Notes under the pieces: model-generated
What the model was told of the DNA's origin: nothing
The model's input: only the letters and a program-made list of their open reading frames with translations
Databases searched by the model: none
Assembly (NCBI GenBank): GCA_026989655.1
Contig: JALSIX010000056.1
Location: 1 to 64,000 of the forward strand
DNA length: 64,000 nt
Direction of reading: 5' to 3'
Source: Caldilineaceae bacterium
GTDB taxonomy: Bacteria; Chloroflexota; Anaerolineae; Caldilineales; Caldilineaceae
Position numbers and translations under genes: made by a program
In this document: in pieces, positions 1-64,000 of the stretch
Numbering within the stretch: the stretch's first letter is position 1
Layout: each line of letters starts with the position of its first letter

Positions 1-523
1 CGGGGGGGACCTCACCACCCCCTGTCCCCCTCCTCTCCCCGGGCGGAGAGGAGGGGGGACTGGAGGAGGTCGTTGGCTCTGAGGTCGTGTCCTGTGGGTG
101 GGGGTGGTCGTGGGGTTCCCCCTCTCCGCCGCGAGGAGAGGGGGCCAGGGAGTGAGGCGCCTGGTCCCAGGGCACGATGGCCATCTCTTCCAGCCAGGCG
201 TCCTGCCAGGTATGGCCCAGGCTTTTCTGCAGCAGAGCGAGCAGGCCCGCGGCCAACTCCAGGTCCTGTTCGGCTGTGGTCTGCTGGGGCGGCGTGAAGA
301 GGAGATGCGGCGATTCCTCCGGCCGATAGACCAGGAGGGGTGCATCCACCGCTCCTTGATGGCCGCAGTGGGGGCAGGTCACGTGGTGCAGGGTTCCGTC
401 CCGGGCCTGGGCCAGCAGGTCTGGTCGCTCGGACGCGTCCAGGATGAGCCAGATCGTGGCCTCAAAGGACTGGTGGCAGGCCGGGCAGGGCAGGGTCACA
501 GATTGGGCGAAGGAGTGCGCCAT
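1..523 (-). CDS. CpXC-domain zinc-ribbon protein (3' end outside window)
   Basis: The reading frame starts at ATG 523 and runs off the left edge without a stop. The N-terminal ~65 residues carry two CxxC pairs (C13/C16 and C50/C53) in the pattern CPAC ... VTCPHCGHQG, followed by a PLLVYRP strand. This is the layout of the CpXC domain, a zinc-ribbon-like family of unknown function. Residues ~85-125 form a helical stretch. Beyond residue ~125 the frame runs through two GC-rich palindromes and becomes Pro/Ser/Gly-rich, so the natural C-terminus may have been altered by repeat insertion. An AGAGAGG ribosome site lies just upstream of the ATG. Molecular role unknown; likely cytosolic. Confidence 0.8.
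   Translation of the reverse strand, partial: MAHSFAQSVTLPCPACHQSFEATIWLILDASERPDLLAQARDGTLHHVTCPHCGHQGAVDAPLLVYRPEESPHLLFTPPQQTTAEQDLELAAGLLALLQKSLGHTWQDAWLEEMAIVPWDQAPHSLAPSPRGGEGEPHDHPHPQDTTSEPTTSSSPPSSPPGERRGTGGGEVPP
26..57. repeat. GC-rich palindrome, 13-bp stem
   Basis: Perfect inverted repeat CCCCCTCCTCTCC / GGAGAGGAGGGGG around a 6-base loop. It belongs to the same C-rich/G-rich palindrome type as 118-144 and 8253-8286, and here lies inside the 3' part of the CpXC reading frame. Confidence 0.7.
118..144. repeat. GC-rich palindrome, 10-bp stem
   Basis: Perfect inverted repeat CCCCCTCTCC / GGAGAGGGGG with a 7-base loop. It is the second copy of the family inside the CpXC frame, where it encodes about residues 127-136. 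Confidence 0.7.
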
Positions 524-575
524 GGGGGAACCTCTCTCAAGAGCGACAAGGGAGCGACACGGGGCTTACGCAGGG

Positions 576-603
576 ATTATACCACAGGGGGCCGGCCTGG
601 AAA
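576..603 (-). promoter_or_regulatory. Predicted promoter of the CpXC gene
   Basis: On the minus strand, TTTCCA (598-603) lies 16 bp before a perfect TATAAT (576-581), about 50 bases upstream of ATG 523. The rest of the 524-834 gap holds the divergent dnaE promoter and nothing else I recognise. Confidence 0.55.
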
Positions 604-688
604 GTCGGTGGGAGACGGGAGGAGCAGGCACGGTGCTGTACCGCCGTCGGGGGACGCGCCTCCCGGTGCCCTGGGAGCCTGGCCGAAC

Positions 689-717
689 TTGGTGGGCCCG
701 ACCTTCCGCGGTATCAT
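689..717 (+). promoter_or_regulatory. Predicted promoter of dnaE
   Basis: TTGGTG (689-694), a 17-bp spacer and TATCAT (712-717) precede dnaE, giving a leader of about 110 nt. The -10 matches consensus at five of six positions; the -35 is weaker. Confidence 0.4.
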
Positions 718-834
718 AGAGGCCGTGGCGCCTCTGCTGCCCCCGGTCCAACCGCTTCCTCACGGGGGGCTCGAACATCCATAGAGGTCGATGGAACCTG
801 CCGTCCTACCCGTTGAGCCTGGATCACAGGAGCC

Positions 835-3800
835 ATGAGGGATCCCTTCGTCCATCTCCACACCCACTCCGAGTACTCTCTGCTGGACGGTCTGGGCCGG
901 ATCCAGGATCTGGTGGCCGAGGCCAGCCGGCTGGGCCAGCCCGCCCTGGCCCTGACCGATCACGGGGCCATGCACGGTGCGGTGGAGTTCTTCCGGGCTG
1001 CCCGGGCCGCGGGGATCCAGCCCATCATCGGGGTGGAGGCCTACCAGACCGTGTGGGGGCGCCCCATGCAGGGCCGCGATCCCCGGCTGGACAAGGAGAA
1101 CTACCATCTCCTCCTCCTGGCCCGGGACATGACCGGCTACCGGAACCTGCTGAAGCTCAGCTCCACCGCCCACCTGGAGGGCTACTACTACAAGCCCCGG
1201 GTGGACCACGAGTTCCTGGCCCAGCACGCGGCGGGGCTCATCGCCACCACCGGCTGCCTGGGCGCGGAGATCCCCCAGCTCATCGTCCAGGGACGGGAGG
1301 AGGAGGCCTACCAACGGATGGGCTGGTACGTGGACGTCTTCGGCCGGGAGCACTTCTTCGTGGAGCTCCAGGAACACAGCATCCCCCAGCTTCGGGAGGT
1401 GAACAGGAGGCTGGTGGCCTGGGCCCAGGAATTCCGCCTGGGGATGGTGGTCACCAACGACGTCCACTACGTCCGCCAGGAGGATGCCACACCCCACGAG
1501 GTCCTCCTCTGCGTCCAGACGGGCACCAAGCTGGCCGACGAGAAGCGCATGCGCATGAGCGACGGCAGCTACTACCTCAAGAGCCGGGCCGAGCTGGAGG
1601 CCGCGTTCCGCCCCTTCCTGGACCTGCCGGCCAGCGCCTTCGACAACACCCTGGCCATCGCGGAGATGTGCCAGGGGGTGGATCTGGAGGACCCGGCCTA
1701 CCACCTGCCCGACATCCCGATCCCTTCGGGCTATACCTACGAGACCTACCTGCGCCACCTGACCGAGGAAGGGCTACGCCGGCGCTACGGAGACCGGGCC
1801 CAGGATCCCCAGGTCCAGGAGCGCAAGGAGAGGGAGCTGACCATCATCCACGAGATGGGCTTCGATGTCTACTTCCTCATCGTCGCGGACCTGTGCGACT
1901 ACGCCCGCAGCCAGGGCATCTGGTGGAACGTCCGGGGCTCCGGCGCGGGGTCCCTGGTGGCCTACTGCATCGGCATCACCAACCTGGACCCTCTGAAGAA
2001 CAACCTCATCTTCGAGCGCTTCCTGAACCCGGGCCGCATCACCATGCCCGACTTCGACCTGGACTTCCCGGACGACCAGCGGGAGGAGATGATCCGCTAC
2101 ACCATCCGCAAGTACGGCAGCGACCAGGTGGCCCAGATCGTCACCTTTGGCCGCATGAAGGCCCGGGCCGCGGTCCGGGACGTGGGCCGGGTCAAGGAGA
2201 TCCCCCTGGCCGATGTGGACCGGATCGCGAAGCTGATCCCGGCCATCCCCGGCAAGCCCGTCACCATCCGGGACGTCCTCACCCCCGATCACGAGTCCTA
2301 CAACCCGGAGCTCGCGGCGCTCTACGAGCAACAGCCCTGGGTTCGGGACCTGCTGGACACGGCCATGCAGTTGGAGGGGGTGGCCCGCCACGCGGGCATC
2401 CACGCGGCCGCGGTCATCGTGGCCGACCGGGAGCTGGTCCACTACACCCCCCTCATGCGGGGCACCAAGGGGGCCATCACCCAGGCCGTCACCCAGTACG
2501 AGTTCCCCATCCTGGAGTCCATCGGCCTGCTCAAGGTGGACTTCCTGGGCCTGAGCACCCTCACGGTCCTCCGGGAGGCCTGCCGTCTGATCCGGGAACG
2601 CCGGGGGATCGTCCTGGGGCTGGACAACATCCCCTTCGAGGGGGAGGCGGCTGGACCGGCCTTCGAGCTCCTCTCCAGCGGCGAGGTCAGCGGAGTCTTC
2701 CAGGTGGAGTCCCAGGGCATGCGTCGGGTGCTCACCGAGATGCGGCCCCGCGCGTTCGAGCACATCGTGGCCACCATCTCCCTCTACCGCCCAGGCCCCA
2801 TGGAGTACATCCCCCAGTTCATCCGGCGCATGCACGGCCAGGAGCCGGTGGCCTTCAAACACCCCGCGCTGGAGCCCATCCTGGCCGAGACCTATGGCAT
2901 CTGCGTCTACCAGGAGCAGATCATCCAGATCCTGAGCCAGTTGGCCGGCTACACGCCCGGGGACGCGGACCTGGTGCGCCGGGCCATCAGCAAGAAGAAG
3001 AAGGCCGAGATCGACAAGCACCGGGAGATCTTCATCCAGGGCTGCACCGAGCGGGGCATCCCCCCGGAGACCGCGGCCTCCATCTACCACGACATCGAGT
3101 ACTTCGCCCGCTATGGCTTCAACAAGTCCCACGCCGCGGACTACGCGGTCATCACCGTGCAGACCGCGTACCTCAAGGCCCTCTACCCGGTGGAGTACAT
3201 GGCGGCCCTGCTCCTGGTGGAGCGGGACAAGACCGACAAGGTGGTCAACTTCCTCCACGAATGCCGGCGCATGGGCATCCGGGTCCTGCCCCCGGACGTG
3301 AACTACAGCGGCCTGGACTTCGAGATCCAGGACGTGCCCCCCGAGGACAACCTGCCTCCTCTGGTCCGGGATCCCAACCTGGCCTACGACTTCCCCGTGC
3401 CCGAGGGCGCGGCCATCCGCTTTGGCATGGCCGCGGTGAAGAACGTGGGCGAGGGACCCGTGCAGGTGATCCTCCAGGCCCGACAGGAGGGCGGCCCCTT
3501 CACCAGCCTGGAGGATTTCTGCGACCGGGTGGACCTGCGCCAGGTCAACCGCCGGGCTCTGGAGTGCCTCATCAAGGTGGGCGCGCTGGACCGCTTCGGC
3601 GAGCGCAACCAGCTCCTGGAGGCCATCGACCAGATGATGGCCCGCTCCGCGGCCACCCACAGCGCCCAGGAGAGCGGCCAGCTCTCCATGTTCGATCTCC
3701 TGGACAGCCAGGACACCCCCGAGGCCCTTCCCATCCGCCTGCCCGACGTGAAGCCCGCCACCGGGCGAGAACGGCTGGGCTGGGAGAAGGAGCTGCTGGG

Positions 3801-4776
3801 CATGTTCGCCAGCAGCCATCCCCTGGAGCAGCTCAAGGTGGACCTGAGCCGCTTCGTCACCTGTTCCTGCGGAGACCTGGGGGAGGAACACGACGGCCAG
3901 ACCGTGGCCCTGGCCGGCCTCATCGCGGACATCCGGGTCACCACCACCCGGAAGGGCGACCGGATGGCCTTCCTCCAGCTGGAGGACCTCCAGGGCCAGT
4001 GCGAGGTGGTCCTCTTCCCCCGCACCTACGCGGCGGTCAAGGACCGGCTGGAGCTGGACCGGGTGGTCCTGGTTCGGGGCAAGGCCCAGACCCGGGGGCA
4101 CCGCACCAGCCTGCTGGCCGACCAGCTCCAGACCGCGGTGGAGTTCGGCGTGGAGGCGCCCGGCCCCGGGCCAGACTACCAACAGCCCCTGCTGGAGCCG
4201 CCCCGGATCAACGGCGTGGCCCCGGCCCCGGAGTCGAGCGCCGAGCCCTCCACCGCATCTCCGGGCCCGCCTGCGTCCGAGCCCATTGCCCCCAGCCTGG
4301 AGGAGACGGACTCGGAGGAGCCCTTCTATCCGGAGAATCCCTTCAGGGACGAGATGCCAGATTGGATGTTGGCCGAGATGGCCGGCCAGGAGGCGGCTGG
4401 AGAGGAGGCGGAGGCGCTGGCAGAGCGGGAGCAAGAGGCCCAGCCCCAGCCGCCGGCCCCGGGCTCCAAACCTCCTGCGCCGGAGGCCGCGGCTGGCGCG
4501 GCCGAGGCCAGGGCCCCGGGCAATGGACGTCGGCCCCGGACCCTGCGCATCGCCTTCACCCGGACCGGCCACCTGGAGCGGGACAAGTACCGGCTGAAGG
4601 AGATCGTGCACGCGATCCGGGATCCTCGGGGCCGGGACCGTTTCGAGATCGTCCTGCATGGGGAGGGCCAGAGCTATGCCCTCCTCTTCCCCAACGACTA
4701 CTGCACCATCACGCCTCGCCTCTTGGGCGACCTGCGCACCCATTTCCGGGTGGACGTGGCCGTGGAGGAGGGCTGA
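835..4776 (+). CDS. dnaE: DNA polymerase III alpha subunit
   Basis: Replicative polymerase of the C-family, 1313 residues. The N-terminal PHP domain begins HLHTHSEYS and keeps further metal-ligand motifs ([23 protein letters not shown]), so it may retain proofreading nuclease activity, unlike E. coli DnaE; that is inference. The palm carries PDFDLDF with D406 and D408, and KVDFLGL with D569, the three catalytic aspartates. An OB fold lies near residues 1015-1100 ([16 protein letters not shown]). An acidic, Pro/Ala-rich linker (~1125-1235) leads to a ~75-residue C-terminal domain starting [19 protein letters not shown] 835 is chosen because CAGGAG lies just upstream and the PHP motif begins at residue 7. 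The gene is convergent with nrdJ. Confidence 0.97.
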
Positions 4777-4790
4777 GCTCCTCCACGGCC
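4758..4790. terminator. Palindromic terminator between dnaE and nrdJ
   Basis: A perfect 13-bp stem, GGCCGTGGAGGAG / CTCCTCCACGGCC, with a 7-base loop containing the dnaE stop codon (TGA 4774-4776). It sits between the convergent ends of dnaE and nrdJ and could serve both strands. There is no clear U-run. Confidence 0.65.
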
Positions 4791-4803
4791 TGGCCCTCTC
4801 GGC

Positions 4804-7410
4804 TCAGCACTCGCTGTAGCCGCAGATGATGCACTTGCGGCACCCTTCCACGTTGAGGAAGGCCGCCTCGCCACATTCGGGGCACAGGTCGCCGATGGGG
4901 CGTTGGGCAATGGGCAGGGCCAGTTGTTCGGCCGGCTCCGGGGGGGTGCGGTGGGCCTCCGGGGGCATCTCCTCCAGGTACTCCGCGATGACCTGGGCGA
5001 TGCCGTCGGGCAGGCTCCGCACCCGTTGAGCGCCGAAGCCCAGGGCCCGACCGCCGCCGATCCCGGCCAGCTCGTCCATCACCCAGCGCAGCCGCTCCGC
5101 GCCCGGCAGGGGCCCCGGCATGCGCAGGACCAGGCTGATGAGACGGCCGATGGCCTCGCTCACCGCGCTGACGTCGCTGCCGGCCTTGCCGATGTTCACG
5201 AAGACCTCGAAGGGCTCCCCCCGTTCGTCGCTGTTCACCGTGATGTAGGCCGTGCCCAAGGGCGTCTCCTTCCGGTAGGTGCTGCCCCGGAGCAGGTGGG
5301 GCCGGGGCCGCTTCACGTGGAAGGTCTCGGGGCCTTCTGGATCGCCCCGGCCATTGGCCTCCTGGGAGCCGGCCACCGGGGAGGGGAGCGAGCCGTTGGC
5401 CCCGGCGCCGTTGGGGCCCGGGCCGTCGCCGGCCTTCCTCTGCCGGGTGGCCTGGGTCTCCAACACCACCTCCTGACGGCTGCCCGTGACGTAGACGGTG
5501 ATCCCCTTGCAGCCCAGCTCCCAGGCCAGCTGATAGGCCCGGGCCACATCCTCCTCCGTGGCGTCCTCGGGGAAGTTGATGGTCTTGCTGATGCTGTTGT
5601 CCACGAAGGCCTGGATGGCCGCCTGCATGCGCACGTGTTCCTCCGCGGTGATGTCCTGGCTCACCACGAAGGTGTGGCGGATCCACTCGGGGAGGTCCTG
5701 GATGTGTTGACAGGTGCCCCGGGCCACCACCTCCTCCTTGATCTGCTGTTTGCGGGCCTCGCTCAGGTCGGTGGTGTCCAGCGCGGCCTGGAAGAGGGGG
5801 CTGGTGTAGAGCAGCTCCACGTCCTGGTCGCCGTCCTTGAAGTGGCGGATGTAGCCCAGCGCGAAGACGGGCTCGCAGCCGTAGCCCTCACAGCCGCTCA
5901 CCGTGCCGATGGTGCCCGTGGGCGCGACGGTGGTCTGGGCCGCGTTGCGGATGCCGTGTTGGGCCAGCCCCTCCACGATGGCCTGCCAGTCCAGCTCCGG
6001 CCGTCCCCAGTCCCGGGTGTAGGGGAAGAGGGGCTGGGGAGGCTTCCACCGCATGCCCCCGGGTTGTTCCGGATCGTAGATGCTGCCGGGGAAGGCCGGG
6101 AAGGGGCCCCGTTCCCGGGCCAGCTCGATGCTCCGCTGCATGGCGTGGTAGCGGACGAACTCCATGATCTGGGCGGCGAACTCCTGGCCCTCGGGGCTTC
6201 CGTAGCGGATGCGGAGCTTGTACATCAGGTCTCCCAGCCCCATGATGCCCAGGCCGATCCGCCGGGCCCGCAAGGCCGCCTCGCGGAGCTGGGGCACCGC
6301 GGGGACGTAGGCGTTCTGGGTCACCACGTTGTCCAGGAAGTGGGTGGCCTCCCGGATGGTCCGGCGCAGGCGCTCCCAGTCCACCACCGTGTGGCCCTGG
6401 CCATCCGTGGTCACGTGGACCCCCAGGTTGACGGAGCCCAGGCAGCAGTTCTCGTAGGGCCCCAGCCACTGCTCTCCACAGGGATTGGTGGCCTCCAGCT
6501 CGTAGAGATGGGGCACCGGGTTGCTGCGGTTGGCGGCATCGATGAAGAGGGCCCCGGGCTCGCCGTTGCGGTGGGCGTGGTGGACGATCTGCCGGAAGAG
6601 CTCCCGGGCCCGGACCTGGGTCCACACCTGGCCGTCCCGGGGGTTGCGCAGGGCGAACTCCCGGTCCTCCTGCACGGCCTCCATGAACTCGTCGGTGATG
6701 GCCACGGAGATGTTGAAGTTCGCGATGGCGCCCTCCTGGGCCTTGCAGGCGATGAACTCCTGGATGTCCGGGTGGTCCACCCGGAGGACCCCCATGTTGG
6801 CCCCGCGCCGCGAGCCCCCCTGCGCGATCTCGCCGAAGGCCTGGTCGTAGACCCGGAGAAAGCCCACCGGCCCGGTGGCCCGCCCCGCGGAGGTGCGGAC
6901 CACGTCTCCCTTGGGGCGCAGGCGGCTGAAGGAGAAGCCGTTGCCGCCGCCGGTCTGTTGGATCAGGGCGGCGTTGCGCAGGGTGTTGAAGATCCCGTCC
7001 GGCGACTCCTTGCCCATGTCGTCCTCGATGGGCAGGACGAAACAGGCCGCGAGCTGGCCCAGGGGGGTCCCCGCGCCGGTGAAGGTGGGGCTGTTGGGGA
7101 AGAAGCGGAGCTCGGTGAGCAGCTCGTAGAAGGTGCGGGTGGTGGCCTCCACGTCGCCGCCGAAGGGCTCATCGGCCTGGGCAATGAAGTGGGCGATCCG
7201 GTAGAACATGCCCGCGGGGGTCTCCAGGGGCGTGCCGTCGAAGTCCCGCCGCAGGTAACGGCGCTCCAGCACCCGACGACCGTTCTCGCTGAGCTGGATC
7301 GTGCGGTCGTCCACGTAGTCAGGACATTCCACGCGCAGGCGTTCGCCCTTCACCACCTCGAAGGTGGTGAAGGCTCGGGTGCGAGCGCGCGCTCGCGTCT
7401 TCGGGCTCAT
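4804..7410 (-). CDS. nrdJ: Adenosylcobalamin-dependent ribonucleotide reductase (class II)
   Basis: Reduces ribonucleotides to deoxyribonucleotides with a B12-generated thiyl radical; cytosolic, 868 residues. Visible are the thiol residue C123 (AACFVLP), the radical-site motif NPCGEQ with N309, C311 and E313, the phosphate-binding stretch APTGTIG, and a C-terminal zinc-ribbon (CPECG ... [12 protein letters not shown]) typical of long NrdJ. The frame could begin at TTG 7431, but GAGGAGGAG lies 5-7 bases before ATG 7410, which I take as the start. It lies 112 bp downstream of nrdR on the same strand, so it is probably cotranscribed and controlled by NrdR. No cobalamin riboswitch is seen in the gap. 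Confidence 0.95.
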
Positions 7411-7475
7411 GGGGATCTCCTCCTCACACAACGGATGCGAACAGATGTTTCGTCCTGGAGGCCAAACACGTGCCA

Positions 7476-7498
7476 GGCCGGGTGGAAAACGCCCGGCC
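7476..7498 (-). other. Stem-loop between nrdR and nrdJ
   Basis: GGCCGGG / CCCGGCC form a perfect 7-bp stem with a 9-base loop in the nrdR-nrdJ spacer. No U-run follows on the minus strand, so it may be an RNA processing or attenuation element rather than a full terminator. Confidence 0.4.
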
Positions 7499-7522
7499 GA
7501 CTTCTGGAAACCGGTTCTCGGG

Positions 7523-8020
7523 CTACGGGATGGGTTGGACGGACAGGACGCGTGCCGGGGCCGGCTTCTCCGACACCGGCCGGCCCATGAGACGGTCGAT
7601 CTCCGCGCGTATCTCGGCCAGGTCGTTGAAGTCCAGGTAGACGCTGGCGAACCGGATGTAGGCCACCTGGTCCACGTGGGCCAGCTCGTCCAGCACCAGG
7701 TTGCCGATGATCTCGCTCTTGATCTCGGCCCGGCCCATGCCCAGCACCGTGTCCTCCACGTGTTGGGCGATGCTCTCGATGGTGTTGCTGCTGATGGGGC
7801 GCTTGGCCGCGGCGATGCGGATGCCGGTCAGCAGCTTCTGCCGGTCGAAGGGCTCTCGACGGCCATCGCGCTTGATCACCAGCAGGCTGGGCGCCACATG
7901 TTCGTAGGTGGTGAAGCGTTGGCCACAGCTCCGGCACTGACGCCGTCGCCGGATGGTGTCCCCAGCCTCCCGGGTGTCGATGACCTTGTGTTGTTTCGAG
8001 CCACAGTGCGGGCAGATCAT
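7523..8020 (-). CDS. nrdR: Transcriptional repressor NrdR
   Basis: Nucleotide-sensing repressor of ribonucleotide reductase genes, 165 residues from ATG 8020. The N-terminal zinc ribbon shows MICPHCG and [11 protein letters not shown]. An ATP-cone follows, with [16 protein letters not shown] and a helical core ending [12 protein letters not shown]. The frame is open to 8083, but the family always starts at the CPxC ribbon, so 8020 is preferred, although no strong ribosome site is visible there. It heads the nrdR-nrdJ transcription unit, and two NrdR boxes lie 60-106 bases upstream, implying autoregulation. A Pro-rich tail of ~15 residues follows the conserved core. Confidence 0.96.
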
Positions 8021-8079
8021 CGGAGTGCTGTCGACTGGTTGGCAGTCCGCCTCGTTGGAACGCCGGTTTGTCGGACAGG

Positions 8080-8126
8080 GCACAACATCTAGTGGTTTTG
8101 CCGTATACCCATACTAGATATTGGCC
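8080..8126 (-). promoter_or_regulatory. Paired NrdR boxes
   Basis: Two sites resemble the known NrdR box (acaCwAtATaTwGtgt). On the minus strand, 8080-8095 reads CCACTAGATGTTGTGC, matching 12 of 16 positions. On the plus strand, 8111-8126 reads ATACTAGATATTGGCC, matching 11 of 16. Their centres are 31 bp apart, about three helical turns, which is the usual NrdR arrangement. They lie between the predicted promoter and nrdR, so bound NrdR would block transcription of nrdR-nrdJ. Confidence 0.75.
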
Positions 8127-8139
8127 TGTTGGGCTTGTG

Positions 8140-8168
8140 AGTATAGCACAGACGGCCCCCGGGTGCAA
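8140..8168 (-). promoter_or_regulatory. Predicted promoter of nrdR-nrdJ
   Basis: On the minus strand, TTGCAC (8163-8168), a 17-bp spacer and TATACT (8140-8145). Transcription would start near 8133, directly upstream of the NrdR boxes. Confidence 0.45.
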
Positions 8169-8252
8169 GTCCAAATGGGGATGGACTATGCCCAAAATCG
8201 GGTGTGGTGCAGAAATTTAAGATTCTCGATCCCGGCCCTGGGGCCCAAACAG

Positions 8253-8286
8253 GACCCCCTTCCCCGGCGGAGCAGGGAAGGGGGTC
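8253..8286. repeat. GC-rich palindrome, 12-bp stem
   Basis: Perfect inverted repeat GACCCCCTTCCC / GGGAAGGGGGTC with a 10-base loop, between the nrdR promoter and the ftsZ 3' end. It resembles the palindromes at 26-57 and 118-144 and may also act as the ftsZ terminator. Confidence 0.65.
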
Positions 8287-8320
8287 GGGTACGGCAGGGT
8301 GGGGCGGTGGCTGGCCACGG

Positions 8321-8358
8321 TCCCCCTTCCCCCGGGGTCCTGGGGGGCGGAGGAAGGG
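8321..8358 (-). terminator. Imperfect GC-rich hairpin downstream of ftsZ
   Basis: CCCTTCC (8324-8330) pairs with GGAAGGG (8352-8358), with further partial C/G pairing, immediately after the ftsZ stop. It looks like a degenerate member of the same palindrome family. Confidence 0.4.
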
Positions 8359-8366
8359 CCGGGCCG

Positions 8367-9512
8367 CTATTGGCCGTTGAACCCCCGCTTTCGACGCAGG
8401 AACGCGGGGATGTCCAGGTCGTCCCGGTCGAAGGAGCGGGCGGGGAAGTCCGTGGGCTGGGGTTGGGGGGGCGGCGGGGGCGGGGGGGGCATCTCCACCA
8501 TGCTCCGAGGGGTACGTCGGCCAAAGGGCGTCATGGTCTCGTTGCCGATGACCTCCTCGAACCCGGTGGCGATGACCGTGATCTGGACCTCGTCGCCCAT
8601 CTCCTCGTCCAACACGGCGCCGAAGATGATGTTGGCCTCCGGGTGCGCGCTGCCCCGGATGAGCTCCGCGGCCTCGTTGACCTCGTGCAGGGCCAGGTCG
8701 GGGCCGCCCTTCACGTTGAAGAGGATGCCCCGAGCGCCTTCGATGGAGACGTCCAGCAGTGCGCTGTGGATGGCCTTCTGGGCCGCCTCCTGGGCCCGGC
8801 TCTCGCCGTTGGCCCGGCCCACGGCCATCAGGGCGGCGCCGCCGTTGAGCATGATGGAGCGCACGTCTGCGAAGTCCAGGTTGATCATCCCGGGGACGGT
8901 GATCAGCTCGCTGATGCCCTGGATGCCCTGGCGGAGCACGTCGTCCGCGGCCGCGAAGGCCTCCCGGATGCTGGTCTTCTTGTCCAGGATGTGGAGCAGC
9001 CGGTCGTTGGGGATGGTGATCAGGGTGTCCACGTGCTGTTGGAGCCGGGCCAGGGCCTGCTCGGCCACCCGACGCCGCTGCGCGCCCTCGAAGGAGAAGG
9101 GGCGGGTGACCACACCGATGGTCAGCGCGCCCAGCTCCCGGGAGATCTCCGCGAGGATGGGGGCCGCGCCGGAGCCGGTTCCCCCGCCCATGCCCGCGGT
9201 GACGAACACCATGTCCGCGCCGTCCAGGATCTGGTGGATCTCCTCCCGGCTCTCCTCCGCGGCCCGCATCCCCACCTCGGGGTCGCCGCCGGAGCCCAGG
9301 CCCTTGGTGAGCTTGTCGCCGATCCGGATCCGCTGGGGCGCGTTGGACAGCATCAGGGCCTGGGCGTCGGTGTTCACCGCGATGAACTCCACCCCCTGGA
9401 TGCCGGCCTCGATCATGCGGTTCACGGCGTTCTGGCCGCCACCGCCCACACCGACGACCTTGATCTGGGCAAAGTTGTCCACGAACTGGGGTGCTCCGCT
9501 CTTCTTCGACAT
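8367..9512 (-). CDS. ftsZ: Cell division GTPase FtsZ
   Basis: Tubulin homologue forming the cytokinetic ring, 381 residues. The GTP-binding domain shows [10 protein letters not shown] (residues 21-30) and the tubulin signature GGGTGSG (109-115); the T7 synergy loop is [17 protein letters not shown] Pro-rich linker follows, and the C-terminal peptide [11 protein letters not shown] should bind FtsA. The frame is open to 9572, but AAGGAGAGG precedes ATG 9512, which is chosen. It is the last gene of the dcw cluster, 61 bp after ftsA, and the two are probably cotranscribed. Confidence 0.97.
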
Positions 9513-9573
9513 GGGGCTCCTCTCCTTTTTCCGCTTTTCGAACCGGAAATCCATGGGTGTTTCAGGGCTCACA

Positions 9574-10827
9574 TCAGGGCAACAGGCGACGGAACCACTG
9601 CTTCAGCCGCTCGCCCCACACGGACTCCTCGCCCCGGGCCGAGGGCGGCGGCAGGTGGATGGCCCGGGCGTCCTCGTACAGGCCCCAGAGCAGCAGGCCC
9701 ACGCTGGTGGCAAAGGCCGGGGACTGCAGCTCTCGGGGCAGGTTGGTGATGGGCAGTTGCTCGTGGGGACGTCCAATGCGCACGGGCATGCCCAGGACCC
9801 GGCGCGCGAGCTCCACGGTGCCGGGGAGCTGGCTGGCTCCCCCGGTCAGGACCAGGCCGGCGGGCACCAGGTTTCCGTACCCGCTCTCCCGGATCCGCTG
9901 CTGGACCAGCTCCAGGATCTCCTCGGCTCGGGCCTCCAGGATATGGCTGATGAAGCGGCGGCTGAAGGCCCGTTCCGAGCGGTCGCCGAAGACCGTGGCC
10001 CACACCTGTTCGTCCTCCGCGACCCGTTCCGGCAGCAGGTGGCCGTAGCGCAGCTTCAGCTCCTCGGCCACCTCGAAGGGGGCCCGCAGCCCCACGGCCA
10101 CGTCGTTGGTCAGGTGGTTGCCGCCCAGGTCCAGCACCGCGGTGCTCCACAGGCTGTTGCCCCGGAAGAAGGCCAGGTCCGTGGTGCCGCCCCCCATGTC
10201 GGCCATGACCACGCCCATCTGGCGTTCCTCTGGGGTCAGGACGGCCTCGCCGCTGGCCAGGGGTTCCAGCACCATCTCGTCGATGTCCACGCCGTGGGCG
10301 AAGACACACTGGGCCAAGTTCTGGATGGCCGTGGTGGTGCCGGTGACGATGTGGGCGTCCACCTCCAGCCGATGGCCGGTCATCCCCAGGGGCTGCTGGA
10401 TGTCGTCCTGGTCGTCCACCTTCCACCGCCGGGCGATGACGTGGATCACCTCCCGGGTGTCCGGCAGGGGCACGGCCTGGGCCGCCTCCAGGGCCCGCTG
10501 CATGGCCCCCGCGGTGACCCCTTGGCTGTCGATGGGGCTGATGCCCCGGCTGTTGTCGGTCTGGATATCGCTGCCCGCGATGCCCACGTAGGCGTTGGTG
10601 ATCCGCAGCCCGGCTCGCTGTTCCGCGGCCTCCAGGGCCTCGCCCACCGCGGCGGTGACGGCCGGCACGTCCACCACCACGCCTCGGCGGATGCCCCGGC
10701 TGGGGACCACCCCGGCCCCCAGGAAGTGGAGGCTCAGGTGGCCCAGGCTGTCGTGGGTCACGGCCCCCACCAGCACGGCGATCTTGGTTGTCCCTACATC
10801 GATGGCGGCGATGATCTCTTTGGTCAC
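9574..10827 (-). CDS. ftsA: Cell division protein FtsA
   Basis: Actin-like ATPase tethering FtsZ to the membrane, 417 residues from GTG 10827. The phosphate-1 motif [15 protein letters not shown] opens the protein, the phosphate-2 motif [13 protein letters not shown] and the adenosine motif [10 protein letters not shown] follow, and the SHS2 insertion (1C domain) lies in the first third. The last residues ([16 protein letters not shown]) form the amphipathic membrane-targeting helix. It is separated from ftsQ by 288 bp that hold a terminator-like hairpin and a candidate promoter, so ftsA-ftsZ may be expressed partly independently of the upstream dcw genes. Confidence 0.96.
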
Positions 10828-10919
10828 GGCGTCTCGGTCACAGGGGTGTGCGTGCTTTGCCCGTCCTCGGGCCAGGGGCGGTCAATGGGCCTCTGGTACC
10901 TGCCGGGCGTCCGATCTGT

Positions 10920-10947
10920 AGTGTACACCATGGATGCCAGATGTCAT
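10920..10947 (-). promoter_or_regulatory. Predicted internal promoter for ftsA-ftsZ
   Basis: On the minus strand, ATGACA (10942-10947), a 16-bp spacer and TACACT (10920-10925), about 90 bases before the ftsA GTG. The -35 matches five of six consensus positions. Confidence 0.45.
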
Positions 10948-11012
10948 GGGCGAAGTGTCTGAAGATCTCTCGAAGATCGGTAATTCACGATTGTAGCCAA
11001 ACGGAGGCGTGA

Positions 11013-11068
11013 GCATCCTCCGATGCGGCATCGCCTCTCTGGGAGCGGCATCCTCAGATGCCGCTCCC
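11013..11068 (-). terminator. Double hairpin downstream of ftsQ
   Basis: GGGAGCGGCATC / GATGCCGCTCCC (11041-11068) is a perfect 12-bp stem with loop CTCA, 48 bp past the ftsQ stop. Next to it, 11013-11026 repeats the hairpin core as GCATC-CTCC-GATGC. The two cores GCATCCTCNGATGC differ at one base. There is no U-run, but a terminator or RNA-stabilising role is likely. Confidence 0.6.
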
Positions 11069-11115
11069 GCTTTGCTATGACGAATTCGTGAACTGCTGAA
11101 GATCGCTTTCCGAGA

Positions 11116-12072
11116 TCACCCGGTTCCGTCCAGAGGGCGGAAAAAGGGGCGGCCCGGGGCCGTCAACCCCAGGAGCCGGGCTCGGGCCGGCTCTGCCAGG
11201 ATCTGGCTCTGCAGTCGCTCCAGGGCCTGCCATTTGCGCTCGAACTGCCGCTCGTTGCCCCACTGGACCCAGGTGGCCGTGCCGGGGTAGCGGAACTGGA
11301 GCCCGGGCCCCCGTTCGTAGCGGAACTCCTCCAGCCCGGGGATCGCCTGGCCCAGGCGCAGCGCGGTGCGCAGCAGCTCGGGGCGCATCTGGGCCAGGTG
11401 GGGCTGGCCGGGCTCGGTGGCGTCCCCGCCCGGGTCCAGGATGACCAGTCCCGGCTGGTCCGCGGCCTGCCGTACCTCCAGGGCCCGGCCGTCCTCCAGG
11501 AGCCATCGTTCCCCGAACGCGGTCTGCCACAGGGCCACGGGCCGGACCTCGGCCACCTGGACGGTGACCTGGGCCGGCCAACGGATGGTGACCCGGACGT
11601 CCTCCACATAGGGGTGGCGCTGGAACTGGGCCCGGATGGTCTCCGGGTCCAGCCACAGGGCGCTCCAGGTCTCCAGTTCGCCGTAGGGATAGAGCTCCTC
11701 CGGCGTCAGGTAGGTGAGCCCGGTGAAGCGGACGTCCTCCTGGTAGACGAAGAAGGCCTCGTCCGCCTGCATCCACCACAGGCCCACCAGGGCCAGTGCC
11801 AGCAGGGCCAGGCTGAACAGCTTGCTCGGCTCCCTCCAGGTCAGGCTCGGGAGCGCCAGACGGCCTGGCAGGGCCAGGGAGCCGGGCAGGGGCAGGCGGC
11901 GCCGGGCCCACCGCCATTGTTGCTGGAAGCGGTGGCGGCGCCGAGCATGGCGTCGCGCCCGGACCGCAGGGCTGGAGGTGACCTGGCGGGATGCCCCGAC
12001 GAGGCGGGCCGAGCGCCCGCGATAGCCCGAGTGGACCTGGGAGGTGCGGCGCTGTGCGCGGCGTGAAGCCAT
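11116..12072 (-). CDS. ftsQ: Cell division protein FtsQ/DivIB
   Basis: Single-pass divisome protein, 318 residues. A long Arg-rich cytoplasmic tail (~1-80) is followed by one membrane segment (~83-101) and an extracytoplasmic POTRA domain (~108-178, starting VYQEDVRFTGLTYLTPEELYPYG), then a beta-domain. It is expected to recruit the FtsL-like protein and FtsI/FtsW. The start is ATG 12072, 13 bp after the ddl stop, with GGAAC upstream. Position between ddl and ftsA is classic dcw order. Confidence 0.93.
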   Translation of the reverse strand: MASRRAQRRTSQVHSGYRGRSARLVGASRQVTSSPAVRARRHARRRHRFQQQWRWARRRLPLPGSLALPGRLALPSLTWREPSKLFSLALLALALVGLWWMQADEAFFVYQEDVRFTGLTYLTPEELYPYGELETWSALWLDPETIRAQFQRHPYVEDVRVTIRWPAQVTVQVAEVRPVALWQTAFGERWLLEDGRALEVRQAADQPGLVILDPGGDATEPGQPHLAQMRPELLRTALRLGQAIPGLEEFRYERGPGLQFRYPGTATWVQWGNERQFERKWQALERLQSQILAEPARARLLGLTAPGRPFFRPLDGTG

Positions 12073-12085
12073 GTGCTTGTTCCGT

Positions 12086-13192
12086 CTACCCTCGTTGGAT
12101 CCGGTTGCGGCTCCGTTCCCGGTGCCGCTCCAGGGCCAGCATCACCAGCCGGCGGACAAGGTGGGCCAGGGAGAGCCCCTGGGCCTCCCAGAGCTTGGGA
12201 TACATGCTGGCCTGGGTGAAGCCCGGCATGGTGTTGACCTCGTTCAGGTAGAGCCCCCCCTGGGGCGAGAGCAGGAAGTCCACCCGGGCCAGACCGCTGC
12301 CGTCCAGGGCCCGGAAGGCCCGGATGGCCCACCGTTGGGCCGTCGCGGCCTCCTGGGGCTCCAGGGGGGCTGGGATGCGCAACACGCTGTCGTCTCGCAG
12401 ATACTTGGCCTCGTAGTCGTAGAACTCGTTGGCCGGGATCACTTCGCCGGGCACGCTGGCCACTGGGTCGTCGTTGCCCAGGATGCTGACCTCGATCTCC
12501 CGGGCATCGGGGATGGCCTGCTCCACCACCAGCTTCCGATCGTAGGCCCCGGCCAGGTCCAGGGCAGGGCCCAGCTCCCTCCGTTCCCGGACCTTGCTCA
12601 CCCCCACGCTGCTGCCCAGGTTGGCCGGCTTGACGAACAGGGGGTACCCCAGCTCCGACTCCAGCTCGGCCACCACCGCGAGGGGGGCTTCCTGCCAGCG
12701 ACGGCGCGTCACCACCCGGTAGCGGGCCTGGGGGATGCCCGCCCTCGCGAACAGGGCCTTGCTCACGGCCTTGTCCATGGCCACCGCGCTGGCCAGCACC
12801 CCGCAGCCCACGTAGGGCACCCCGGCCATCTCCAACAGGCCCTGGACCGTGCCGTCCTCGCCGAAGGGGCCGTGGAGCACCGGAAAGACCACGTCCACCG
12901 GGGGCATGGCGCCGGGATCGGCCAGCAGGGCCCACAGGGGCCGGGCCCCGGACAAGGGCCGAAGCGCCGGTTCCGGGGCCTGGAGGGCCTCCTCCAGCCG
13001 GGCCAGGGGATCGTCCTCCACCAGCCAGGCTCCCTCCACGGTGATGCCGATGGGCACGGTCGGGAATCCAGCCTCCTGGAGCCCGGCCAACACCGTTCGG
13101 GCGCTCATCAGGGACACCGGATGTTCCCCGCTGCGTCCGCCGAAGAGCACCCCGACCCGGATCCGGCCGGGATCTACCTCACCTGGCTCCAC
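12086..13192 (-). CDS. ddl: D-alanine--D-alanine ligase
   Basis: ATP-grasp enzyme joining two D-alanines for the peptidoglycan stem peptide, 368 residues. It opens with [17 protein letters not shown], carries [16 protein letters not shown] and [13 protein letters not shown] in the ATP-grasp core, and ends the active site with ARVDFLLS ... [12 protein letters not shown]. The frame is open much further upstream, but homologues begin 5-12 residues before [11 protein letters not shown] 13192 fits and overlaps the murB stop by 19 bp, indicating translational coupling. An alternative internal GTG at 13153 would delete the first strand and is unlikely. Confidence 0.94.
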
Positions 13193-14148
13193 TTCCCTAC
13201 CCACTGGATCTCCGGCTCGAGCTCGATGCCGAACTGCTGCAGGACGTTCAGACGGATGTGGTCCATCAGGCGAACCACGTCCTCGGCCCGGGCAGCGCCC
13301 ACGCCCCCGGGGTTCACGATGAAGTTCGCGTGCACCGGGCTGACCATGACGCCCCCGATCCGATAGCCCTTGAGGCCGGCGGCCTCGATGAGCCGGCCGG
13401 CGAAGTCCCCCGGGGGGTTGGCAAAGGTGCTGCCCAGGCTGGGCTCCACGGGCTGGGTGCGCCGTCGGTGTTCCAGGTAGTGGGCCGCACGTTCCCGGAT
13501 CTGGACCGGATCGCCCCGCTGCAGGCGGAAGTTCACGGTGAGCACCACCGGATCGAAGCCGGGCTGGAGGGCCTGGGACCGTTTCAGGATACTCCGGCGA
13601 TACCGGAAGCCCAGGTGGGAGGCCCGGGTGTCCTGGACCTGTCCCTCCTGGTCCAGGACCAGGGCGTTCCACAGGATGTCCTTGATCTCGCTGCCGTGGG
13701 CGCCCGCGTTGTTCACCACCGCGCCGCCGATGGTGCCGGGGATGCTCACCGCCCACTCCAGTCCGGTGAGGCCCGCCTGGACCGCGGTCCGGGCCACCCC
13801 GGCGGTGAGGGCCCCGCTCTCCGCGAAGACGAAGGGCCGGGCATCCACGAAGAAGTCGCTGGGGACCGGTTCGTCCACCCGGATGGTCCGACATCGGTTG
13901 TGGATCACCAGCCCGTGCACGCCGGTGTCGCTGATCAGGACATTGCTGCCGCCCCCCAGGATCAGGTAGGGCAGCCCCACGGAACGGGCCCAGCGCACCA
14001 GCTTGAGCAACTGGTTGGTTCGATGGACTGTGGCAAAGTACTCGGCCGGTCCGCCGATCTTGATGCTGGTCAAGGGCGCCAGGGGGCGTCCTTGTTCGAT
14101 CCGCACGCCGAAGGATTCAGGAATCTGGAAGTCGATATAGTTTCTCAC
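13174..14148 (-). CDS. murB: UDP-N-acetylenolpyruvoylglucosamine reductase
   Basis: FAD/NADPH enzyme forming UDP-MurNAc, 324 residues from GTG 14148. The FAD-binding domain shows [12 protein letters not shown] and [12 protein letters not shown], then [21 protein letters not shown]. The catalytic serine lies in [19 protein letters not shown], and [16 protein letters not shown] follows; this is the shorter type II form. No strong ribosome site is seen before the GTG, which lies 24 bp after murC. The 3' end overlaps ddl. Confidence 0.96.
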
Positions 14149-14172
14149 ACGGTAGAGGGTATCGTCAATGGC

Positions 14173-15615
14173 TTACAACGCATATTGCAGGGGTTGTTGG
14201 GCCAGGCGGGCCAGCAGCTCTTCACCCACCCGGGTGACGTCTCCGGCCCCCAGGGTCACCACCACGTGGCCGGGGGCCACTGCCTGGAGCAGGTGTTCCA
14301 CGGTGGCGTTCAGGCTTCCGGTGTACTGGATGGAGGCATGGGAGCTGGCCGCCACCAGGTCCTGGGCATGGATCTGGCCGCGGTCCTGCTCCCGGGCCGG
14401 GTAGATGTCCGTGATCAGGGCGTGGTCGGCCTGGTGGAAGCTCTCGGCCAGGGCCTGGAGCAGGGTCTGGGTGCGGCTGAAGGTATGGGGCTGGAACACC
14501 GCCCAGAGGGGACGGCCACGGTAGCGCTGCCGCGCGGCGGCCAGGGTGGCCTGGACCTCCGTGGGGTGGTGCGCGTAGTCGTCGATCACGGTGACCCCAT
14601 CCTGGGTGCCCTTGAGTTCGAAGCGGCGGGCCACTCCTGGGAACCGGGCCAGGCTCTCCAGGGCCTGGGCCATCTCCACGCCACAGTGGCGGGCTACCAC
14701 CAGGGCGGCCAGCGCGTTCCGCACGTTGTGGTGTCCGGGTATCTGGAGCTCCAGTTCCCCCAGGGGCGCGCCCCACCAGCGAACCCGGGCCCGGATCCCG
14801 CCCTGGGGGGTGGGCTCCGGGGCCTCGCCGCGCACGTCCACGTGGGGGGCCAGGCCATAGGTGAGCCACCGGCCCCGGGTGGGGGCGAAGGCCCGCAGCT
14901 CCTCCGCGCCGGGGTCGTCGCCGCAGGAGACCACGGCCCCCTCCCGGTGGACCCGGTCCACGAACTGCATGAAGGCCCGCCGGAAGCTGGCCGGGGAGGG
15001 GTAGCAGTCTGGGTGGTCCCAGTCCACGTTGGTGAGGACCGCGATGTGGGGGGTCAGCCCCAGGAACATGCGGTCGTACTCGTCGGCCTCGATCACGAAG
15101 TAGGGGTGGGTGCCCCAGTGGCTGTGGCCGTAGCCGGGCAGCTCCGAGCCGATGATGTAGCCCGCGTCCACACCGGCCTGGTGGAGGACCTGGACGATCA
15201 TGGCCGTGGTGGTGCTCTTGCCGTGGCTGCCGGCCACCGCGATGGTCGGACGGTGTGCCAGCAGGGCGCCGAGGAACTCCCGTCGTTTGACCACGGGAAT
15301 GCCCAGGGCCGCTGCGGTGGCCCGTTCCGGGTTGTGGGGCCCGATGGCGCTGCTGATGAGGACCACATGGGGGCGTTCCTCGGCAGACAGGGCGCGGAGG
15401 GGCTCCCCGCTCTGGTCCAGGTGGATCCGCGCGCCCTGGGCCGCCAGGGCCTGGGTCCGGGCACTGGCCTGGACGTCGCTGCCGCTCACCTGGATGCCCT
15501 GTTGGAGCAGCACCTGGGCGATGGGGGCCAGGCCGCTTCCTCCGATGCCGATCAGGTGGACCCGCAGACCAGGATGGGAACGGGCCAGGAGATCTCTCCA
15601 GCGGTGGGGGGCCAT
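14173..15615 (-). CDS. murC: UDP-N-acetylmuramate--L-alanine ligase
   Basis: Adds L-Ala to UDP-MurNAc, 480 residues. Mur ligase domains are in order: Rossmann start [21 protein letters not shown] loop [13 protein letters not shown], central [28 protein letters not shown], and the C-terminal domain with [11 protein letters not shown] and [12 protein letters not shown] 15615 is used because GAGGATAGGACA precedes it; a GTG at 15633 in frame lies inside the upstream gene. It starts 4 bp after the stop of the CvpA-like gene at 15620, so the two are coupled. Confidence 0.96.
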
Positions 15616-15619
15616 TGTC

Positions 15620-16168
15620 CTATCCTCGAACACGCATCAGCAGCAGCACCGCGATGGGGATCATCCACCAGGTGGGCGAGGGGACCACCGCCTGGGGGAG
15701 GATCCGGAGCAGGGCCTGGGCCACGGGCGACAGATCTGGCACCACCAGGCCGAAGCGGCTGAGGGGATACCCGTAGACATGTTGGAAGTACCAGAGGGTC
15801 CCGGCCACCAGGTAGCCGTTGAGCCCCCCGATCAGGAGGCTCAGGATGGTCCCCTGGGGCGGGGGCAGGGGCCTGCCATCGAAGACGATGACCTGGCCCG
15901 CATACCCCGCGAAGACCATGGCCACGAAGACCGTGGAGTACAGGGTGCCCAGGAGGAAGGGGGGATCCATCTCCGCCAGCTCTCCTCTCAGGGCCTGGGT
16001 GACCAGCCGTTGCACGGTGGGGTTGAACTGTTGTTCGACGAAACTCAGCAGGAAGATCCCCACCATGATGATCATGGTGCTGCCCAGCTCCTTGGAGTAT
16101 CCTCGGGCCACGCCCACCAGAGCGATGATCAGGGCGATGGTGCCGAAGTAGATCTCGAGCGCTCCCAT
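15620..16168 (-). CDS. CvpA-like integral membrane protein (second of pair)
   Basis: 182 residues with about four or five hydrophobic segments: an N-terminal one ([25 protein letters not shown]), one near [14 protein letters not shown], one at [18 protein letters not shown], one at [18 protein letters not shown], and a C-terminal helix. The RGYSKE turn after helix 1 matches the RGxxRE signature of CvpA (colicin V production family). AAGGAAAG precedes ATG 16168. It sits between the first CvpA-like gene and murC, 14 bp and 4 bp from its neighbours, so it belongs to the dcw operon. Function is unknown; a link to envelope synthesis is inferred only from position. Confidence 0.75.
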
Positions 16169-16182
16169 GGGCTTTCCTTGGC

Positions 16183-16827
16183 TCAGGTGGCCGGGCGCAG
16201 GCTCCGGGCGGCCAGGACCAGGAGCAGGATCACCAGGGCCATGAACACGAACGGCCGTTGGGCCGACGAGGCGTCCCAGAAGAGGTCCAGGCTGTCCCCG
16301 AAGAGGGCCCAGGTCCGGCCCAGGATCCGGAGGACACTCTCCTCCGGCGAGGCGGGCAGGCGGTCTCGGATCTCCGGTGCCACCAGGGATGCCAACAGGG
16401 GCAGGAAGATCCCCAGGTAGACCAGCCCGTTGACCATCCCCACCAGGGCGGCCCGGATCCCGGGGCGGCTCACCGTATCGGGCACCAACATGTTGGTGAC
16501 CAGGTAGGTCAGGAGCAGCAGAGCGGCCCAGAGCAGGAAGACCACGGTGGAGGTCTGTTCCGGGCGCACCAGGTTGGGGGCCTCCCGGAGCAGGTCCAGG
16601 GCATCGCCGTTGCCGGCCAGGCCGCCTGCTCGGGCGAAGTACAGGAACTTCCAGAACAGGTTGATCAGGGTTCGGAGGGCGTTCGCGTAGCGCCACAGGA
16701 ACAGGTAGCTGCCGAAACCCACCGCGAACACCGCCATCTCCCGGACCAGTCCCCGGCGGTAGCCGATCCAGCCGAACAGGAGCAGGTAGAGGAGGAAGGC
16801 AATGGTCAGCTCGATGGAGTCGCTCAT
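16183..16827 (-). CDS. CvpA-like integral membrane protein (first of pair)
   Basis: 214 residues. The first membrane helix ends in GYRRGLVREMAVFAVGFGSYLFLW, the CvpA signature, and three or more hydrophobic stretches follow (TVVFLLWAALLLLTYLV, GLVYLGIFLPLLASLV, VFMALVILLLVLAA). Its ATG 16827 overlaps the murG stop in an ATGA junction, so it is translationally coupled to murG. The two CvpA-like proteins are only loosely alike and may form a heteromeric membrane unit, which is speculation. Confidence 0.78.
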   Translation of the reverse strand: MSDSIELTIAFLLYLLLFGWIGYRRGLVREMAVFAVGFGSYLFLWRYANALRTLINLFWKFLYFARAGGLAGNGDALDLLREAPNLVRPEQTSTVVFLLWAALLLLTYLVTNMLVPDTVSRPGIRAALVGMVNGLVYLGIFLPLLASLVAPEIRDRLPASPEESVLRILGRTWALFGDSLDLFWDASSAQRPFVFMALVILLLVLAARSLRPAT

Positions 16828-17972
16828 GGGCTGGATCGCTCCTGGGCCAGGGAACGGAGCTGGGCCGCGATGGCCTGGGCCGCCTGGGGTCTGGCCAGGC
16901 CACGCAGGCGTTCCCGCATCCGCAGGCGCCGTTCCGGATCGGCCAACAGGGCCGACACGGTGGGAACCAGGGCCTGGTCCAGCTCCGGATCGGGGACCAG
17001 CACCGCGCCTCCGGCCTCCACCAGCTTCCGGGCATTGGGTTCCTGGTGGCCTCCGGCAATGGGCAGAGGGACCAGGACGCCGGGCAGGCCGGCCACCGGA
17101 AACTCGCCGAGGATGCTGGCCCCTGCCCGGGAGATCACCAGGTCGGCACCGGCCAGGGCCCAGGCCATGCCCCGGTGCAGATAGTCCACCGGATGGTACC
17201 GCCGGGCCAGGGCCTCTGGAAGCTCCGGCCGGTGCGTCGCCAACAGGGGCCAGTCCCGGGTGCCCACCACGTGGACCAAGGGGCCGTGGGCCAGGAGCTC
17301 GGCCAGGCCTGCCCACACGGCCCGGTTGATGCTGCGGGCCCCTCGGCTGCCGCCGAAGACCAGGGTCAGGGGCAGGTGGGGCTCGTCCACCGCGCCCAGG
17401 GCCTCCATCAGCCGGGCCCGGGCCGCCCTCGGATCCTGGACCGCCTCCAGCAGTTCCGGGCGCACCGGATAGCCGGTGACCACGGCCTTCTCGCCGAAGA
17501 AGGAGGCGGCCTCCTCGAAGCTCACCGCGACCCGCTGGGCCAGTCGGCTCAGCCACCGGACCGCGAGGCCCGGCGTCATGTCCGGCAGGTAGATGAGCAC
17601 CGGCACCCGTCTCCAGCGGCTGGCCACCACCACCGGGGCGCACACATAGCCCCCGGTGACGAAACAGACCTGGGGCTGAAAGCGGTCCACGATGGCCAGG
17701 GCCTGCCGTACGCCGACCATCATTTTAATCGCGTTGCCGGCTACGGCCAAAGGCCGTTGGCCCCGCAGCGCGCCGGTCTCCACGGCCCGGTAGGGCAGAT
17801 GGGCCCGGCTCACCAGCTCCCGCTCCACCCCTGTCGGGCTCCCCACCCAGAGCAGGGCCGTTCGCTCAGCGGACCCGACGCCGGGCCCGGGAGCGGGCTG
17901 GAGCCTTGCGGCCACGGCCAGCGCGGGGTACACGTGACCGCCGGTGCCGCCACCTGAGATCAAAATGCGCAT
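16824..17972 (-). CDS. murG: UDP-GlcNAc--lipid I N-acetylglucosaminyltransferase
   Basis: GT-B glycosyltransferase converting lipid I to lipid II on the inner membrane face, 382 residues. It begins MRILISGGGTGGHVYPALAV, the GGTGGH donor/acceptor loop; VTGGYVCAPVVVAS and the C-terminal FGGSRGARSIN and SRAGASILGEF motifs follow. The frame is open to 18020, but the motif and a GAGGAT site fix ATG 17972. This start lies 107 bp inside the ftsW reading frame, an unusually long overlap. The stop overlaps the next gene by ATGA. Confidence 0.95.
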   Translation of the reverse strand: MRILISGGGTGGHVYPALAVAARLQPAPGPGVGSAERTALLWVGSPTGVERELVSRAHLPYRAVETGALRGQRPLAVAGNAIKMMVGVRQALAIVDRFQPQVCFVTGGYVCAPVVVASRWRRVPVLIYLPDMTPGLAVRWLSRLAQRVAVSFEEAASFFGEKAVVTGYPVRPELLEAVQDPRAARARLMEALGAVDEPHLPLTLVFGGSRGARSINRAVWAGLAELLAHGPLVHVVGTRDWPLLATHRPELPEALARRYHPVDYLHRGMAWALAGADLVISRAGASILGEFPVAGLPGVLVPLPIAGGHQEPNARKLVEAGGAVLVPDPELDQALVPTVSALLADPERRLRMRERLRGLARPQAAQAIAAQLRSLAQERSSP

Positions 17973-19161
17973 GGGCCATCCTCGGGCCGCTGGAACTTCG
18001 GCCGACCGGGACGTGGCCATAGCGGCCGATGCTGAGCAACATCCCGGTGGCCCCCAACATGGTCACCAGGGAGCTTCCCCCCAGGCTGATGAACGGCAAG
18101 GGCACCCCGGTGGGGGGGGCCAGGGCCACGGCCACCGCCATGTGGACCAGGGCCTGGATGAGAACCAGGCAGGTGATCCCCGCGGCCAGGAGCGCGCCGA
18201 ACATGTCCCCGGCCTGGCTCGCGATGCGAAAGCCTCGGTGGGCGAAGAGGCCGTACAGGCCGATGACCAGGAGGCCACCCAGCAGGCCCAGCTCCTCGCC
18301 GATGACCGCGAAGATGTTGTCGCTCCAGGCCAGGGGCAGCCGCGCGGGGTACTTGGCCTGCCCCTGGCCCAGGCCCACCCCCAGAGGCCCACCCTCGGTC
18401 AGGGCCTGGGCCCCCTGGGCGATCTGCTGCTCGGTGCTCTGGAGGGGATCCCGGTAGGAGGCCAGATAGCTCTCCAGACGGGCCTGGGCGTGGCCGTTGT
18501 AGTAGATCAGCAGGAAGAGGGTGAGGGCCGCGATGGCCCCTCCCAGGAGGATCTGGCGCATGTCCGCGCCGGCCAGGAAGAAGACCAGACCCCCCGCGGC
18601 CACCAGGATCACCGTGGTGCTGATGTCCGGTTCGGCCACGATGAGCCCGGCCACTCCTCCCATGAGCACCCCGAAGGGCACCAGGCCGTAGCTGATGTCC
18701 CGGATACGCTCCCCCTTGCTGGCCAGCCAGGCGCTGATGTAGATGAGGAGCGCGACCTTGGCCGGCTCGCTGGGCTGGATACTGCCGTTGAACAGGGTCC
18801 GGCGGGCACCGTACCGGTCGTCTCCGATCACCAGGACCGCGATCAGGCCCAACAGGGCGATGGCCATGATGGGGATGCTGGACCGTTCCCAGACGGTGTA
18901 CGGGATCCGGGCCGCGACGATCAGCGCGGCCACCCCCACCGGAATCCACTGGAGCTGGCGCAGGGCGAAGCTGTAGGGCGAGCTCCCGACCTCCAGCGCC
19001 TTGGGAAACCCGGCGCTGAGGACCATGAGCAGGCCCAGCAGCAGCAGGGCACTCACCACGGTGACCAGGCCCCAGTCGTAGGGCCGAGCAGGGAGCGCCT
19101 GGCCCTCCCTGGGCTCCTTCTTCTCAGAGGCACGTGGCCGAGAGGAACGTGTGCTGACCAT
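17866..19161 (-). CDS. ftsW: Peptidoglycan glycosyltransferase FtsW
   Basis: SEDS-family septal glycan polymerase, 431 residues, about ten membrane helices. Motifs: RTLFNGSIQPSEPAKVALLIYISAW, AEPDISTTVILV, the extracytoplasmic ARLPLAWSDNIFAVIGEELG and TGVPLPFISLGGSSL. GGGAGGAGG precedes ATG 19161. The normal SEDS core ends near RYGHVPVG. The last ~36 residues are Arg/His-rich and read the murG 5' end in another frame, so the tail may be unselected. It should pair with the transpeptidase at 23394-25226. Confidence 0.95.
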   Translation of the reverse strand: MVSTRSSRPRASEKKEPREGQALPARPYDWGLVTVVSALLLLGLLMVLSAGFPKALEVGSSPYSFALRQLQWIPVGVAALIVAARIPYTVWERSSIPIMAIALLGLIAVLVIGDDRYGARRTLFNGSIQPSEPAKVALLIYISAWLASKGERIRDISYGLVPFGVLMGGVAGLIVAEPDISTTVILVAAGGLVFFLAGADMRQILLGGAIAALTLFLLIYYNGHAQARLESYLASYRDPLQSTEQQIAQGAQALTEGGPLGVGLGQGQAKYPARLPLAWSDNIFAVIGEELGLLGGLLVIGLYGLFAHRGFRIASQAGDMFGALLAAGITCLVLIQALVHMAVAVALAPPTGVPLPFISLGGSSLVTMLGATGMLLSIGRYGHVPVGRSSSGPRMAHAHFDLRWRHRRSRVPRAGRGRKAPARSRARRRVR

Positions 19162-19230
19162 GGACCTCCTCCCTGTCCGTGGTTCGAGGGGGCGTCCCCC
19201 CTGGGGGAGCCGGAGGCCGGGCCCCGGGCC

Positions 19231-20754
19231 TCAGCCCAGCGAGGTGAGGGTGGGCCGCCGGGCCGTCACCTCCTGGACCAGCCGCCGGAAGTGCTCGCCT
19301 CGCTCCTCGAAGTCCCGATAGGCGTCGAAGCTGGTGCCCCCCGGGGACAGGAGCACCACGGTGTTGGGGCCCACGATCCGGGAGGCCAGGCGTACCGCGT
19401 CCTCCAGGCGCCGGACCACCGCGCACTCCGGTGCGCGACGGCCGCGCTCCCGGGCCCGCTCCTGCACCGTCTCCACGATCATGGGGCCCGCTTCGCCGAA
19501 GCCGATGAGAAACTGGACCCGTTCCAGGGCCTCGTCCGCGAAGTCGGCCCAGGGCAGCTTCTTGTCCCGCCCGCCGACCAGGAGGACCAGGGTCTGGCCT
19601 CCGGGCGGGAAGCTCCGCAGGGCGGCCACGGTCCGCTCCGGCGCGGTGGCGATGCTGTCGTTGATCCAGGTGACCCCGTCCCGGTGGGCCACCTCCTCCA
19701 GCCGGTGAGGCACGCCCCGGAAGGTCTGGGCCACGTGGCGGATCCCGTCCAGGGAGGCCCCGGCCGCGGCGGCGATGGCGGCCGCGGCCAGGAGGTTGGC
19801 CAGGTTGTGGTCTCCGCGTAGGCGGACCTGCTCTCGGCGGGCGAAGGGGTGGCCCTGCACCAGCAGGGTCTCCCCTTCCAGCCAGGCCCCCCGGTCCAGG
19901 GGGCGGCTTCGGCTGAACAGAAGGGGGCGGATCCCCTGGGCCGCAAGCCGTTCTCGGGTCCGGTCCAGGAGGTGGGTGACCTCCCAGCTCGGGGGGGGCA
20001 GCATGTCCGGCACCCCGGCCAGGCGGCCGGTCACCGGATCGTCCCGGTTCAGGATCACCTGGCTGTTGTGCCGGAGGTGGCGGAGCAGGTTGAGCTTGGC
20101 ATTCGTGTAGTCCGCCATGGTCCCGTGGCGGTCCAGGTGGTTGGGTGTCACGTTGAGGAGGGCCGCCACCTGGGGCCCCAGGCCCTGGAGGTCCTGGGCC
20201 GTCAGGGTCGGCTCCCAGAGCTCCAACTGGAAGCTGCTCAGCTCCAACACCAGGAGATCCTCGGGCCCCACGTCCTCCAGCCGGTCCAGGAGGGGGGTGC
20301 CGATGTTCCCGCCGACGTGGACGCGGCCTCTCGGGCGGCCGTGGGCCAGCATCTGGCCCACCAGGGTGGTAGTGGTGGTCTTGCCGCTGCTGCCGGTGAT
20401 GGCCACTACCGGGCAGGGCGCGAGCTGCAGGGTGAGCAGGCTGTCGTTGGTCAGAGGGATGCCCTGCTCCCGCGCGGCCTGGACCAGGGGGCTCTGGAGG
20501 GGGACGCCGCCGCTCAGGCAGAGGAGGTCGCACTCCTTCAGGAGCTCCGGGGGGTGGCCACCCATCACCCAGCGGATGGGGAGATCCGCCAGCGCCTCCC
20601 GGGCCTTCCCGTGCCGGGAGGCTGGGGTCCGGTCGCTGAGGGTGACCTGCGCGCCGGCCCGGGCCAGGAAACGGGCCAGGGCCTGGCCCTGGCGGCCCGC
20701 GCCCAGGATGACGGCTCTGCGGCCACGGAACTCCAGGAGGTTGGGTGGGGACAT
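19231..20754 (-). CDS. murD: UDP-N-acetylmuramoylalanine--D-glutamate ligase
   Basis: Adds D-Glu to UDP-MurNAc-L-Ala, 507 residues. The Rossmann start is [18 protein letters not shown], the ATP loop [19 protein letters not shown], the central motif [22 protein letters not shown], and the C-terminal part carries [33 protein letters not shown] and [22 protein letters not shown] 20754 with GGTGAGAG upstream is preferred over GTG 20775. It lies 69 bp before ftsW. Confidence 0.96.
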
Positions 20755-20776
20755 GGGTGCTCTCACCGGATCCACA

Positions 20777-20805
20777 GTACGGTTCCCTGGGGTACGGTTC
20801 CCTGG
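20777..20805. repeat. 15-bp tandem duplication upstream of murD
   Basis: GTACGGTTCCCTGG occurs at 20777-20790 and again at 20792-20805, a 15-bp period, inside the 91-bp mraY-murD gap and 23 bases before the murD start. Confidence 0.8.
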
Positions 20806-20845
20806 AAGGGGTGTCGCGTCCTCCGCGTGCTCTCGGGTCTTCTGT

Positions 20846-21850
20846 TCAGAGCAAGGCCAGGGCGACCCCCAGCATGCCGCTGAGCACCCCCACGATCCAG
20901 AACCGCTCCTTCACCTGGGTCTCGCTCCAGCCCAGCAGTTCGAAGTGGTGGTGCAAGGGGGTCATCTTGAAGATGCGGATATCCCGTCCCAGGAAGCGTC
21001 GGCTGAGCTTGGCCGAGGCCACCTGGAGCATCACCGACACGGTCTCGGCCACGAAGACCAGGCCTACCACGGGCAACAGCAGCCACTGGCCGGTCATGAG
21101 GGCCACCAGGGCCAGGGTCGCGCCCAGGGCCAGGCTGCCCGTGTCGCCCATGAAGAGCTCGGCCGGGTGGGCGTTGTACCACAGGAAGGCGAAGAGGGCC
21201 CCCACCAGGGTGAAACAGAAGGCCGCCAGGTAGATCTGCTCCTGCAGGTAGGCGATGATGCCGTAGGACACGAAGCAGGTGGTGGCCAGGCTGCCGGCCA
21301 GGCCGTCCAGGCCATCGCTCAGGTTCACCGCGTTGCTGGAGCCCACGATGACGAAGATGGCGATGGGCACGAACCAGATCCCCAGGCGCACGAACTCCGG
21401 CCGGCCGGGCACGCCCATGTAGTCGAACTCCGGCGGCCCGAAGTAGAGGACCGCGGCGATCAGGGATGCGAAGAGGAACTGGAAGCCGCTCTTCATCCGG
21501 GGGCTCAGGCCCTCTCCCCGACCTCGGAGCCCCTTGATGCCCTGCCAGTCGTCCACGGCCCCCAGGGCCGCGTAGGCCGCGATGCAGAAGAAGAGCAACA
21601 GGGTGCTCTGGCCGATCAGGTTCATGCCCCACAGGTCCGCCAGGTTCAGGACCCCGGTGATGAGGAGCACGGGCACCACGAAGAGCACGCCCCCCATGGT
21701 GGGGGTTCCGGTCTTCACCCGATGGGTAGAGGGTCCCTCGATGCGGATCTGTTTGCCCATGCCGTGTCGGCGCAGCAGGGTGATCAGGGGGCGGCCCCAG
21801 ATCACGGCCAGGAAGAAGCTGACGGTGCCCAGGGTCAAAGCGTATGCCAT
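20846..21850 (-). CDS. mraY: Phospho-N-acetylmuramoyl-pentapeptide-transferase
   Basis: Transfers phospho-MurNAc-pentapeptide to undecaprenyl phosphate to make lipid I, 334 residues with about ten membrane helices. Conserved cytoplasmic motifs are [57 protein letters not shown] and [14 protein letters not shown], all intact. The start is ATG 21850, 13 bp after murF, with AGGA eight bases upstream. Confidence 0.97.
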
Positions 21851-21863
21851 GACAGGGTCCTGT

Positions 21864-23375
21864 TCAGGCGCTGATGGCGGCCACGATCCGATCCATGCCC
21901 ACGGCCCGGCTTCCCTTGACCAGGACCAGGTCCTCCGGGCCGATGGTCTGTTCCAGGAACCGGATGGCCTCCTCGGCCGAGGCGAACTCCCGGACCCGCT
22001 CGGGAGGCAGCCCGGCGGCCTGGGCTTCCTGGCCGATGATCCGGGCCAGCTCGCCCACGGTGACCAGCAGGTCCACCACGTCTGCGGCCCGGATGCCCAC
22101 CAGCCGGTGGCCTTCCTGGGTGTAGCTGCCGAGTTCTCGCATGTCGCCCAGCACCGCGATGCGTCGCCTGAAGTGGCCGTTGCGCAGGTCGGCCAGCAGG
22201 TTCAGGGCGGCCAGGGTGCTGGAGGGGCTGGCGTTGTAGGTGTCGTCGATGATGGTGCTGCCCTCCAGACCGGCCACGGCCACCAGGCGGAGCTGGCCGG
22301 TGGAGCGCTGGAGGCCGGCCACGATCTCCGGCCAGGTCAACCCCTCCACCAGGCCCACCGCGGCCGCCCGGAGCGCGGTGTGGACGCTGTGTCGCCCCAG
22401 CAGAGGGATGCGGACGTAGAGGGTCTCCTCCCGGTCCGGTCCGATCCGATGGTGGAAGCGGAACCGGATCCCCTCCAGCCCCAGCCCCTCGATCTCGTCG
22501 GCCCACAGGTCCGCCTGGGGCGTCAGGCCGTAGCGGAAGATCCGGGCCGAGGTGCGCGAGGCCATGGCCCGCACCCGCTCGTCGTCCCAGTTCAGGATGG
22601 CCACCCCGCCTGCGTCGGCCGGGGGCAGGGACTCCACCAGCTCGGCCTTGGCCTGGGCGATCCGTTCCAGGGTTCCCAGCCGTTCCAGGTGGCTGGGCCC
22701 CACGTTGGTCACCACCCCCACGTGGGGTCGGGCCAGCGCGCAGAGGTTCCGGATCTCGCCCAGGGCATACATGCCCATCTCCAAGACGGCCCGCTGGTGT
22801 TCCAGGCCCAGCCCCAGCAAGGTCAGGGGGAGGCCCTGTTCGCTGTTCAGGTTGCCCGGGTTCGCGTGGACCGGGTACCGCTGGGCCAGGACCCCCGCGG
22901 CCAGGTCCTTGGTGCTGGTCTTGCCCACGCTGCCGGTGATGCCGATGACCCGGAGGTCCGGGCGGGTGCGATGGAGGCGCTGGAACGCGCCCACGGCCTG
23001 GAGCGCGGCCAGGCTGTCCGGCACCACGTAGACCAGGGGCCGTTCCCCTTCGGCAGGGTCCAGTGGAGGCCGTTGGAAGGGGGAGCCGCTGCACTGGACG
23101 GGGAGGGCGGGCTGGCCGTCCAGGTGTTCCAGGCCTCGGGGCTCGCAGATCACCGCGGCGGCCCCCTGGGCCAGGGCCTGGCCCACGTAGAGGTGCCCAT
23201 CCGTGTGCTGTCCGGGCAGGGCGACGAAGAGCCCCCCGGGCCGCACCTCTCGGCTGTCCAATGTGGCCGCAGCGATGGGGGTGGCCGGCAGGGCCAAGGG
23301 GGGCGTCGTTCCGGTCAGGGCCTGCCACAGGGTGTGTTGGGTGATCTGGGTGGGCAGGGCCACACGTTCAGCCAT
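21864..23375 (-). CDS. murF: UDP-MurNAc-tripeptide--D-alanyl-D-alanine ligase
   Basis: Adds D-Ala-D-Ala to the muramyl tripeptide, 503 residues. The N-terminal substrate domain shows [23 protein letters not shown], the ATP loop is [20 protein letters not shown], and [18 protein letters not shown] and [12 protein letters not shown] follow. The C-terminal domain has [20 protein letters not shown] and [18 protein letters not shown]. It lies 18 bp downstream of the transpeptidase gene. murE, expected between them in many dcw clusters, is not in this window. Confidence 0.96.
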
Positions 23376-23393
23376 AGACGGTCAGGGTCCGGG

Positions 23394-25226
23394 TCACTCG
23401 GGCTCGGTGGGCGGCACGTTCATGTGGATCATCAGGCGGAGGACCATCCGGGCGAAGAGCGGCGCGGCCGTGTCCGCGGCCCAGCGGGCGATGTCCGGGT
23501 TGGGGCGTTCCAGCATCACCAGCAGGGCGACCTTGGGCTCCTCGGCCGGGGCAAAGCCCACGAAGAAGACGTTGGTCTCCTCCTCGGTGTAGCCCCCCTC
23601 GCCGATGAGCTCCGCGGTGCCGCTCTTGCCGCCCACCCGGTAGCCGGGCACCTGGGCCCGGGGGTTGCCCACCTCCACCGTGTGGACCATCATCCGGCGC
23701 ATGGCCGCGGCCGTCTCGGGACGGATCACCTGACGGATGTGGACGGGCTCGGTGAAGAGGGCCTGCCCCTCCGCGACCCGGGCCTGGACCAGGTAGGGCC
23801 GCACCAGGACGCCCCCGTTGGCGATGACCGCCACGGCCCGGAGCATCTGGAGAGGGGTCACCGAGATGCCCTGGCCGAAGCTGTTGGTGGCCAGGTCGGA
23901 GAGGCTCCACAGCTCGGTGCCCGGCCACTTGACCAGGCCGTCCTCCTCGTCGCTCAGGTCCACGCCGGTGGGCTCGCCGAAGCCGAAGCGGCCTACGTAC
24001 TCGTAGAAGCGCTTCAATCCCAGGGTCTGGGCCACCTGGACGGTGATCACGTTGTTGGAGTAGGCCAGCGCGTCGGCCACGGAGAGGGCCCCCTGGATCC
24101 GGTTGTTGCTGTTGAAGATGGCCCGGCCCCCCACCACGATGGTGCCGGTGTCTGTGAAGACCGTGGAGGGCGACACCGCCCCGGCGTCCAGGGCGGCGGC
24201 CATGGTCACCACCTTGAAGACCGAGCCGGGCTCGTAGATGCTGGCCACGGTCCGATTGGTGAAGGCCTCCAGGCGGGTCTCCTCGTAGTACCGGTTCGGG
24301 TCGTAGGTGGGCCAGCTGGCCATCCCCAGTATAGCGCCGGTATGGGGATCCATGGCAATCGCGGCCCCGGCCTGTGCCTGGTGGAGCTCCACGGCCTGGC
24401 GCAGCTCGTCCTCCAGGATCCACTGGACGCCCCGCTCCAGGGTCAGGAGCAGGCCCCGATCCGCCACGGCCAGGAGATAGCGCCGCTGGTCCGGGTCCAG
24501 GACCTCCGCGGGCACGGTCTGGCCGGGGGGCAGAGGATTGCCGTCCGCGGGCAGGAAGTTGCGGTAGTAGTGCTCCAGGCCGGAGAGGGGGGTTCGATCC
24601 AGGTTGAGCAGGCCGATCACGTGGCTGGCCAGGGAACCCTGGGGATAGGCCCGCTGGGGCAGGCTGCGGACGCTCACCCGGTTCAGGGCCGACACCAGCT
24701 CTGTGCCGGCCTCTCGCTGGCGCCGACGCTCCCGGAGGAAGGCCAGCCCCACCTCCACCGGAAGGCCATCCGCGAGGACGGTGTTCACCGAATCGGGGTT
24801 GGCCTGGATGGTGGCCAGGGTCTGGGAGGCAGGGATGCCCGCGATCTGCTCCAGGACCTGGGCAATGGCCGCGGCCTCCTCCTGCCCCAAGGTCTTGGGG
24901 GCCACCACCAGCCGGTACACGTAGCGATCCAGGGCCAGGGGCGCGCCTTGGCGGTCCACGATGCTGCCCCAGGGGGCCGGGTCCAGCTCTCGGGCCGCCG
25001 CGATCCGGACCAGGGGATCGGCCCGCTGCTGCCACCACCGCAGGATCTGGAAGTCCACCAGGCGCAGGACCAGGAAGGTGGTCCCCATCAGCAGGGCCAG
25101 TTGGAGGACCAGGAGCCGTCGCCGGTACGCCCGAGAGCTGGCCAGGCCGGAGCCAGGCTGTTGGCCGTCGGCCGGAAGCCCGGCCCCGGCCTCCATCTCC
25201 TGGGGGGTGGGGGGCTGGTGGGACAT
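23394..25226 (-). CDS. ftsI: Division-type penicillin-binding protein 2 / FtsI transpeptidase
   Basis: Class B PBP cross-linking septal peptidoglycan, 610 residues. A cytoplasmic tail and one membrane helix (LLVLQLALLMGTTFLVLRLVDFQ) precede the pedestal domain (RGSIVDRQGAPLA-like stretch near residues 90-100) and the transpeptidase domain. The active site is S335xxK338 (PGSVFK), YSNN supplies the SxN motif, and KSGTAEL has K534. No PASTA repeats are present. The family's pairing with FtsW and the dcw position support a division rather than elongation role. The start ATG 25226 lies 6 bp after the ftsL-like stop. Confidence 0.93.
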   Translation of the reverse strand: MSHQPPTPQEMEAGAGLPADGQQPGSGLASSRAYRRRLLVLQLALLMGTTFLVLRLVDFQILRWWQQRADPLVRIAAARELDPAPWGSIVDRQGAPLALDRYVYRLVVAPKTLGQEEAAAIAQVLEQIAGIPASQTLATIQANPDSVNTVLADGLPVEVGLAFLRERRRQREAGTELVSALNRVSVRSLPQRAYPQGSLASHVIGLLNLDRTPLSGLEHYYRNFLPADGNPLPPGQTVPAEVLDPDQRRYLLAVADRGLLLTLERGVQWILEDELRQAVELHQAQAGAAIAMDPHTGAILGMASWPTYDPNRYYEETRLEAFTNRTVASIYEPGSVFKVVTMAAALDAGAVSPSTVFTDTGTIVVGGRAIFNSNNRIQGALSVADALAYSNNVITVQVAQTLGLKRFYEYVGRFGFGEPTGVDLSDEEDGLVKWPGTELWSLSDLATNSFGQGISVTPLQMLRAVAVIANGGVLVRPYLVQARVAEGQALFTEPVHIRQVIRPETAAAMRRMMVHTVEVGNPRAQVPGYRVGGKSGTAELIGEGGYTEEETNVFFVGFAPAEEPKVALLVMLERPNPDIARWAADTAAPLFARMVLRLMIHMNVPPTEPE

Positions 25227-25232
25227 GGAGAG

Positions 25233-25799
25233 CTACCGGATGAGTTCCTGGGTACGGGTCAGCCAATGGTCCATGACGGCCTGCCATTGGGGCCACTGTT
25301 CGCGCCACCACCCCCGCAGGCTGCCCATCCGGGAGGGCTGGGAGGCCTCTGCCAAGCTCGGGCCGGCGAGGAGATCCGGGGCCCCCGGTGGCTGCAGGCC
25401 CACGGGCTGGCCGAGCGGGGGGGCTGTCGCCCCGGCCATGGCCTGGAAGAGGGGTAGCTGGCGTGCGGGCCTCAGGCCCCACTCCAGGGCTCGGGCCCGG
25501 ACGGTCTCCAGGGCCGTTTCCTGGCCGATCTGCCACACGAGCTCGGCGTTGTACTGCTGGATGAGCCGACGTTCCATGCGGAGCTCGGCCAGGGTCTGGC
25601 GGGCCTGGGTCACCTGGATGGAGGCCTGGATCTGGAGGGCGGCCAGGCCACTGAGCAGGAGCATGGCCAGCAGACACTGGAGGTAGTCCCGGAACGTGCG
25701 CGGCCAGGGAAGGTGGCCGATCAGCTCCCGCAGGGGCACCGGGCGCAGCCACGGCGCGGGCAGGTCCAGAGGCCGGGGGAATGCGTTGTTCTGGAACAT
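25233..25799 (-). CDS. FtsL-like septum formation protein
   Basis: 188 residues: a ~38-residue cytoplasmic N-terminus, one membrane helix (~40-58, LQCLLAMLLLSGLAALQ), then a predicted coiled coil (~60-105, ARQTLAELRMERRLIQQYNAELVWQIG) and a Pro-rich tail. Size, topology and position between rsmH and ftsI are those of FtsL, which bridges FtsQ and FtsI/FtsW. Sequence conservation in FtsL is always poor, so the call rests on topology and synteny. ATG 25799 is the best start; the frame stays open upstream through an 18-bp tandem repeat. Confidence 0.75.
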   Translation of the reverse strand: MFQNNAFPRPLDLPAPWLRPVPLRELIGHLPWPRTFRDYLQCLLAMLLLSGLAALQIQASIQVTQARQTLAELRMERRLIQQYNAELVWQIGQETALETVRARALEWGLRPARQLPLFQAMAGATAPPLGQPVGLQPPGAPDLLAGPSLAEASQPSRMGSLRGWWREQWPQWQAVMDHWLTRTQELIR

Positions 25800-25810
25800 G
25801 GGCGACGTCC

Positions 25811-25846
25811 TGGGCGATGGATGGTGACTGGGCGATGGATGGTGAG
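25811..25846. repeat. 18-bp tandem duplication upstream of the ftsL-like gene
   Basis: TGGGCGATGGATGGTGAC (25811-25828) is followed directly by a copy at 25829-25846 that differs only at the last base. It fills much of the 83-bp rsmH-ftsL gap, starting 12 bases before the ftsL start. Confidence 0.85.
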
Positions 25847-25882
25847 ACCGAATCAAAGGAACCGATGGCGACGACAGGTGGG

Positions 25883-26830
25883 TCAGGCAATGCGCTCCGC
25901 GATCCGCAGTCGGGCCGAGCGGCTGCGGGGGTTGCGGGCCACCTCCGCGGAGGTGGGTCGAATCGGCTTCTTGGTCAGGATGCGGAGGCGGGGCGTCCGG
26001 GCCTCCTCCCAGAGATGTCCAGGGATGTGGACCCGGTCGCGGGCCTCCTCCCGCATCCAGTGCTTGACGATCCGGTCCTCCAGGCTGTGGAAGCTGATGA
26101 CGGCCAGGCGACCGCCCACGGCCAGGAGGTCCAGGGCTTGGGGGAGGGCCCGTTCCAGGCGGCCGAGCTCGTCGTTCACCGCAATGCGCAGGGCTTGAAA
26201 GGTGCGAGTGGCCGGGTGGATGCGGGGGCTGCCCCGTCTCCCCACCGTCCGTTCCACGATCCGGGCCAACTGGCCCGTGGTGTGGATGGGGCGAGCGGCC
26301 ACGATGGCCCGGGCGATCCGCCGGCTGTGGCGTTCCTGGCCGTAGCGCCACAGGATCTCGGCCAGCTCCTCCACGGAGAGCCGATTGACCAGGTCGGCCG
26401 CGCTGGGGCCTTGGCCGGGATGGAAGCGCATGTCCAACGGGGCATCCGCCTGGAAGGAAAAGCCCCGTCGGGGTTCGTCCAACTGGTAGCTGCTCACCCC
26501 CAGGTCCATCAGGATCCCGTGGACCGGCCGGAAGCCGCGGTGCGCCGCGACCGAGGCCATCTCATCGAAGAAGGCCTGGACCAGGATCAGGCGGCCTTGC
26601 TCCACGTAGGGGGCCAGCCGCGCCCGCACCCGCTGGATGGCCTCCGGGTCCGCGTCCAGGGCCAGGACCCGGCCATCGGGGGCAGAGGCCTGGAGGATGG
26701 CCTGGGCATGCCCTCCACCTCCTACGGTGGCGTCCAGGTAGCGTCCCCCGGGGCGGACGGCCAGCCCCTCCAACACCTCCTCCCGCAGAACGGGAAGATG
26801 CCCGGATGGCGTGGCGGGCTGGCCGCTCAT
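25883..26830 (-). CDS. rsmH: 16S rRNA (cytosine-1402-N4)-methyltransferase
   Basis: SAM-dependent N4-methylation of C1402 in the ribosomal decoding centre, 315 residues. [13 protein letters not shown] starts the conserved part, the SAM loop is [16 protein letters not shown], then [34 protein letters not shown] and the C-terminal [15 protein letters not shown] ... [24 protein letters not shown] 26830 overlaps the mraZ stop as ATGA, fixing the start and showing coupling. Confidence 0.97.
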
Positions 26831-27261
26831 ACGCCGAGGGCGGCGAAGAGATCGCCGACCAGGTGGCCCTCGGCCATGGGCTCCAGGACCTTCTCCTCCC
26901 ACCGCTGGGGATCCCACAGTTCCAGGTAGGTGTTCATGCCCGCGATGAGGACATCGTTCTCGATGCCCGCGATCTCCCGGAGACGTTGGCTGATGAGGAT
27001 GCGACCCTGCCTGTCCGGCTTCAGGTCCTCCGCGGCGGTGAAGAGCAGACGCCGCAACATGAGGACCTCTCGGCTGGTGATGGGCATCTCGTTCAGCCGA
27101 TGGGTCCGCCTCTCCCACTCGTCCAGGGGCATCACCAGCAGGCACGGATCCAGAGGATTGCGGGTCACCACCAGGCCGGGCACCAGCCGATCCCGGTACT
27201 TGGCCGGGATGGTGAGCCGTCCCTTGCTGTCCAGTGTATGGATATATTCGCCGAGAAACAC
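26827..27261 (-). CDS. mraZ: Transcriptional regulator MraZ
   Basis: AbrB-like DNA-binding protein at the head of the dcw cluster, 144 residues from GTG 27261 with AGGAGAA upstream. It contains the two SpoVT/AbrB-like halves: [23 protein letters not shown] near the N-terminus and [24 protein letters not shown] near residue 80. MraZ proteins bind short direct repeats upstream of their own operon; three such GTGGG repeats lie 150-180 bp upstream here, so autoregulation of the whole cluster is expected. Confidence 0.96.
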
Positions 27262-27400
27262 CCGGTTCTCCTATCCGACGAATGGCCTAGATGGCTGGGC
27301 ATACCGGGTCGTGTCGGCCCAGGGGCGCCCGGCGATCCGCGCCCAGGTGTCGAACATGTGTTCGGAATGTCCCACAGTGGTGTGGAGCGGTCGGGGTGCC

Positions 27401-27417
27401 GTGGGGAGATGCCCCAC
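27401..27417 (-). other. Leader palindrome GTGGGG-AGATG-CCCCAC
   Basis: An inverted repeat (6-bp arms, 5-base loop) next to the MraZ boxes. Its core resembles the palindromes at 27772-27785 and 32326-32339. Confidence 0.5.
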
Positions 27418-27456
27418 TTTGCCCCACATTCTCCCACAACTTCGGAAAAAAAGCAA
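27413..27456 (-). promoter_or_regulatory. MraZ operator with overlapping dcw promoter
   Basis: On the minus strand GTGGG occurs at 27433-27437, 27423-27427 and 27413-27417, an exact 10-bp period, as known for MraZ boxes. A candidate promoter, TTGCTT (27451-27456), a 17-bp spacer and GAGAAT (27428-27433), overlaps the first box, so bound MraZ would compete with RNA polymerase. The boxes are strong; the promoter hexamers are weak. Confidence 0.75.
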
Positions 27457-27990
27457 GGCCCAAAACGCAAGGAAATTCGAGCTCCGGCGGCGGGAAAGGC
27501 GATGCCATCCATTCGCAAAAAGATGGGGGAGGGGCCTGAACGATCAAAAACAGTTATGTCGGGTTATGGGAGCCGCAGACGAGATCGGGTCGCCATCGTT
27601 CCTTCGGCCAAGCGCCTCCGGGCCCGGACGGGCCATGGCGACGGTCCGGAGCCCGTCTCCCCTGGAGCATACCTCATATGGCCCTGGGCGTCATTCGGGA
27701 AAAACCCGGATCGCTGGGTCGATCTCCATGACGTTTATGGTATACTGGCCTGGGATTCTCCACATGGATCCGGGGCAGATGCCCCACATCCCACGCCTCG
27801 GCGGTGATTTCTTCGGGGCGGCCCTTGCCTTCGGCGGCTCTGGCCTTGGGCCCAGGAGCCCGTTCCCGTCCGGGCGCTGGACCGGAGCCCTGGATCTCCG
27901 GGGGCTGGGGCTCGTCCTGGAGGAAGTGGGAGGGGTCCCGGGTCCCAGGTTGGTCCGCTCGTTGTTGCCCGCCACAGGAGGTGCCACACC
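27457..27990. other. Intergenic region between dcw operon and aminotransferase
   Basis: No credible gene in either direction. With 27262-27456 it separates two divergent units. On the plus strand TATACT (27741-27746) is a good -10 without a clear -35, giving a leader of about 240 nt before ATG 27991. The palindrome GGGGCAGATGCCCC (27772-27785) lies about 20 bases into that leader. Around 27455-27560 the DNA is less GC-rich, and no riboswitch class is recognised. Confidence 0.6.
27772..27785. repeat. Palindrome GGGGCAGATGCCCC (copy 1)
   Basis: GGGGC / GCCCC arms with loop AGAT, in the leader of the class V aminotransferase gene. An identical 14-mer lies at 32326-32339. Confidence 0.7.
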
Positions 27991-29079
27991 ATGGAGCGCT
28001 ACACCATCCCTCTGGTCCCCGGGCCCACGTCCGTGCCCGAGCCGGTGCGGATGGCCTACCGGCAGGACTATGCCAGCTCCGACCTGGAGGAGGAGTTCTT
28101 CCAGCTCTACGCGGAATGTCAGGATCTGTTGCGGCGGATCCTGGCCACCGAGAACGACGTCACCATCCACACCGGGGAGGGGATGTTGGCCCTGTGGGGC
28201 GCGCTGAAGAGCGTCCTGCGGCCCGGCGACCGGGTCCTGGCCGTGGCCAACGGGGTCTTCGGCTACGGCATCGGGGAGATGGCCCGGCAGATCGGGGCCC
28301 AGGTGGAGGTGGTGGGGTTCGACTACGACCAGGTGCCGGATCCGGATCGGGTGCGCCAGGAGGCCCGCCGTTTCCAGCCGCGGCTGGTGACCGCGGTCCA
28401 CTGTGAGACCCCCAGCGGCACCCTGGCCTCCTTGGCCGAGCTGGGGGCCATTGCCGCAGAGGTGGGCGCGCTCTTCTACGTGGACTTTGTGGCCAGCGCC
28501 GGGGGCGTGGAGGTGCGGGTGGACGACTGGCAGATCGACCTGGGCCTTCTGGGCAGCCAGAAGGTCCTCAGCCTGCCGCCGGACCTGGCCATGGTCACCG
28601 TCAGCCCCCGGGCCTGGGAGGTCATCGAGCAGGTGGGCTACGTGGGCTACGACGCGTTGGCGCCCTGGCGGACGGGCCCGCAGCGGCGCTACCTGCCCTA
28701 CACCCACAACTGGGCTGCCCTGGCGGCCCTGGGCATCTCGGCCCGGATGCTCCTGGAGGAGGGGTTGGACCGGGTCTTCCAGCGCCATGCCCAGGTGGCT
28801 GCCTACACCCGCCGGCGGCTGCGGGAGATGGGGGTGGATCTCTTCCCCGCGGAGGAGGCCATCGCCTCGCCCACGGTCACTGCGGCCCGGGTTCCCCCAG
28901 GCTGGACCTGGCCGGAGCTGGACGCGGCCCTCCGGGCTCGGGGCATGGGGGTGGGGGGCAGCTACGGCCCGCTGGCCGGGAAGGTCTTCCGTATCGGCCA
29001 CATGGGCTCTCAGGCTCGGATGGAGCTGGTGCAGCGGGGGATGGATGTGTTGGAGGAGGTGCTGGGCTCACGGCCGTGA
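27991..29079 (+). CDS. Class V aminotransferase (alanine/serine-glyoxylate type)
   Basis: PLP enzyme of fold type I, 362 residues. It opens LVPGPTSVPEPV, the usual start of alanine--glyoxylate/serine--pyruvate aminotransferases; GEGMLALWGALKSVLRPGDRVL holds the phosphate-binding stretch, YVDFVASAGGVEVRVDDWQID the pyridine-binding Asp, and K191 in LLGSQKVLSL is the Schiff-base lysine. IGHMG near the C-terminus matches the family's substrate-carboxylate motif. AGGAGGTG precedes the ATG. Probably links glycine/serine and glyoxylate or pyruvate pools; exact substrates cannot be read from sequence. Confidence 0.9.
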   Translation: MERYTIPLVPGPTSVPEPVRMAYRQDYASSDLEEEFFQLYAECQDLLRRILATENDVTIHTGEGMLALWGALKSVLRPGDRVLAVANGVFGYGIGEMARQIGAQVEVVGFDYDQVPDPDRVRQEARRFQPRLVTAVHCETPSGTLASLAELGAIAAEVGALFYVDFVASAGGVEVRVDDWQIDLGLLGSQKVLSLPPDLAMVTVSPRAWEVIEQVGYVGYDALAPWRTGPQRRYLPYTHNWAALAALGISARMLLEEGLDRVFQRHAQVAAYTRRRLREMGVDLFPAEEAIASPTVTAARVPPGWTWPELDAALRARGMGVGGSYGPLAGKVFRIGHMGSQARMELVQRGMDVLEEVLGSRP

Positions 29080-29089
29080 GCCCAGCACC
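29058..29089. terminator. 32-bp perfect palindrome at convergent gene ends
   Basis: GGTGCTGGGCTCACGG is followed at once by its exact reverse complement CCGTGAGCCCAGCACC. The aminotransferase stop codon (TGA 29077-29079) lies inside the right arm, and the DUF4332 gene ends 15 bp further on. It could terminate transcription from both sides. Confidence 0.7.
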
Positions 29090-29103
29090 GGAGCCCGGAG
29101 CGT

Positions 29104-29508
29104 TCAGTACTGGATCGCCCGGGGAAGCCGTCGGGCCTGCTCCACCCAGAGCCGGACCATCCGGGGAGTGGGAAGTTGGCGGACCAGCTTCCGGGCCCGG
29201 TTCACCTCCACCAGCCTCGCGTGGAGATTGTCCGGGTTGCGCTGGGCCAGTTCGGGCACGGTGTCCACCCCGGCGGCTTCCAGGAGATCCGAGTACTGCC
29301 GGCCGATGCCCTTCACCCGAAAGAGGTCGGCCCGGTTGATCCACCGCAGCAGCCGCTGTTCGTCCACGCCAAGCTGTCGGGCCAGCTCGCGGCGCCCTTG
29401 TGGAGTGGCCCCTTGGGTCAACAGATCCCCGGTGGTTCGGATCCCCAGCTCCTGGAGCTTCGCCCCGTAGATGGAGCCGATGCCCTCGATGGCCGTGATC
29501 TTGCCCAT
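29104..29508 (-). CDS. DUF4332 helix-hairpin-helix protein
   Basis: 134 residues. It contains two helix-hairpin-helix-like repeats: ITAIEGIGSIYGAKLQELGIRTTGDLL and FRVKGIGRQYSDLLEAAGVDTVPELA, with RRELARQLGVDEQRLLRWINRADL between them. This is the DUF4332 pattern, common in Chloroflexota and cyanobacteria. HhH motifs suggest nucleic-acid binding, but the function is unknown. The frame opens at 29544; ATG 29508 with AGGAAAG upstream is chosen. It is a separate unit from the acylase, 294 bp downstream of it. Confidence 0.88.
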   Translation of the reverse strand: MGKITAIEGIGSIYGAKLQELGIRTTGDLLTQGATPQGRRELARQLGVDEQRLLRWINRADLFRVKGIGRQYSDLLEAAGVDTVPELAQRNPDNLHARLVEVNRARKLVRQLPTPRMVRLWVEQARRLPRAIQY

Positions 29509-29751
29509 GCTTTCCTGCCTCCTTCGGCGGTGGGTGGGCCCCATCCCCGCACCCGGCCGCGGGGCACCGTGTTGCAGGGCCTGCGGTGGGTGCGACCGAG
29601 GGCCTCCCGGGCACCCGTTGCGTTCCCCGCGCGGGCCAAAGCGGTCGTCTCCGGAGGGTCATCCCCTGGGATCTAGGAGGGGGTGGGGTGGGACGACAAT
29701 TGGTTACGGTTCACCGAATTAAAGAGAAGGGTTTTCACCTGTAGGAGCATA

Positions 29752-29772
29752 GGCCCCGAACATTACGGGGCC
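29752..29772 (-). terminator. Hairpin downstream of the acylase gene
   Basis: GGCCCCG / CGGGGCC form a perfect 7-bp stem with loop AACATTA, 31 bp past the acylase stop. A moderately T-rich run follows on the minus strand. The rest of 29509-29802 shows no gene. Confidence 0.55.
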
Positions 29773-29802
29773 GATTACAATGCCGGCACCGTGTCGGGCC
29801 GA

Positions 29803-32259
29803 TCACGGGGCAGGGGGTCTCAGGTGGAGGGTGTGGAGGCCCATGTCCTCCACCTCGGGCCAGTGCCACGGCATGGGGTGGTAGACCCCCTCCAGCCACA
29901 GGGGGATCTGGTCCGTGTAGTTGCGGTGGAGGGGGTGGCCCGACTGGCCCGTGCAGGTGACGCTGCGCATCTCGTCCCAGCGGCCCACGTGGATGATCTG
30001 GCGGTAGCTGGGGATCACCTGGACCAGGCCTGGCGGCAGCTGCAGAGGATAGTCCATCTGACAGGGAGTGGTGCCGTCGCCGCCCACGGGGAAGGGGCCT
30101 CGGTTGAAGAACGCGCCCAGGATGCGGACGCCGCCCATGGGGTGGGCGAAACGTACCTGGTGGACCCGCCCCCAGGCCCAGTGGCGAGGTGCGCTGTGGA
30201 CCTCCTTGCGGATCCGTCGGGTGGCCCGGTACAGGGCCTCGTGGAGGAGCTCCTCCCGGCGACGCGGGCGGCCGGTCTGGGCCTCTGTGTACCAGACCGA
30301 CTCCTCCTCCTGCTGCAACAGCTCCAGCAGCCGGGTGATGGCTCGGTGTTTCATCCCGGTGATGGGGAAGAGGGGGCTGGTTCCCTGGCCCAGATAGCCG
30401 GTGGCAGCCGTTCCCAGCTTCTCGCCGAAGGTCATCTGCAGCAGGTGGAGCAGGGTATAGTGGAAGACCAACGCGCCGCCGCTGTCCGGTTCCATCCGAT
30501 AGCGCCAGTTGCGCAGGAGGCGCAGCCCGGTGCGGACCAGGGGATCGTCGCTGACGACGCCGGTGAGGAGAGGGGTCAGGACCTCCGCGTAGGTGCTGGT
30601 GGTGTCCAGCTGGATCTCCTCCATGTCCCGGATGCTCACCTGGCGCTTGGCCCGCAGCATCTCCTCGATGCGGCGGGCACGCCACCCCGGCATGAACTCC
30701 GCGCCCAGGAAGTAGGGGTAGTCGTCGCCCACGGGCTTGTTGTTCGCGCTCACCAGGAGGCCCGAGGGGGGGTTCACCACCCGAGGCAGCTCGTTGTCCG
30801 GGATGGTGCCCTCCCATTCGTGCGCGTCCGTCCACCCGGGCATGGGCACCAGCCCGAAGCCGGACCGACGGATGGGCACCCGACCGGCCAGGCGGTAGGC
30901 GATGGTGTTGTCCACATCGGCGTAGACCACGTTCTGCACGGGAACGGCCCAGTCGGCCAGGGCCTGGTCGAAGGCCTCCCAGCTCTGGGCCCGGTTGATG
31001 GCCAGGACGGCCCGGAGCTGCTGGCTGGGCTCGTGTCCGATCCAGCGCAGGGCCAGGGGCACGGTGGCCCCGTCGGCCACCAGGCCGTTGATCAGAGGGC
31101 CATGTCGGGTGATCACCACGGTCTCCACGTGGGGCGTGGGGCGCCGCCGGACGTGGATCACCTCTTCCAGCACGGTGGCCTGCTCCCATTGGCCGTTGTG
31201 CTCGAAGCGGTGGGGGTCCTGGGGATGGGGCCGTTCGATGTAGAGGTCCTGGACGTCCGCGCCGCTGTTGGTGAAGCTCCAGGCCACCCGCTCGTTGTGG
31301 CCCATGATCACCCCGGGGGCGCCGGGAAAGCTGGCCCCGGCCACCTTCAGGGTCGGGCAGCTCAGGTGGATCTCGTACCAGATCCCGGGCATGGAGACGT
31401 TCAGGTGGGGGTCTCCGCAGAGGAGAGGGCGGCCGGTGACGGAGCGCTCCGCGGCCACGGCCCAGGCGTTGCTGCCCTGGCCCAGGCCGTCGGCCAGCGG
31501 GCCCAGCCAGGGTCGGATCCGCTCGTACTCTCCCAGGATCAGTCCGGCGGTGTGGACCAGCCGGGTCACCTCCTGGCTGCTCACGCCCTCGGCCACGATG
31601 GGGTTGTGGGCCGGGTAGTCGGGCTCCAGGTCGGCAGCCCGGGCCGGGTCCAGCCGTTGGGCCAGTTGGAGGCGGGTCAGCTCGCTCTGCCAGTTGAGGC
31701 TCAGGCTCCATCCCATGACCTTGGCGAAGGCCACCACGTCCACCGGTTTCCAGGGCTCGGGGTGGGTGCGGAGGAGGTTGAACTCCGCGGCCAGGCGGCC
31801 GGGCCGGCTGCGGATGTAGGCGTTGATCCCCTCGCAGTACCGCTCCAACACCTGCAACACCTGGGGATCGAGCTGGGCCAGCTCCGCCTCCGCGGCCCGG
31901 CGGAAGCCGATGATGCGGCTGAAGCGATCCGCGTCCAGCGCGGCCTCGCCGAACAGCTCGGCCAGGGTTCCGTTGGCGATCCGGCGCTGTTGCTCCATCT
32001 GCCACAGCCGATCCTGGGCATGGACGAAGCCCTGGGCCCGCCACAGATCGTCCTCGGTGGTGGCCTGGATGTGGGGGATGCCGTGGCGATCCCGGACGAT
32101 CTCCACCGGACCGTCCAGGCCGTCCAGGGTCAGGGTGCCCTGATGTTGGGGCAGGGGCCGCTGGATCATCCACCAGTAGATGTAGACGAAGCCCAGGCCG
32201 AACACGGCCACCAACACCAGGAGTGCCAGGAGCACCACGATCACGGTGGGAATGGTCAT
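29803..32259 (-). CDS. Penicillin acylase family (Ntn-hydrolase) protein
   Basis: 818 residues. An N-terminal membrane helix or uncleaved signal (TVIVVLLALLVLVAVFGLGF) is followed by the alpha chain, which starts VEIVRDRHGIPHIQATTEDDLWRAQGFVHAQDRLWQME, and the beta chain beginning at S263 in GQGSNAWAVA. That serine would be the autocatalytic nucleophile. PLLCGDPHLNVSMPGIWYE and VAWSFTNSGADVQDLY follow, as in aculeacin/penicillin/homoserine-lactone acylases. It cleaves an amide bond outside the cytoplasm; the substrate is not predictable. CTGGAGG precedes ATG 32259. Confidence 0.92.
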   Translation of the reverse strand: MTIPTVIVVLLALLVLVAVFGLGFVYIYWWMIQRPLPQHQGTLTLDGLDGPVEIVRDRHGIPHIQATTEDDLWRAQGFVHAQDRLWQMEQQRRIANGTLAELFGEAALDADRFSRIIGFRRAAEAELAQLDPQVLQVLERYCEGINAYIRSRPGRLAAEFNLLRTHPEPWKPVDVVAFAKVMGWSLSLNWQSELTRLQLAQRLDPARAADLEPDYPAHNPIVAEGVSSQEVTRLVHTAGLILGEYERIRPWLGPLADGLGQGSNAWAVAAERSVTGRPLLCGDPHLNVSMPGIWYEIHLSCPTLKVAGASFPGAPGVIMGHNERVAWSFTNSGADVQDLYIERPHPQDPHRFEHNGQWEQATVLEEVIHVRRRPTPHVETVVITRHGPLINGLVADGATVPLALRWIGHEPSQQLRAVLAINRAQSWEAFDQALADWAVPVQNVVYADVDNTIAYRLAGRVPIRRSGFGLVPMPGWTDAHEWEGTIPDNELPRVVNPPSGLLVSANNKPVGDDYPYFLGAEFMPGWRARRIEEMLRAKRQVSIRDMEEIQLDTTSTYAEVLTPLLTGVVSDDPLVRTGLRLLRNWRYRMEPDSGGALVFHYTLLHLLQMTFGEKLGTAATGYLGQGTSPLFPITGMKHRAITRLLELLQQEEESVWYTEAQTGRPRRREELLHEALYRATRRIRKEVHSAPRHWAWGRVHQVRFAHPMGGVRILGAFFNRGPFPVGGDGTTPCQMDYPLQLPPGLVQVIPSYRQIIHVGRWDEMRSVTCTGQSGHPLHRNYTDQIPLWLEGVYHPMPWHWPEVEDMGLHTLHLRPPAP

Positions 32260-32325
32260 CTTGCCTCCAGAGGTGCGGCCGGGATGTGGGCCCTGGGGCT
32301 TGGACCAGCCGTTCTCCCCCCGGCA

Positions 32326-32339
32326 GGGGCAGATGCCCC
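32326..32339. repeat. Palindrome GGGGCAGATGCCCC (copy 2)
   Basis: Identical 14-mer to 27772-27785; here 67 bases upstream of the acylase start. The gap 32260-32413 also holds TGTCTTGA at 32361 and 32371, a 10-bp-spaced direct repeat. Confidence 0.7.
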
Positions 32340-32413
32340 GCTGGGGGGATCGGTCTGCCCTGTCTTGAATTGTCTTGACGCCTTGGCCCCCCGTTTCCCG
32401 GGCTCCACCGGGC

Positions 32414-32442
32414 TTGATAGCCCCGGAACACCGGGGTATACT
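32414..32442 (+). promoter_or_regulatory. Promoter with operator-like palindrome for the C26 hydrolase gene
   Basis: TTGATA (32414-32419), 17-bp spacer, TATACT (32437-32442): five of six matches in each hexamer. The spacer is filled by CCCCGG-AACA-CCGGGG (32421-32436), a perfect inverted repeat ideally placed for a repressor or MerR-type activator. The transcript would start ~95 bases before the ATG. Confidence 0.65.
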
Positions 32443-32543
32443 GGGGCGCGGGCCGGCACCTCAGGACCGGGCCGGCTCCTGTATCCTACTCGGAAGCGGA
32501 CGAAAAGACCAGTTCTGTGCTCCCCATGTCCGAGGGCTCAGCC

Positions 32544-33335
32544 ATGGCTCCCATCTCTCCGGGCCTCCGCCCTGTGGTGGGCCTTACGGCCAAGCACGGT
32601 TCCCTGGAGTGGATCCAGAAGCACACGGCCCATTACCGGAACGTCCTGGCCGCGCTGGAGGTCACCACCCTGGTCCTGGCGCCGGATACGCCGGTGACCC
32701 TGCCCGACGGCCGCTGTTTCCAGCCCGATGGCCGGGGACGTCTGCCGTCAGCGGTCTTGGATGGCCTGGACGGTCTGGTGCTGTCCGGTGGGGGCGATGT
32801 GCATCCCCGACGTTTTGGGGCGCCCCTGTCCGGCGCGGATCCGGAGGCCATCGACGAGGCCCGGGACGAGCTGGAGCTCCACCTGGCCCGGGCAGCCCTG
32901 GCCCAGGAGGTGCCGGTCCTGGGCATCTGTCGCGGGTGCCAGGTGTTGAACGTGGCGGCTGGCGGCGGCATGGTCCAGGACCTTCCCGGCCATCGTTCCT
33001 CCACCCTGCGGCCGGTGCTGCACCCGGTCCGGGTGGAGCCGGGCAGCCGGCTGGCCGAGATCCTGGGGGTGGAGGAGCTGGCCGTGAACACCTACCACCA
33101 CCAGGGCGTGGACGAAGCGACCCTGGCCCCGGGCTGGGTGTCCCAGGCCCGGGCCACGGCCCCTCCCTGGCTGCTGGAGGCCTTCGCGTCCCCGACACAT
33201 CCCTGGGCCCTGGGCGTGCAGTGGCACCCGGAGCGGCTGTTCGAGCTGCCCCCGGAACACCGACGGCTGTGGCGGAGCTTCGTCGATGCGGTGCTCGCCC
33301 GGGCTCGGGCCCGCTCGGCCTCCCAGGCCTCCTAG
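32544..33335 (+). CDS. Gamma-glutamyl-gamma-aminobutyrate hydrolase-like (peptidase C26)
   Basis: Class I glutamine-amidotransferase-fold hydrolase, 263 residues. The start VVGLTAKHGSLEW, LDGLVLSGGGDVHPRRFG, the nucleophile C129 in GICRGCQVLNVAAGG, and H228/E230 in QWHPER make a complete triad. VNTYHHQGVD matches the PuuD branch. Members split gamma-glutamyl amides such as gamma-Glu-GABA in polyamine breakdown; the substrate here is inferred. Candidate starts are GTG 32517, ATG 32526 and ATG 32544; the last has GAGG at good spacing. The class III aminotransferase at 47357 could act on GABA, but it is distant. Confidence 0.88.
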   Translation: MAPISPGLRPVVGLTAKHGSLEWIQKHTAHYRNVLAALEVTTLVLAPDTPVTLPDGRCFQPDGRGRLPSAVLDGLDGLVLSGGGDVHPRRFGAPLSGADPEAIDEARDELELHLARAALAQEVPVLGICRGCQVLNVAAGGGMVQDLPGHRSSTLRPVLHPVRVEPGSRLAEILGVEELAVNTYHHQGVDEATLAPGWVSQARATAPPWLLEAFASPTHPWALGVQWHPERLFELPPEHRRLWRSFVDAVLARARARSASQAS

Positions 33336-33437
33336 GCCCTATCGGGGAGCCGGGGACAGGGACCATGGCTGGGTAGGCGGCCGGAGGTCACGGCCCCACC
33401 GTGCTATCCAACCTTTTCTCGACCTGGGAGCGAACCC

Positions 33438-33848
33438 ATGGCTCACTTCGCCATGTTCGAGGGCCTGGTGGTGGATACCCGAGGACAACCGGTGCCCGTG
33501 CGCTACGTGGGCCCCGACGCGTGCTATGTGGTGGACGATGACGGTTTCCTGCGCCACATCGACGCGGCCCTCGTGGACCGCCAGGTCCTGGCGGCCATCA
33601 AGGAGCAGGTGGATCAGCACCGGGAGATCGCGGTGGCCGGCATGTTGGAGCTGCTGGGCCAGGACGATCTCTTCACCAAGGCGGCCCTGGAGAGCTCCAT
33701 CGATCGGATCGACCAGATGGCCGGCCAACAGCCCCTTCCCGAGGAGGTGCGCCAGTGGCTGGGCATGTTGGGCTTCCGCATCGTCATCGACGAGCAGGGC
33801 AACGTGGTGGAGATCCAGATGCCCGCGGGCGAGGTGGACGAGGAATAG
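33438..33848 (+). CDS. Conserved-looking hypothetical protein
   Basis: 136 residues, acidic, no signal peptide or membrane helix. The N-terminus (MFEGLVVDTRGQPVPVRYVGPDACYVVDDDGFLRHIDA) looks like small beta-strands, the middle is helical (VLAAIKEQVDQHREIAVAGMLELLGQDDLFTKAALE) and the C-terminus returns to strands (FRIVIDEQGNVVEIQMP). I do not recognise the family. GGGAG precedes the ATG, codon use is like its neighbours, and the next gene starts 5 bp after its stop, so the two are cotranscribed. Confidence 0.75.
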   Translation: MAHFAMFEGLVVDTRGQPVPVRYVGPDACYVVDDDGFLRHIDAALVDRQVLAAIKEQVDQHREIAVAGMLELLGQDDLFTKAALESSIDRIDQMAGQQPLPEEVRQWLGMLGFRIVIDEQGNVVEIQMPAGEVDEE

Positions 33849-33852
33849 CCCG

Positions 33853-34323
33853 GTGAACACACCTGAGCCGCCCTCATCCCAGGCTGTTCCGCCCCAGGAC
33901 GACCACCACCGCCTGCTCCTGCTCTCCGCGGACTGGCAGACCCGGGCCCTGGTGTTGGCGGAGCTCAAGGAGCGGGGCTACGGGGTCCTGGCCTTGCCGG
34001 GCTTCCGTCTCGGCCTGAAGGCCCTTCTGCGGGGCTACGTGGATCCGCCCCTGGTCTTTGTGGACACCAAGGACGATCCGGAGCTCTCGCCGGAGGCGAT
34101 CCGGGAGCTGCGGGAGCTGTTGCCCCACACACCCCTCCTTCTCCTCACCGGTGCGTTCCAGCAGGCTGAGTACCGAGCTGTCCGCGACCGGGTGGACGCC
34201 TTCCTGGTACGGCCCATCCGGGTGGGCGAGATCGTCCAGGCCATCGAGCGGTGGATGCGCCGGAGCCGGGAGGCTACCGAGGCCCCCCGGCCCGACTCCG
34301 CGGGCGAGGAGGCTGCCCGGTGA
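33853..34323 (+). CDS. Degenerate receiver-domain protein
   Basis: 156 residues from GTG 33853, with GAGGA nine bases upstream. Residues ~20-140 fit a CheY fold: LLLLSADWQTRALVLAELKERGYGVLAL, then PLVFVDT with D71 at the phosphoacceptor position, then TPLLLLTGAFQQAE, and DAFLVRPIRVGEIVQAIERWM. The acidic pocket has one Asp (D27) instead of two, and Arg replaces the conserved Lys of the KP motif (VRPI), so phosphorylation is doubtful. There is no output domain. It is probably an adaptor or pseudo-receiver acting with the 136-residue protein upstream; no kinase is adjacent. Confidence 0.75.
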   Translation: MNTPEPPSSQAVPPQDDHHRLLLLSADWQTRALVLAELKERGYGVLALPGFRLGLKALLRGYVDPPLVFVDTKDDPELSPEAIRELRELLPHTPLLLLTGAFQQAEYRAVRDRVDAFLVRPIRVGEIVQAIERWMRRSREATEAPRPDSAGEEAAR

Positions 34324-34493
34324 GGAGAGCGGCCGTTCCCGGCCCGGGCCCTCGGCGGAGCGCGGTCCCCCGGCTCGGTTTCCCGGGTGGCGGCCCGGTC
34401 TCTTGCCGGGGCGGTGAGGAGGGCGTGGTGGCAGAGGGGCGGGTCCTCTGGCGCAGCCTCGGTCTCCGCGGCGCGGCCCCTCGCGTTCCGGTT

Positions 34494-34522
34494 TTGCCTC
34501 CCGTGTAAAATGTCAGTATAAT
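34494..34522 (+). promoter_or_regulatory. Strong promoter of the demethylase-ETF operon
   Basis: TTGCCT (34494-34499), 17-bp spacer, perfect TATAAT (34517-34522), about 105 nt of leader before ATG 34632. The rest of the 34324-34631 gap shows no gene. Confidence 0.7.
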
Positions 34523-34631
34523 TTCACAGTCCTGGTGGTGCCGTCCAGGGTTCCGGCCCACGGGGTTTCGAGGAACCGATCCCACCGAGTTGCGTCCCTG
34601 CCTCTCACCACCCACAACCGAGGAGGTTGTC

Positions 34632-37205
34632 ATGTCATCCCTTCCCTCTCAGGCCAATGTGGTGGTCATCGGCGCCGGCATCGTCGGCAACAGCCTGGTG
34701 TACCACCTGGCTCGCCAGGGCTGGACCGACATCGTCCAGCTCGACAAGGGCCCCTTGCCCAATCCCGGGGGATCCACCGGCCACGCGTCCAACTTCATCT
34801 ATCCGGTGGACCATTCCAAGGAGATGACCCACATCACCCGGGACAGCATCCGCCAGTACGAGGAGCTGGGCGTCTTCAAGCGGACCGGGGGCTTCGAGGT
34901 GGCCCGTACCGAGGCCCGGGTGGAGGAGCTGAAGCGGCGGGTCGCCTCGGCCCTGGCCTGGGGAGAGCGGGGCGAGCTCATGACCCCGGCCCAGGTGAAG
35001 GAGAAGGTCCCCTACATCAACCCCGAGGTCATCCGGGCCGGTTTCTGGTGCCCGGACGTGGGCGTGGTGGACTCCATCCAGGCCGGGGTGCTCATGCGCC
35101 AGTACGGCATCGATCGAGGGGTGCTCTCCGTCTTCCCCAACACGGAGATCACCGGCCTCCAGGTGGTCAACGGGCGGATCCGGGCCGTCCACACCGATCG
35201 GGGCACCGTCCGCGCGGAGACGGTGATCATCGCCTGTGGGGTGTGGAGCCCCTACATCGCCCGCATGGCCGGGGCCACCATCCCCCTGTATCCCATGGTC
35301 CACCAGATGATCGACGTGGGGCCCATCCCCCTCTTCCAGGAGACGGGCAGCGAGATCGCGTTTCCCATTGTCCGGGATGTGGACGAGAACATGTACGAGC
35401 GCCAGAACGGGGCAGACCTGGAGGTGGGCTCCTACGCCCACCGGCCCATCTTCGTGGACCCCGAGGAGATCCCCTCGCTGAAGGAGGCCACCCTCTCCCC
35501 TACGGAGCTGCCCTTCACCCAAGAGGACTTCGACCACCAGATGGAGGCGGCCCTGGAGCTCATGCCCGAGGTATTGGAGGCCCCCGGGGCAGGCGTCCGC
35601 CATGCCATCAACGGCCTCCTCTCCCTGACCCCGGACGGCGCGCCCCTCATCGGCGAGACATTGGAGGTGAAGGGGCTCTGGTCCTGCGCGGCCATCTGGA
35701 TCAAGGAGGCACCGGGGTTTGCCCGGGCCCTGGTGGAGATCATGACCCACGGCGCCTCGGAGATCGACATCCACGGCGCGGACATCGCCCGGCTGGCCGA
35801 CCACGCCCGCACCAAACGCCACATCGTGCTCCGCTGTTCCGAGCTCTACAACAAGACCTACGGCATCGTCCACCCCGCGGAGCAGTATGCCACCTCTCGG
35901 AATGTCCGCCAGAGCCCCTTCATCCAGCGGGAGCGGGCCCTGGGCGCGGTCTTCTTCGAGGCCGCGGGTTGGGAGCGCCCCCAGTGGTACACGGCCAACG
36001 CGCCCCTGCTGGAGGAGTACGCGGGGCGGCTCATGCTCCGCCCCAACGAGTGGGATGCCCGCTGGTGGTCGCCCCTCATCCATGCGGAGCACCTGGCCCT
36101 GCGGGAGCGGGCCGGCCTGGTGGACCTGACCGCGTTCGCCATCTTCGACTTCACCGGCCCGGGGGTGGTGGACTTCCTGGAGTACATGGTGGTGAACAAG
36201 GTGGATGTCCCTGTGGGCCGGGTGGTCTACACCCCGCTCCTCACCCCCACGGGGGGCTTCCAGTCGGACCTGACCCTGGTGCGGCTGGGGCCGGAGCACT
36301 ACCGGGTCATCACCGGCGGCGCGATGGGCGGCCGGGATCGCCAGTGGTTCCTGCGTCACATGCCCACCGACGGCTCCGTCCACTTCCAGGACATGACCTC
36401 CGCCCTGGCCACCCTGGGCCTGTGGGGGCCCAAGGCCCGGGAGATCCTCCAGTCGGTGACCCGGGAGGACGTGTCCAACCAGGCCTTCCCCTTCGGCACG
36501 GCCCGGCTCCTGGAGATCGGGGACCTGCGAGCCCACGCGGTGCGCATCTCCTACGTGGGGGAGCTGGGCTGGGAGATCTACACCCCCATCGAGCAGGGGG
36601 AACGGCTGTGGGATCTCCTCTGGGAGGCCGGGCGGCCCCACGGCCTGGTGCCCGTGGGCATTGGGGTCTACGGCACCACGGCCCGGCTGGAGAAGGGCTA
36701 TCGGGCCTTCGGCGACGAGCTGGACGGGGAGTACAACCCGGTGGAGGCAGGGCTGGCCCGTCCTCGGGTGAAGAGCCATGACTTCATCGGCAAGGAGGCC
36801 TATCTGAAGGCCCGGGAGGAGGAGCCGGCGGCCATCCTGTGCACCCTGACCATGGATGAGGTGCCGGACCCCATCGTGGACCGGTACCCCATGTTGGGCA
36901 TCCACCAGCCTCCCTTCCCGGCCTCGGTCCAGGAGCGGGTCCGCTACGTGGTGGGCCACTGCCCGGTCCTGACCCCGGATGGCCGGCCCATCGAGGACCG
37001 GAAGGGCCGCCGCTCCTACGTCACCAGCGCGGGCTCCGGTCCCTCCCTCGGCAAACACATCCTCCTGGCCTACCTGCCCCCGGAGTACGCCCAGGAGGGC
37101 CGGTCCTTGCGGGTCCAGTACTTCGGCCGCCTGCACCCGGTGACCGTGGCGGCCGCGGGCAACCGGCCCCTGTTCGATCCCACCAATGAGCGGATGAAGG
37201 GGTAG
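34632..37205 (+). CDS. Dimethylglycine/sarcosine dehydrogenase-like flavoprotein
   Basis: 857 residues. The N-terminal DAO-type FAD domain (~10-390) shows VVVIGAGIVGNSLVYHLARQG and ends NGLLSLTPDGAPLIGETLEVKGLW; a FAO_M-like middle follows. The C-terminal half (~440-850) is a GcvT/aminomethyltransferase-type folate domain (RAGLVDLTAFAIFDFTGPG, SYVGELGWEIYTP, LEKGYRAFGDEL). Such enzymes oxidise N-methyl groups of dimethylglycine or sarcosine, pass methylene to tetrahydrofolate and electrons to ETF. The exact N-methyl substrate is not predictable. ATG 34632 has GAGGAGG upstream. etfB follows after 3 bp, strongly supporting ETF as acceptor. Confidence 0.88.
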   Translation: MSSLPSQANVVVIGAGIVGNSLVYHLARQGWTDIVQLDKGPLPNPGGSTGHASNFIYPVDHSKEMTHITRDSIRQYEELGVFKRTGGFEVARTEARVEELKRRVASALAWGERGELMTPAQVKEKVPYINPEVIRAGFWCPDVGVVDSIQAGVLMRQYGIDRGVLSVFPNTEITGLQVVNGRIRAVHTDRGTVRAETVIIACGVWSPYIARMAGATIPLYPMVHQMIDVGPIPLFQETGSEIAFPIVRDVDENMYERQNGADLEVGSYAHRPIFVDPEEIPSLKEATLSPTELPFTQEDFDHQMEAALELMPEVLEAPGAGVRHAINGLLSLTPDGAPLIGETLEVKGLWSCAAIWIKEAPGFARALVEIMTHGASEIDIHGADIARLADHARTKRHIVLRCSELYNKTYGIVHPAEQYATSRNVRQSPFIQRERALGAVFFEAAGWERPQWYTANAPLLEEYAGRLMLRPNEWDARWWSPLIHAEHLALRERAGLVDLTAFAIFDFTGPGVVDFLEYMVVNKVDVPVGRVVYTPLLTPTGGFQSDLTLVRLGPEHYRVITGGAMGGRDRQWFLRHMPTDGSVHFQDMTSALATLGLWGPKAREILQSVTREDVSNQAFPFGTARLLEIGDLRAHAVRISYVGELGWEIYTPIEQGERLWDLLWEAGRPHGLVPVGIGVYGTTARLEKGYRAFGDELDGEYNPVEAGLARPRVKSHDFIGKEAYLKAREEEPAAILCTLTMDEVPDPIVDRYPMLGIHQPPFPASVQERVRYVVGHCPVLTPDGRPIEDRKGRRSYVTSAGSGPSLGKHILLAYLPPEYAQEGRSLRVQYFGRLHPVTVAAAGNRPLFDPTNERMKG

Positions 37206-37208
37206 ACC

Positions 37209-37979
37209 ATGCGTGTCCTCGTCTGTGTCAAACGGGTGCCCGCGCCGGGGGAGCGGATCGTCCTCACCCCGGACCAACGGGCCATGGAGACTCGCTTCCT
37301 GGGCTTCGCGGTCAGCCCCCACGAGGAGTGCGCGGTGGAGGAGGCCATCCGCCTGGTGGAACAGCACGGCGGCTCCGCCACGGTCCTCACCCTGGGGCCC
37401 CCCGAGGCCGAGGAACAGCTTCGGGATGCCCTGGCCATGGGGGTGGACCGGGCGGTCCTTCTGGAGACGGACGGCTCGGACTGGGACCCCATGGCCACGG
37501 CCCGGGCCCTGGCCCAGGCCGTTCAGGCCCTGGAGGCCCAGGACGGCCCCTTCGACCTCCTCCTGTTCGGCAACGAGTCCGCGGACAGCGGCGGCTACCA
37601 GGTGGGCATTCGGGTGGCCCACGCCCTGGCCCGCCCCATCGTCACCGGGATCAAGGACCTGGCCGTGGAGGCCGGTGTGGCCACGGCCAAGCGGCCGCTG
37701 CACGGCGGGGGCTGGGAGATCTACCGGGTGCCCCTGCCCGCGGCCCTCACCGTGTTGGAGGGGATCAACCTGCCCCGCTATCCCTCGCTGCGGGGACGTC
37801 TCCGGGCCCGGAAAGCCCCCATCCACCGGATGGCGCCGAAGTTCGAGCCCGGCGGCCCCACCCTGGTACGGCTGGTGGTCCCGGAGGAGCGCCGGACCGA
37901 GACGGAGATCCTGGGCCACGGTCCAGAGGTCGCGCCCAAGGTGGTGGATATCCTGGAACAGTTGGGGGTGCTGCCATGA
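37209..37979 (+). CDS. etfB: Electron transfer flavoprotein beta subunit
   Basis: 256 residues. The start MRVLVCVKRVPAPGERI, the NxxDxxAVEEA-like FAVSPHEECAVEEAIRLVE, LTLGPPEAEEQLRDALAMGVDRAVLL and LLLFGNESADSGGYQVG are the usual EtfB landmarks. It forms the ETF heterodimer with etfA, carrying electrons from flavoprotein dehydrogenases towards the quinone pool. No ETF:quinone oxidoreductase is in this window. AAGGGG precedes the ATG, 3 bp after the dehydrogenase stop. Confidence 0.95.
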   Translation: MRVLVCVKRVPAPGERIVLTPDQRAMETRFLGFAVSPHEECAVEEAIRLVEQHGGSATVLTLGPPEAEEQLRDALAMGVDRAVLLETDGSDWDPMATARALAQAVQALEAQDGPFDLLLFGNESADSGGYQVGIRVAHALARPIVTGIKDLAVEAGVATAKRPLHGGGWEIYRVPLPAALTVLEGINLPRYPSLRGRLRARKAPIHRMAPKFEPGGPTLVRLVVPEERRTETEILGHGPEVAPKVVDILEQLGVLP

Positions 37980-38962
37980 TCCTGACGTTGGTGGACCACG
38001 ACCGGGGCCAGGTGGCCCGCAACACCTGGGAAGCCCTGACCTTTGCCCGAGGCCTGGCAGAGCGGCTGCAGGCACCTCTGGCAGCCATGGTGGTGGATCC
38101 GGGAGGCCCTGGCCCCCTGGATGTGTGGGGCCGCTACGGGGTCTCCCAGGTGATCCACGTGACCCACCCGGAGCTGGACGAATATGCGCCGGATGCCTGG
38201 GCCCGGGCCCTGGAGGAGTGGATCCGGACCCAGGGGCCGGTCGCGGCCATCGCGCCGGGGACACCCCGGGGCAACGAGGTGTTGGCCCGGGCAGGAGCCC
38301 GGCTGGGCCTTCCCATGGCCGCCAACGTGGTCCAGGTGGAGCCGGCGGAGCCGGCCTATCGGCTGACCCGGGTCCGCTGGGGGGGCAGCCTTCTGGAGGA
38401 GGCCGAGCTCGCCGGAGAGCCCAGGCTGATGACCGTGGCCCCCAACATGGTGGAGGCCCGGCCGGCATCCCAGGCCACCGAGCCCCCGGTCCATGTCCAC
38501 ACCCCGGACCTCCAGGAGGCGGAGCGGACGGTGAAGGTGGTGGACCGGGTGGAGGCGGCCCGGGATCGGGTCTCCCTGGTGGACGCTCGGGTGGTGGTGG
38601 GCGGCGGCCGGGGGGTGGGCTCTGCGGAGGGCTTCCGGGTGCTGGAGGAGCTGGCCGAGCTCCTGGGCGGCGCGGTAGGCTGCTCTCGGGCGGTGACCAA
38701 CGAGGGGTGGCGGCCCCACAGCGACCAGATCGGCCAGACAGGCACCCGCATCGCGCCGGAGATCTACATCGCCTGCGGCATCAGCGGCGCGATCCAGCAC
38801 TACGTGGGCTGCAAGGGGGCCAAGCGGATCCTGGCCATCAACACCGATCCCGAGGCGGCCATGGTGGCCAAGGCCGACTGGGCGGTCATCGCGGATCTCC
38901 ACCAGGTGGTGCCGGCCGTGATCCAGGAGATCCGCCGCCGACACCCGAATGGCCAGGGCTGA
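37976..38962 (+). CDS. etfA: Electron transfer flavoprotein alpha subunit
   Basis: 328 residues; ATG 37976 overlaps the etfB stop as ATGA. The N-terminal domain (ILTLVDHDRGQVARNTWEALTFA) leads to the conserved C-terminal FAD domain: VVGGGRGVGSAEGFRVLEELAELLGGAVGCSRAVTNEGW, DQIGQTGTRIAPEIYIACGISGAIQH and INTDPEAAMVAKADW, all intact. It completes a three-gene operon with the dimethylglycine-dehydrogenase-like enzyme. ETF here is likely dedicated to, or at least co-expressed with, N-demethylation. Confidence 0.95.
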   Translation: MILTLVDHDRGQVARNTWEALTFARGLAERLQAPLAAMVVDPGGPGPLDVWGRYGVSQVIHVTHPELDEYAPDAWARALEEWIRTQGPVAAIAPGTPRGNEVLARAGARLGLPMAANVVQVEPAEPAYRLTRVRWGGSLLEEAELAGEPRLMTVAPNMVEARPASQATEPPVHVHTPDLQEAERTVKVVDRVEAARDRVSLVDARVVVGGGRGVGSAEGFRVLEELAELLGGAVGCSRAVTNEGWRPHSDQIGQTGTRIAPEIYIACGISGAIQHYVGCKGAKRILAINTDPEAAMVAKADWAVIADLHQVVPAVIQEIRRRHPNGQG

Positions 38963-38980
38963 GGTCAGGCGCGCCTCCTC

Positions 38981-39982
38981 TCAGGCGATCTCGGCCTGGA
39001 GGCCGGCCAGCAGGAGGGCCACACCGTGTTCCAGGTCCTCCAGGTCCGCCATCTGGGTGGGGGCGTGCGCGTAGCGGCAGGGGATGGAGAGGGCGCCGGC
39101 CAGGGCGCCCTCTCGGCCGATCTGCATGGCCGCGGCATCGGTGGATCCGTAGTCCAGCACCTCCATCTGGTAGGGGATGGAGGCCGCCTCTGCGCTGCGC
39201 ACCAGCCAGCGCCGTACCTGGGGGTGGGCCACCATGCGGCGATCCTTCACCTTGATCGCGGGGCCCTTGCCCAGGCCCACGGCCATGGGCTCGGCCTCTG
39301 GGTAGTCGCCGGTCAGGGTGATGTCCACGGCCAGGGCCACCTCGGGGGCCACGCTGTAGGCTGCGGTGGTGGCGCCCCGAAGGCCCAGCTCCTCCTGGAC
39401 CGTGAAGGCCACGTAGAGCTCGTGGGGGGTCTCCTGGAGCCGCTGCAGCACCTGGATGAGCACCGCGCAGCCCAGGCGGTCGTCGAAGCTGGGGCCCAGG
39501 ATCCGTCGACCCTGCTCCACCACCGGGCTGCGGAAGACCGCCACATCCCCCACCTCCACGGGGACGTCCTCCCGGGAGGTCGCGCCCACATCCAGGAAGA
39601 GCTTCTCCAGGGGCACCGGGCTCTCGGTGGGCAGGGGTTTGCCCTCCAGGCCAAAGGTGCCGTGGACCCCGTTGGAGAAGACCACCCGGCTTCCCAGCAG
39701 GGTGGTGCGCAGCGGGAACCCCACCCCGGTGAAGCGGAGGAATCCCTTCTCGTCCACATGGGTCACCATGACCCCGATCTCGTCCATGTGCGCGGCCAGG
39801 AGCAGCCGGCGTCCCTGGCCCTGGGGCCGGGTGGGTGCCCGGCGGGCCACCAGGTTCCCCAGGGGGTCCACCCGCATCTCGTCCACATGGGGGCGGATCT
39901 GCTCCGCGATGTAGTCTCGGACGGCCTCCTCCTGGCCGCTGGGCCCGTAGAGGTTGCACAGCTCCTGGATCAGTCGCTTCAT
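38981..39982 (-). CDS. M42 family metallo-aminopeptidase (paralogue 1)
   Basis: 333 residues. Metal and catalytic motifs of M42 (TET/glucanase-like) peptidases: AAHMDEIG (His), SFDDRLGCAVL (bridging Asp), TVQEELGLRG (catalytic Glu pair), VDITLTGDYPEAEP (Asp) and CRYAHAP (His). These enzymes form large tetrahedral dodecamers that trim short peptides in the cytosol. Start ATG 39982 lies 4 bp after the stop of paralogue 2, so the three are one operon. Convergent with etfA, 18 bp away. Confidence 0.93.
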   Translation of the reverse strand: MKRLIQELCNLYGPSGQEEAVRDYIAEQIRPHVDEMRVDPLGNLVARRAPTRPQGQGRRLLLAAHMDEIGVMVTHVDEKGFLRFTGVGFPLRTTLLGSRVVFSNGVHGTFGLEGKPLPTESPVPLEKLFLDVGATSREDVPVEVGDVAVFRSPVVEQGRRILGPSFDDRLGCAVLIQVLQRLQETPHELYVAFTVQEELGLRGATTAAYSVAPEVALAVDITLTGDYPEAEPMAVGLGKGPAIKVKDRRMVAHPQVRRWLVRSAEAASIPYQMEVLDYGSTDAAAMQIGREGALAGALSIPCRYAHAPTQMADLEDLEHGVALLLAGLQAEIA

Positions 39983-39986
39983 GGCG

Positions 39987-41054
39987 TCACTCGCTGGGGG
40001 GCTGAGGGTGGATGGAACGGGTACGCCAGCGCCGGGGGTCCTCCTGGCCCAGCCGTTCCAGGGCTTTGGTCATCAGGGCCAGGGTGTGTGCCACGTCCTG
40101 GGGATGGAGCAGGCTGGCCGGCGCGTGGATGTAGCGGCAGGGGACGGAGACCACCGCGGAGGGCACGCCCTCTCGGGCCAGGTGGATGGCCCCCGCGTCC
40201 GTGCCGCCCCGGCCGGGCTCCTTGAACTGGTAGGGGATGCCGTGGGCCCGGGCAGTCTCCACCAGCAGGGCCACCAGTCGACGGTCCAAGGACGCGCTGC
40301 GGTCCATGAGGGAGAGGGCCGGTCCTCGGCCCACCTGGGTCACGGGGCTCGCGTCCCGGTCCTTGGGCAGGTCGTCCGCGATGGTCCCCTCCAGCACCAG
40401 GGCCACGTGGGGGGCCACCGTGTAGGCAGCGACTCGAGCACCCCGCAGGCCGATCTCCTCCTGGACGGTGAAGACCCCCACCACCTCGCAGGGGTAGCGC
40501 CGTTGGAGGAGGGCCGCGAGCACCGCGCAGCCTACCCGGTCGTCGAAGGCCTTGCCCTTCCACAGGCTCCCCAGGGGCTCGAAACGGGTGTCGAAGGTGA
40601 TCATGTCCCCGGGGCGGATCCCCTGGGCGCCGCCGGTGTCGATGACCAGCTCCTGGATGGGGGGCACCCGGTCCCTGTCCTTCCGCTCCAGATGGATGGG
40701 CCGGACCAGGACGACGCCGGGGATCCCCTGGGGGCCAATGCGCACCCGCTTGCCGGGCAGGATCCGGGGATCCAGCCCCCCCACGTTGCGGAACTTCACC
40801 GTGCCGTCCTCGTTGACCTTCAGCACCATGCCCCCCACCTCGTCCATGTGGGCGGCGATCATCACTCGCAGGGGTGGGTCCACGGTCTGCCCCTCGGCTG
40901 TCCGGTGGACGAAGAGGTTGCCCAGGCTGTCGGTGTGGAGGGCGTCGGCCACAGGGGCCAGGGCCTCCTGCAGGAGGCTTCGGACCGCGTCCTCCTGGCC
41001 CGGGATGCCCCGGGCGTTGGAGAGGGCTTCCAGCAACCGGCGATCGAAGGCCAT
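39987..41054 (-). CDS. M42 family metallo-aminopeptidase (paralogue 2)
   Basis: 355 residues. Ligand motifs are intact: IAAHMDEVGGM, AFDDRVGCAVLAAL, TVQEEIGLRGARVAAYT, LEGTIADDLP and CRYIHAPASL. The GRGGTDAGAIHLAREGVPS loop is typical. CAGGAG precedes ATG 41054. It lies between paralogues 1 and 3 and differs from both across most of the sequence, so they are old duplicates, possibly with different residue preferences or mixed complexes. Confidence 0.93.
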   Translation of the reverse strand: MAFDRRLLEALSNARGIPGQEDAVRSLLQEALAPVADALHTDSLGNLFVHRTAEGQTVDPPLRVMIAAHMDEVGGMVLKVNEDGTVKFRNVGGLDPRILPGKRVRIGPQGIPGVVLVRPIHLERKDRDRVPPIQELVIDTGGAQGIRPGDMITFDTRFEPLGSLWKGKAFDDRVGCAVLAALLQRRYPCEVVGVFTVQEEIGLRGARVAAYTVAPHVALVLEGTIADDLPKDRDASPVTQVGRGPALSLMDRSASLDRRLVALLVETARAHGIPYQFKEPGRGGTDAGAIHLAREGVPSAVVSVPCRYIHAPASLLHPQDVAHTLALMTKALERLGQEDPRRWRTRSIHPQPPSE

Positions 41055-41077
41055 GGATGCTCCTGGAGGCGATGGGT

Positions 41078-42124
41078 TCACGGGGTCCAGTCCGGCTCCA
41101 GCTCCGCGATGAAATGGGCCAGGAGACGGGCGGTCCGCTCCATGTCCCGGAGGCAGACCGTCTCCCCGGGGGTGTGCATGTTGCGGATGGGGAGGGAGAG
41201 CAGGCCGGTGGGCACGCCGGACCGGGTCACCTGGATGGCCCAGGCATCGGTGCCGCTGTGGCCGGGCAACACCTCCTCCACGTAGGGGATCTCGTGGCGT
41301 TGGGCCGTCTCCACCAGCCGTTCCCGGACCCGAGGGTGGATGTTGGGGCCCAGGGCGATGGCCGGTCCTCGATCCCATGCCACCCCCTCCTCGTCCGCGA
41401 CCCCGGGCTGGCGGGCGAAGGTCACGTCCAGCGCGATGCCCACGTGGGGGCGGACGCTGTAGGTGCCGGTGTAGGCACCGCCCAGGGTGATCTCCTCCTG
41501 GACCGTGGCCAGGGCCACCACCTCCCAGGCGTGGGCCATGGTCTGCAGGTGGTCCAGGGTGCGCAGCAGGACCACCAGGGAGGCCCGGTTGTCCACGGCC
41601 TTGCCCGTGGCAAACGCCTGGCCCAGGCGGACGGTCTCCTGGCGCAGGGAGACGAAGTCCCCCACCTGGACCCGTTCCCGGACCTGGGCCTCCTCCAGGC
41701 CCAGGTCGATGAAGAGCTGGGCCTGCCGGAAGGGGCGCCGCCGTTCCTCGGGCCCGAGGACGTGGGGCGGTCGGCTGGCGACGACGCCGGGCAGGTCGCC
41801 CTGGGCGGTGTGGACCGTCACCTCCTGGGCCGGGAGCACCCTCAGGTCCGCGCCACCCACCCGAGCGAAGCGGAGGAAACCCCCTTCGATCTGGGTGACC
41901 ACCAGGCCGATCTCGTCCATGTGTGCGGCCAGGAGGAGCCGGGGCCCGGCGGGCTGTCCGTGTTTGATGCCCAGGAGGTTGCCCAGGGCATCCGTGCGGA
42001 CCCGGTCCACCCGGGAGGCCAGGTGGTCTCGGAGGGCGGTGCGCAGGGGCTCTTCCTGGCCCGACACGCCCGAGAGCCCGGTCAGTTCGGCCAGCAGGCG
42101 GAAGGCGGTGTCGTCGTGGGCCAC
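41078..42124 (-). CDS. M42 family metallo-aminopeptidase (paralogue 3)
   Basis: 348 residues from GTG 42124 with AGGAGA upstream. Motifs: LAAHMDEIGLVV, AVDNRASLVVLL, TVQEEITLGGAY, ALDVTFARQPGV and RNMHTPGE. It is the most divergent of the three: DNR replaces DDR, TLGG replaces LGLRG, and NMHTP replaces the RYxHAP loop, the variant seen in the endoglucanase-like M42 branch. It is first in the three-gene peptidase run. Confidence 0.92.
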   Translation of the reverse strand: MAHDDTAFRLLAELTGLSGVSGQEEPLRTALRDHLASRVDRVRTDALGNLLGIKHGQPAGPRLLLAAHMDEIGLVVTQIEGGFLRFARVGGADLRVLPAQEVTVHTAQGDLPGVVASRPPHVLGPEERRRPFRQAQLFIDLGLEEAQVRERVQVGDFVSLRQETVRLGQAFATGKAVDNRASLVVLLRTLDHLQTMAHAWEVVALATVQEEITLGGAYTGTYSVRPHVGIALDVTFARQPGVADEEGVAWDRGPAIALGPNIHPRVRERLVETAQRHEIPYVEEVLPGHSGTDAWAIQVTRSGVPTGLLSLPIRNMHTPGETVCLRDMERTARLLAHFIAELEPDWTP

Positions 42125-42145
42125 GGCAGGGTCTCCTGGAGGGGC

Positions 42146-42352
42146 TCACCCGGTGGGCAGGAAGAAGCACTGGGCGAAGGTGGGCGCGAGGAAGAGGAGC
42201 AGGACCACCATCCAGGCCCACAGGGGCAGGCCCAGGAAGAGCTGGGGTTGGCGTTTTCGCCTGGGGGGCTCGGGCTTGGGCAGGGGGGTCTGGCAACGCC
42301 AGCAGACCTCCTTGTCGTCCGGGTTCCAGGTGCCGCACTTGGGGCAGTCCAT
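42146..42352 (-). CDS. Small zinc-ribbon membrane protein
   Basis: 68 residues. C3, C6, C17 and C20 (MDCPKCG ... VCWRCQTPL) form a zinc ribbon; a Pro/Arg-rich linker follows, then one hydrophobic helix (~39-60, LFLGLPLWAWMVVLLLFLAP). The ribbon would face the cytoplasm. ATG 42352 is preceded by GGAGGAGAA; the longer frame to 42460 is not credible. It lies in tandem between the crotonase and M42 genes; role unknown. Confidence 0.75.
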   Translation of the reverse strand: MDCPKCGTWNPDDKEVCWRCQTPLPKPEPPRRKRQPQLFLGLPLWAWMVVLLLFLAPTFAQCFFLPTG

Positions 42353-42386
42353 GGGAGCCGTTCTCCTCCGTGGGCGAGGGGGGCGC

Positions 42387-43163
42387 TCATCGCCCTTTCC
42401 AGCGGGGTTTGCGCTTTTCGATGAAGGCCTGCATGCCCTCCTGGCGGTCCTCGGTGGCAAAGAGCATGTAGAAGTACTTCTGCTCCAGGGCCAGCCCTTC
42501 GGCCAGGGTCATCTCGTAGGACTTGTTCACGGCCTCCTTGCCCAGGCGGACCGCGACCGGGGCCCGGTCCGCGATCTGGGCGGCCAACTGGAGGGCCTCC
42601 TCCAGGTAGTGTTCCACCGGGACCACCCGGTTGACGAGGCCGTGTTGGAGGGCCTCCTGGGCCGAGAGGAAGCGGCCGTTGAGGACCATCTCCATGGCCA
42701 GGTGTTTGCCCAGGATCCGGGTCAGCCGTTGGGTGCCGCCCGCACCGGGGATGACGCCGATCTGGATCTCCGGCTGGCCGAACTGGGCCGTCTCCGAGGC
42801 CACGATCAGGTCGCAGGCCATGGCCAGCTCACAGCCACCGCCCAGCGCGTAGCCGCTCACCGCGGCGATGACCGGCTTGCGGAGCTGGGCGACCCGGTGC
42901 CAGGCGTCGGTGAGGGACCGGTTCAGCATCTCCACCAGGGTGGCGTCGGCCATGGCCTTGATGTCCGCGCCCGCGGAGAAGGCCCGCTCGTTGCCCGCGA
43001 TGACCATGGCGCCGACGGCCTCGTCCTGGTCGAAACCGCTCAGGGCGTCCCAGAGCTCCTCCATGAGCTGGGGGCTCAGGGCGTTCAGGGCCCCGGGGCG
43101 GTTCAGCCGGACCAATCCTACCCGACCGTGGGTCTCCACCAGGATGTCCTTGTACTCGGTCAT
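42387..43163 (-). CDS. Enoyl-CoA hydratase (crotonase family)
   Basis: 258 residues. NERAFSAGADIKAM supplies the oxyanion hole, and both catalytic glutamates are present in YALGGGCELAMACD and QFGQPEIQIGVIPGAGGTQRLTR, which resembles mitochondrial crotonase closely. A C-terminal FATEDRQEGMQAFIEKRKPRWKGR matches true 2-enoyl-CoA hydratases of beta-oxidation or branched-chain amino-acid breakdown. GAGGAG precedes ATG 43163; frames further upstream (to 43238) are not supported. Confidence 0.93.
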   Translation of the reverse strand: MTEYKDILVETHGRVGLVRLNRPGALNALSPQLMEELWDALSGFDQDEAVGAMVIAGNERAFSAGADIKAMADATLVEMLNRSLTDAWHRVAQLRKPVIAAVSGYALGGGCELAMACDLIVASETAQFGQPEIQIGVIPGAGGTQRLTRILGKHLAMEMVLNGRFLSAQEALQHGLVNRVVPVEHYLEEALQLAAQIADRAPVAVRLGKEAVNKSYEMTLAEGLALEQKYFYMLFATEDRQEGMQAFIEKRKPRWKGR

Positions 43164-43368
43164 GTTCGGCTCCTCGATCGGTGTGGGAGGCAATGGCGGA
43201 CATGGCCCGATCATAGACGATCCACGACCAAAGGGCAAGGCAAGCAGGGGCCCGGGAAGCCGGAGAGGACCCTTTCCGGGGTGGGGGTGGGCCGGGAACC
43301 CGGTTCCACCCTGGGAATTCCTGGGAAATCCCCAGGTGCAGGGCCAGGGGGGCGGTCGAAAACAAGGT

Positions 43369-43398
43369 ATGACGGCCCTTGTCCCCCTGTGCTATAAT
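43369..43398 (+). promoter_or_regulatory. Predicted promoter of the 43472 gene
   Basis: ATGACG (43369-43374), 18-bp spacer, perfect TATAAT (43393-43398). The gap 43164-43471 between the divergent crotonase gene and this one has no other gene; CCTGGG/CCCAGG-type half repeats occur near 43310-43336. Confidence 0.55.
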
Positions 43399-43471
43399 GC
43401 GCGTGGTGTCCCGTGGAGCCGTGTGTGCGTTCCTGCGTCGGAGGAAGGTGTCTGTTTGGAGAATGTCCACC

Positions 43472-44137
43472 ATGCGTGCCAACCTGAAGCCCTTGCACGA
43501 CTTCGCAGCCATCGGTGAGCTGGCCGAGACCACGGTCCAGCTCCTCTGCTTCCAGTTGGAGCACGATCTGTCCCGGGATCGGGGCGAACGCCTGGCCCAG
43601 GTGGAGCAGGTGATCCTGAACCAGGCCCGGGACTACCTGGGACGGGTCCGGGAGGGCTTCGTCCTCAGCGTCCGTTCCGCAGACGTGGCCGATCGGGGCG
43701 AGCTTCGCTATCTGTTGGAACGGGTCCTCTTCGACTGGGACGCGTTCAGCCGGGAGCTGGGGCTGCAGGAGGAGGGCTCTGCCTCCGCAGGGCCGGCTCA
43801 ACTGGAGCGGGTACGGAACCAACTGTTGGCCTTCGGCATGGCCGCGGTGGCCCTGGGCGTGTTGCCCCGCCTGCCCACCGAGGCCATCACCTTCCCCAAG
43901 AGCTATCGACATCCACCCAGCTACGCGGACATCCCCGTGCCGGCCTCCCCCGGGGAGATGCTCCACCGGATCGAGGAGCTGGAGCGCACCCTGTGGCAGC
44001 TCATGGTGGAAGACCTGGATGAGCTGTTGCAGCGGCGGTACGAGCCGGTACGACGCACCTACGGTTTCTTCGAGTCCAGCGCCTGGCTGGCCCGCCGTGA
44101 AGGCCGGCGTCTGGGCTTGAAACGTCCCCGGCAGTAG
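43472..44137 (+). CDS. Hypothetical protein, mostly helical
   Basis: 221 residues, no signal or membrane helix. Largely alpha-helical with charged heptads (LAETTVQLLCFQLEHDLSRDRGERLAQVEQVILNQ and EMLHRIEELERTLWQLMVEDLDELLQRRYE). Family not recognised. ATG 43472 is chosen because GGAG lies 10 bases upstream; ATG 43463 is too close to that site. It has its own promoter and stands 304 bp before the E1 gene. Confidence 0.7.
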   Translation: MRANLKPLHDFAAIGELAETTVQLLCFQLEHDLSRDRGERLAQVEQVILNQARDYLGRVREGFVLSVRSADVADRGELRYLLERVLFDWDAFSRELGLQEEGSASAGPAQLERVRNQLLAFGMAAVALGVLPRLPTEAITFPKSYRHPPSYADIPVPASPGEMLHRIEELERTLWQLMVEDLDELLQRRYEPVRRTYGFFESSAWLARREGRRLGLKRPRQ

Positions 44138-44441
44138 CCCGGGAATGGCCGGAAGGCCCGGAATGGCTGGCTGTTCGGGCCCGGGCCCGCGTTCCCGGTC
44201 CCTGCCCAACGTCCACCTGCCCCAGGGCGACGGACATCGGCCCGGACCATCCTCCCCTTCCACCAGGGGACCTTCCCCTGTCCACCGGGACACGACCTAG
44301 CCCCGGCGAGCGGGGTCTCTGGACCCTATCGGGCCTGGGGCCCGAGCGGGGATGCCCCGGGTCCTGGGATGTGCCGGTGGAATCCGGGGGCGGCCGCGCT
44401 GTTCCGGGGGTGGAAGTGCCGCGCGGTGGAGGTGACGTGAG
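44138..44441. other. Intergenic region before the E1 gene
   Basis: No gene seen. A short hairpin CCCCG-GCGAG-CGGGG lies at 44301-44315; no convincing promoter hexamers were found. Confidence 0.5.
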
Positions 44442-46838
<2,397 letters not shown>

Positions 46839-46851
46839 GAGCGCCCTCCCC

Positions 46852-47319
46852 TCAGTCCTGGATGGCCTTCAGCGCTCGGGGCACGCTGTCCTTGGGGCGG
46901 ATGCCGTACTTCACGTCCAGGAGGGTGCCCTCCTCGTCGATGACGAACTGGCTGCGCTGGATCCCCATGAACTTCCGCCCGTACAGGCTCCGCTCTCCCC
47001 ACACGCCGTAGAGCTCCGCGATGCGGTGGTCCGGGTCCACCAGGAGGGGAAAGGGGAGGTGGTGTTTCTCCTTGAACTTCCGATGGCTCTCCACGCCGTC
47101 GGGGCTGACGCCCAGGACCACCGCGCCCTTCTCCTGGAGGACCGCGTGGTTGTCCCGGAAGCTGCAGGCCTGTTTGGTGCAGCCAGGGGTGTCGTCCTTC
47201 GGGTAGAAGTAGAGGACCACCTTCTGGCCCCGGAAGTCGGACAGGCGCACCGGGCGTCCCTGGTCGTCCACCGTCTCGAAGTCCGGCGCGGGCATGCCGG
47301 GTTCCAGCTTCTTGGCCAT
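46852..47319 (-). CDS. bcp: Thioredoxin-dependent peroxiredoxin (Bcp/PrxQ)
   Basis: Reduces hydrogen peroxide and organic peroxides, 155 residues. Peroxidatic C47 lies in YPKDDTPGCTKQACSF and the resolving C52 five residues later, the PrxQ arrangement. The start APDFETVDDQGRPVRLSDFRGQKVVLYFYP and later GVSPDGVESHRKF are typical. AAGGAG precedes ATG 47319. Convergent with the E1 gene, 13 bp apart, and downstream of the class III aminotransferase. Confidence 0.96.
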   Translation of the reverse strand: MAKKLEPGMPAPDFETVDDQGRPVRLSDFRGQKVVLYFYPKDDTPGCTKQACSFRDNHAVLQEKGAVVLGVSPDGVESHRKFKEKHHLPFPLLVDPDHRIAELYGVWGERSLYGRKFMGIQRSQFVIDEEGTLLDVKYGIRPKDSVPRALKAIQD

Positions 47320-47356
47320 GGGTGTGTGCTCCTTTCGTGGGGTGGGGAGATCTCGC

Positions 47357-48703
47357 TCAGCCTGCCAACGCCAGCAGGGCCTCTCGCATGACCTGGAAGC
47401 CCATCTCGGCCTCCTCTCGGGTCAGGATGAGGGGTGGGGAGACCCGCACGGCCCTCTGGCCGCAGGGGAGGACCAGCAACCCCCTCTGGAAACAGCTCTG
47501 GACCCACTGCTGCGCGGTGGGTGGGTCCACCATTTCCAGGCCGATCATCAGGCCCTTGCCCCGGACCTCCTGGAGCAGGGGGCATTCCCGGGCCAGCTCC
47601 CGGAACCGGGCCATCAGGTACTCGCCCTGGGCCACCGCGTTCTCCATCAGCCCGTCCCGCTGGATGATCTGGATGCTGGCCCGGGCCGCGGCACAGCCCA
47701 GGGGGTTCCCGCCCCAGGTGGTGCCGTGGGCCCCTTCGGGCCAGGTGCTGACGCTGGCCCGGGCCATGAAGCCGCCCACCGGCACGCCGCTGGAGATCCC
47801 CTTGGCCATGCAGAGGATGTCCGGCTGGACGCCCCAGTGCTCCACCGCGAACATGCGCCCTGTGCGGCCGAAACCCGTCTGGACCTCGTCCGCGATGAGC
47901 AGGATGCCGTGCTCCTGGGTGAGGGCCCGCAGGGCCTGGAGGAAGCCGTCTGGCGGCACGATGTAGCCCCCCTCTCCCTGGATGGGCTCCACCACGATGG
48001 CGGCCACCTCCTCCGGGGGGGTGGTGGTCTCGAAGACCGCGCGGAGCTGGCTCTCGGCCATCTCCCAGCCCCAGTCGGCCTCGTCCCGGCCCTTGGGGCA
48101 GCGGAGCCGGTTGGGAAAGGCCAGGTGGGTGACGCCGCTGAGCAGGGGGCCGAATCCCCGCCGCTGGACGGCCTTGCTCGCGGTCAGGCTCAGGGATCCC
48201 GTGGTCCGGCCGTGGAAGGCGCCCCGGAAGGCGATGATCCGCTGGCGTCGGGTGTGGTAGCGGGCCAGCTTGATGGCCCCCTCCACGGACTCGGTGCCGC
48301 TGTTGGTGAGGAAGACCTGCCACCCGCCCGTGTAGGGGCCTTGGGGGGCCAGGGACACCAGGAGCTCGCACAGCTCCGCGTAGCCCGGGCTGTAGACGTC
48401 GGGGCCCCCCACGTGGAGGGCCCGGGCCGCCTGGGCCTGGACGGCCTGGACCACCTCCGGGTGGCAGTGGCCGGTGTTGCAGGTCGCGATGCCCGCGAAG
48501 AAGTCCAGGAAGACGTTGCCGTCCACGTCGGTGATCCAGCAGCCCTCTGCGGTGGCAGGGACCAGGGGGAAGACTCGGCCCAGGGCCGCGCTGGTCACCT
48601 GTTCGTCCCGTTCGATGTAGGCCCGGGCCTTGGGACCGGGCAGGGGGCCGTGGATCTGGATGCGCCGTGTGGGGGATGGTGTGGTGGGCGTCGTCGTCGA
48701 CAC
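47357..48703 (-). CDS. Class III aminotransferase (GABA/ornithine type)
   Basis: PLP enzyme, 448 residues from GTG 48703 with AAGGAGGG upstream. TNSGTESVEGAIKLARYHT, FRGAFHGRTTGSLSLTASK, VEPIQGEGGYIVPP, IADEVQTGFGRTG and the Schiff-base Lys in CMAKGISSGVPVGG are present; GTTWGGNPLGCAAA closes the active site. Best fits 4-aminobutyrate, 5-aminovalerate or acetylornithine aminotransferase; the C26 hydrolase at 32544 could supply GABA, but the link is only suggestive. Confidence 0.92.
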   Translation of the reverse strand: MSTTTPTTPSPTRRIQIHGPLPGPKARAYIERDEQVTSAALGRVFPLVPATAEGCWITDVDGNVFLDFFAGIATCNTGHCHPEVVQAVQAQAARALHVGGPDVYSPGYAELCELLVSLAPQGPYTGGWQVFLTNSGTESVEGAIKLARYHTRRQRIIAFRGAFHGRTTGSLSLTASKAVQRRGFGPLLSGVTHLAFPNRLRCPKGRDEADWGWEMAESQLRAVFETTTPPEEVAAIVVEPIQGEGGYIVPPDGFLQALRALTQEHGILLIADEVQTGFGRTGRMFAVEHWGVQPDILCMAKGISSGVPVGGFMARASVSTWPEGAHGTTWGGNPLGCAAARASIQIIQRDGLMENAVAQGEYLMARFRELARECPLLQEVRGKGLMIGLEMVDPPTAQQWVQSCFQRGLLVLPCGQRAVRVSPPLILTREEAEMGFQVMREALLALAG

Positions 48704-48762
48704 AGGACCCTCCTTTGGCAGTGATGGATGGGGAGGACGATGGCTTTGGGCTGTCTACCTGC

Positions 48763-49668
48763 CTACCCTTCCCCGGCCCATTCGGGCACTCCCTGGTCCG
48801 GAATGTCGCTGGGAGGCGGCGGGTGGGCGGTGCGTTCCTGCAGGCGGTAGGTGTAGCCGGGCCCCAGCGCGTGGAGCCGGAGGCCCAGGATGCTCAGCGG
48901 AGAGGGATCCCGGTAGGCGGAGATGTTGGTGTGGGTCATCTCCGCGGCGTCCACGAGGAGCGCGCTGTGGCGGCCGATGATCTCCAAGGTGTTGTCGGGG
49001 TAGATCACCGCGCCGGTGTCCCGCTCCAGGGCCAGACCCACCAGGAAGGGGTTGTAGGCCACGGCTTCCAGCAAGCGGGCCAGCCGGTCCCAGCCCTCCC
49101 CCACTGTCGAGGAGGTGCTGTCCAGCACCACCCGATTGGTGATGCCCAGGCCTGGGGAGAGCTGGATGCGATGGCGGTGGAGGAAGGGGACCGGGGATTC
49201 CCGGGCCCGGACCGCCTGGGTGTCGAACGCGATCATGTGTTCGCAGAGCAGCGCGGCCCCGGCCCCGTGGCCGGCCACCACCTTGCCCCGGGCGTTGGCC
49301 CGTCGGATGGCCTGGGCCAGGGGGGTGCCCCCCAGGAAGGTGGCCAGCTTCAACGGGTGGTCTCCCAGCAGGAGGATGGCTGTGGCCTGCCCGATCACGT
49401 CCAGGAGCTCGGTCCGCAGCGCATCCTCCCGGCAGGTCACCTGGAGCACGTCCACGGTGTCCGACTCCCACTCCTGGAAGCGGCCCGCGAGCTGTTGGGC
49501 CTGCTCCCAGGCAGAGGGGCCCGTGGGCACCAGGACGATCCGGGAGCCGTACGCGCCGGAGGTCTCCCAGAAGTGCTGGAACAGCCGCTCCTCTCCGTAG
49601 GGGTCCAGTCCCCTGGCCAGGAACAGGATGGAGCCTCGGGTGTAGCCGGACGGCACGGGCGCGGGCAT
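48763..49668 (-). CDS. Cyanophycinase-like S51 family protein lacking the nucleophile
   Basis: 301 residues. Overall order matches cyanophycinase/S51 peptidases: start SILFLARGLDPYGEERLFQHFWE, then IVLVPTG, AILLLGDHPLKLATFLGGTPLAQAIRRANARGKVVAG and the elbow. In family members the elbow is GTSAGA with nucleophilic serine; here it is GHGAGA (133-138), Gly at the serine position. LSPGLGITNRVVLDS, RLARLLEAVAYNPFLVGLALERDTGAVI follow as usual. It is probably not a serine hydrolase and may be a binding or scaffold protein. ATG 49668, 20 bp after the lipoprotein stop. Confidence 0.72.
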   Translation of the reverse strand: MPAPVPSGYTRGSILFLARGLDPYGEERLFQHFWETSGAYGSRIVLVPTGPSAWEQAQQLAGRFQEWESDTVDVLQVTCREDALRTELLDVIGQATAILLLGDHPLKLATFLGGTPLAQAIRRANARGKVVAGHGAGAALLCEHMIAFDTQAVRARESPVPFLHRHRIQLSPGLGITNRVVLDSTSSTVGEGWDRLARLLEAVAYNPFLVGLALERDTGAVIYPDNTLEIIGRHSALLVDAAEMTHTNISAYRDPSPLSILGLRLHALGPGYTYRLQERTAHPPPPSDIPDQGVPEWAGEG

Positions 49669-49688
49669 GGCGTTCTCGGTGCTCTCTC

Positions 49689-50480
49689 CTACCGAGGCGC
49701 GGCTTCTCGGTACTCTATCTGTTGGACCATCCTGCGCAGGAGGGTCTCCACCTGGGTGCTGTCGGCCTGGGCGGGCATGGTGAGAGCCACCAGGAGCATC
49801 TGGCGCCCTCCTTCATCCAGCAGCGCCACCTGCCAGAAGCGGAGGTCGGGCCCCGGGTGGGCACGGGCCAGGCCCCGTACCAGCGCCACCTCCAGTCCTC
49901 GGGGCCGCCAGCCGGCCACCACCTGGGCCTCCTCTACGGCCACGCCATCCACTCGGGCCAACTCGTCCCCCAGCAGCGTCGCGTACGCGTCCAGGGTCAG
50001 CCGGGCAGGGACGACGTTGAGGAAGATGGGCCCCGAGAGGCCGTCCAGCACCACCGTCCCCACCCCCACCAGGCTCTCGGGCCAGGCCGTCTGCGCCTGG
50101 GGAGGCGACCAGGGCCCCCAGGGGCCCTGGGACAGCCCCGTGAGCAGCGCCTTCCCGGCCCCAGTGTCTGGGGTGGTCAGGGTCCAGGTGGGGGGGTGGG
50201 CCACCCGAAGGCCCTGGGCAGGGAGTTCCCATGTGGGCCAGGCGGCCGGCTCGGCGGTCGGCGACGCCGCGGGTGTAGGGGATGGGATGGCCGGAGGAGT
50301 GGGGGTGGCTGTGGGGGGGGCGGTGGGCGAAGCGGCCGGCGCGGGGGGCGTGGCTGTGGCTGTGGGCGTCGTCGGTTCCGGGGTGGGCGAGAACCGACAG
50401 CCGGCCAACATCCACAGGGCAGCCAGCAGGAGAAGCGCCAGGGCGGTTCGACGGGCTCGGACAGGATCTCGCCAGAGCAA
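49689..50480 (-). CDS. Lipoprotein with Thr/Pro-rich linker
   Basis: 263 residues. The start TTG 50480 is chosen because AGGAGT lies seven bases upstream and the reading gives a good lipoprotein signal: basic residues, a hydrophobic core (ALALLLLAALWM) and lipobox LAGC with C28. A low-complexity T/P/A/S linker (~32-75) leads to a ~180-residue globular domain with strands LRVAHPPTWTLTTP, FLNVVPARLTLDAYATLLG and RFWQVALLDEGGRQMLLVALTMP, resembling PsbP/DcrB-type lipoproteins in style, but I cannot name the family. Confidence 0.78.
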   Translation of the reverse strand: MLWRDPVRARRTALALLLLAALWMLAGCRFSPTPEPTTPTATATPPAPAASPTAPPTATPTPPAIPSPTPAASPTAEPAAWPTWELPAQGLRVAHPPTWTLTTPDTGAGKALLTGLSQGPWGPWSPPQAQTAWPESLVGVGTVVLDGLSGPIFLNVVPARLTLDAYATLLGDELARVDGVAVEEAQVVAGWRPRGLEVALVRGLARAHPGPDLRFWQVALLDEGGRQMLLVALTMPAQADSTQVETLLRRMVQQIEYREAAPR

Positions 50481-50507
50481 GGGTGACTCCTGTGGTCGGC
50501 GGATCGG

Positions 50508-50525
50508 GCCGCGAGGTCTCGCGGC
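50508..50525 (-). other. Leader hairpin of the lipoprotein gene
   Basis: GCCGCGA-GGTC-TCGCGGC, a perfect 7-bp stem with 4-base loop, 28 bases upstream of the TTG start. It might affect translation initiation. Confidence 0.4.
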
Positions 50526-50567
50526 TGTGGATGGGCAACCGGCAAGGGAGACGGGCTCCCACAGGCC

Positions 50568-50597
50568 ATTGTAATCGCGTCCACCCGGCCCGGCCAA
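50568..50597 (-). promoter_or_regulatory. Predicted promoter of the lipoprotein gene
   Basis: On the minus strand TTGGCC (50592-50597), 18-bp spacer, TACAAT (50568-50573), about 80 nt before the TTG start. Confidence 0.5.
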
Positions 50598-50647
50598 ACC
50601 GAGGTCTCCGGCCGTGGGCAGCCGTTTGGGGAGGGAGGCCCGGCCCG

Positions 50648-53600
50648 TCAGGGGCCGAGCGCCCGCCAGCGACCGTCGGCGAGAAGCACCACCCGGTCTG
50701 CCAGGCCGAACCCCAGGAGGAGCCCGCGGGTCCATCGCTGTACCCGTCCGGAACGTCCGCTCTCCGGCGCGGTGGCCCAGCCGATGGCCGCGTCCGGGCC
50801 GCCCAGCTCCTCTCGCCAGAGCCGGCCGAACCCTCGGATGGGCTGATAGAGGCCGGCCGGGGGCACCAGGGTCGGATCCTGTGTGGGCTGGCCCTCCTGC
50901 CAGGTGTCCGCGAAGGCCTGCCAGGTCCCGTCCTGGAAGAGGACATAGATGGTTCGGGTATCGCTGCGCCAGAGCATCCGTCCGCGTTGAAAGGGTTGGG
51001 AGGCCATGAAGACGCTGCGGCCCTTCTCCAGGGGACAGCCGAGCTCCGGGAGCTGCCGGGCCAGGAGCGCGGCCTCGCCTCTGGGTTCGGGACAGCCTGC
51101 AGCCGCCTCCTCGGCCCGCTCCGGGGCCGGGGTGATCTGGCCTGCAGGGGCCGCGGCCGGGGCGATGTCGGGCTCTGCCGGTGTCCAGTCCAGCGCTTGC
51201 AGCGCCAGCCAGCGGAGGGAGGGGTTCTCGTCCGTGGACTGCAGGAACCACAGGCGGCCGTCCGGGGTGAACCGGGGGAGGTTCGCGTCGGCCAGGTTGG
51301 GCAGAGCGCTCTCCCAGGTGTTGCCGCCGTCCTGGGAGCGGAAGAGCCGGTGGATGCCCTCCACGTCCCGGTCCACCACGTATAGCCATTCCCCAGCCTG
51401 GTGGAGGCTCAGGTGGAACGCGTGTTCCCGGCCGAAGATCAGGCCGGGTTCGGTGGGGCGCCAGGTGTCGCCTCCGTCGTCCGAGCGGACGAAACGGAGT
51501 CGTTCCCCGTCCCGCTGCCAGCCGTAGAGCCGTCGGGTGCGGTGGAACGCGGCGTCCACCAGCTCCAGGTCGATGGCGGCATCGGGGGCCAGGAACCGTT
51601 CCCAGGTGGCCCCCTGGTCCAGGCTGCGATGGGCACCGGCGAAGAGGCTGCCGTCGTCTGCGACCCACAGGGAGCTCAGGACCCAGGAGACCTCCTCGGG
51701 GATGGAGACCGGACGCCAGGTCCGGGTGGCCTCGTCCAGGGCCAGGAGCCGGCGGGTGGGGGTCGTCATGTAGACAGGGATCCGGCCAGGAGGTCGGGCC
51801 TGTCCGGCCGGGGGCAGGACGAACCGCTGGGCCCGAAGGTCCGGGAGCCCCTTGAGCAGCCGTTGCCAGGTGCGCCCTCCATCTCGGCTGCGCAGCACCC
51901 CTTCCCCGCCGAAAGGTCCGCTGCCGCTGAAGAAGAGGGTGCCGTCCGGCCCGATGGCCGTGGTCACGTAGAGGGAGATGTCCAGGGGATGGGTCAGGGC
52001 CAGGGGACGCCAGGTGGCCCCGTCGTCCACCGACAGGAAGAGACCGCCCTCCGGGCCCCCGGTGTGGACCAGCAGACCCACCGCGCCGTCGGCCAGGGTC
52101 CCCGCGGTGAAGCGGAGCACTCCCCGGCCGGGCAGGCGGTCCTGGGGAGGTCCCACTCGGGGCCAGATGGGCCGGAGCTGGGTCAAGGCCACGTGGCCGA
52201 GGACCGGCCTTCCTTCTACCCGGAAGTAGAGGCGTCGTTCCTGCGCGGCCAACACCGGGCCGGCCATCTCGTCGGGCCCTGCGTAGAAGAGCCGGGGGCG
52301 GAGGTCCAGGCCCAGTCGGGCGAAGGTCCCATCCCCTTCCACGTACAGGTTTCGGGAGCGTTCGTCCAGGAAGAGGCGCCCGGACCGGCCGTGCAGCAGC
52401 CGGGGCTGGCTGCCGTCTCCCTCCACCCGCAACACTGCGCTCTGTCCCCGCAGGTCCTGGAAGGCGGCGAAGAGCCGACCGGTCTGGGGGTCGAAGGCCA
52501 CGGTGTCCAGCGCGTTGCCTGGATCGGGCACGATCTCGATGGGGGTGTCCGGTGGGAGGTCCGTGCTCTGGGCGGGAGGGGGGTAGAGGCGGAGCTGGTT
52601 GGCGTTGTTGGTGCCGGGGATCCCGTTGTTCATCAACACCACCAGGCCGCCGGTGGTCGGGTTCACCCAGGCATTCCGGGCGTAGGGGCCCAGCCCTGGG
52701 ACCGGCTCGCCCGACGGGAAGGTGCTCTCCAGCCGTCCCAGGAGGTTGCCGGCCCCATCGTAGGCCGTGATCCCCCGTTCCACCAGGTAGATCCGATCGC
52801 CGGTGGGATCCGGCGCGATGGCACCCCCCTGGGGGAAGGCGGCCAGGGTCCTGCCGCTGCCCGGATCCAAGGCCACCACCTGCAGTCGTCCCTGCTGCCA
52901 TCGGTTCGCGTAGAGCCGGCCCCCGTCCGGGGCTGCGGCCATGGGCCAGGTGCCCATGCCCAGGACCGCGGCCTCGCCGCTGGCCCGATCCACCCGCCAG
53001 ATCCGCTGCTGGTTGTCGGCCACGAAGAGCCAGGCCGGGTCCACCGCCAGGACCGAGCCCAGCAGCCGGATGCCCAAAGCGGTCCGGCCACGGATATCCA
53101 GGGTGGCCCGATCCAGGAAGACCACCTGATCTCCGGCGTCGAACGCGTGGATGGCCCCGATCCGATCCGGCAGGAGGGCCATGTGGGTGGGATAGGCGGC
53201 ATCCGGCCAGTCCCGCTCCGCACGGACCTCCAGGCTGGTGCTGTCCAGGGCCCGGAGCGCGTACGGCGACCGTTGGGGCGGGATGGGATCCGGCCGGCGG
53301 CCGGCCAGGAGGACCCGGTCCTGGCTCTCGTCGTAGAGGATGCGGCTGTCCCACAGGCCAGGCCCGGTGGCCAGGAGCTCCAGGGAGGCACTCCGTCGCT
53401 CCAGCCGGATCGTATCGTCCTGGGACACCAGGAGCAGCCAGGTGTCGTCGGGCCCGCGGCCCAGGGCCCACACCTGGACACGGTCCGCCGGGAGGAGGGC
53501 TTCCGCCAACAGGCGTCCTCCATCCTTGGCCCAGACCCGAAGCCGCTGGCCCTGGGGCAACCGCTCCAGGGTGAGGAGGGCTCTATCGGACAACGCGAGC

Positions 53601-54175
53601 TCCGAGCCGGGGGTGGCCTCCATCTCCCACAGCAGGGTCTCGGTCGCGAGGTCGTACAGCCCGATCCGGTCGCTGAAGACCAGGGCCACGGTCCGGCCGT
53701 CGGGGGAGAGCTGGAGGGCCCAGACCCCTTCCATCCAGCGGGTCAGCCGATCTCCGTCGGGATCGTACCGGTAGACCCGGGCCTCGTTCCAGGCCAGGAG
53801 CAGCGCCTGGCCTCCCTCGGGCGGGAAGAGGATCTGGCCGCTGGTGGGTTCGAAGGGCAGCGGCACCCTCCGCACCAGGGCCCCGGTCTTCCCGTCCAGG
53901 ACGGCCAGGGCCGGGGGGCCCTCCCGGGTTCGATAGCCGAGGACATAGAGGTCGCCGCTCTCCGGGTCCATGGCCAGGTCGACGGGTGCGTGGACGTCGC
54001 CCTGGGGCAGGCCCAGGTCCAGCCGATCCCAGGCAGGGAGCACCGGTGGGGTGGGGGCAGTCTCCTGCAGGGCGGCGACGAGGCCTGGAGGGGAGGGCAT
54101 GCGCGGGAGAAGCCATGCGCTGGCCAGGAGGGCGACCAGGGCCAGGCCCAGGCGGTGGGGACGGAGTAGGGGCAT
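50648..54175 (-). CDS. Large secreted Asp-box (BNR) beta-propeller protein
   Basis: 1175 residues. A signal or anchor helix (LGLALVALLASAWLLPRM) is followed by a long beta-propeller-like region (~45-650) of repeated strands such as GDLYVLGY and LYDLATETLLW, then five Asp-box motifs (SVDDGATW, SRDGGRTW, SLDQGATW, SDDGGDTW, SQDGGNTW; roughly 690-1010) typical of sialidase/sortilin-type propellers. The C-terminal ~130 residues (GCPLEKGRSVFMASQPFQRG) recur elsewhere as a separate surface domain. No sialidase catalytic residues can be assigned. ATG 54175 lies 14 bp after pgeF. Likely an exported binding protein; ligand unknown. Confidence 0.83.
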   Translation of the reverse strand: MPLLRPHRLGLALVALLASAWLLPRMPSPPGLVAALQETAPTPPVLPAWDRLDLGLPQGDVHAPVDLAMDPESGDLYVLGYRTREGPPALAVLDGKTGALVRRVPLPFEPTSGQILFPPEGGQALLLAWNEARVYRYDPDGDRLTRWMEGVWALQLSPDGRTVALVFSDRIGLYDLATETLLWEMEATPGSELALSDRALLTLERLPQGQRLRVWAKDGGRLLAEALLPADRVQVWALGRGPDDTWLLLVSQDDTIRLERRSASLELLATGPGLWDSRILYDESQDRVLLAGRRPDPIPPQRSPYALRALDSTSLEVRAERDWPDAAYPTHMALLPDRIGAIHAFDAGDQVVFLDRATLDIRGRTALGIRLLGSVLAVDPAWLFVADNQQRIWRVDRASGEAAVLGMGTWPMAAAPDGGRLYANRWQQGRLQVVALDPGSGRTLAAFPQGGAIAPDPTGDRIYLVERGITAYDGAGNLLGRLESTFPSGEPVPGLGPYARNAWVNPTTGGLVVLMNNGIPGTNNANQLRLYPPPAQSTDLPPDTPIEIVPDPGNALDTVAFDPQTGRLFAAFQDLRGQSAVLRVEGDGSQPRLLHGRSGRLFLDERSRNLYVEGDGTFARLGLDLRPRLFYAGPDEMAGPVLAAQERRLYFRVEGRPVLGHVALTQLRPIWPRVGPPQDRLPGRGVLRFTAGTLADGAVGLLVHTGGPEGGLFLSVDDGATWRPLALTHPLDISLYVTTAIGPDGTLFFSGSGPFGGEGVLRSRDGGRTWQRLLKGLPDLRAQRFVLPPAGQARPPGRIPVYMTTPTRRLLALDEATRTWRPVSIPEEVSWVLSSLWVADDGSLFAGAHRSLDQGATWERFLAPDAAIDLELVDAAFHRTRRLYGWQRDGERLRFVRSDDGGDTWRPTEPGLIFGREHAFHLSLHQAGEWLYVVDRDVEGIHRLFRSQDGGNTWESALPNLADANLPRFTPDGRLWFLQSTDENPSLRWLALQALDWTPAEPDIAPAAAPAGQITPAPERAEEAAAGCPEPRGEAALLARQLPELGCPLEKGRSVFMASQPFQRGRMLWRSDTRTIYVLFQDGTWQAFADTWQEGQPTQDPTLVPPAGLYQPIRGFGRLWREELGGPDAAIGWATAPESGRSGRVQRWTRGLLLGFGLADRVVLLADGRWRALGP

Positions 54176-54189
54176 GGGCAGCAGGCCTT

Positions 54190-55038
54190 TCAGGCAGGCG
54201 GTGGGTGCTCTCCACCCCGAGGACCGGGGCGGGGTTGGAGCCAGGCCACCAGGGCGAAGAGGCCACAGCGTCCCCGTTCGGCCCGGTGGCTGAAGAAGTC
54301 CTGGGTGTTCTGGGCCGTGTCGATGCCCGCGATCGCGATCTGTGCTCGGGGAACCCCGGCCTCCACGAGCTGGGTCGCGTTGGCCTGCCACAGGTCGAAG
54401 TGGACCTGTCCGGCGCCGTTTCGGTGGAGGAAGCGCTCGGCCTGGCGGAGCCTGGCCTGGGCTCGGTCCACCACCTCTGGGCCTACGGGGTAGCTCTGGG
54501 GGCCGATGCTGGGTCCGATGCCGGCCCACACCTGGGCCGGATCCGTGTCGTAGGCGGCCTGCATGGCCCCCAGGGTGGCGGCCGCGATGCCGTCCACCGT
54601 GCCCCGCCACCCGGCATGGCATGCGCCCAGGACGTGGTGCACCGGATCGTAGAGGACCAGGGGGACACAGTCGGCGAAGACCAGGAAGAGGGGCAGGCCC
54701 ACCGCGTCGGTGACCAGGCCGTCCGCGCCCTCCTGCAGGGAACCGGCGTGGGCCCACGTCACCTGGGCGATCCGGGTGCCGTGGACCTGTTGGGTCCGGA
54801 CCAGGTCATCCGGTCGGAGATCCAGGGCCGCGCAGAGGCGGCGCAGGTTCTCCTGGACTCGGTCCGGCGTGTCGCCCCGGCGGACACTGAAGTTCAGGGT
54901 GTTCCAGGGCGCGGGGGAGACACCGCCGTGCCGGGTGGTGACATGGGCCTGGACAGGCAGGGAGGCAAACCGGCTGAAGGTGTAGGTGACCACGCCGTTG
55001 GCGTGGGCCAGGGGGCGCATGGCTGAGGGCGAGTTCAT
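54190..55038 (-). CDS. pgeF: Peptidoglycan editing factor PgeF (YfiH, laccase-domain family)
   Basis: 282 residues. VTTRHGGVSPAPWNTLNFS, QQVHGTRIAQV, ADCVPLVLYDP and ACHAGWRGTVDGIA carry the conserved metal-site His and Cys residues of the family formerly called polyphenol oxidase/DUF152. PgeF removes misincorporated serine from UDP-MurNAc-peptides; other members act on purine nucleosides. ATG 55038 overlaps the radical SAM stop as ATGA; ATG 55020 is an alternative. A cell-wall quality role would suit the nearby dcw genes. Confidence 0.93.
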   Translation of the reverse strand: MNSPSAMRPLAHANGVVTYTFSRFASLPVQAHVTTRHGGVSPAPWNTLNFSVRRGDTPDRVQENLRRLCAALDLRPDDLVRTQQVHGTRIAQVTWAHAGSLQEGADGLVTDAVGLPLFLVFADCVPLVLYDPVHHVLGACHAGWRGTVDGIAAATLGAMQAAYDTDPAQVWAGIGPSIGPQSYPVGPEVVDRAQARLRQAERFLHRNGAGQVHFDLWQANATQLVEAGVPRAQIAIAGIDTAQNTQDFFSHRAERGRCGLFALVAWLQPRPGPRGGEHPPPA

Positions 55039-56921
55039 TCCAGGGTCACGGGGGCCACGTGATGGGCCTGGTGTCTGAGCTTGGTCCAGGGAAGCCAGTC
55101 CTCTGCCCGCCACGGTCCCCCCCGGGCGGCAGGGATGGGGCGGTGTTCGTGGTCGCCGTAGCGAAAGGCCCAGGCCGGATCGCAGGCCTGACAGGCCAGG
55201 CAGCCCGCGGAATCCGGCGGGCAGCTCAGGCCGGTGCGGCTCTGTTCGGCCCGCCGGAGCTCGTAGTGGAAGTAGCGTTCGCTCACACCGCTCTCCACCA
55301 CGCTCCACGGCAGGGGGTCGCCCACCTGCCAGCGCCCCAGGTAGCGCTCTGGTTCCAGCCCTTCCTGTCGCATGGCCGCGAAGAAGCGGCGGACGTTCAG
55401 CTCGCCGGGTGGGATGGCCAGAAGGACCCGAGCCAGGGCCCGGTCGCCCCGGCTGAGCACCGTCTGGACCTGGGCCCACTCCGGGGAGTCGGCCCGGACG
55501 GCCACCCCGTGTCGGGCCAGGGCTCGGTGGATGGTGCGCTGGCGTCGGCGCAGGACCTCTACCGAGGCCATGGGCTCCCACTGGAAGGGGGTGTGGGCCT
55601 TGGGCACAAAGGGCGTCGCGTTGATGGCCAGCCGTCGCCGAAAGAGCTGTCGGGCCTTGAGGGTGAAGTCGATCAGGGCCTGGATGTCCTCGTCGGTCTC
55701 CGTGGGGTGGCCCACCATGAAGTAGAGCTTGAGCTGGGGGAAGCCGAGCTCCTGGGCCAGGGCGATGGCCGCCATCATCTGCTCTTCCGTCTGGGTCTTG
55801 TTGATCACCCGGCGGAGCCGCTCGCTGCCGGCCTCGGGGGCCACGGTCAGGGTCCGGGTGCCGCCCGCGGCCATGGCCCGGATCAGGGGCACGCTGATGG
55901 GATCCATGCGCATGGAGCTGGCGTTGATCTGCGCGCCCATCTCCTGCAGAGCCCGGGCCAGCTCGTCGATCTGGGTGTGGTCGCTCACCGCGGCGCTGAC
56001 CAGGCCGATGCGGCGGTGGCCCGCTTGGATGGCCTCCTGGGCCCAGCGTACCAGCACCTCCAGGGGTTGCTCCCGAGGGGGACGGTACACGTAGCCGGCC
56101 AGGCAGAAGCGACATCCTCGGCCGCAACCCCGGGCGATCTCCATGAGGTGCATGTCGCCGAACTCGGTATCCGGGGTGTAGAGGGTGCTGTGGGTTCGGT
56201 GGCGATCCAGCTCCCGCACCCACAGCCGTTCCACCGGGCGAAAGTCCGGGTGATGGGGGTGGGCCGGCCGCCGGATGGGCACGTAGAAGCCGGGGGTCCG
56301 GTCCAGGGCAGCCAGCAGGCCTTCCCGGTCGTCCAGGCCCTCTCGCAACAGATCCAGGAACCGGGGCACCGCCTCCTCGCCCTCGCCGATCAGGATCGCG
56401 TCGAAGAAGGGGGCCATGGGCTCCGGGTTCATGGTGACCCCCGGCCCTCCGGCGATGAGCAGGGGCCAGGGCGAACCGTCCCAGCGGCGGCGGTCCCGGC
56501 GCTCCGCGGCCAGGGGTGGGATGCCGGCCTGGCGCAGCATCTCCAGGACGTTGAAGTAGTCCATCTCCCAGGAGATGGTGAAGGCCCAGGCCGCGAACGC
56601 CTCGGCCGGTCGCCCGCTCTCCAGGGAGAGGAGGGGCCGGCCCGCCCGGTAGCCCCCCTTGTCCCAGAAGATCCGCTCGCAGACCACGTCCGGCTCCCGG
56701 TTGAACCAGCGGTAGAGGAGCTGGAAGGCCAGGCTGCTCATCCCCACGTAGTAGGTGTTGGGGAAGCTGAGCGCGATGGGGATGCGGCCTCCCCAATCCT
56801 TGTGGACCGCGCCTTCCTCCCTCCGCTCTCCGGCCCCTCCCGGCTTCCTCCGGGGGCCTTGGACGCCGCCAGGGGCGGGTACGGTCCGTCTTTGGGCATG
56901 TCTGCGTATCCGTCGTGCCAT
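55035..56921 (-). CDS. Radical SAM protein (TIGR03960-like)
   Basis: 628 residues. The N-terminal ~200 residues (PIALSFPNTYYVGMSSLAFQLLYRWFNREPDV ... LLIAGGPGVTMNPEPMAPFFDAILIGEGEEAVP) resemble a B12-binding-type domain. The radical SAM core has C266xxxC270xxC273 in ARGCGRGCRFCLAG, then GLVSAAVSDHTQIDEL, VAPEAGSERLRRVINK and LYFMVGHPTETDEDI. A C-terminal Cys cluster (SCPPDSAGCLACQACD) could bind another metal or cluster. The family is often near a DUF2344 gene, absent here; substrate unknown. ATG 56921 is preferred to ATG 56981 by homologous length. Confidence 0.85.
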   Translation of the reverse strand: MARRIRRHAQRRTVPAPGGVQGPRRKPGGAGERREEGAVHKDWGGRIPIALSFPNTYYVGMSSLAFQLLYRWFNREPDVVCERIFWDKGGYRAGRPLLSLESGRPAEAFAAWAFTISWEMDYFNVLEMLRQAGIPPLAAERRDRRRWDGSPWPLLIAGGPGVTMNPEPMAPFFDAILIGEGEEAVPRFLDLLREGLDDREGLLAALDRTPGFYVPIRRPAHPHHPDFRPVERLWVRELDRHRTHSTLYTPDTEFGDMHLMEIARGCGRGCRFCLAGYVYRPPREQPLEVLVRWAQEAIQAGHRRIGLVSAAVSDHTQIDELARALQEMGAQINASSMRMDPISVPLIRAMAAGGTRTLTVAPEAGSERLRRVINKTQTEEQMMAAIALAQELGFPQLKLYFMVGHPTETDEDIQALIDFTLKARQLFRRRLAINATPFVPKAHTPFQWEPMASVEVLRRRQRTIHRALARHGVAVRADSPEWAQVQTVLSRGDRALARVLLAIPPGELNVRRFFAAMRQEGLEPERYLGRWQVGDPLPWSVVESGVSERYFHYELRRAEQSRTGLSCPPDSAGCLACQACDPAWAFRYGDHEHRPIPAARGGPWRAEDWLPWTKLRHQAHHVAPVTLE

Positions 56922-57414
56922 GGTTTTCAGTGTACCATTCGGGGAGGGCTTTCGTCCAACTGTCCACCTGGCCAAGGGCATATTCCAGCACCGTCGACAG
57001 GGCGAGCGCGCCGGCGAACCCCCGGAGTGGAGCAGGCTTCTGCCTCAGGGCCGGCCATCGTTGGAGAAGACCGCCCTGGCTGGTGTCAGGCGGTGCACCT
57101 TGGCTGTGGCCAGATAGGCAGACAGGCCCGGGTTCCGGGTCTCGGGGCCGGACTTGAACCTGGGATCGATCTCTGTTATGGTGGGCTTCACCGGGATGTC
57201 CGGAACCTTCAGCCACGCGGACACGAGCAACAGACGTTCGGCGCCTTCCCACGTCCCCCAACCATCCCATGGTCGAACGGCTACCCCGGCTCCTCCCCCG
57301 GCCAGGGGGTGTCGGGACGGCAGCCGCGGATCGTTCAAGAGGGAAGAGCCATGAGCACGGACGAGCATGGACATGGATGAGCATGGACATGGATGAGCAT
57401 GAAGAGGACAGGCC
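56922..57414. other. Divergent gap upstream of the kinase gene
   Basis: 493 bp between the radical SAM and kinase genes. A minus-strand frame ending at 57045 reads a plausible ~55-residue stretch (KVPDIPVKPTITEIDPRFKSG) with high third-position GC, but has no ribosome site or recognisable family. A 9-codon frame at 57350-57379 (MSTDEHGHG) lies inside a tandem repeat. No promoter is convincing. Confidence 0.4.
57363..57400. repeat. 16-bp tandem repeat upstream of the kinase gene
   Basis: GAGCATGGACATGGAT occurs at 57363-57378 and 57379-57394, followed by a partial copy, ending 15 bases before the kinase ATG. Each unit carries several ATG triplets; the 16-bp period puts them in all frames. Confidence 0.85.
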
Positions 57415-60400
57415 ATGAATAGGGTCCATCTCCAGCGTCTGTGGTCGGCCCTGGGCCCCATCGCGGAGGGGATCCGGGTCGCGCAGGATCCCCGAGAGGT
57501 GTGGACGGTCCTGGGAACGGAGCTGCGGAAGATCGGCTGCTCGTGCCTGGTGGCCCGGTGGGATCCGGTGAGGCGGGGCTTCTGCCGGGAGCATGTCTCC
57601 CTGGTGGAGCACGACGAGGGGGCTGGGGAGAGGGCGTCTTCCATGGGGCCTGGGTGGTGGCGAGAGCCTCTCCTCACCGCGGAGACCATCCCCCAGATCT
57701 TCGCCGCGCTGGTAGGCCGTCGGGAACCCCTGTTCCAGGCGGGGAACGGCCCTTCTCCGGCGCCTGGGTCGATCCTGGCGTTGCCCCTGACCGTGCAGCG
57801 GCGCCTGGTGGGGATGTTGGCCCTCTGGGGGGTGGGGCTGGAAATGGCGGCACAGGAGCCGGCCCGGGTCCTGGCATCCCAGATCGCAGGGGTGTTGGGG
57901 GTGGACCAACTGCGCCGGGAGATGGAGCGGCGATCCGCCCTGGACGACCAGGTGTTGACGGGGCTGGGGGCGCCTGTCCGGGTTCAACGGGAGCGAAAGG
58001 CCGTTCTGGCCACCGTGATGGAGATGCTGGCGGCCCTGAGCCGGGCCCGAGGAGTGGGGTTCTGGGTCCCCGGTGAGGCCGGGGGATGGTCTCCCGAGGC
58101 GGTATGGGGCACCTGGGCCGAGCCAGGACCTCCAGCCTCCCTCCAGGCGTTCCTGGCCCAGGCCTTGGACCTGGGACCGAGCGCGGTGGCCCAGGCCGTG
58201 GATGGGAGGGGCGTTGGAGGGGCCTGGGTGGCTGTGCCGGTGTTGGGCCACGGGACGGGCCCGGGGTTGCTGGCCCTGGATCTGCCGTCCGCCGAGGTGG
58301 ACGAAGGGGTGGCCCGTGTGCTGCCCTGGGTGGCCCAACTGACGGCCCAGGCCCTGGGCGCGGCCGAGCGGATCGCGGAGCTCCGCGCGTCGGAGGCCCG
58401 CTACCGGCGTCTGTTCGAGGACATGCCGGTAGGGCTGTTCATCACCACCCCCGATGACCGGGTGTTGGACCTGAACCCGGCCCTCCTGCGCATCTTCGGG
58501 GTGCCGGATCGGGAGCTGGGGCTCACCCTTCGGCCCTCCGAGTTCTGGGCCAACCCAGAGGATCGGCTCGAGTGGCTGCGGGAAGTGGCCCAGAGGCCGG
58601 AGGTACACTCGGTGGAGCTGCGCATGCGCCGCTACGATGGTCGGGAGATCTGGGTGCATGGCGATGCCCGGGCGGTGACCGATGCCGAGGGCCGGGTGGT
58701 GTACTACACCGGTTCCATCACGGAGATCACCGAGCGCAAGCGGTGGGAGGAGGCAGAGGCGGCCCGACGGGTCCGGCTGGAGCGGCAGCAGCAGGCCATC
58801 CACGAGCTGGCCATGGACCCGGCCGCGGCCGAAGGTCACCTGGAGGCGGCCTTCGCGGCCATCGTGGCCCAGGTGGCCCAGACCCTGGAGGTGGCCCGGG
58901 TGAACATCTGGCTGGCGGGGCCGGACCATCGGCTGCGGTGTGTGGCCTCCCACGGCTGCCCGGCAGAGGTGGGGCAGCCCCTGCCCCTGGGGGAGAACTC
59001 CCGCTACATGGCCGCCCTGGCCCAGGAGCATGTGATGGTGGTGGAGGATGTCCGGGGAGATCCTCGGACCGCGGAGCTGACCGAGACCTACTGGGCACCT
59101 CTCGGGATCACCTCTGCCATCGACGTGCCCCTTCGTCGGGGCGAGCGGGTGGTCGGGGTGCTCTGCATCGAACATGTGGGCCCCCGTAGGGCCTGGGAGC
59201 CGGACGAGGTGACCTTCGCGGCCCGCAGCGGCGAGGTGGTCCTCCGAGCCCTGCTCCAGAACGAGCTTCGCCGCCGGGTGGAGGCCCTGGAACACCTGGT
59301 CCGGCTCTCCGCGGAGCTGCGCCAGGTGCGCCGGGTCCAGGAGATGATCCCCGTGCTGCTGGCCGCCACCGCGCGCATCAGCGGCGGTCTACGGGGAACC
59401 ATCTACCTCCAGGATCCCCAGTCCGGCGACCTGGTCCTGCGGGGCTGGTACCCGGATTCCTTCGCCATGCCCTCCATCCGGATGAAGCCCGGCGAGGGCA
59501 TCACGGGCTCCGCGTTCCTGGAGGGTACCGTCCAGTTCACCCAGGACATCCAGCAGGACCCGCGCCTGCGGCTGTTTCCCGGCCAGGAGGAATTTCTGGC
59601 CGGCATCCGCTCCGCGGTCACCCTGCCCCTCCGCTTCCAGGACCGGGTCATCGGGGTGATGCATGTGGCCTACGGCGCTCTTCTTCCGCCGGATCCGGAG
59701 ACCCAGCGGCTGCTGGAGGCGGTGGCCGAGATCGCGGGCCATGCCCTGCAACGGGCCGTGTTGCTGGAGACCCTGGAACAGCAGGTGGCCGAGCGGACCC
59801 AGAAGCTGGTGGAATCCCTGGAGCGGACCGCGGCCATCCTCACGGGTGTGGGCGATGCCGTGCTCGTCCTGGATACCCGGGGCCGGGTCCAGCAGGTGAA
59901 CCCGGCCTTTGTGGAGCAGACGGGCTTCCGGGAATCCCAGGTGGTGGGGATCCACTACCGGGACATGATGCCCTGGGTGGAGGACCGGGGACGGGTGCTG
60001 GAGCTGGTGGAGCGGTTGGAGCGGGGAGAGTCCTGGCGGGGCGAGCTGGAGGTGCAGCGCCGAAATGGGGAGCGGTTCCACGTCTCCCTGGTGGCGGGCC
60101 CTATCCAGGGCCGAGATGGGGCCATCCTGGGCTACGTGGTCACGGTCCGGGACATCACGCCCCAGAAGGAGCTGGAGCGGATGAAGGACCGCTTCATCCA
60201 GGACATGTCCCATGAGCTGCGCACGCCTCTCTCCAACATCCGTCTCTACCTGGACCTGTTGGAGCGAAGCGACGATCCGGCCCGACGTACCCGCTATCTG
60301 GCCATGTTGCGCCAACAGAACCAACTGTTGACAGACCTGGTGGAGTCCATCCTGGAGCTGTCCCGGCTGGAGGCCCAGATCGCGCAGGGGGCTCGGACCG

Positions 60401-60852
60401 CCCAGGACCTGAACCAGGTGGTCCAGGAGGTGGTGGCGGAAACCCAGGAGTGGGCCCAGCGCAAGGGGCTGGCGTTGGAGATCGTGTTGACGCCTGAGCT
60501 GCCTCCCGTGTGGGCCACCCCGGCGGAGCTGCGCCAGGTGGTGGGGAACCTGGTGAGCAACGCCATCCGCTACACCGAGCGGGGATGGGTGCGCGTGCGC
60601 ACCGGCCGGGCCGGCCCGTGGGTGGAACTGGAGGTCCGGGACACGGGCATCGGCATCCACCCAGAGGATATGCCCCACCTGTTCGAGCGCTTCTACCGGG
60701 GCCGAGGTGCCTCTCAGAGCACGATCTCGGGGACCGGCCTGGGCCTGGGCATCGTGAAGGCGGTGCTGGAGGAGTTGAAGGGCCGGATCCAGGTGGAGAG
60801 TCAGGTAGACCAGGGATCGCTCTTCCGGGTCCGGCTGCCCGCGTGCGAGTGA
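57415..60852 (+). CDS. Multi-GAF/PAS sensor histidine kinase
   Basis: 1145 residues, no membrane helix, so a soluble sensor. Order: GAF-like regions (1-315), PAS (~325-440, ARYRRLFEDMPVGLFITTPDDRVLDLNPA), GAF (~470-615), GAF (~625-780, with the typical GEGITGSAFLEG), short coiled coil, PAS (~795-920), HisKA with phosphoacceptor H933 in DMSHELRTPLSNIRLYLDLL, and HATPase (~1030-1145) with NLVSNAIRYTERG, DTGIGI and GTGLGLGI. No response regulator is adjacent. GAGG precedes ATG 57415, within a tandem-repeat leader. The 3' end overlaps mobA on the opposite strand by 52 bp. Confidence 0.93.
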   Translation: MNRVHLQRLWSALGPIAEGIRVAQDPREVWTVLGTELRKIGCSCLVARWDPVRRGFCREHVSLVEHDEGAGERASSMGPGWWREPLLTAETIPQIFAALVGRREPLFQAGNGPSPAPGSILALPLTVQRRLVGMLALWGVGLEMAAQEPARVLASQIAGVLGVDQLRREMERRSALDDQVLTGLGAPVRVQRERKAVLATVMEMLAALSRARGVGFWVPGEAGGWSPEAVWGTWAEPGPPASLQAFLAQALDLGPSAVAQAVDGRGVGGAWVAVPVLGHGTGPGLLALDLPSAEVDEGVARVLPWVAQLTAQALGAAERIAELRASEARYRRLFEDMPVGLFITTPDDRVLDLNPALLRIFGVPDRELGLTLRPSEFWANPEDRLEWLREVAQRPEVHSVELRMRRYDGREIWVHGDARAVTDAEGRVVYYTGSITEITERKRWEEAEAARRVRLERQQQAIHELAMDPAAAEGHLEAAFAAIVAQVAQTLEVARVNIWLAGPDHRLRCVASHGCPAEVGQPLPLGENSRYMAALAQEHVMVVEDVRGDPRTAELTETYWAPLGITSAIDVPLRRGERVVGVLCIEHVGPRRAWEPDEVTFAARSGEVVLRALLQNELRRRVEALEHLVRLSAELRQVRRVQEMIPVLLAATARISGGLRGTIYLQDPQSGDLVLRGWYPDSFAMPSIRMKPGEGITGSAFLEGTVQFTQDIQQDPRLRLFPGQEEFLAGIRSAVTLPLRFQDRVIGVMHVAYGALLPPDPETQRLLEAVAEIAGHALQRAVLLETLEQQVAERTQKLVESLERTAAILTGVGDAVLVLDTRGRVQQVNPAFVEQTGFRESQVVGIHYRDMMPWVEDRGRVLELVERLERGESWRGELEVQRRNGERFHVSLVAGPIQGRDGAILGYVVTVRDITPQKELERMKDRFIQDMSHELRTPLSNIRLYLDLLERSDDPARRTRYLAMLRQQNQLLTDLVESILELSRLEAQIAQGARTAQDLNQVVQEVVAETQEWAQRKGLALEIVLTPELPPVWATPAELRQVVGNLVSNAIRYTERGWVRVRTGRAGPWVELEVRDTGIGIHPEDMPHLFERFYRGRGASQSTISGTGLGLGIVKAVLEELKGRIQVESQVDQGSLFRVRLPACE

Positions 60853-61469
60853 GAGGCCTCGTCCCATTGAGCCTGGACCGCGGCCCAGTCCTCGGGGGTG
60901 TTCACGTTCACGAAGGAGCGTCCCAGGGGGTCCACCGCCTGGAGCTCCTGGGAGGACACCACTCGGGTGCGGACCCGGTGCAGCCACCGGTCCATGCGGT
61001 AGTGGCCTTCCTGGAGCGCGGCCTGGATGGGGCCCAGGCAGCGTCGGTGGTAGAGGGCCAGAAGGGGTTGGAGCCGGCCTTGGGCTTGGGGGACCACGGC
61101 ATCCCATTCCTCGGTGGCCCAGTGTCGCAGGAGTCGAACGAGGTCCGGCTCCACGAAGGGCATGTCGCAGGCCACGCAGAGGGCCCAGGCTGGCGTGTGG
61201 TGCAGGCCGGTGGCCAGGCCGCCCAGGGGGCCTGTGTCCGGGTAGGCATCGGCCACGCACAGGGGCTCCAGATCGGCCAGGGCCTGGCAGACCGCGGGCA
61301 GGTGGGTCACCACCACCAGGCCAGAGGCCAGGGGGTGGAGCCTGCGGGCGATATGGTGGATCAGGGGTTCACCGTTGCCGGGCAGCCGGAGCAGGGCCTT
61401 GGGCCTGCCCATGCGTCGACTGCGGCCACCGGCGTTCAGGAGCAGGGTGAGGCTGTCGTTGTCGCGCAC
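60801..61469 (-). CDS. mobA: Molybdenum cofactor guanylyltransferase-like protein
   Basis: 222 residues from GTG 61469. Nucleotidyltransferase start LLNAGGRSRRMGRPKALLRL (the LAGGxSxRMGxxK signature), then DTGPLGGLATGLHH, VACDMPFVEPDLV and FVNVNTPEDWAAVQ. It should attach GMP to molybdopterin for molybdoenzymes, none of which are here; a MocA-like or IspD-like transferase is less likely. No clear ribosome site. The C-terminus reads over the end of the convergent kinase gene. Confidence 0.85.
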   Translation of the reverse strand: MRDNDSLTLLLNAGGRSRRMGRPKALLRLPGNGEPLIHHIARRLHPLASGLVVVTHLPAVCQALADLEPLCVADAYPDTGPLGGLATGLHHTPAWALCVACDMPFVEPDLVRLLRHWATEEWDAVVPQAQGRLQPLLALYHRRCLGPIQAALQEGHYRMDRWLHRVRTRVVSSQELQAVDPLGRSFVNVNTPEDWAAVQAQWDEASHSHAGSRTRKSDPWST

Positions 61470-61484
61470 GGGGATGGAGGTTGA

Positions 61485-61532
61485 GGCGTCCTGGGGGGAC
61501 GAACAGAGATCCGTTCGCCCCCCCAGGACGCC
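61485..61532 (-). terminator. Long hairpin between acpP and mobA
   Basis: A 20-bp stem with one mismatch (GGCGTCCTGGGGGG... against ...CCCCCCCAGGACGCC) and an 8-base loop, 39 bp past the acpP stop. It probably terminates acpP transcription before mobA. Confidence 0.65.
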
Positions 61533-61570
61533 GATCGGGGCGGGGCCGCAGAGGGCACGGCCTGGAGAAC

Positions 61571-61819
61571 TCAGGACTGGGCCGTCTGGGTCTCCAGGAA
61601 GCGCACCACGTCCCCGACGGTCTCCAGCTTCTGGGCCTCTTCGTCGCTGATCTCGCCGCCGAACGCCTCCTCGAAGGCCATGATCAGCTCCACCAAGTCC
61701 AGGCTATCCGCGTCCAGGTCGTCCTTGAAGCGGGCTTCCAGGGTGACCTCCTCTGGGTCCACGTCCAGTTGTTCGACGATGATGGCCCGCACTCGTTCGA
61801 AGATGCTCTCCTCCGACAT
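61571..61819 (-). CDS. acpP: Acyl carrier protein
   Basis: 82 residues, acidic, four-helix ACP. The phosphopantetheine serine is S39 in [20 protein letters not shown], the standard DSL motif. GGGGGAT lies upstream of ATG 61819. It stands alone without fatty-acid synthesis genes, with a terminator downstream; it could serve fatty-acid synthesis generally. Confidence 0.96.
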
Positions 61820-61983
61820 GTCTGGATCCCCCTTTGTGATGTGGCTCTGCGATGTGCGAAGACGAACAGGCGGTGGGAGACGCACTCCGCCGGCCATACC
61901 GGCCCATTGTAGCCAGGGGTGAACGCCCCTGTCAAAACCGGTTGGCGGGCGCTTTGCCGGTGTCTCCCGGCCATGGAGGGGCC

Positions 61984-62019
61984 GACCGTTTGAGCAAAAC
62001 GGTCCCAGCCGTGTAGAAT
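61984..62019 (+). promoter_or_regulatory. Promoter and operator-like palindrome of the isoprenoid operon
   Basis: TTGAGC (61990-61995), 18-bp spacer, TAGAAT (62014-62019). A perfect inverted repeat GACCGTTT-GAGCA-AAACGGTC (61984-62004) spans the -35, a typical repressor position. The palindrome AACCGGTT lies at 61936-61943. Confidence 0.6.
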
Positions 62020-62099
62020 GCTCGGGGCGACCCCATGCTGCTTGAACACCCGGAAGCCCCAATGGTCGCGCCACGTTGCCGAATCCTACAGGAGCTGCC

Positions 62100-63152
62100 G
62101 TGTCCAGTCGAGAGCGCAAGGCCGATCATATCCGCATCAACCTGGAGGAGGATGTCCAGTTCCAGGGCCTTACCACCGGGCTGGAGGGCTATCACTTCGT
62201 CCACCAGGCGCTGCCCGAACTGGACCTGGAGACCGTCGATACCCGGGTGACCGTGTTCGGCCGGGAGCTGGCCGCGCCCATCCTGGTCAGCTCCATGACC
62301 GGGGGCACCCCGGAGGCCGGGGCCATCAACCGTCGGCTGGCCGAGGCCGCCCAGGCTCGGGGCCTGGCCATGGGGATCGGGAGCCAGCGGGTCGGGGTGG
62401 AGGATCCGGAGACCGTGGCCACCTTCCAGGTGCGGGAGGTGGCCCCGGACATCCTGCTCTTCGCGAACCTGGGGGCCGTCCAGTTGAACTACGGCTACGG
62501 GCCGGACCAGTGCCGCCAGGCCGTGGAGATGGTCCAGGCCGATGCCCTGATCCTGCACCTGAACCCTCTGCAGGAGGCGGTCCAGGCCGGGGGGGACACG
62601 AACTGGCATGGGCTGTTGGCGCGGATAGAGGCCGTTTGCCGGGCCCTGTCCGTGCCCGTGGTGGTGAAGGAGGTGGGCTGGGGCATCAGCCGGCAGGTGG
62701 CCCGGATGCTCATCGAGGCCGGGGTCGCGGGCATCGACGTGGCCGGCGCGGGGGGCACCTCCTGGAGCCAGGTGGAGATGCATCGAGCCCCCACCGAGCG
62801 GCTGCGTCGTCTGGCCGGGGCCTTCATGGAGTGGGGCATCCCCACTGCCACCACCCTGCGATGGGTCTGCCAGGTCCGAAACGAGATGGGCGCGCTGGGG
62901 GTGGAGGTCTTCGCCAGCGGGGGCATCCGGACCGGCCAGGACGTGGCCAAGGCCGTGGCCCTGGGGGCCAGCCTGGTGGGCCTGGCCTCCCCCTTCCTGA
63001 AGGCCGCGGCCCAGTCCACCCAGGCCGTGGTGGAGGAGATGGCCATCCTGGAGGACGAGCTGCGGGTGGCCATGTGGTGTGCCGGCGCCTCCTGTCTGGA
63101 GGCCCTGCGCCGGCCCGGGGTGCTGTTGACCAAGAGGGAGCTCTATGGCTAG
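62100..63152 (+). CDS. fni: Type 2 isopentenyl-diphosphate delta-isomerase
   Basis: FMN- and NADPH-dependent interconversion of IPP and DMAPP, 350 residues. [17 protein letters not shown] starts the conserved part; [80 protein letters not shown] and [19 protein letters not shown] complete the FMN site. GTG 62100 with AGGAG upstream is chosen over TTG 62076. Its stop overlaps the next gene by 8 bp, so it forms an operon with the prenyl synthase. Confidence 0.96.
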
Positions 63153-64000
63153 CCGACCCTCCTTTCGCGAGTTCGCGGAGCACTGGCTTCCTCGCCTGGA
63201 GACCGAGATCCGGGAGGTGCTGCGCTGCCCGGATCCCATGTTGGCCGGCCACTACCGGATGATGCACTACCACATGGGCTGGCTGGACGAGCAGTTTCGT
63301 CCTGGGCGCTTTCCCACGGGCAAACGGATCCGGCCCTTGCTCTGTCTGCTGGCCTGCCAGGAGGTGGGGGGGCGGCCGGAGGACGCCCTGCCGGCCGCAG
63401 CCGCCCTGGAGATCTTCCACAACTTCTCCCTGATCCACGATGACATCGAGGACCAGGACACGACCCGGCGCCATCGTCCGACCCTGTGGGCCCTGTGGGG
63501 CACGGCACAGGCCATCAACGTGGGCGATGGGATGTTCGCCCTGGCCTACGCCGCCCTGTTGCGGTTGGGCCAACAGGGGCTGGAGCCCCCGCGGCTTCTC
63601 TCCATTGTGGAGCGTTTCACCCGGACCGCGGTGATGCTGGCGGAAGGACAGCACCTGGACCTGGGCTTCGAGCGGCGGGATCGGGTCACCGTGGAGGAGT
63701 ATCTGCGCATGATCGCGGGCAAGACCGCGTCCTTGCTGGCCGCGAGCCTGGCCATGGGCGCGGCCGTGGGCGGCGCGGATCCCGAAGCCCAGGAAGCCTT
63801 GAGCCGTTTCGGCCACAACCTGGGCATGGCCTTCCAGATCCGGGACGACATCCTGGGCATCTGGGGCGACCCGGCGGTGACCGGCAAGCCCGCGGGAAGC
63901 GATGTGTTGCGGCGGAAGAAGAGCCTGCCCCTCCTCTATGCCCTGGCCCACCCGGAGGTGGGGCCGGTCCTGCAGAGCCGTTGGACCCAGGCCCTGGGCC
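63145..64000 (+). CDS. Polyprenyl (geranylgeranyl-type) diphosphate synthase, 3' end outside window
   Basis: At least 285 residues, truncated by the window. It condenses IPP onto allylic diphosphates. [13 protein letters not shown] gives the IPP-binding Lys/Arg, D99DIED103 is the first Asp-rich motif, GQHLDLGFE and [13 protein letters not shown] follow, and [12 protein letters not shown] is the second Asp-rich motif. Chain length cannot be set. ATG 63145 overlaps the isomerase gene, with GGGAG upstream. Products may include the undecaprenyl carrier precursor or quinone side chains. Confidence 0.92.

Follow-up and report, generated by a model that had tools for sequence, protein, structure and literature searches.

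Small membrane proteins of the CvpA (Colicin_V) type are encoded, as a pair or singly, at one position of the cell-wall (dcw) operon of the Chloroflexota class Anaerolineae, between murG and murC, and they most likely represent a known family in a new and conserved context. This placement is kept in 63 of the 65 class genomes with a complete murG–murC interval, a near-universal residence that ties the CvpA family to cell-wall building in this class. The CvpA family is widespread and poorly understood, and the murG–murC position offers a specific clue to its function in this phylum.

Genomic context of the two genes

The two genes, here named A and B, were analysed in a 64,000-nucleotide stretch of DNA from a member of the Caldilineaceae (the window), in which gene names were assigned from the translations and from the matches of those translations in relatives. 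The order of genes in the window is ftsI-murF-mraY-murD-ftsW-murG-A-B-murC-murB-ddl-ftsQ-ftsA-ftsZ; an nrdR-like gene (7523-8083) follows ftsZ on the same strand. Gene A (16183..16827, minus strand) encodes a CvpA-like membrane protein of 214 aa, and gene B (15620..16168, minus strand) one of 182 aa with five helices and a C-terminus reading RVRG. The two are co-directional. The TGA of murG (16824..18020, minus strand) overlaps the ATG of gene A as ATGA, the gap of 14 bp between A and B contains the ribosome-binding-site-like sequence AAGGAAAG (16172..16179, minus strand; recognized from the sequence) ahead of gene B, and murC (14173..15615, minus strand) starts with its ATG at 15615, 4 bp past the stop codon of gene B. 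The coordinates agree with the first-pass annotation of this DNA, in which two CvpA-like genes had been described between murG and murC with the same ATGA overlap and the same 4 bp before murC. A profile search of the genome returned A and B as its sole Colicin_V matches.

Relationship to the CvpA family

Searches with the Pfam profile PF02674 (Colicin_V) scored A at 25.2 bits (E 1.8e-5) and B at 25.6 bits (E 1.4e-5), both about 4 bits below the gathering score of 29.3, and some B orthologues exceed this cut-off (G013, 32.5 bits; G004, 29.7 bits); the CvpA similarity claimed from the first reading of the DNA was thus upheld. At E<=0.1 the profile was matched by 26 of the 30 B-type relatives scanned and by 11 of the 30 A-type ones, and a search of NCBIfam with A and B returned no match. 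Profile-profile comparison of A with B (hhalign 96.9%, E 1.8e-10) identifies the two as paralogues. Since alignment of single A and B sequences to the lone E. coli CvpA sequence is weak, the assignment rests on profiles and conserved landmarks, and by these measures A and B belong to the CvpA superfamily or are closely related to it. A CvpA-protease of the MarP type was excluded by the lengths of the two proteins (214 and 182 aa) and by the lack of a protease domain in Pfam or NCBIfam, and the Pfam search gave no match of either protein to the MurJ, VTT (DedA) or DUF368 profiles.

The CvpA landmarks kept in the alignments of both types are the succession of helix 1, an RGxx(R/K)E motif and helix 2, and a G..(N/R)G motif in helix 4; both are also present in the E. 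coli CvpA sequence. In gene A they correspond to R25-G-L-V-R-E30 after helix 1 (16738..16755, minus strand), where R25 and G26 are at least 90% conserved, and to G130-M-V-N-G134 in helix 4 (16426..16440, minus strand). Their counterparts in gene B are R22-G-Y-S-K-E27 after helix 1 (16088..16105, minus strand), with an invariant E27, and G114-G-L-N-G118 in helix 4 (15815..15829, minus strand), with G114, N117 and G118 invariant; the RGYSKE of B is the same motif as the RGFVRE of E. coli CvpA. The most conserved residues of both proteins are glycines, one asparagine and one cytoplasmic motif.

Although A and B share with E. coli CvpA the helix-RGxxRE-helix start, the G..G..(R/N)G pattern in helix 4 and a similar size, they differ from it in having a predicted fifth helix and a basic cytoplasmic tail, in scoring just under the gathering threshold and in being two tandem paralogues. 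The gene neighbourhood also differs, as E. coli cvpA lies between dedD and purF, adjoining the division gene dedD, whereas A and B reside in the dcw operon. In Firmicutes, too, CvpA-family membrane proteins, YshB and Spd_0370, have a division gene as partner in their operon (PMC4406074, PMC8687745); B. subtilis yshB, whose homology to CvpA has been reported (PMC8687745), shares one operon with zapA (PMC4406074). These proteins are zapA-linked, while genes of the A/B type, paired or single, occupy the murG–murC interval. The canonical CvpA of Anaerolineae belongs to the same superfamily and is encoded outside the dcw operon, elsewhere in the genome, in several members of the class; it forms a separate clade, and no non-dcw CvpA match was found in the window's genome.

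Predicted structure and topology

The AlphaFold2 model of B contains five helices (mean pLDDT 92.7, pTM 0.88), and that of A was obtained with moderate confidence (mean pLDDT 85.3, pTM 0.70). The charges of the loops follow a positive-inside pattern, with basic C-terminal tails in both proteins. A and B are predicted to be inner-membrane proteins of five helices, whose N-termini, by this charge rule, would lie outside and whose C-termini would lie inside. Neither a fold search of the PDB with the B model nor a profile search of the PDB for B gave a significant relative.

Distribution and evolutionary history

Most genomes of the family and class to which the window belongs contain homologues of A and B, and the best 80 of the 344 loci in the genome collection are nearly all labelled as Caldilineaceae, other Anaerolineae or Chloroflexota. 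Within the 65 Anaerolineae genomes sampled, the murG–murC interval holds the pair in 43, one CvpA-like gene in 20 (G029 counted as single) and none in two (G047 and G235). A further 12 class genomes have a B-type gene right after murG, as judged by coordinates. The pair is thus not confined to the window's genome, being present in 43 class genomes, with the qualification that it is lineage-dependent: about one-third of the intervals carry a single gene and two carry none. The idea of an obligate A-B pair was rejected on account of the 20 class genomes with one gene, and these single-copy lineages also argue against an obligate A-B complex. Outside the class, a single CvpA-like gene occupies this interval in ten genomes from seven families, while murG and murC are near each other with no CvpA-like gene between them in 23 genomes from about 20 families. 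Two variants were also observed: four genomes of the window's own family (genus g16, L086-L089) retain in the murG–murC interval a single CvpA-like gene that has diverged strongly, and G047, which has no dcw-linked gene, encodes a CvpA-like domain fused to what appears by eye to be a C-terminal CAP/SCP domain (L268:2586-3713).

In a tree of 99 proteins, the B orthologues form one clade (support 100/99, 38 rows) together with ten single-copy genes and both copies of G055. Gene A falls in a poorly resolved part of the tree, in a loose group with other single-copy genes and out-of-class dcw copies. Both lie outside the clade of the class's canonical, non-dcw CvpA (support 99/95). The A type seems to be the form found across the phylum, and B a second paralogue spread over the class; the simplest reading of the tree, though not a proven one, is that an A-like gene was present in the operon of the phylum, that a B-type paralogue arose in the class and that differential loss followed. 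Separately, a single-copy B-like gene of G055 was independently duplicated in tandem, which re-made a murG–murC pair (L072, 2471-3606; 100/99). Purifying selection acts on both genes, with dN/dS values of about 0.06-0.27 for A and 0.04-0.15 for B.

Possible functions

The conserved placement in the wall operon leads us to predict an envelope-related role for A and B, and gene neighbourhood is the chief basis for assigning them a part in envelope assembly. The explanation favoured here, and held tentatively, is that they are non-enzymatic membrane accessory or scaffold proteins of the CvpA type, recruited to the lipid II/divisome operon. Co-expressed with MurG, they would serve the membrane-bound part of wall synthesis, namely MraY/MurG and possibly FtsW, with contacts that might be made through the conserved cytoplasmic RGxxKE element, the G..NG helix motif and the basic tails. 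The A type or the B type would each be able to work alone, and a heteromer might form where both are present. A link between CvpA and the wall has also been reported in Agrobacterium, where cvpA insertions combined with deletions of LD-transpeptidases are synthetically lethal (PMC11527210). The proximity of E. coli cvpA to dedD and of B. subtilis yshB to zapA speaks for the same reading. Against the scaffold reading stand the two class genomes and the many out-of-class families that lack a CvpA gene at this interval. Nor can a divisome role be assumed, because the zapA-linked CvpA relative of S. pneumoniae is located in the membrane and not at midcell (PMC8687745); in B. subtilis, an ezrA mutant without zapA-yshB grows normally once zapA alone is supplied (PMC4406074).

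A possible but rather less probable alternative is a general role in membrane homeostasis, whereby A and B would maintain bilayer integrity or tolerance to membrane stress, as CvpA does in bile-salt resistance, and would reside in the operon through joint expression of envelope genes, with no direct part in wall synthesis. The dependence of deoxycholate resistance on cvpA in EHEC and Vibrio (PMC6705877) agrees with this reading, as does the location of the pneumococcal relative away from midcell. It also accords with the retention of canonical CvpA in Chloroflexota that lack murein: members of family f37, whose genomes are small and give no murG match, still encode a canonical CvpA of about 90–100 bits, and this family is consistent with Dehalococcoidales, which have been reported to lack dcw genes (PMC10608941). 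Because canonical CvpA persists in such genomes, the CvpA family as a whole is no dedicated wall factor, and a simple co-loss of CvpA with peptidoglycan is ruled out. Against the homeostasis reading stand the stable occupation of one exact interval across the class and in several other classes, and the separation of the dcw-linked proteins from the clade that holds the canonical CvpA of Anaerolineae.

A stronger proposition, which we regard as unlikely, is that the CvpA proteins encoded in the dcw operon form a dedicated and hitherto undescribed part of the apparatus for lipid II or septal synthesis in Chloroflexota, with a gene gain in the dcw cluster and a wider role of CvpA in wall synthesis. 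A survey of the dcw cluster described it as having 'likely no gene gain' (PMC8871954), and the murG–murC CvpA genes add a gene to it. Colicin is not mentioned in a Chloroflexota survey that examined dcw genes (PMC10608941), and none of the open-licence papers searched mentions both colicin V production and dcw. Within this open-licence literature, no description was found of the paralogue pair or of its conserved place in the dcw cluster.

It is improbable that the two proteins constitute a flippase moving lipid II or undecaprenyl phosphate. The first-pass annotation had predicted for them an undescribed membrane function in lipid II export, carrier recycling or division; the family and the embedding in the wall operon have stood, and an envelope-related role is predicted from the conservation, while export and carrier recycling show no evident gap. 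The genome encodes elsewhere three strong MurJ matches, one BacA/UppP, one DUF368/PopT and three DedA/VTT proteins, which leaves lipid II export and carrier recycling without an obvious vacancy, and the idea that the pair fills in for a missing flippase or carrier transporter is unsupported. Membrane proteins adjoining murG do invite such a reading, and a review notes that CvpA is partly similar to transporters of the major facilitator superfamily (PMC12173739). The conservation is nevertheless centred on glycines, an asparagine and a single cytoplasmic motif, the PDB fold search with the B model found no transporter fold, and many lineages have just one of the two genes. A bacteriocin or secretion role is very improbable, being suggested only by the family name and its historical link to colicin V (PMC6705877), with just wall and division genes around the pair in the stretch examined.

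Other arrangements of CvpA genes were seen in the genomes compared. At about 3059-5958 of L266 (G045), a canonical CvpA gene is followed by a mutS2-like gene, and Colicin_V matches in several further families of Chloroflexota sit in open frames about 400 aa long, which may represent fusions of CvpA with a second domain.

Follow-up and report, generated by a model that had tools for sequence, protein, structure and literature searches.

Judged by its own sequence and those of its orthologues, the cyanophycinase homologue encoded at positions 48763..49668 (minus strand) of a 64,000-nucleotide stretch of Caldilineaceae DNA (hereafter the window) belongs to an established pseudoenzyme subfamily, whose members have kept the fold under purifying selection and have lost the catalytic residues. 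This assignment is based on the loss of the triad in the orthologues, their position in one clade, their low dN/dS ratios and the full cyanophycinase fold predicted for the window protein. The latter is filed here as a cyanophycinase homologue and pseudoenzyme and not as a cyanophycinase. The residue replacements strongly support a non-catalytic protein, and we infer that it does not hydrolyse cyanophycin. Its likeliest role, by analogy, would be to act in amino-acid metabolism as a partner or sensor without catalytic function.

Results

The gene is an intact open reading frame from an ATG start to a TAG stop and encodes 301 amino acids. The protein matches the Pfam S51 family (PF03575; 32.4 bits, cut-off 23.9) and scores just above the cut-off of the NCBIfam cyanophycinase equivalog model (TIGR02069; 128.3 versus 126.6 bits), and three cyanophycinase chains from the PDB match it with E values of 7e-27 to 1.4e-25. 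The source genome, about 4.1 Mb in 150 contigs, contains one match to the window protein and one other S51 match, which is weak and below the cut-off. The AlphaFold2 model of the protein has a mean pLDDT of 85.9 and values below 50 for most of the nine residues at each end; its best structure matches are 7uqv (Z 32.7), 3en0 (Z 32.6) and 7uqw (Z 32.4) over 257-261 residues, followed by the next entry at Z 22.4. Structure prediction, which the first-pass annotation of this DNA had proposed as a check, thus returned a full cyanophycinase fold.

Like cyanophycinase (CphB; MEROPS S51; 3en0, 7uqv, 7uqw; TIGR02069), whose fold it shares over approximately residues 12-284 (Z 32-33, 24-30% identity), the window protein has no signal peptide visible by eye and is probably cytosolic; the GGT, PGLG and NP motifs are common to its family and canonical cyanophycinase. 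Unlike CphB, it has replacements at Ser132, His174, Glu201, Gln101, Gln173 and Arg178, its gene is not adjacent to that of cyanophycin synthetase (CphA), and its family has an N-terminal tail that is Pro-rich and conserved, as well as an additional tail at the C terminus. The Pro-rich start of the window protein, MPAPVPSGYTRG, is strongly conserved among the orthologues despite its poorly predicted beginning, which suggests that it serves as a contact segment. The C-terminal residue is Phe or Tyr in 9 of 17 Caldilineaceae rows, none of which is among the eight from the window's clade.

When aligned to Synechocystis cyanophycinase (3en0) and homologues, the nucleophile elbow of the window protein reads GHGAGA (residues 133-138; 49255..49272, minus strand), with Gly135 (49264-49266, minus) in the place of the nucleophile Ser132. 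The canonical GG[ND]Q is represented by GDHP: D-H-P (residues 103-105; 49354..49362, minus) stands for G-[ND]-Q, and the second Gly of the GG pair and Gln101 are lost. Thr185 (49114..49116, minus) replaces the catalytic His174, DQHF having become DSTS, and Arg216 (49021..49023, minus) replaces Glu201, DEDT having become ERDT; the triad His and Glu are therefore lost as well. Glu201, placed by residue count in the 3en0 alignment, is the residue that we take to be the triad acid of Synechocystis CphB. This agrees with the Ser-His-Glu triad given in PMC3235067, which names Gln101, Asp172, Gln173, Arg178, Arg180 and Arg183 as critical pocket residues around the catalytic Ser132; in our alignment, Gln173 and Arg178 are lost from the window protein together with Gln101. 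The first-pass annotation had recognised Gly in the place of the catalytic Ser in GHGAGA, and the alignment bears this out. It had also held that the remaining motifs of the fold stay; the fold is indeed kept, but GDHP, DSTS and ERDT have taken the place of GG[ND]Q, DQHF and DEDT.

The comparison of these positions covered 21 Caldilineaceae orthologues, each from a different genome (17 full rows, three partial ones and one containing masked letters), and 73 homologues from other lineages, three of which lack the Ser (L058, the first copy in L105, and L030) and were set apart from the 70 canonical rows. Copies of genes already counted (L089-L103 and L115) and matches of less than 150 residues were left out of the alignment. 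Many of the 70 canonical rows are closely related and do not represent 70 independent events, and further canonical rows found among the relatives stand outside this count. With respect to relatives in genome contigs, a single-sequence search retrieved none and an alignment-based search retrieved 56 loci; among the 99 genomes with a match, the best 30 loci were examined.

None of the 21 orthologues has Ser at the position of Ser132 (20 have Gly, one has Ala), and among the 20 that cover the respective positions none retains His174, Glu201, Gln101 or Gln173. Of these 20, Arg178 is kept in one, Asp172 in 18, Arg180 in 14 and Arg183 in 17; an insertion adjoins the Arg178 column and makes the columns of the pocket residues less certain. 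By comparison, Ser, His and Glu as well as all six pocket residues are intact in 70 of the 73 homologues from elsewhere. Since all 21 orthologues lack the Ser and 70 of 73 homologues elsewhere have it, Gly135 is not a product of chance or of a sequencing error. The elbow around Gly135 is variable among the orthologues, and the residue preceding the nucleophile position is His, Tyr, Leu, Val, Ile or Met instead of Thr; across the 17 full orthologue rows, 40 columns are invariant. With all three triad positions replaced in every Caldilineaceae row covering them, the suggestion of the first-pass annotation that the protein is non-catalytic is well supported by the alignment.

Orthologues were found in 21 of the 37 searched genomes of the window's family and occur in 13 of its 17 genera. 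One genus that carries the gene includes two genomes without a match (completeness 69% and 89%), and no orthologue was detected in four genera of the family, nor in six further genomes of one of them (g8). The 18 Caldilineaceae rows in a phylogeny of 68 rows group on a single side of a branch supported by an SH-aLRT value of 99; this tree was calculated with a quick method, with the active-site columns kept, 22 of 90 rows left out as near-copies and four long end branches flagged. Five pairs of relatives have dN/dS ratios of 0.11-0.16, and two pairs that include the window gene have ratios of 0.21-0.25; the values for the latter two and for one pair of relatives are rough because dS is 1.3-1.5.

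Another family of the class (f21; genomes G056, G477, G521 and G538; loci L058, L174, L175 and L176) also has relatives in which Gly occupies the position of the Ser. These four proteins all keep His174 and an acidic residue at position 201 (one Glu, three Asp), the L058 protein being the one with both His and Glu, and they have lost Asp172 and Arg183. The two families have thus lost different parts of the site, with Ser and Gln101 missing in both. Seven residues (W34, Y40, G41, E68, P105, K129 and G135) occur in f21 and in 90-100% of the Caldilineaceae rows, compared with 0-11% of the 70 canonical rows, and because of these common residues a single origin of both families is likely. The tree joins one f21 row and a copy in L105 to the Caldilineaceae rows (SH-aLRT 94, long branches). 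Three of the four f21 proteins end in -SSF.

Two further arrangements came to light among the relatives. In L105 (CP059258, a record with ambiguous bases), a pseudo-cyanophycinase gene with a GSGAAA elbow (5062-5940) directly precedes a canonical cyanophycinase gene with GTSA (5995-6822), as if the pair had been caught after a tandem duplication; L163 of G458 carries the same dead/canonical pair. In L030 (G057:C475), a 716-aa open frame contains a cyanophycinase-like domain, whose elbow is GTGAGG, and matches a second time in part; it may represent two fused S51-like domains lacking the Ser.

The first-pass annotation had placed the gene between a class III aminotransferase and a lipoprotein, and this is correct; all three genes lie on the minus strand. 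The upstream gene (49689..50462, minus) is separated from the pseudo-cyanophycinase gene by 20 nt and encodes 257 aa from an inferred GTG start, with a lipobox (LAGC) recognised by eye. Its model (pLDDT 84.2) has a PsbP/Mog1-like fold with a best Z of 12.6 (3hlz), and structures of PsbP, Mog1, DcrB and LpqN match it at Z of about 10-12. Among these, CyanoP (2xb3), LpqN (6e5d) and DcrB (6e8a) resemble the predicted fold with Z 10.4-11.3 and differ in sequence, with identities of 8-14%; a convincing Pfam family match was not found for the upstream protein.

Genes of this membrane-anchored protein family are located directly upstream, on the same strand and within 180 nt, in 16 of the 18 loci compared (L039-L056); among these 16, the gene in L049 is weakly similar and that in L046 is cut by the contig end. 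Of the two other loci, L047 has a relative about 1.2 kb upstream and in L053 none was seen, and two partial loci (G032 and G034) show the same upstream gene order. Several of the upstream proteins have a hydrophobic N-terminal stretch alone where the window copy has a lipobox, and the two groups into which they fall are homologous by profile (hhalign probability 99.9). Because relatives also occur in genomes without the pseudo-cyanophycinase gene, the upstream protein is not a dedicated partner everywhere. In three genomes of genus g8 (G024, G031 and G036), in which the pseudo-cyanophycinase was not found, such relatives form tandem or multi-domain arrays (e.g. G036:C20:37261-43299).

The downstream gene (47357..48703, minus) begins 59 nt after the pseudo-cyanophycinase gene and encodes an ArgD-like class III aminotransferase of 448 aa, which scores 550.7 bits against the acetyl ornithine aminotransferase family model PRK05769, just below its cut-off of 552. 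An aminotransferase gene is directly downstream in 8 of the 18 loci, which constitute the window's clade (L039-L046) and whose copies are 70-72% identical to that of the window; it is also present in both partial loci that extend downstream (L012 and L015; 71 and 73%). In L048, which is sister to the window's clade, a branched-chain amino acid ABC cassette and then an aminotransferase gene follow on the same strand, and in the other nine loci no aminotransferase was found in the 4 to 20 kb examined, some of these stretches being short. A close orthologue of the aminotransferase (E 1e-150 or better) occurs in 7 of 37 genomes, in each case near the pseudo-cyanophycinase gene, and nine searched genomes with the pseudo-cyanophycinase gene have no such orthologue. 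The aminotransferase is therefore not a universal partner. Nor is it the only ArgD candidate of its own genome, since two other genes score above the ArgD cut-off.

The next gene on the same strand, after a gap of 37 nt, encodes a thiol peroxidase of the Bcp/PrxQ type (46852..47319, minus; PRK09437, 154.1 bits, cut-off 140) and is not among the gene clusters common to the compared loci. On the plus strand of the window (44442-46838), a 798-aa open reading frame resembles, by eye, fused alpha and beta E1 subunits of a 2-oxo acid dehydrogenase. In loci from two bacterial families, cytochrome P450 genes occur near the pseudo-cyanophycinase gene: in L042 (6576-8000) and L058 (10357-11595), both recognised with Pfam, and in L045 (11962-13254), recognised through its gene cluster; none adjoins the gene in the window. 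Neither the PsbP/Mog1-fold neighbour nor the aminotransferase was seen in the stretches examined of the f21 loci. Six group-B loci encode a small membrane protein (cluster c6) close to the gene; compared by eye with the one encoded after the f21 gene, it showed no apparent relatedness.

Genes for cyanophycinase and CphA are reported to be clustered in 535 of 658 genomes in which both were recognised (PMC10206079). No CphA scores above the cut-off in the source genome of the window (best 101 bits, cut-off 850), which argues against a role of the window protein in cyanophycin metabolism. Among 61 genomes, CphA is above the cut-off in one (G014), where it lies beside a separate canonical cyanophycinase gene; the pseudo-cyanophycinase gene of this genome is on another contig. 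In the window itself (12512-22760, minus), the cyanophycin synthetase model matches in part at several places, far below the cut-off; these probably mark Mur ligases of a cell-wall gene cluster and not CphA.

Discussion

In our best explanation, the window protein descends from a true cyanophycinase and has been kept as a non-catalytic protein, most probably as the partner of another protein, which in the window's clade would be the ArgD-like aminotransferase; we hold this reading with moderate confidence. The cyanophycinase body may bind and tune another protein; the old active-site cleft and the conserved Pro-rich tails would then act as contact or ligand surfaces. The adjoining aminotransferase is favoured as the client in the window's clade because ArgD of Synechocystis co-purifies with CphB and almost doubles its activity in vitro (PMC12661447). 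According to the same source the effect is mainly one of ArgD on CphB, as the activity of ArgD is raised by CphB by only 4-10%; the affinity of the two proteins in vitro is described as weak (Kd 29.8 uM), with a stronger association on ornithine feeding (PMC10783636).

The analogy to the Synechocystis complex thus consists of a cyanophycinase body and an ArgD-family aminotransferase, whose genes are neighbours in one clade here. CphB of Synechocystis is active and stimulated by ArgD; for the window protein, gene adjacency suggests a possible link to the aminotransferase. Moreover, the CphB residues said to hold ArgD are Ser46, Arg47, Glu48 and Arg55 together with His174 and Arg178 (PMC12661447). 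These are mostly absent from the window protein, which has Trp, Glu, Gln and Arg (near a gap) at the first four positions and Thr and Val at the last two; the contact motif is also reported to be lacking in CphBs of various bacteria (PMC12661447). In addition, shared ancestry alone could have produced the pattern of aminotransferase and pseudo-cyanophycinase genes.

The linkage to the membrane-anchored PsbP/Mog1-fold protein hints that the cell surface may be coupled to amino-acid metabolism in the cytosol. A more far-reaching version, in which the dead cyanophycinase family would serve a membrane-linked amino-acid module (PsbP-fold lipoprotein, pseudo-cyanophycinase and ArgD-like aminotransferase) as its dedicated regulatory subunit in the cytosol, appears unlikely to us. 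The membrane would separate the upstream domain from the cytosolic pseudo-cyanophycinase, which would speak against such a coupling.

The main rival of a protein partner is a ligand-binding pseudoenzyme, whose remodelled cleft senses an amino acid or a short peptide and which does not require a fixed protein partner. We consider this somewhat unlikely, and the pocket residues are divided on it. The equivalents of Asp172, Arg180 and Arg183 are largely kept, the predicted fold is complete, the protein is conserved in differing genomic contexts, and the branched-chain amino acid cassette of L048 stands between the pseudo-cyanophycinase and aminotransferase genes; however, Gln101, Gln173, His174 and, in 19 of 20 orthologues, Arg178, which are reported to bind or position the substrate (PMC3235067, PMC12661447), have been lost in the Caldilineaceae, the Thr preceding the nucleophile has been replaced, and f21 lacks Asp172 and Arg183, too. 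With the pocket half lost and half kept, the protein may still bind an amino acid or an anion, though not through the cyanophycin site as described. Of the idea put forward in the first-pass annotation, a sensor or binder of beta-aspartyl peptides, the loss of Gln101, Gln173 and Arg178 leaves the beta-aspartyl ligand in particular weakened, and what is retained of the pocket is still consistent with a binder.

Loss of the triad might also conceal a change of chemistry, in which the same cleft would use a different nucleophile or catalyse a reaction other than hydrolysis; we regard this as quite improbable. Such an enzyme would be in accordance with the purifying selection on the gene, with Cys142 in all 21 orthologues and an invariant His144 in the 17 full ones, and with f21 relatives that keep His174 and an acid at position 201 in the absence of Ser. 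Cys142, the sole family-invariant candidate for a nucleophile located elsewhere, a finding that the first-pass annotation had said would refute its reading, does not look like a replacement: it is also present in 4 of the 70 Ser-containing homologues and in only one of the four f21 relatives, so that a move of the nucleophile to this residue is weakened. His144 is general (0.94 of the canonical rows), the elbow is variable around Gly135, and a conserved acid-base set replacing the triad was not seen in the Caldilineaceae rows. That the protein is a still active, divergent cyanophycinase misaligned at the elbow is very improbable; its TIGR02069 score lies just above the cut-off, but Ser, His, Glu and Gln101 are absent at the aligned positions, flanked by shared motifs, in every Caldilineaceae row that covers them, its own genome lacks a CphA over the cut-off, and G014 has the pseudo-cyanophycinase gene in addition to a canonical cyanophycinase next to CphA. 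A decaying gene or a sequencing or assembly artefact, for which nothing speaks except the substitution itself, carries next to no weight in view of 21 orthologues from as many genomes that all lack the Ser and of dN/dS ratios of 0.11-0.25.

S51 members without peptidase activity have been described before, as clade II of the S51 tree, with cyanophycinase in clade IV (PMC9239234). The Caldilineaceae family resembles them as a group of S51 relatives that would have no peptidase activity; it differs in being derived from cyanophycinase, and it lacks the nucleophile itself. A literature search, which covered the field in part and included few subscription papers, found no report of a cyanophycinase family or clade without the nucleophile.

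Conclusions

The Caldilineaceae proteins provide a clear case of a bacterial enzyme family that has turned into a conserved non-enzyme, for which canonical relatives, a partly degraded second family and a tandem canonical/dead pair are available for comparison. They also pose an annotation risk, as the NCBI equivalog model scores a protein without the catalytic residues as cyanophycinase; because TIGR02069 assigns this name to a protein that lacks the triad, degradation of cyanophycin may be over-predicted in this group. If the family is indeed a regulatory subunit, the contact between CphB and ArgD would have outlived cyanophycin metabolism and become a regulatory device. The family also makes the puzzling binding of cyanophycinase to ArgD testable, in a protein for which catalysis can hardly explain it.
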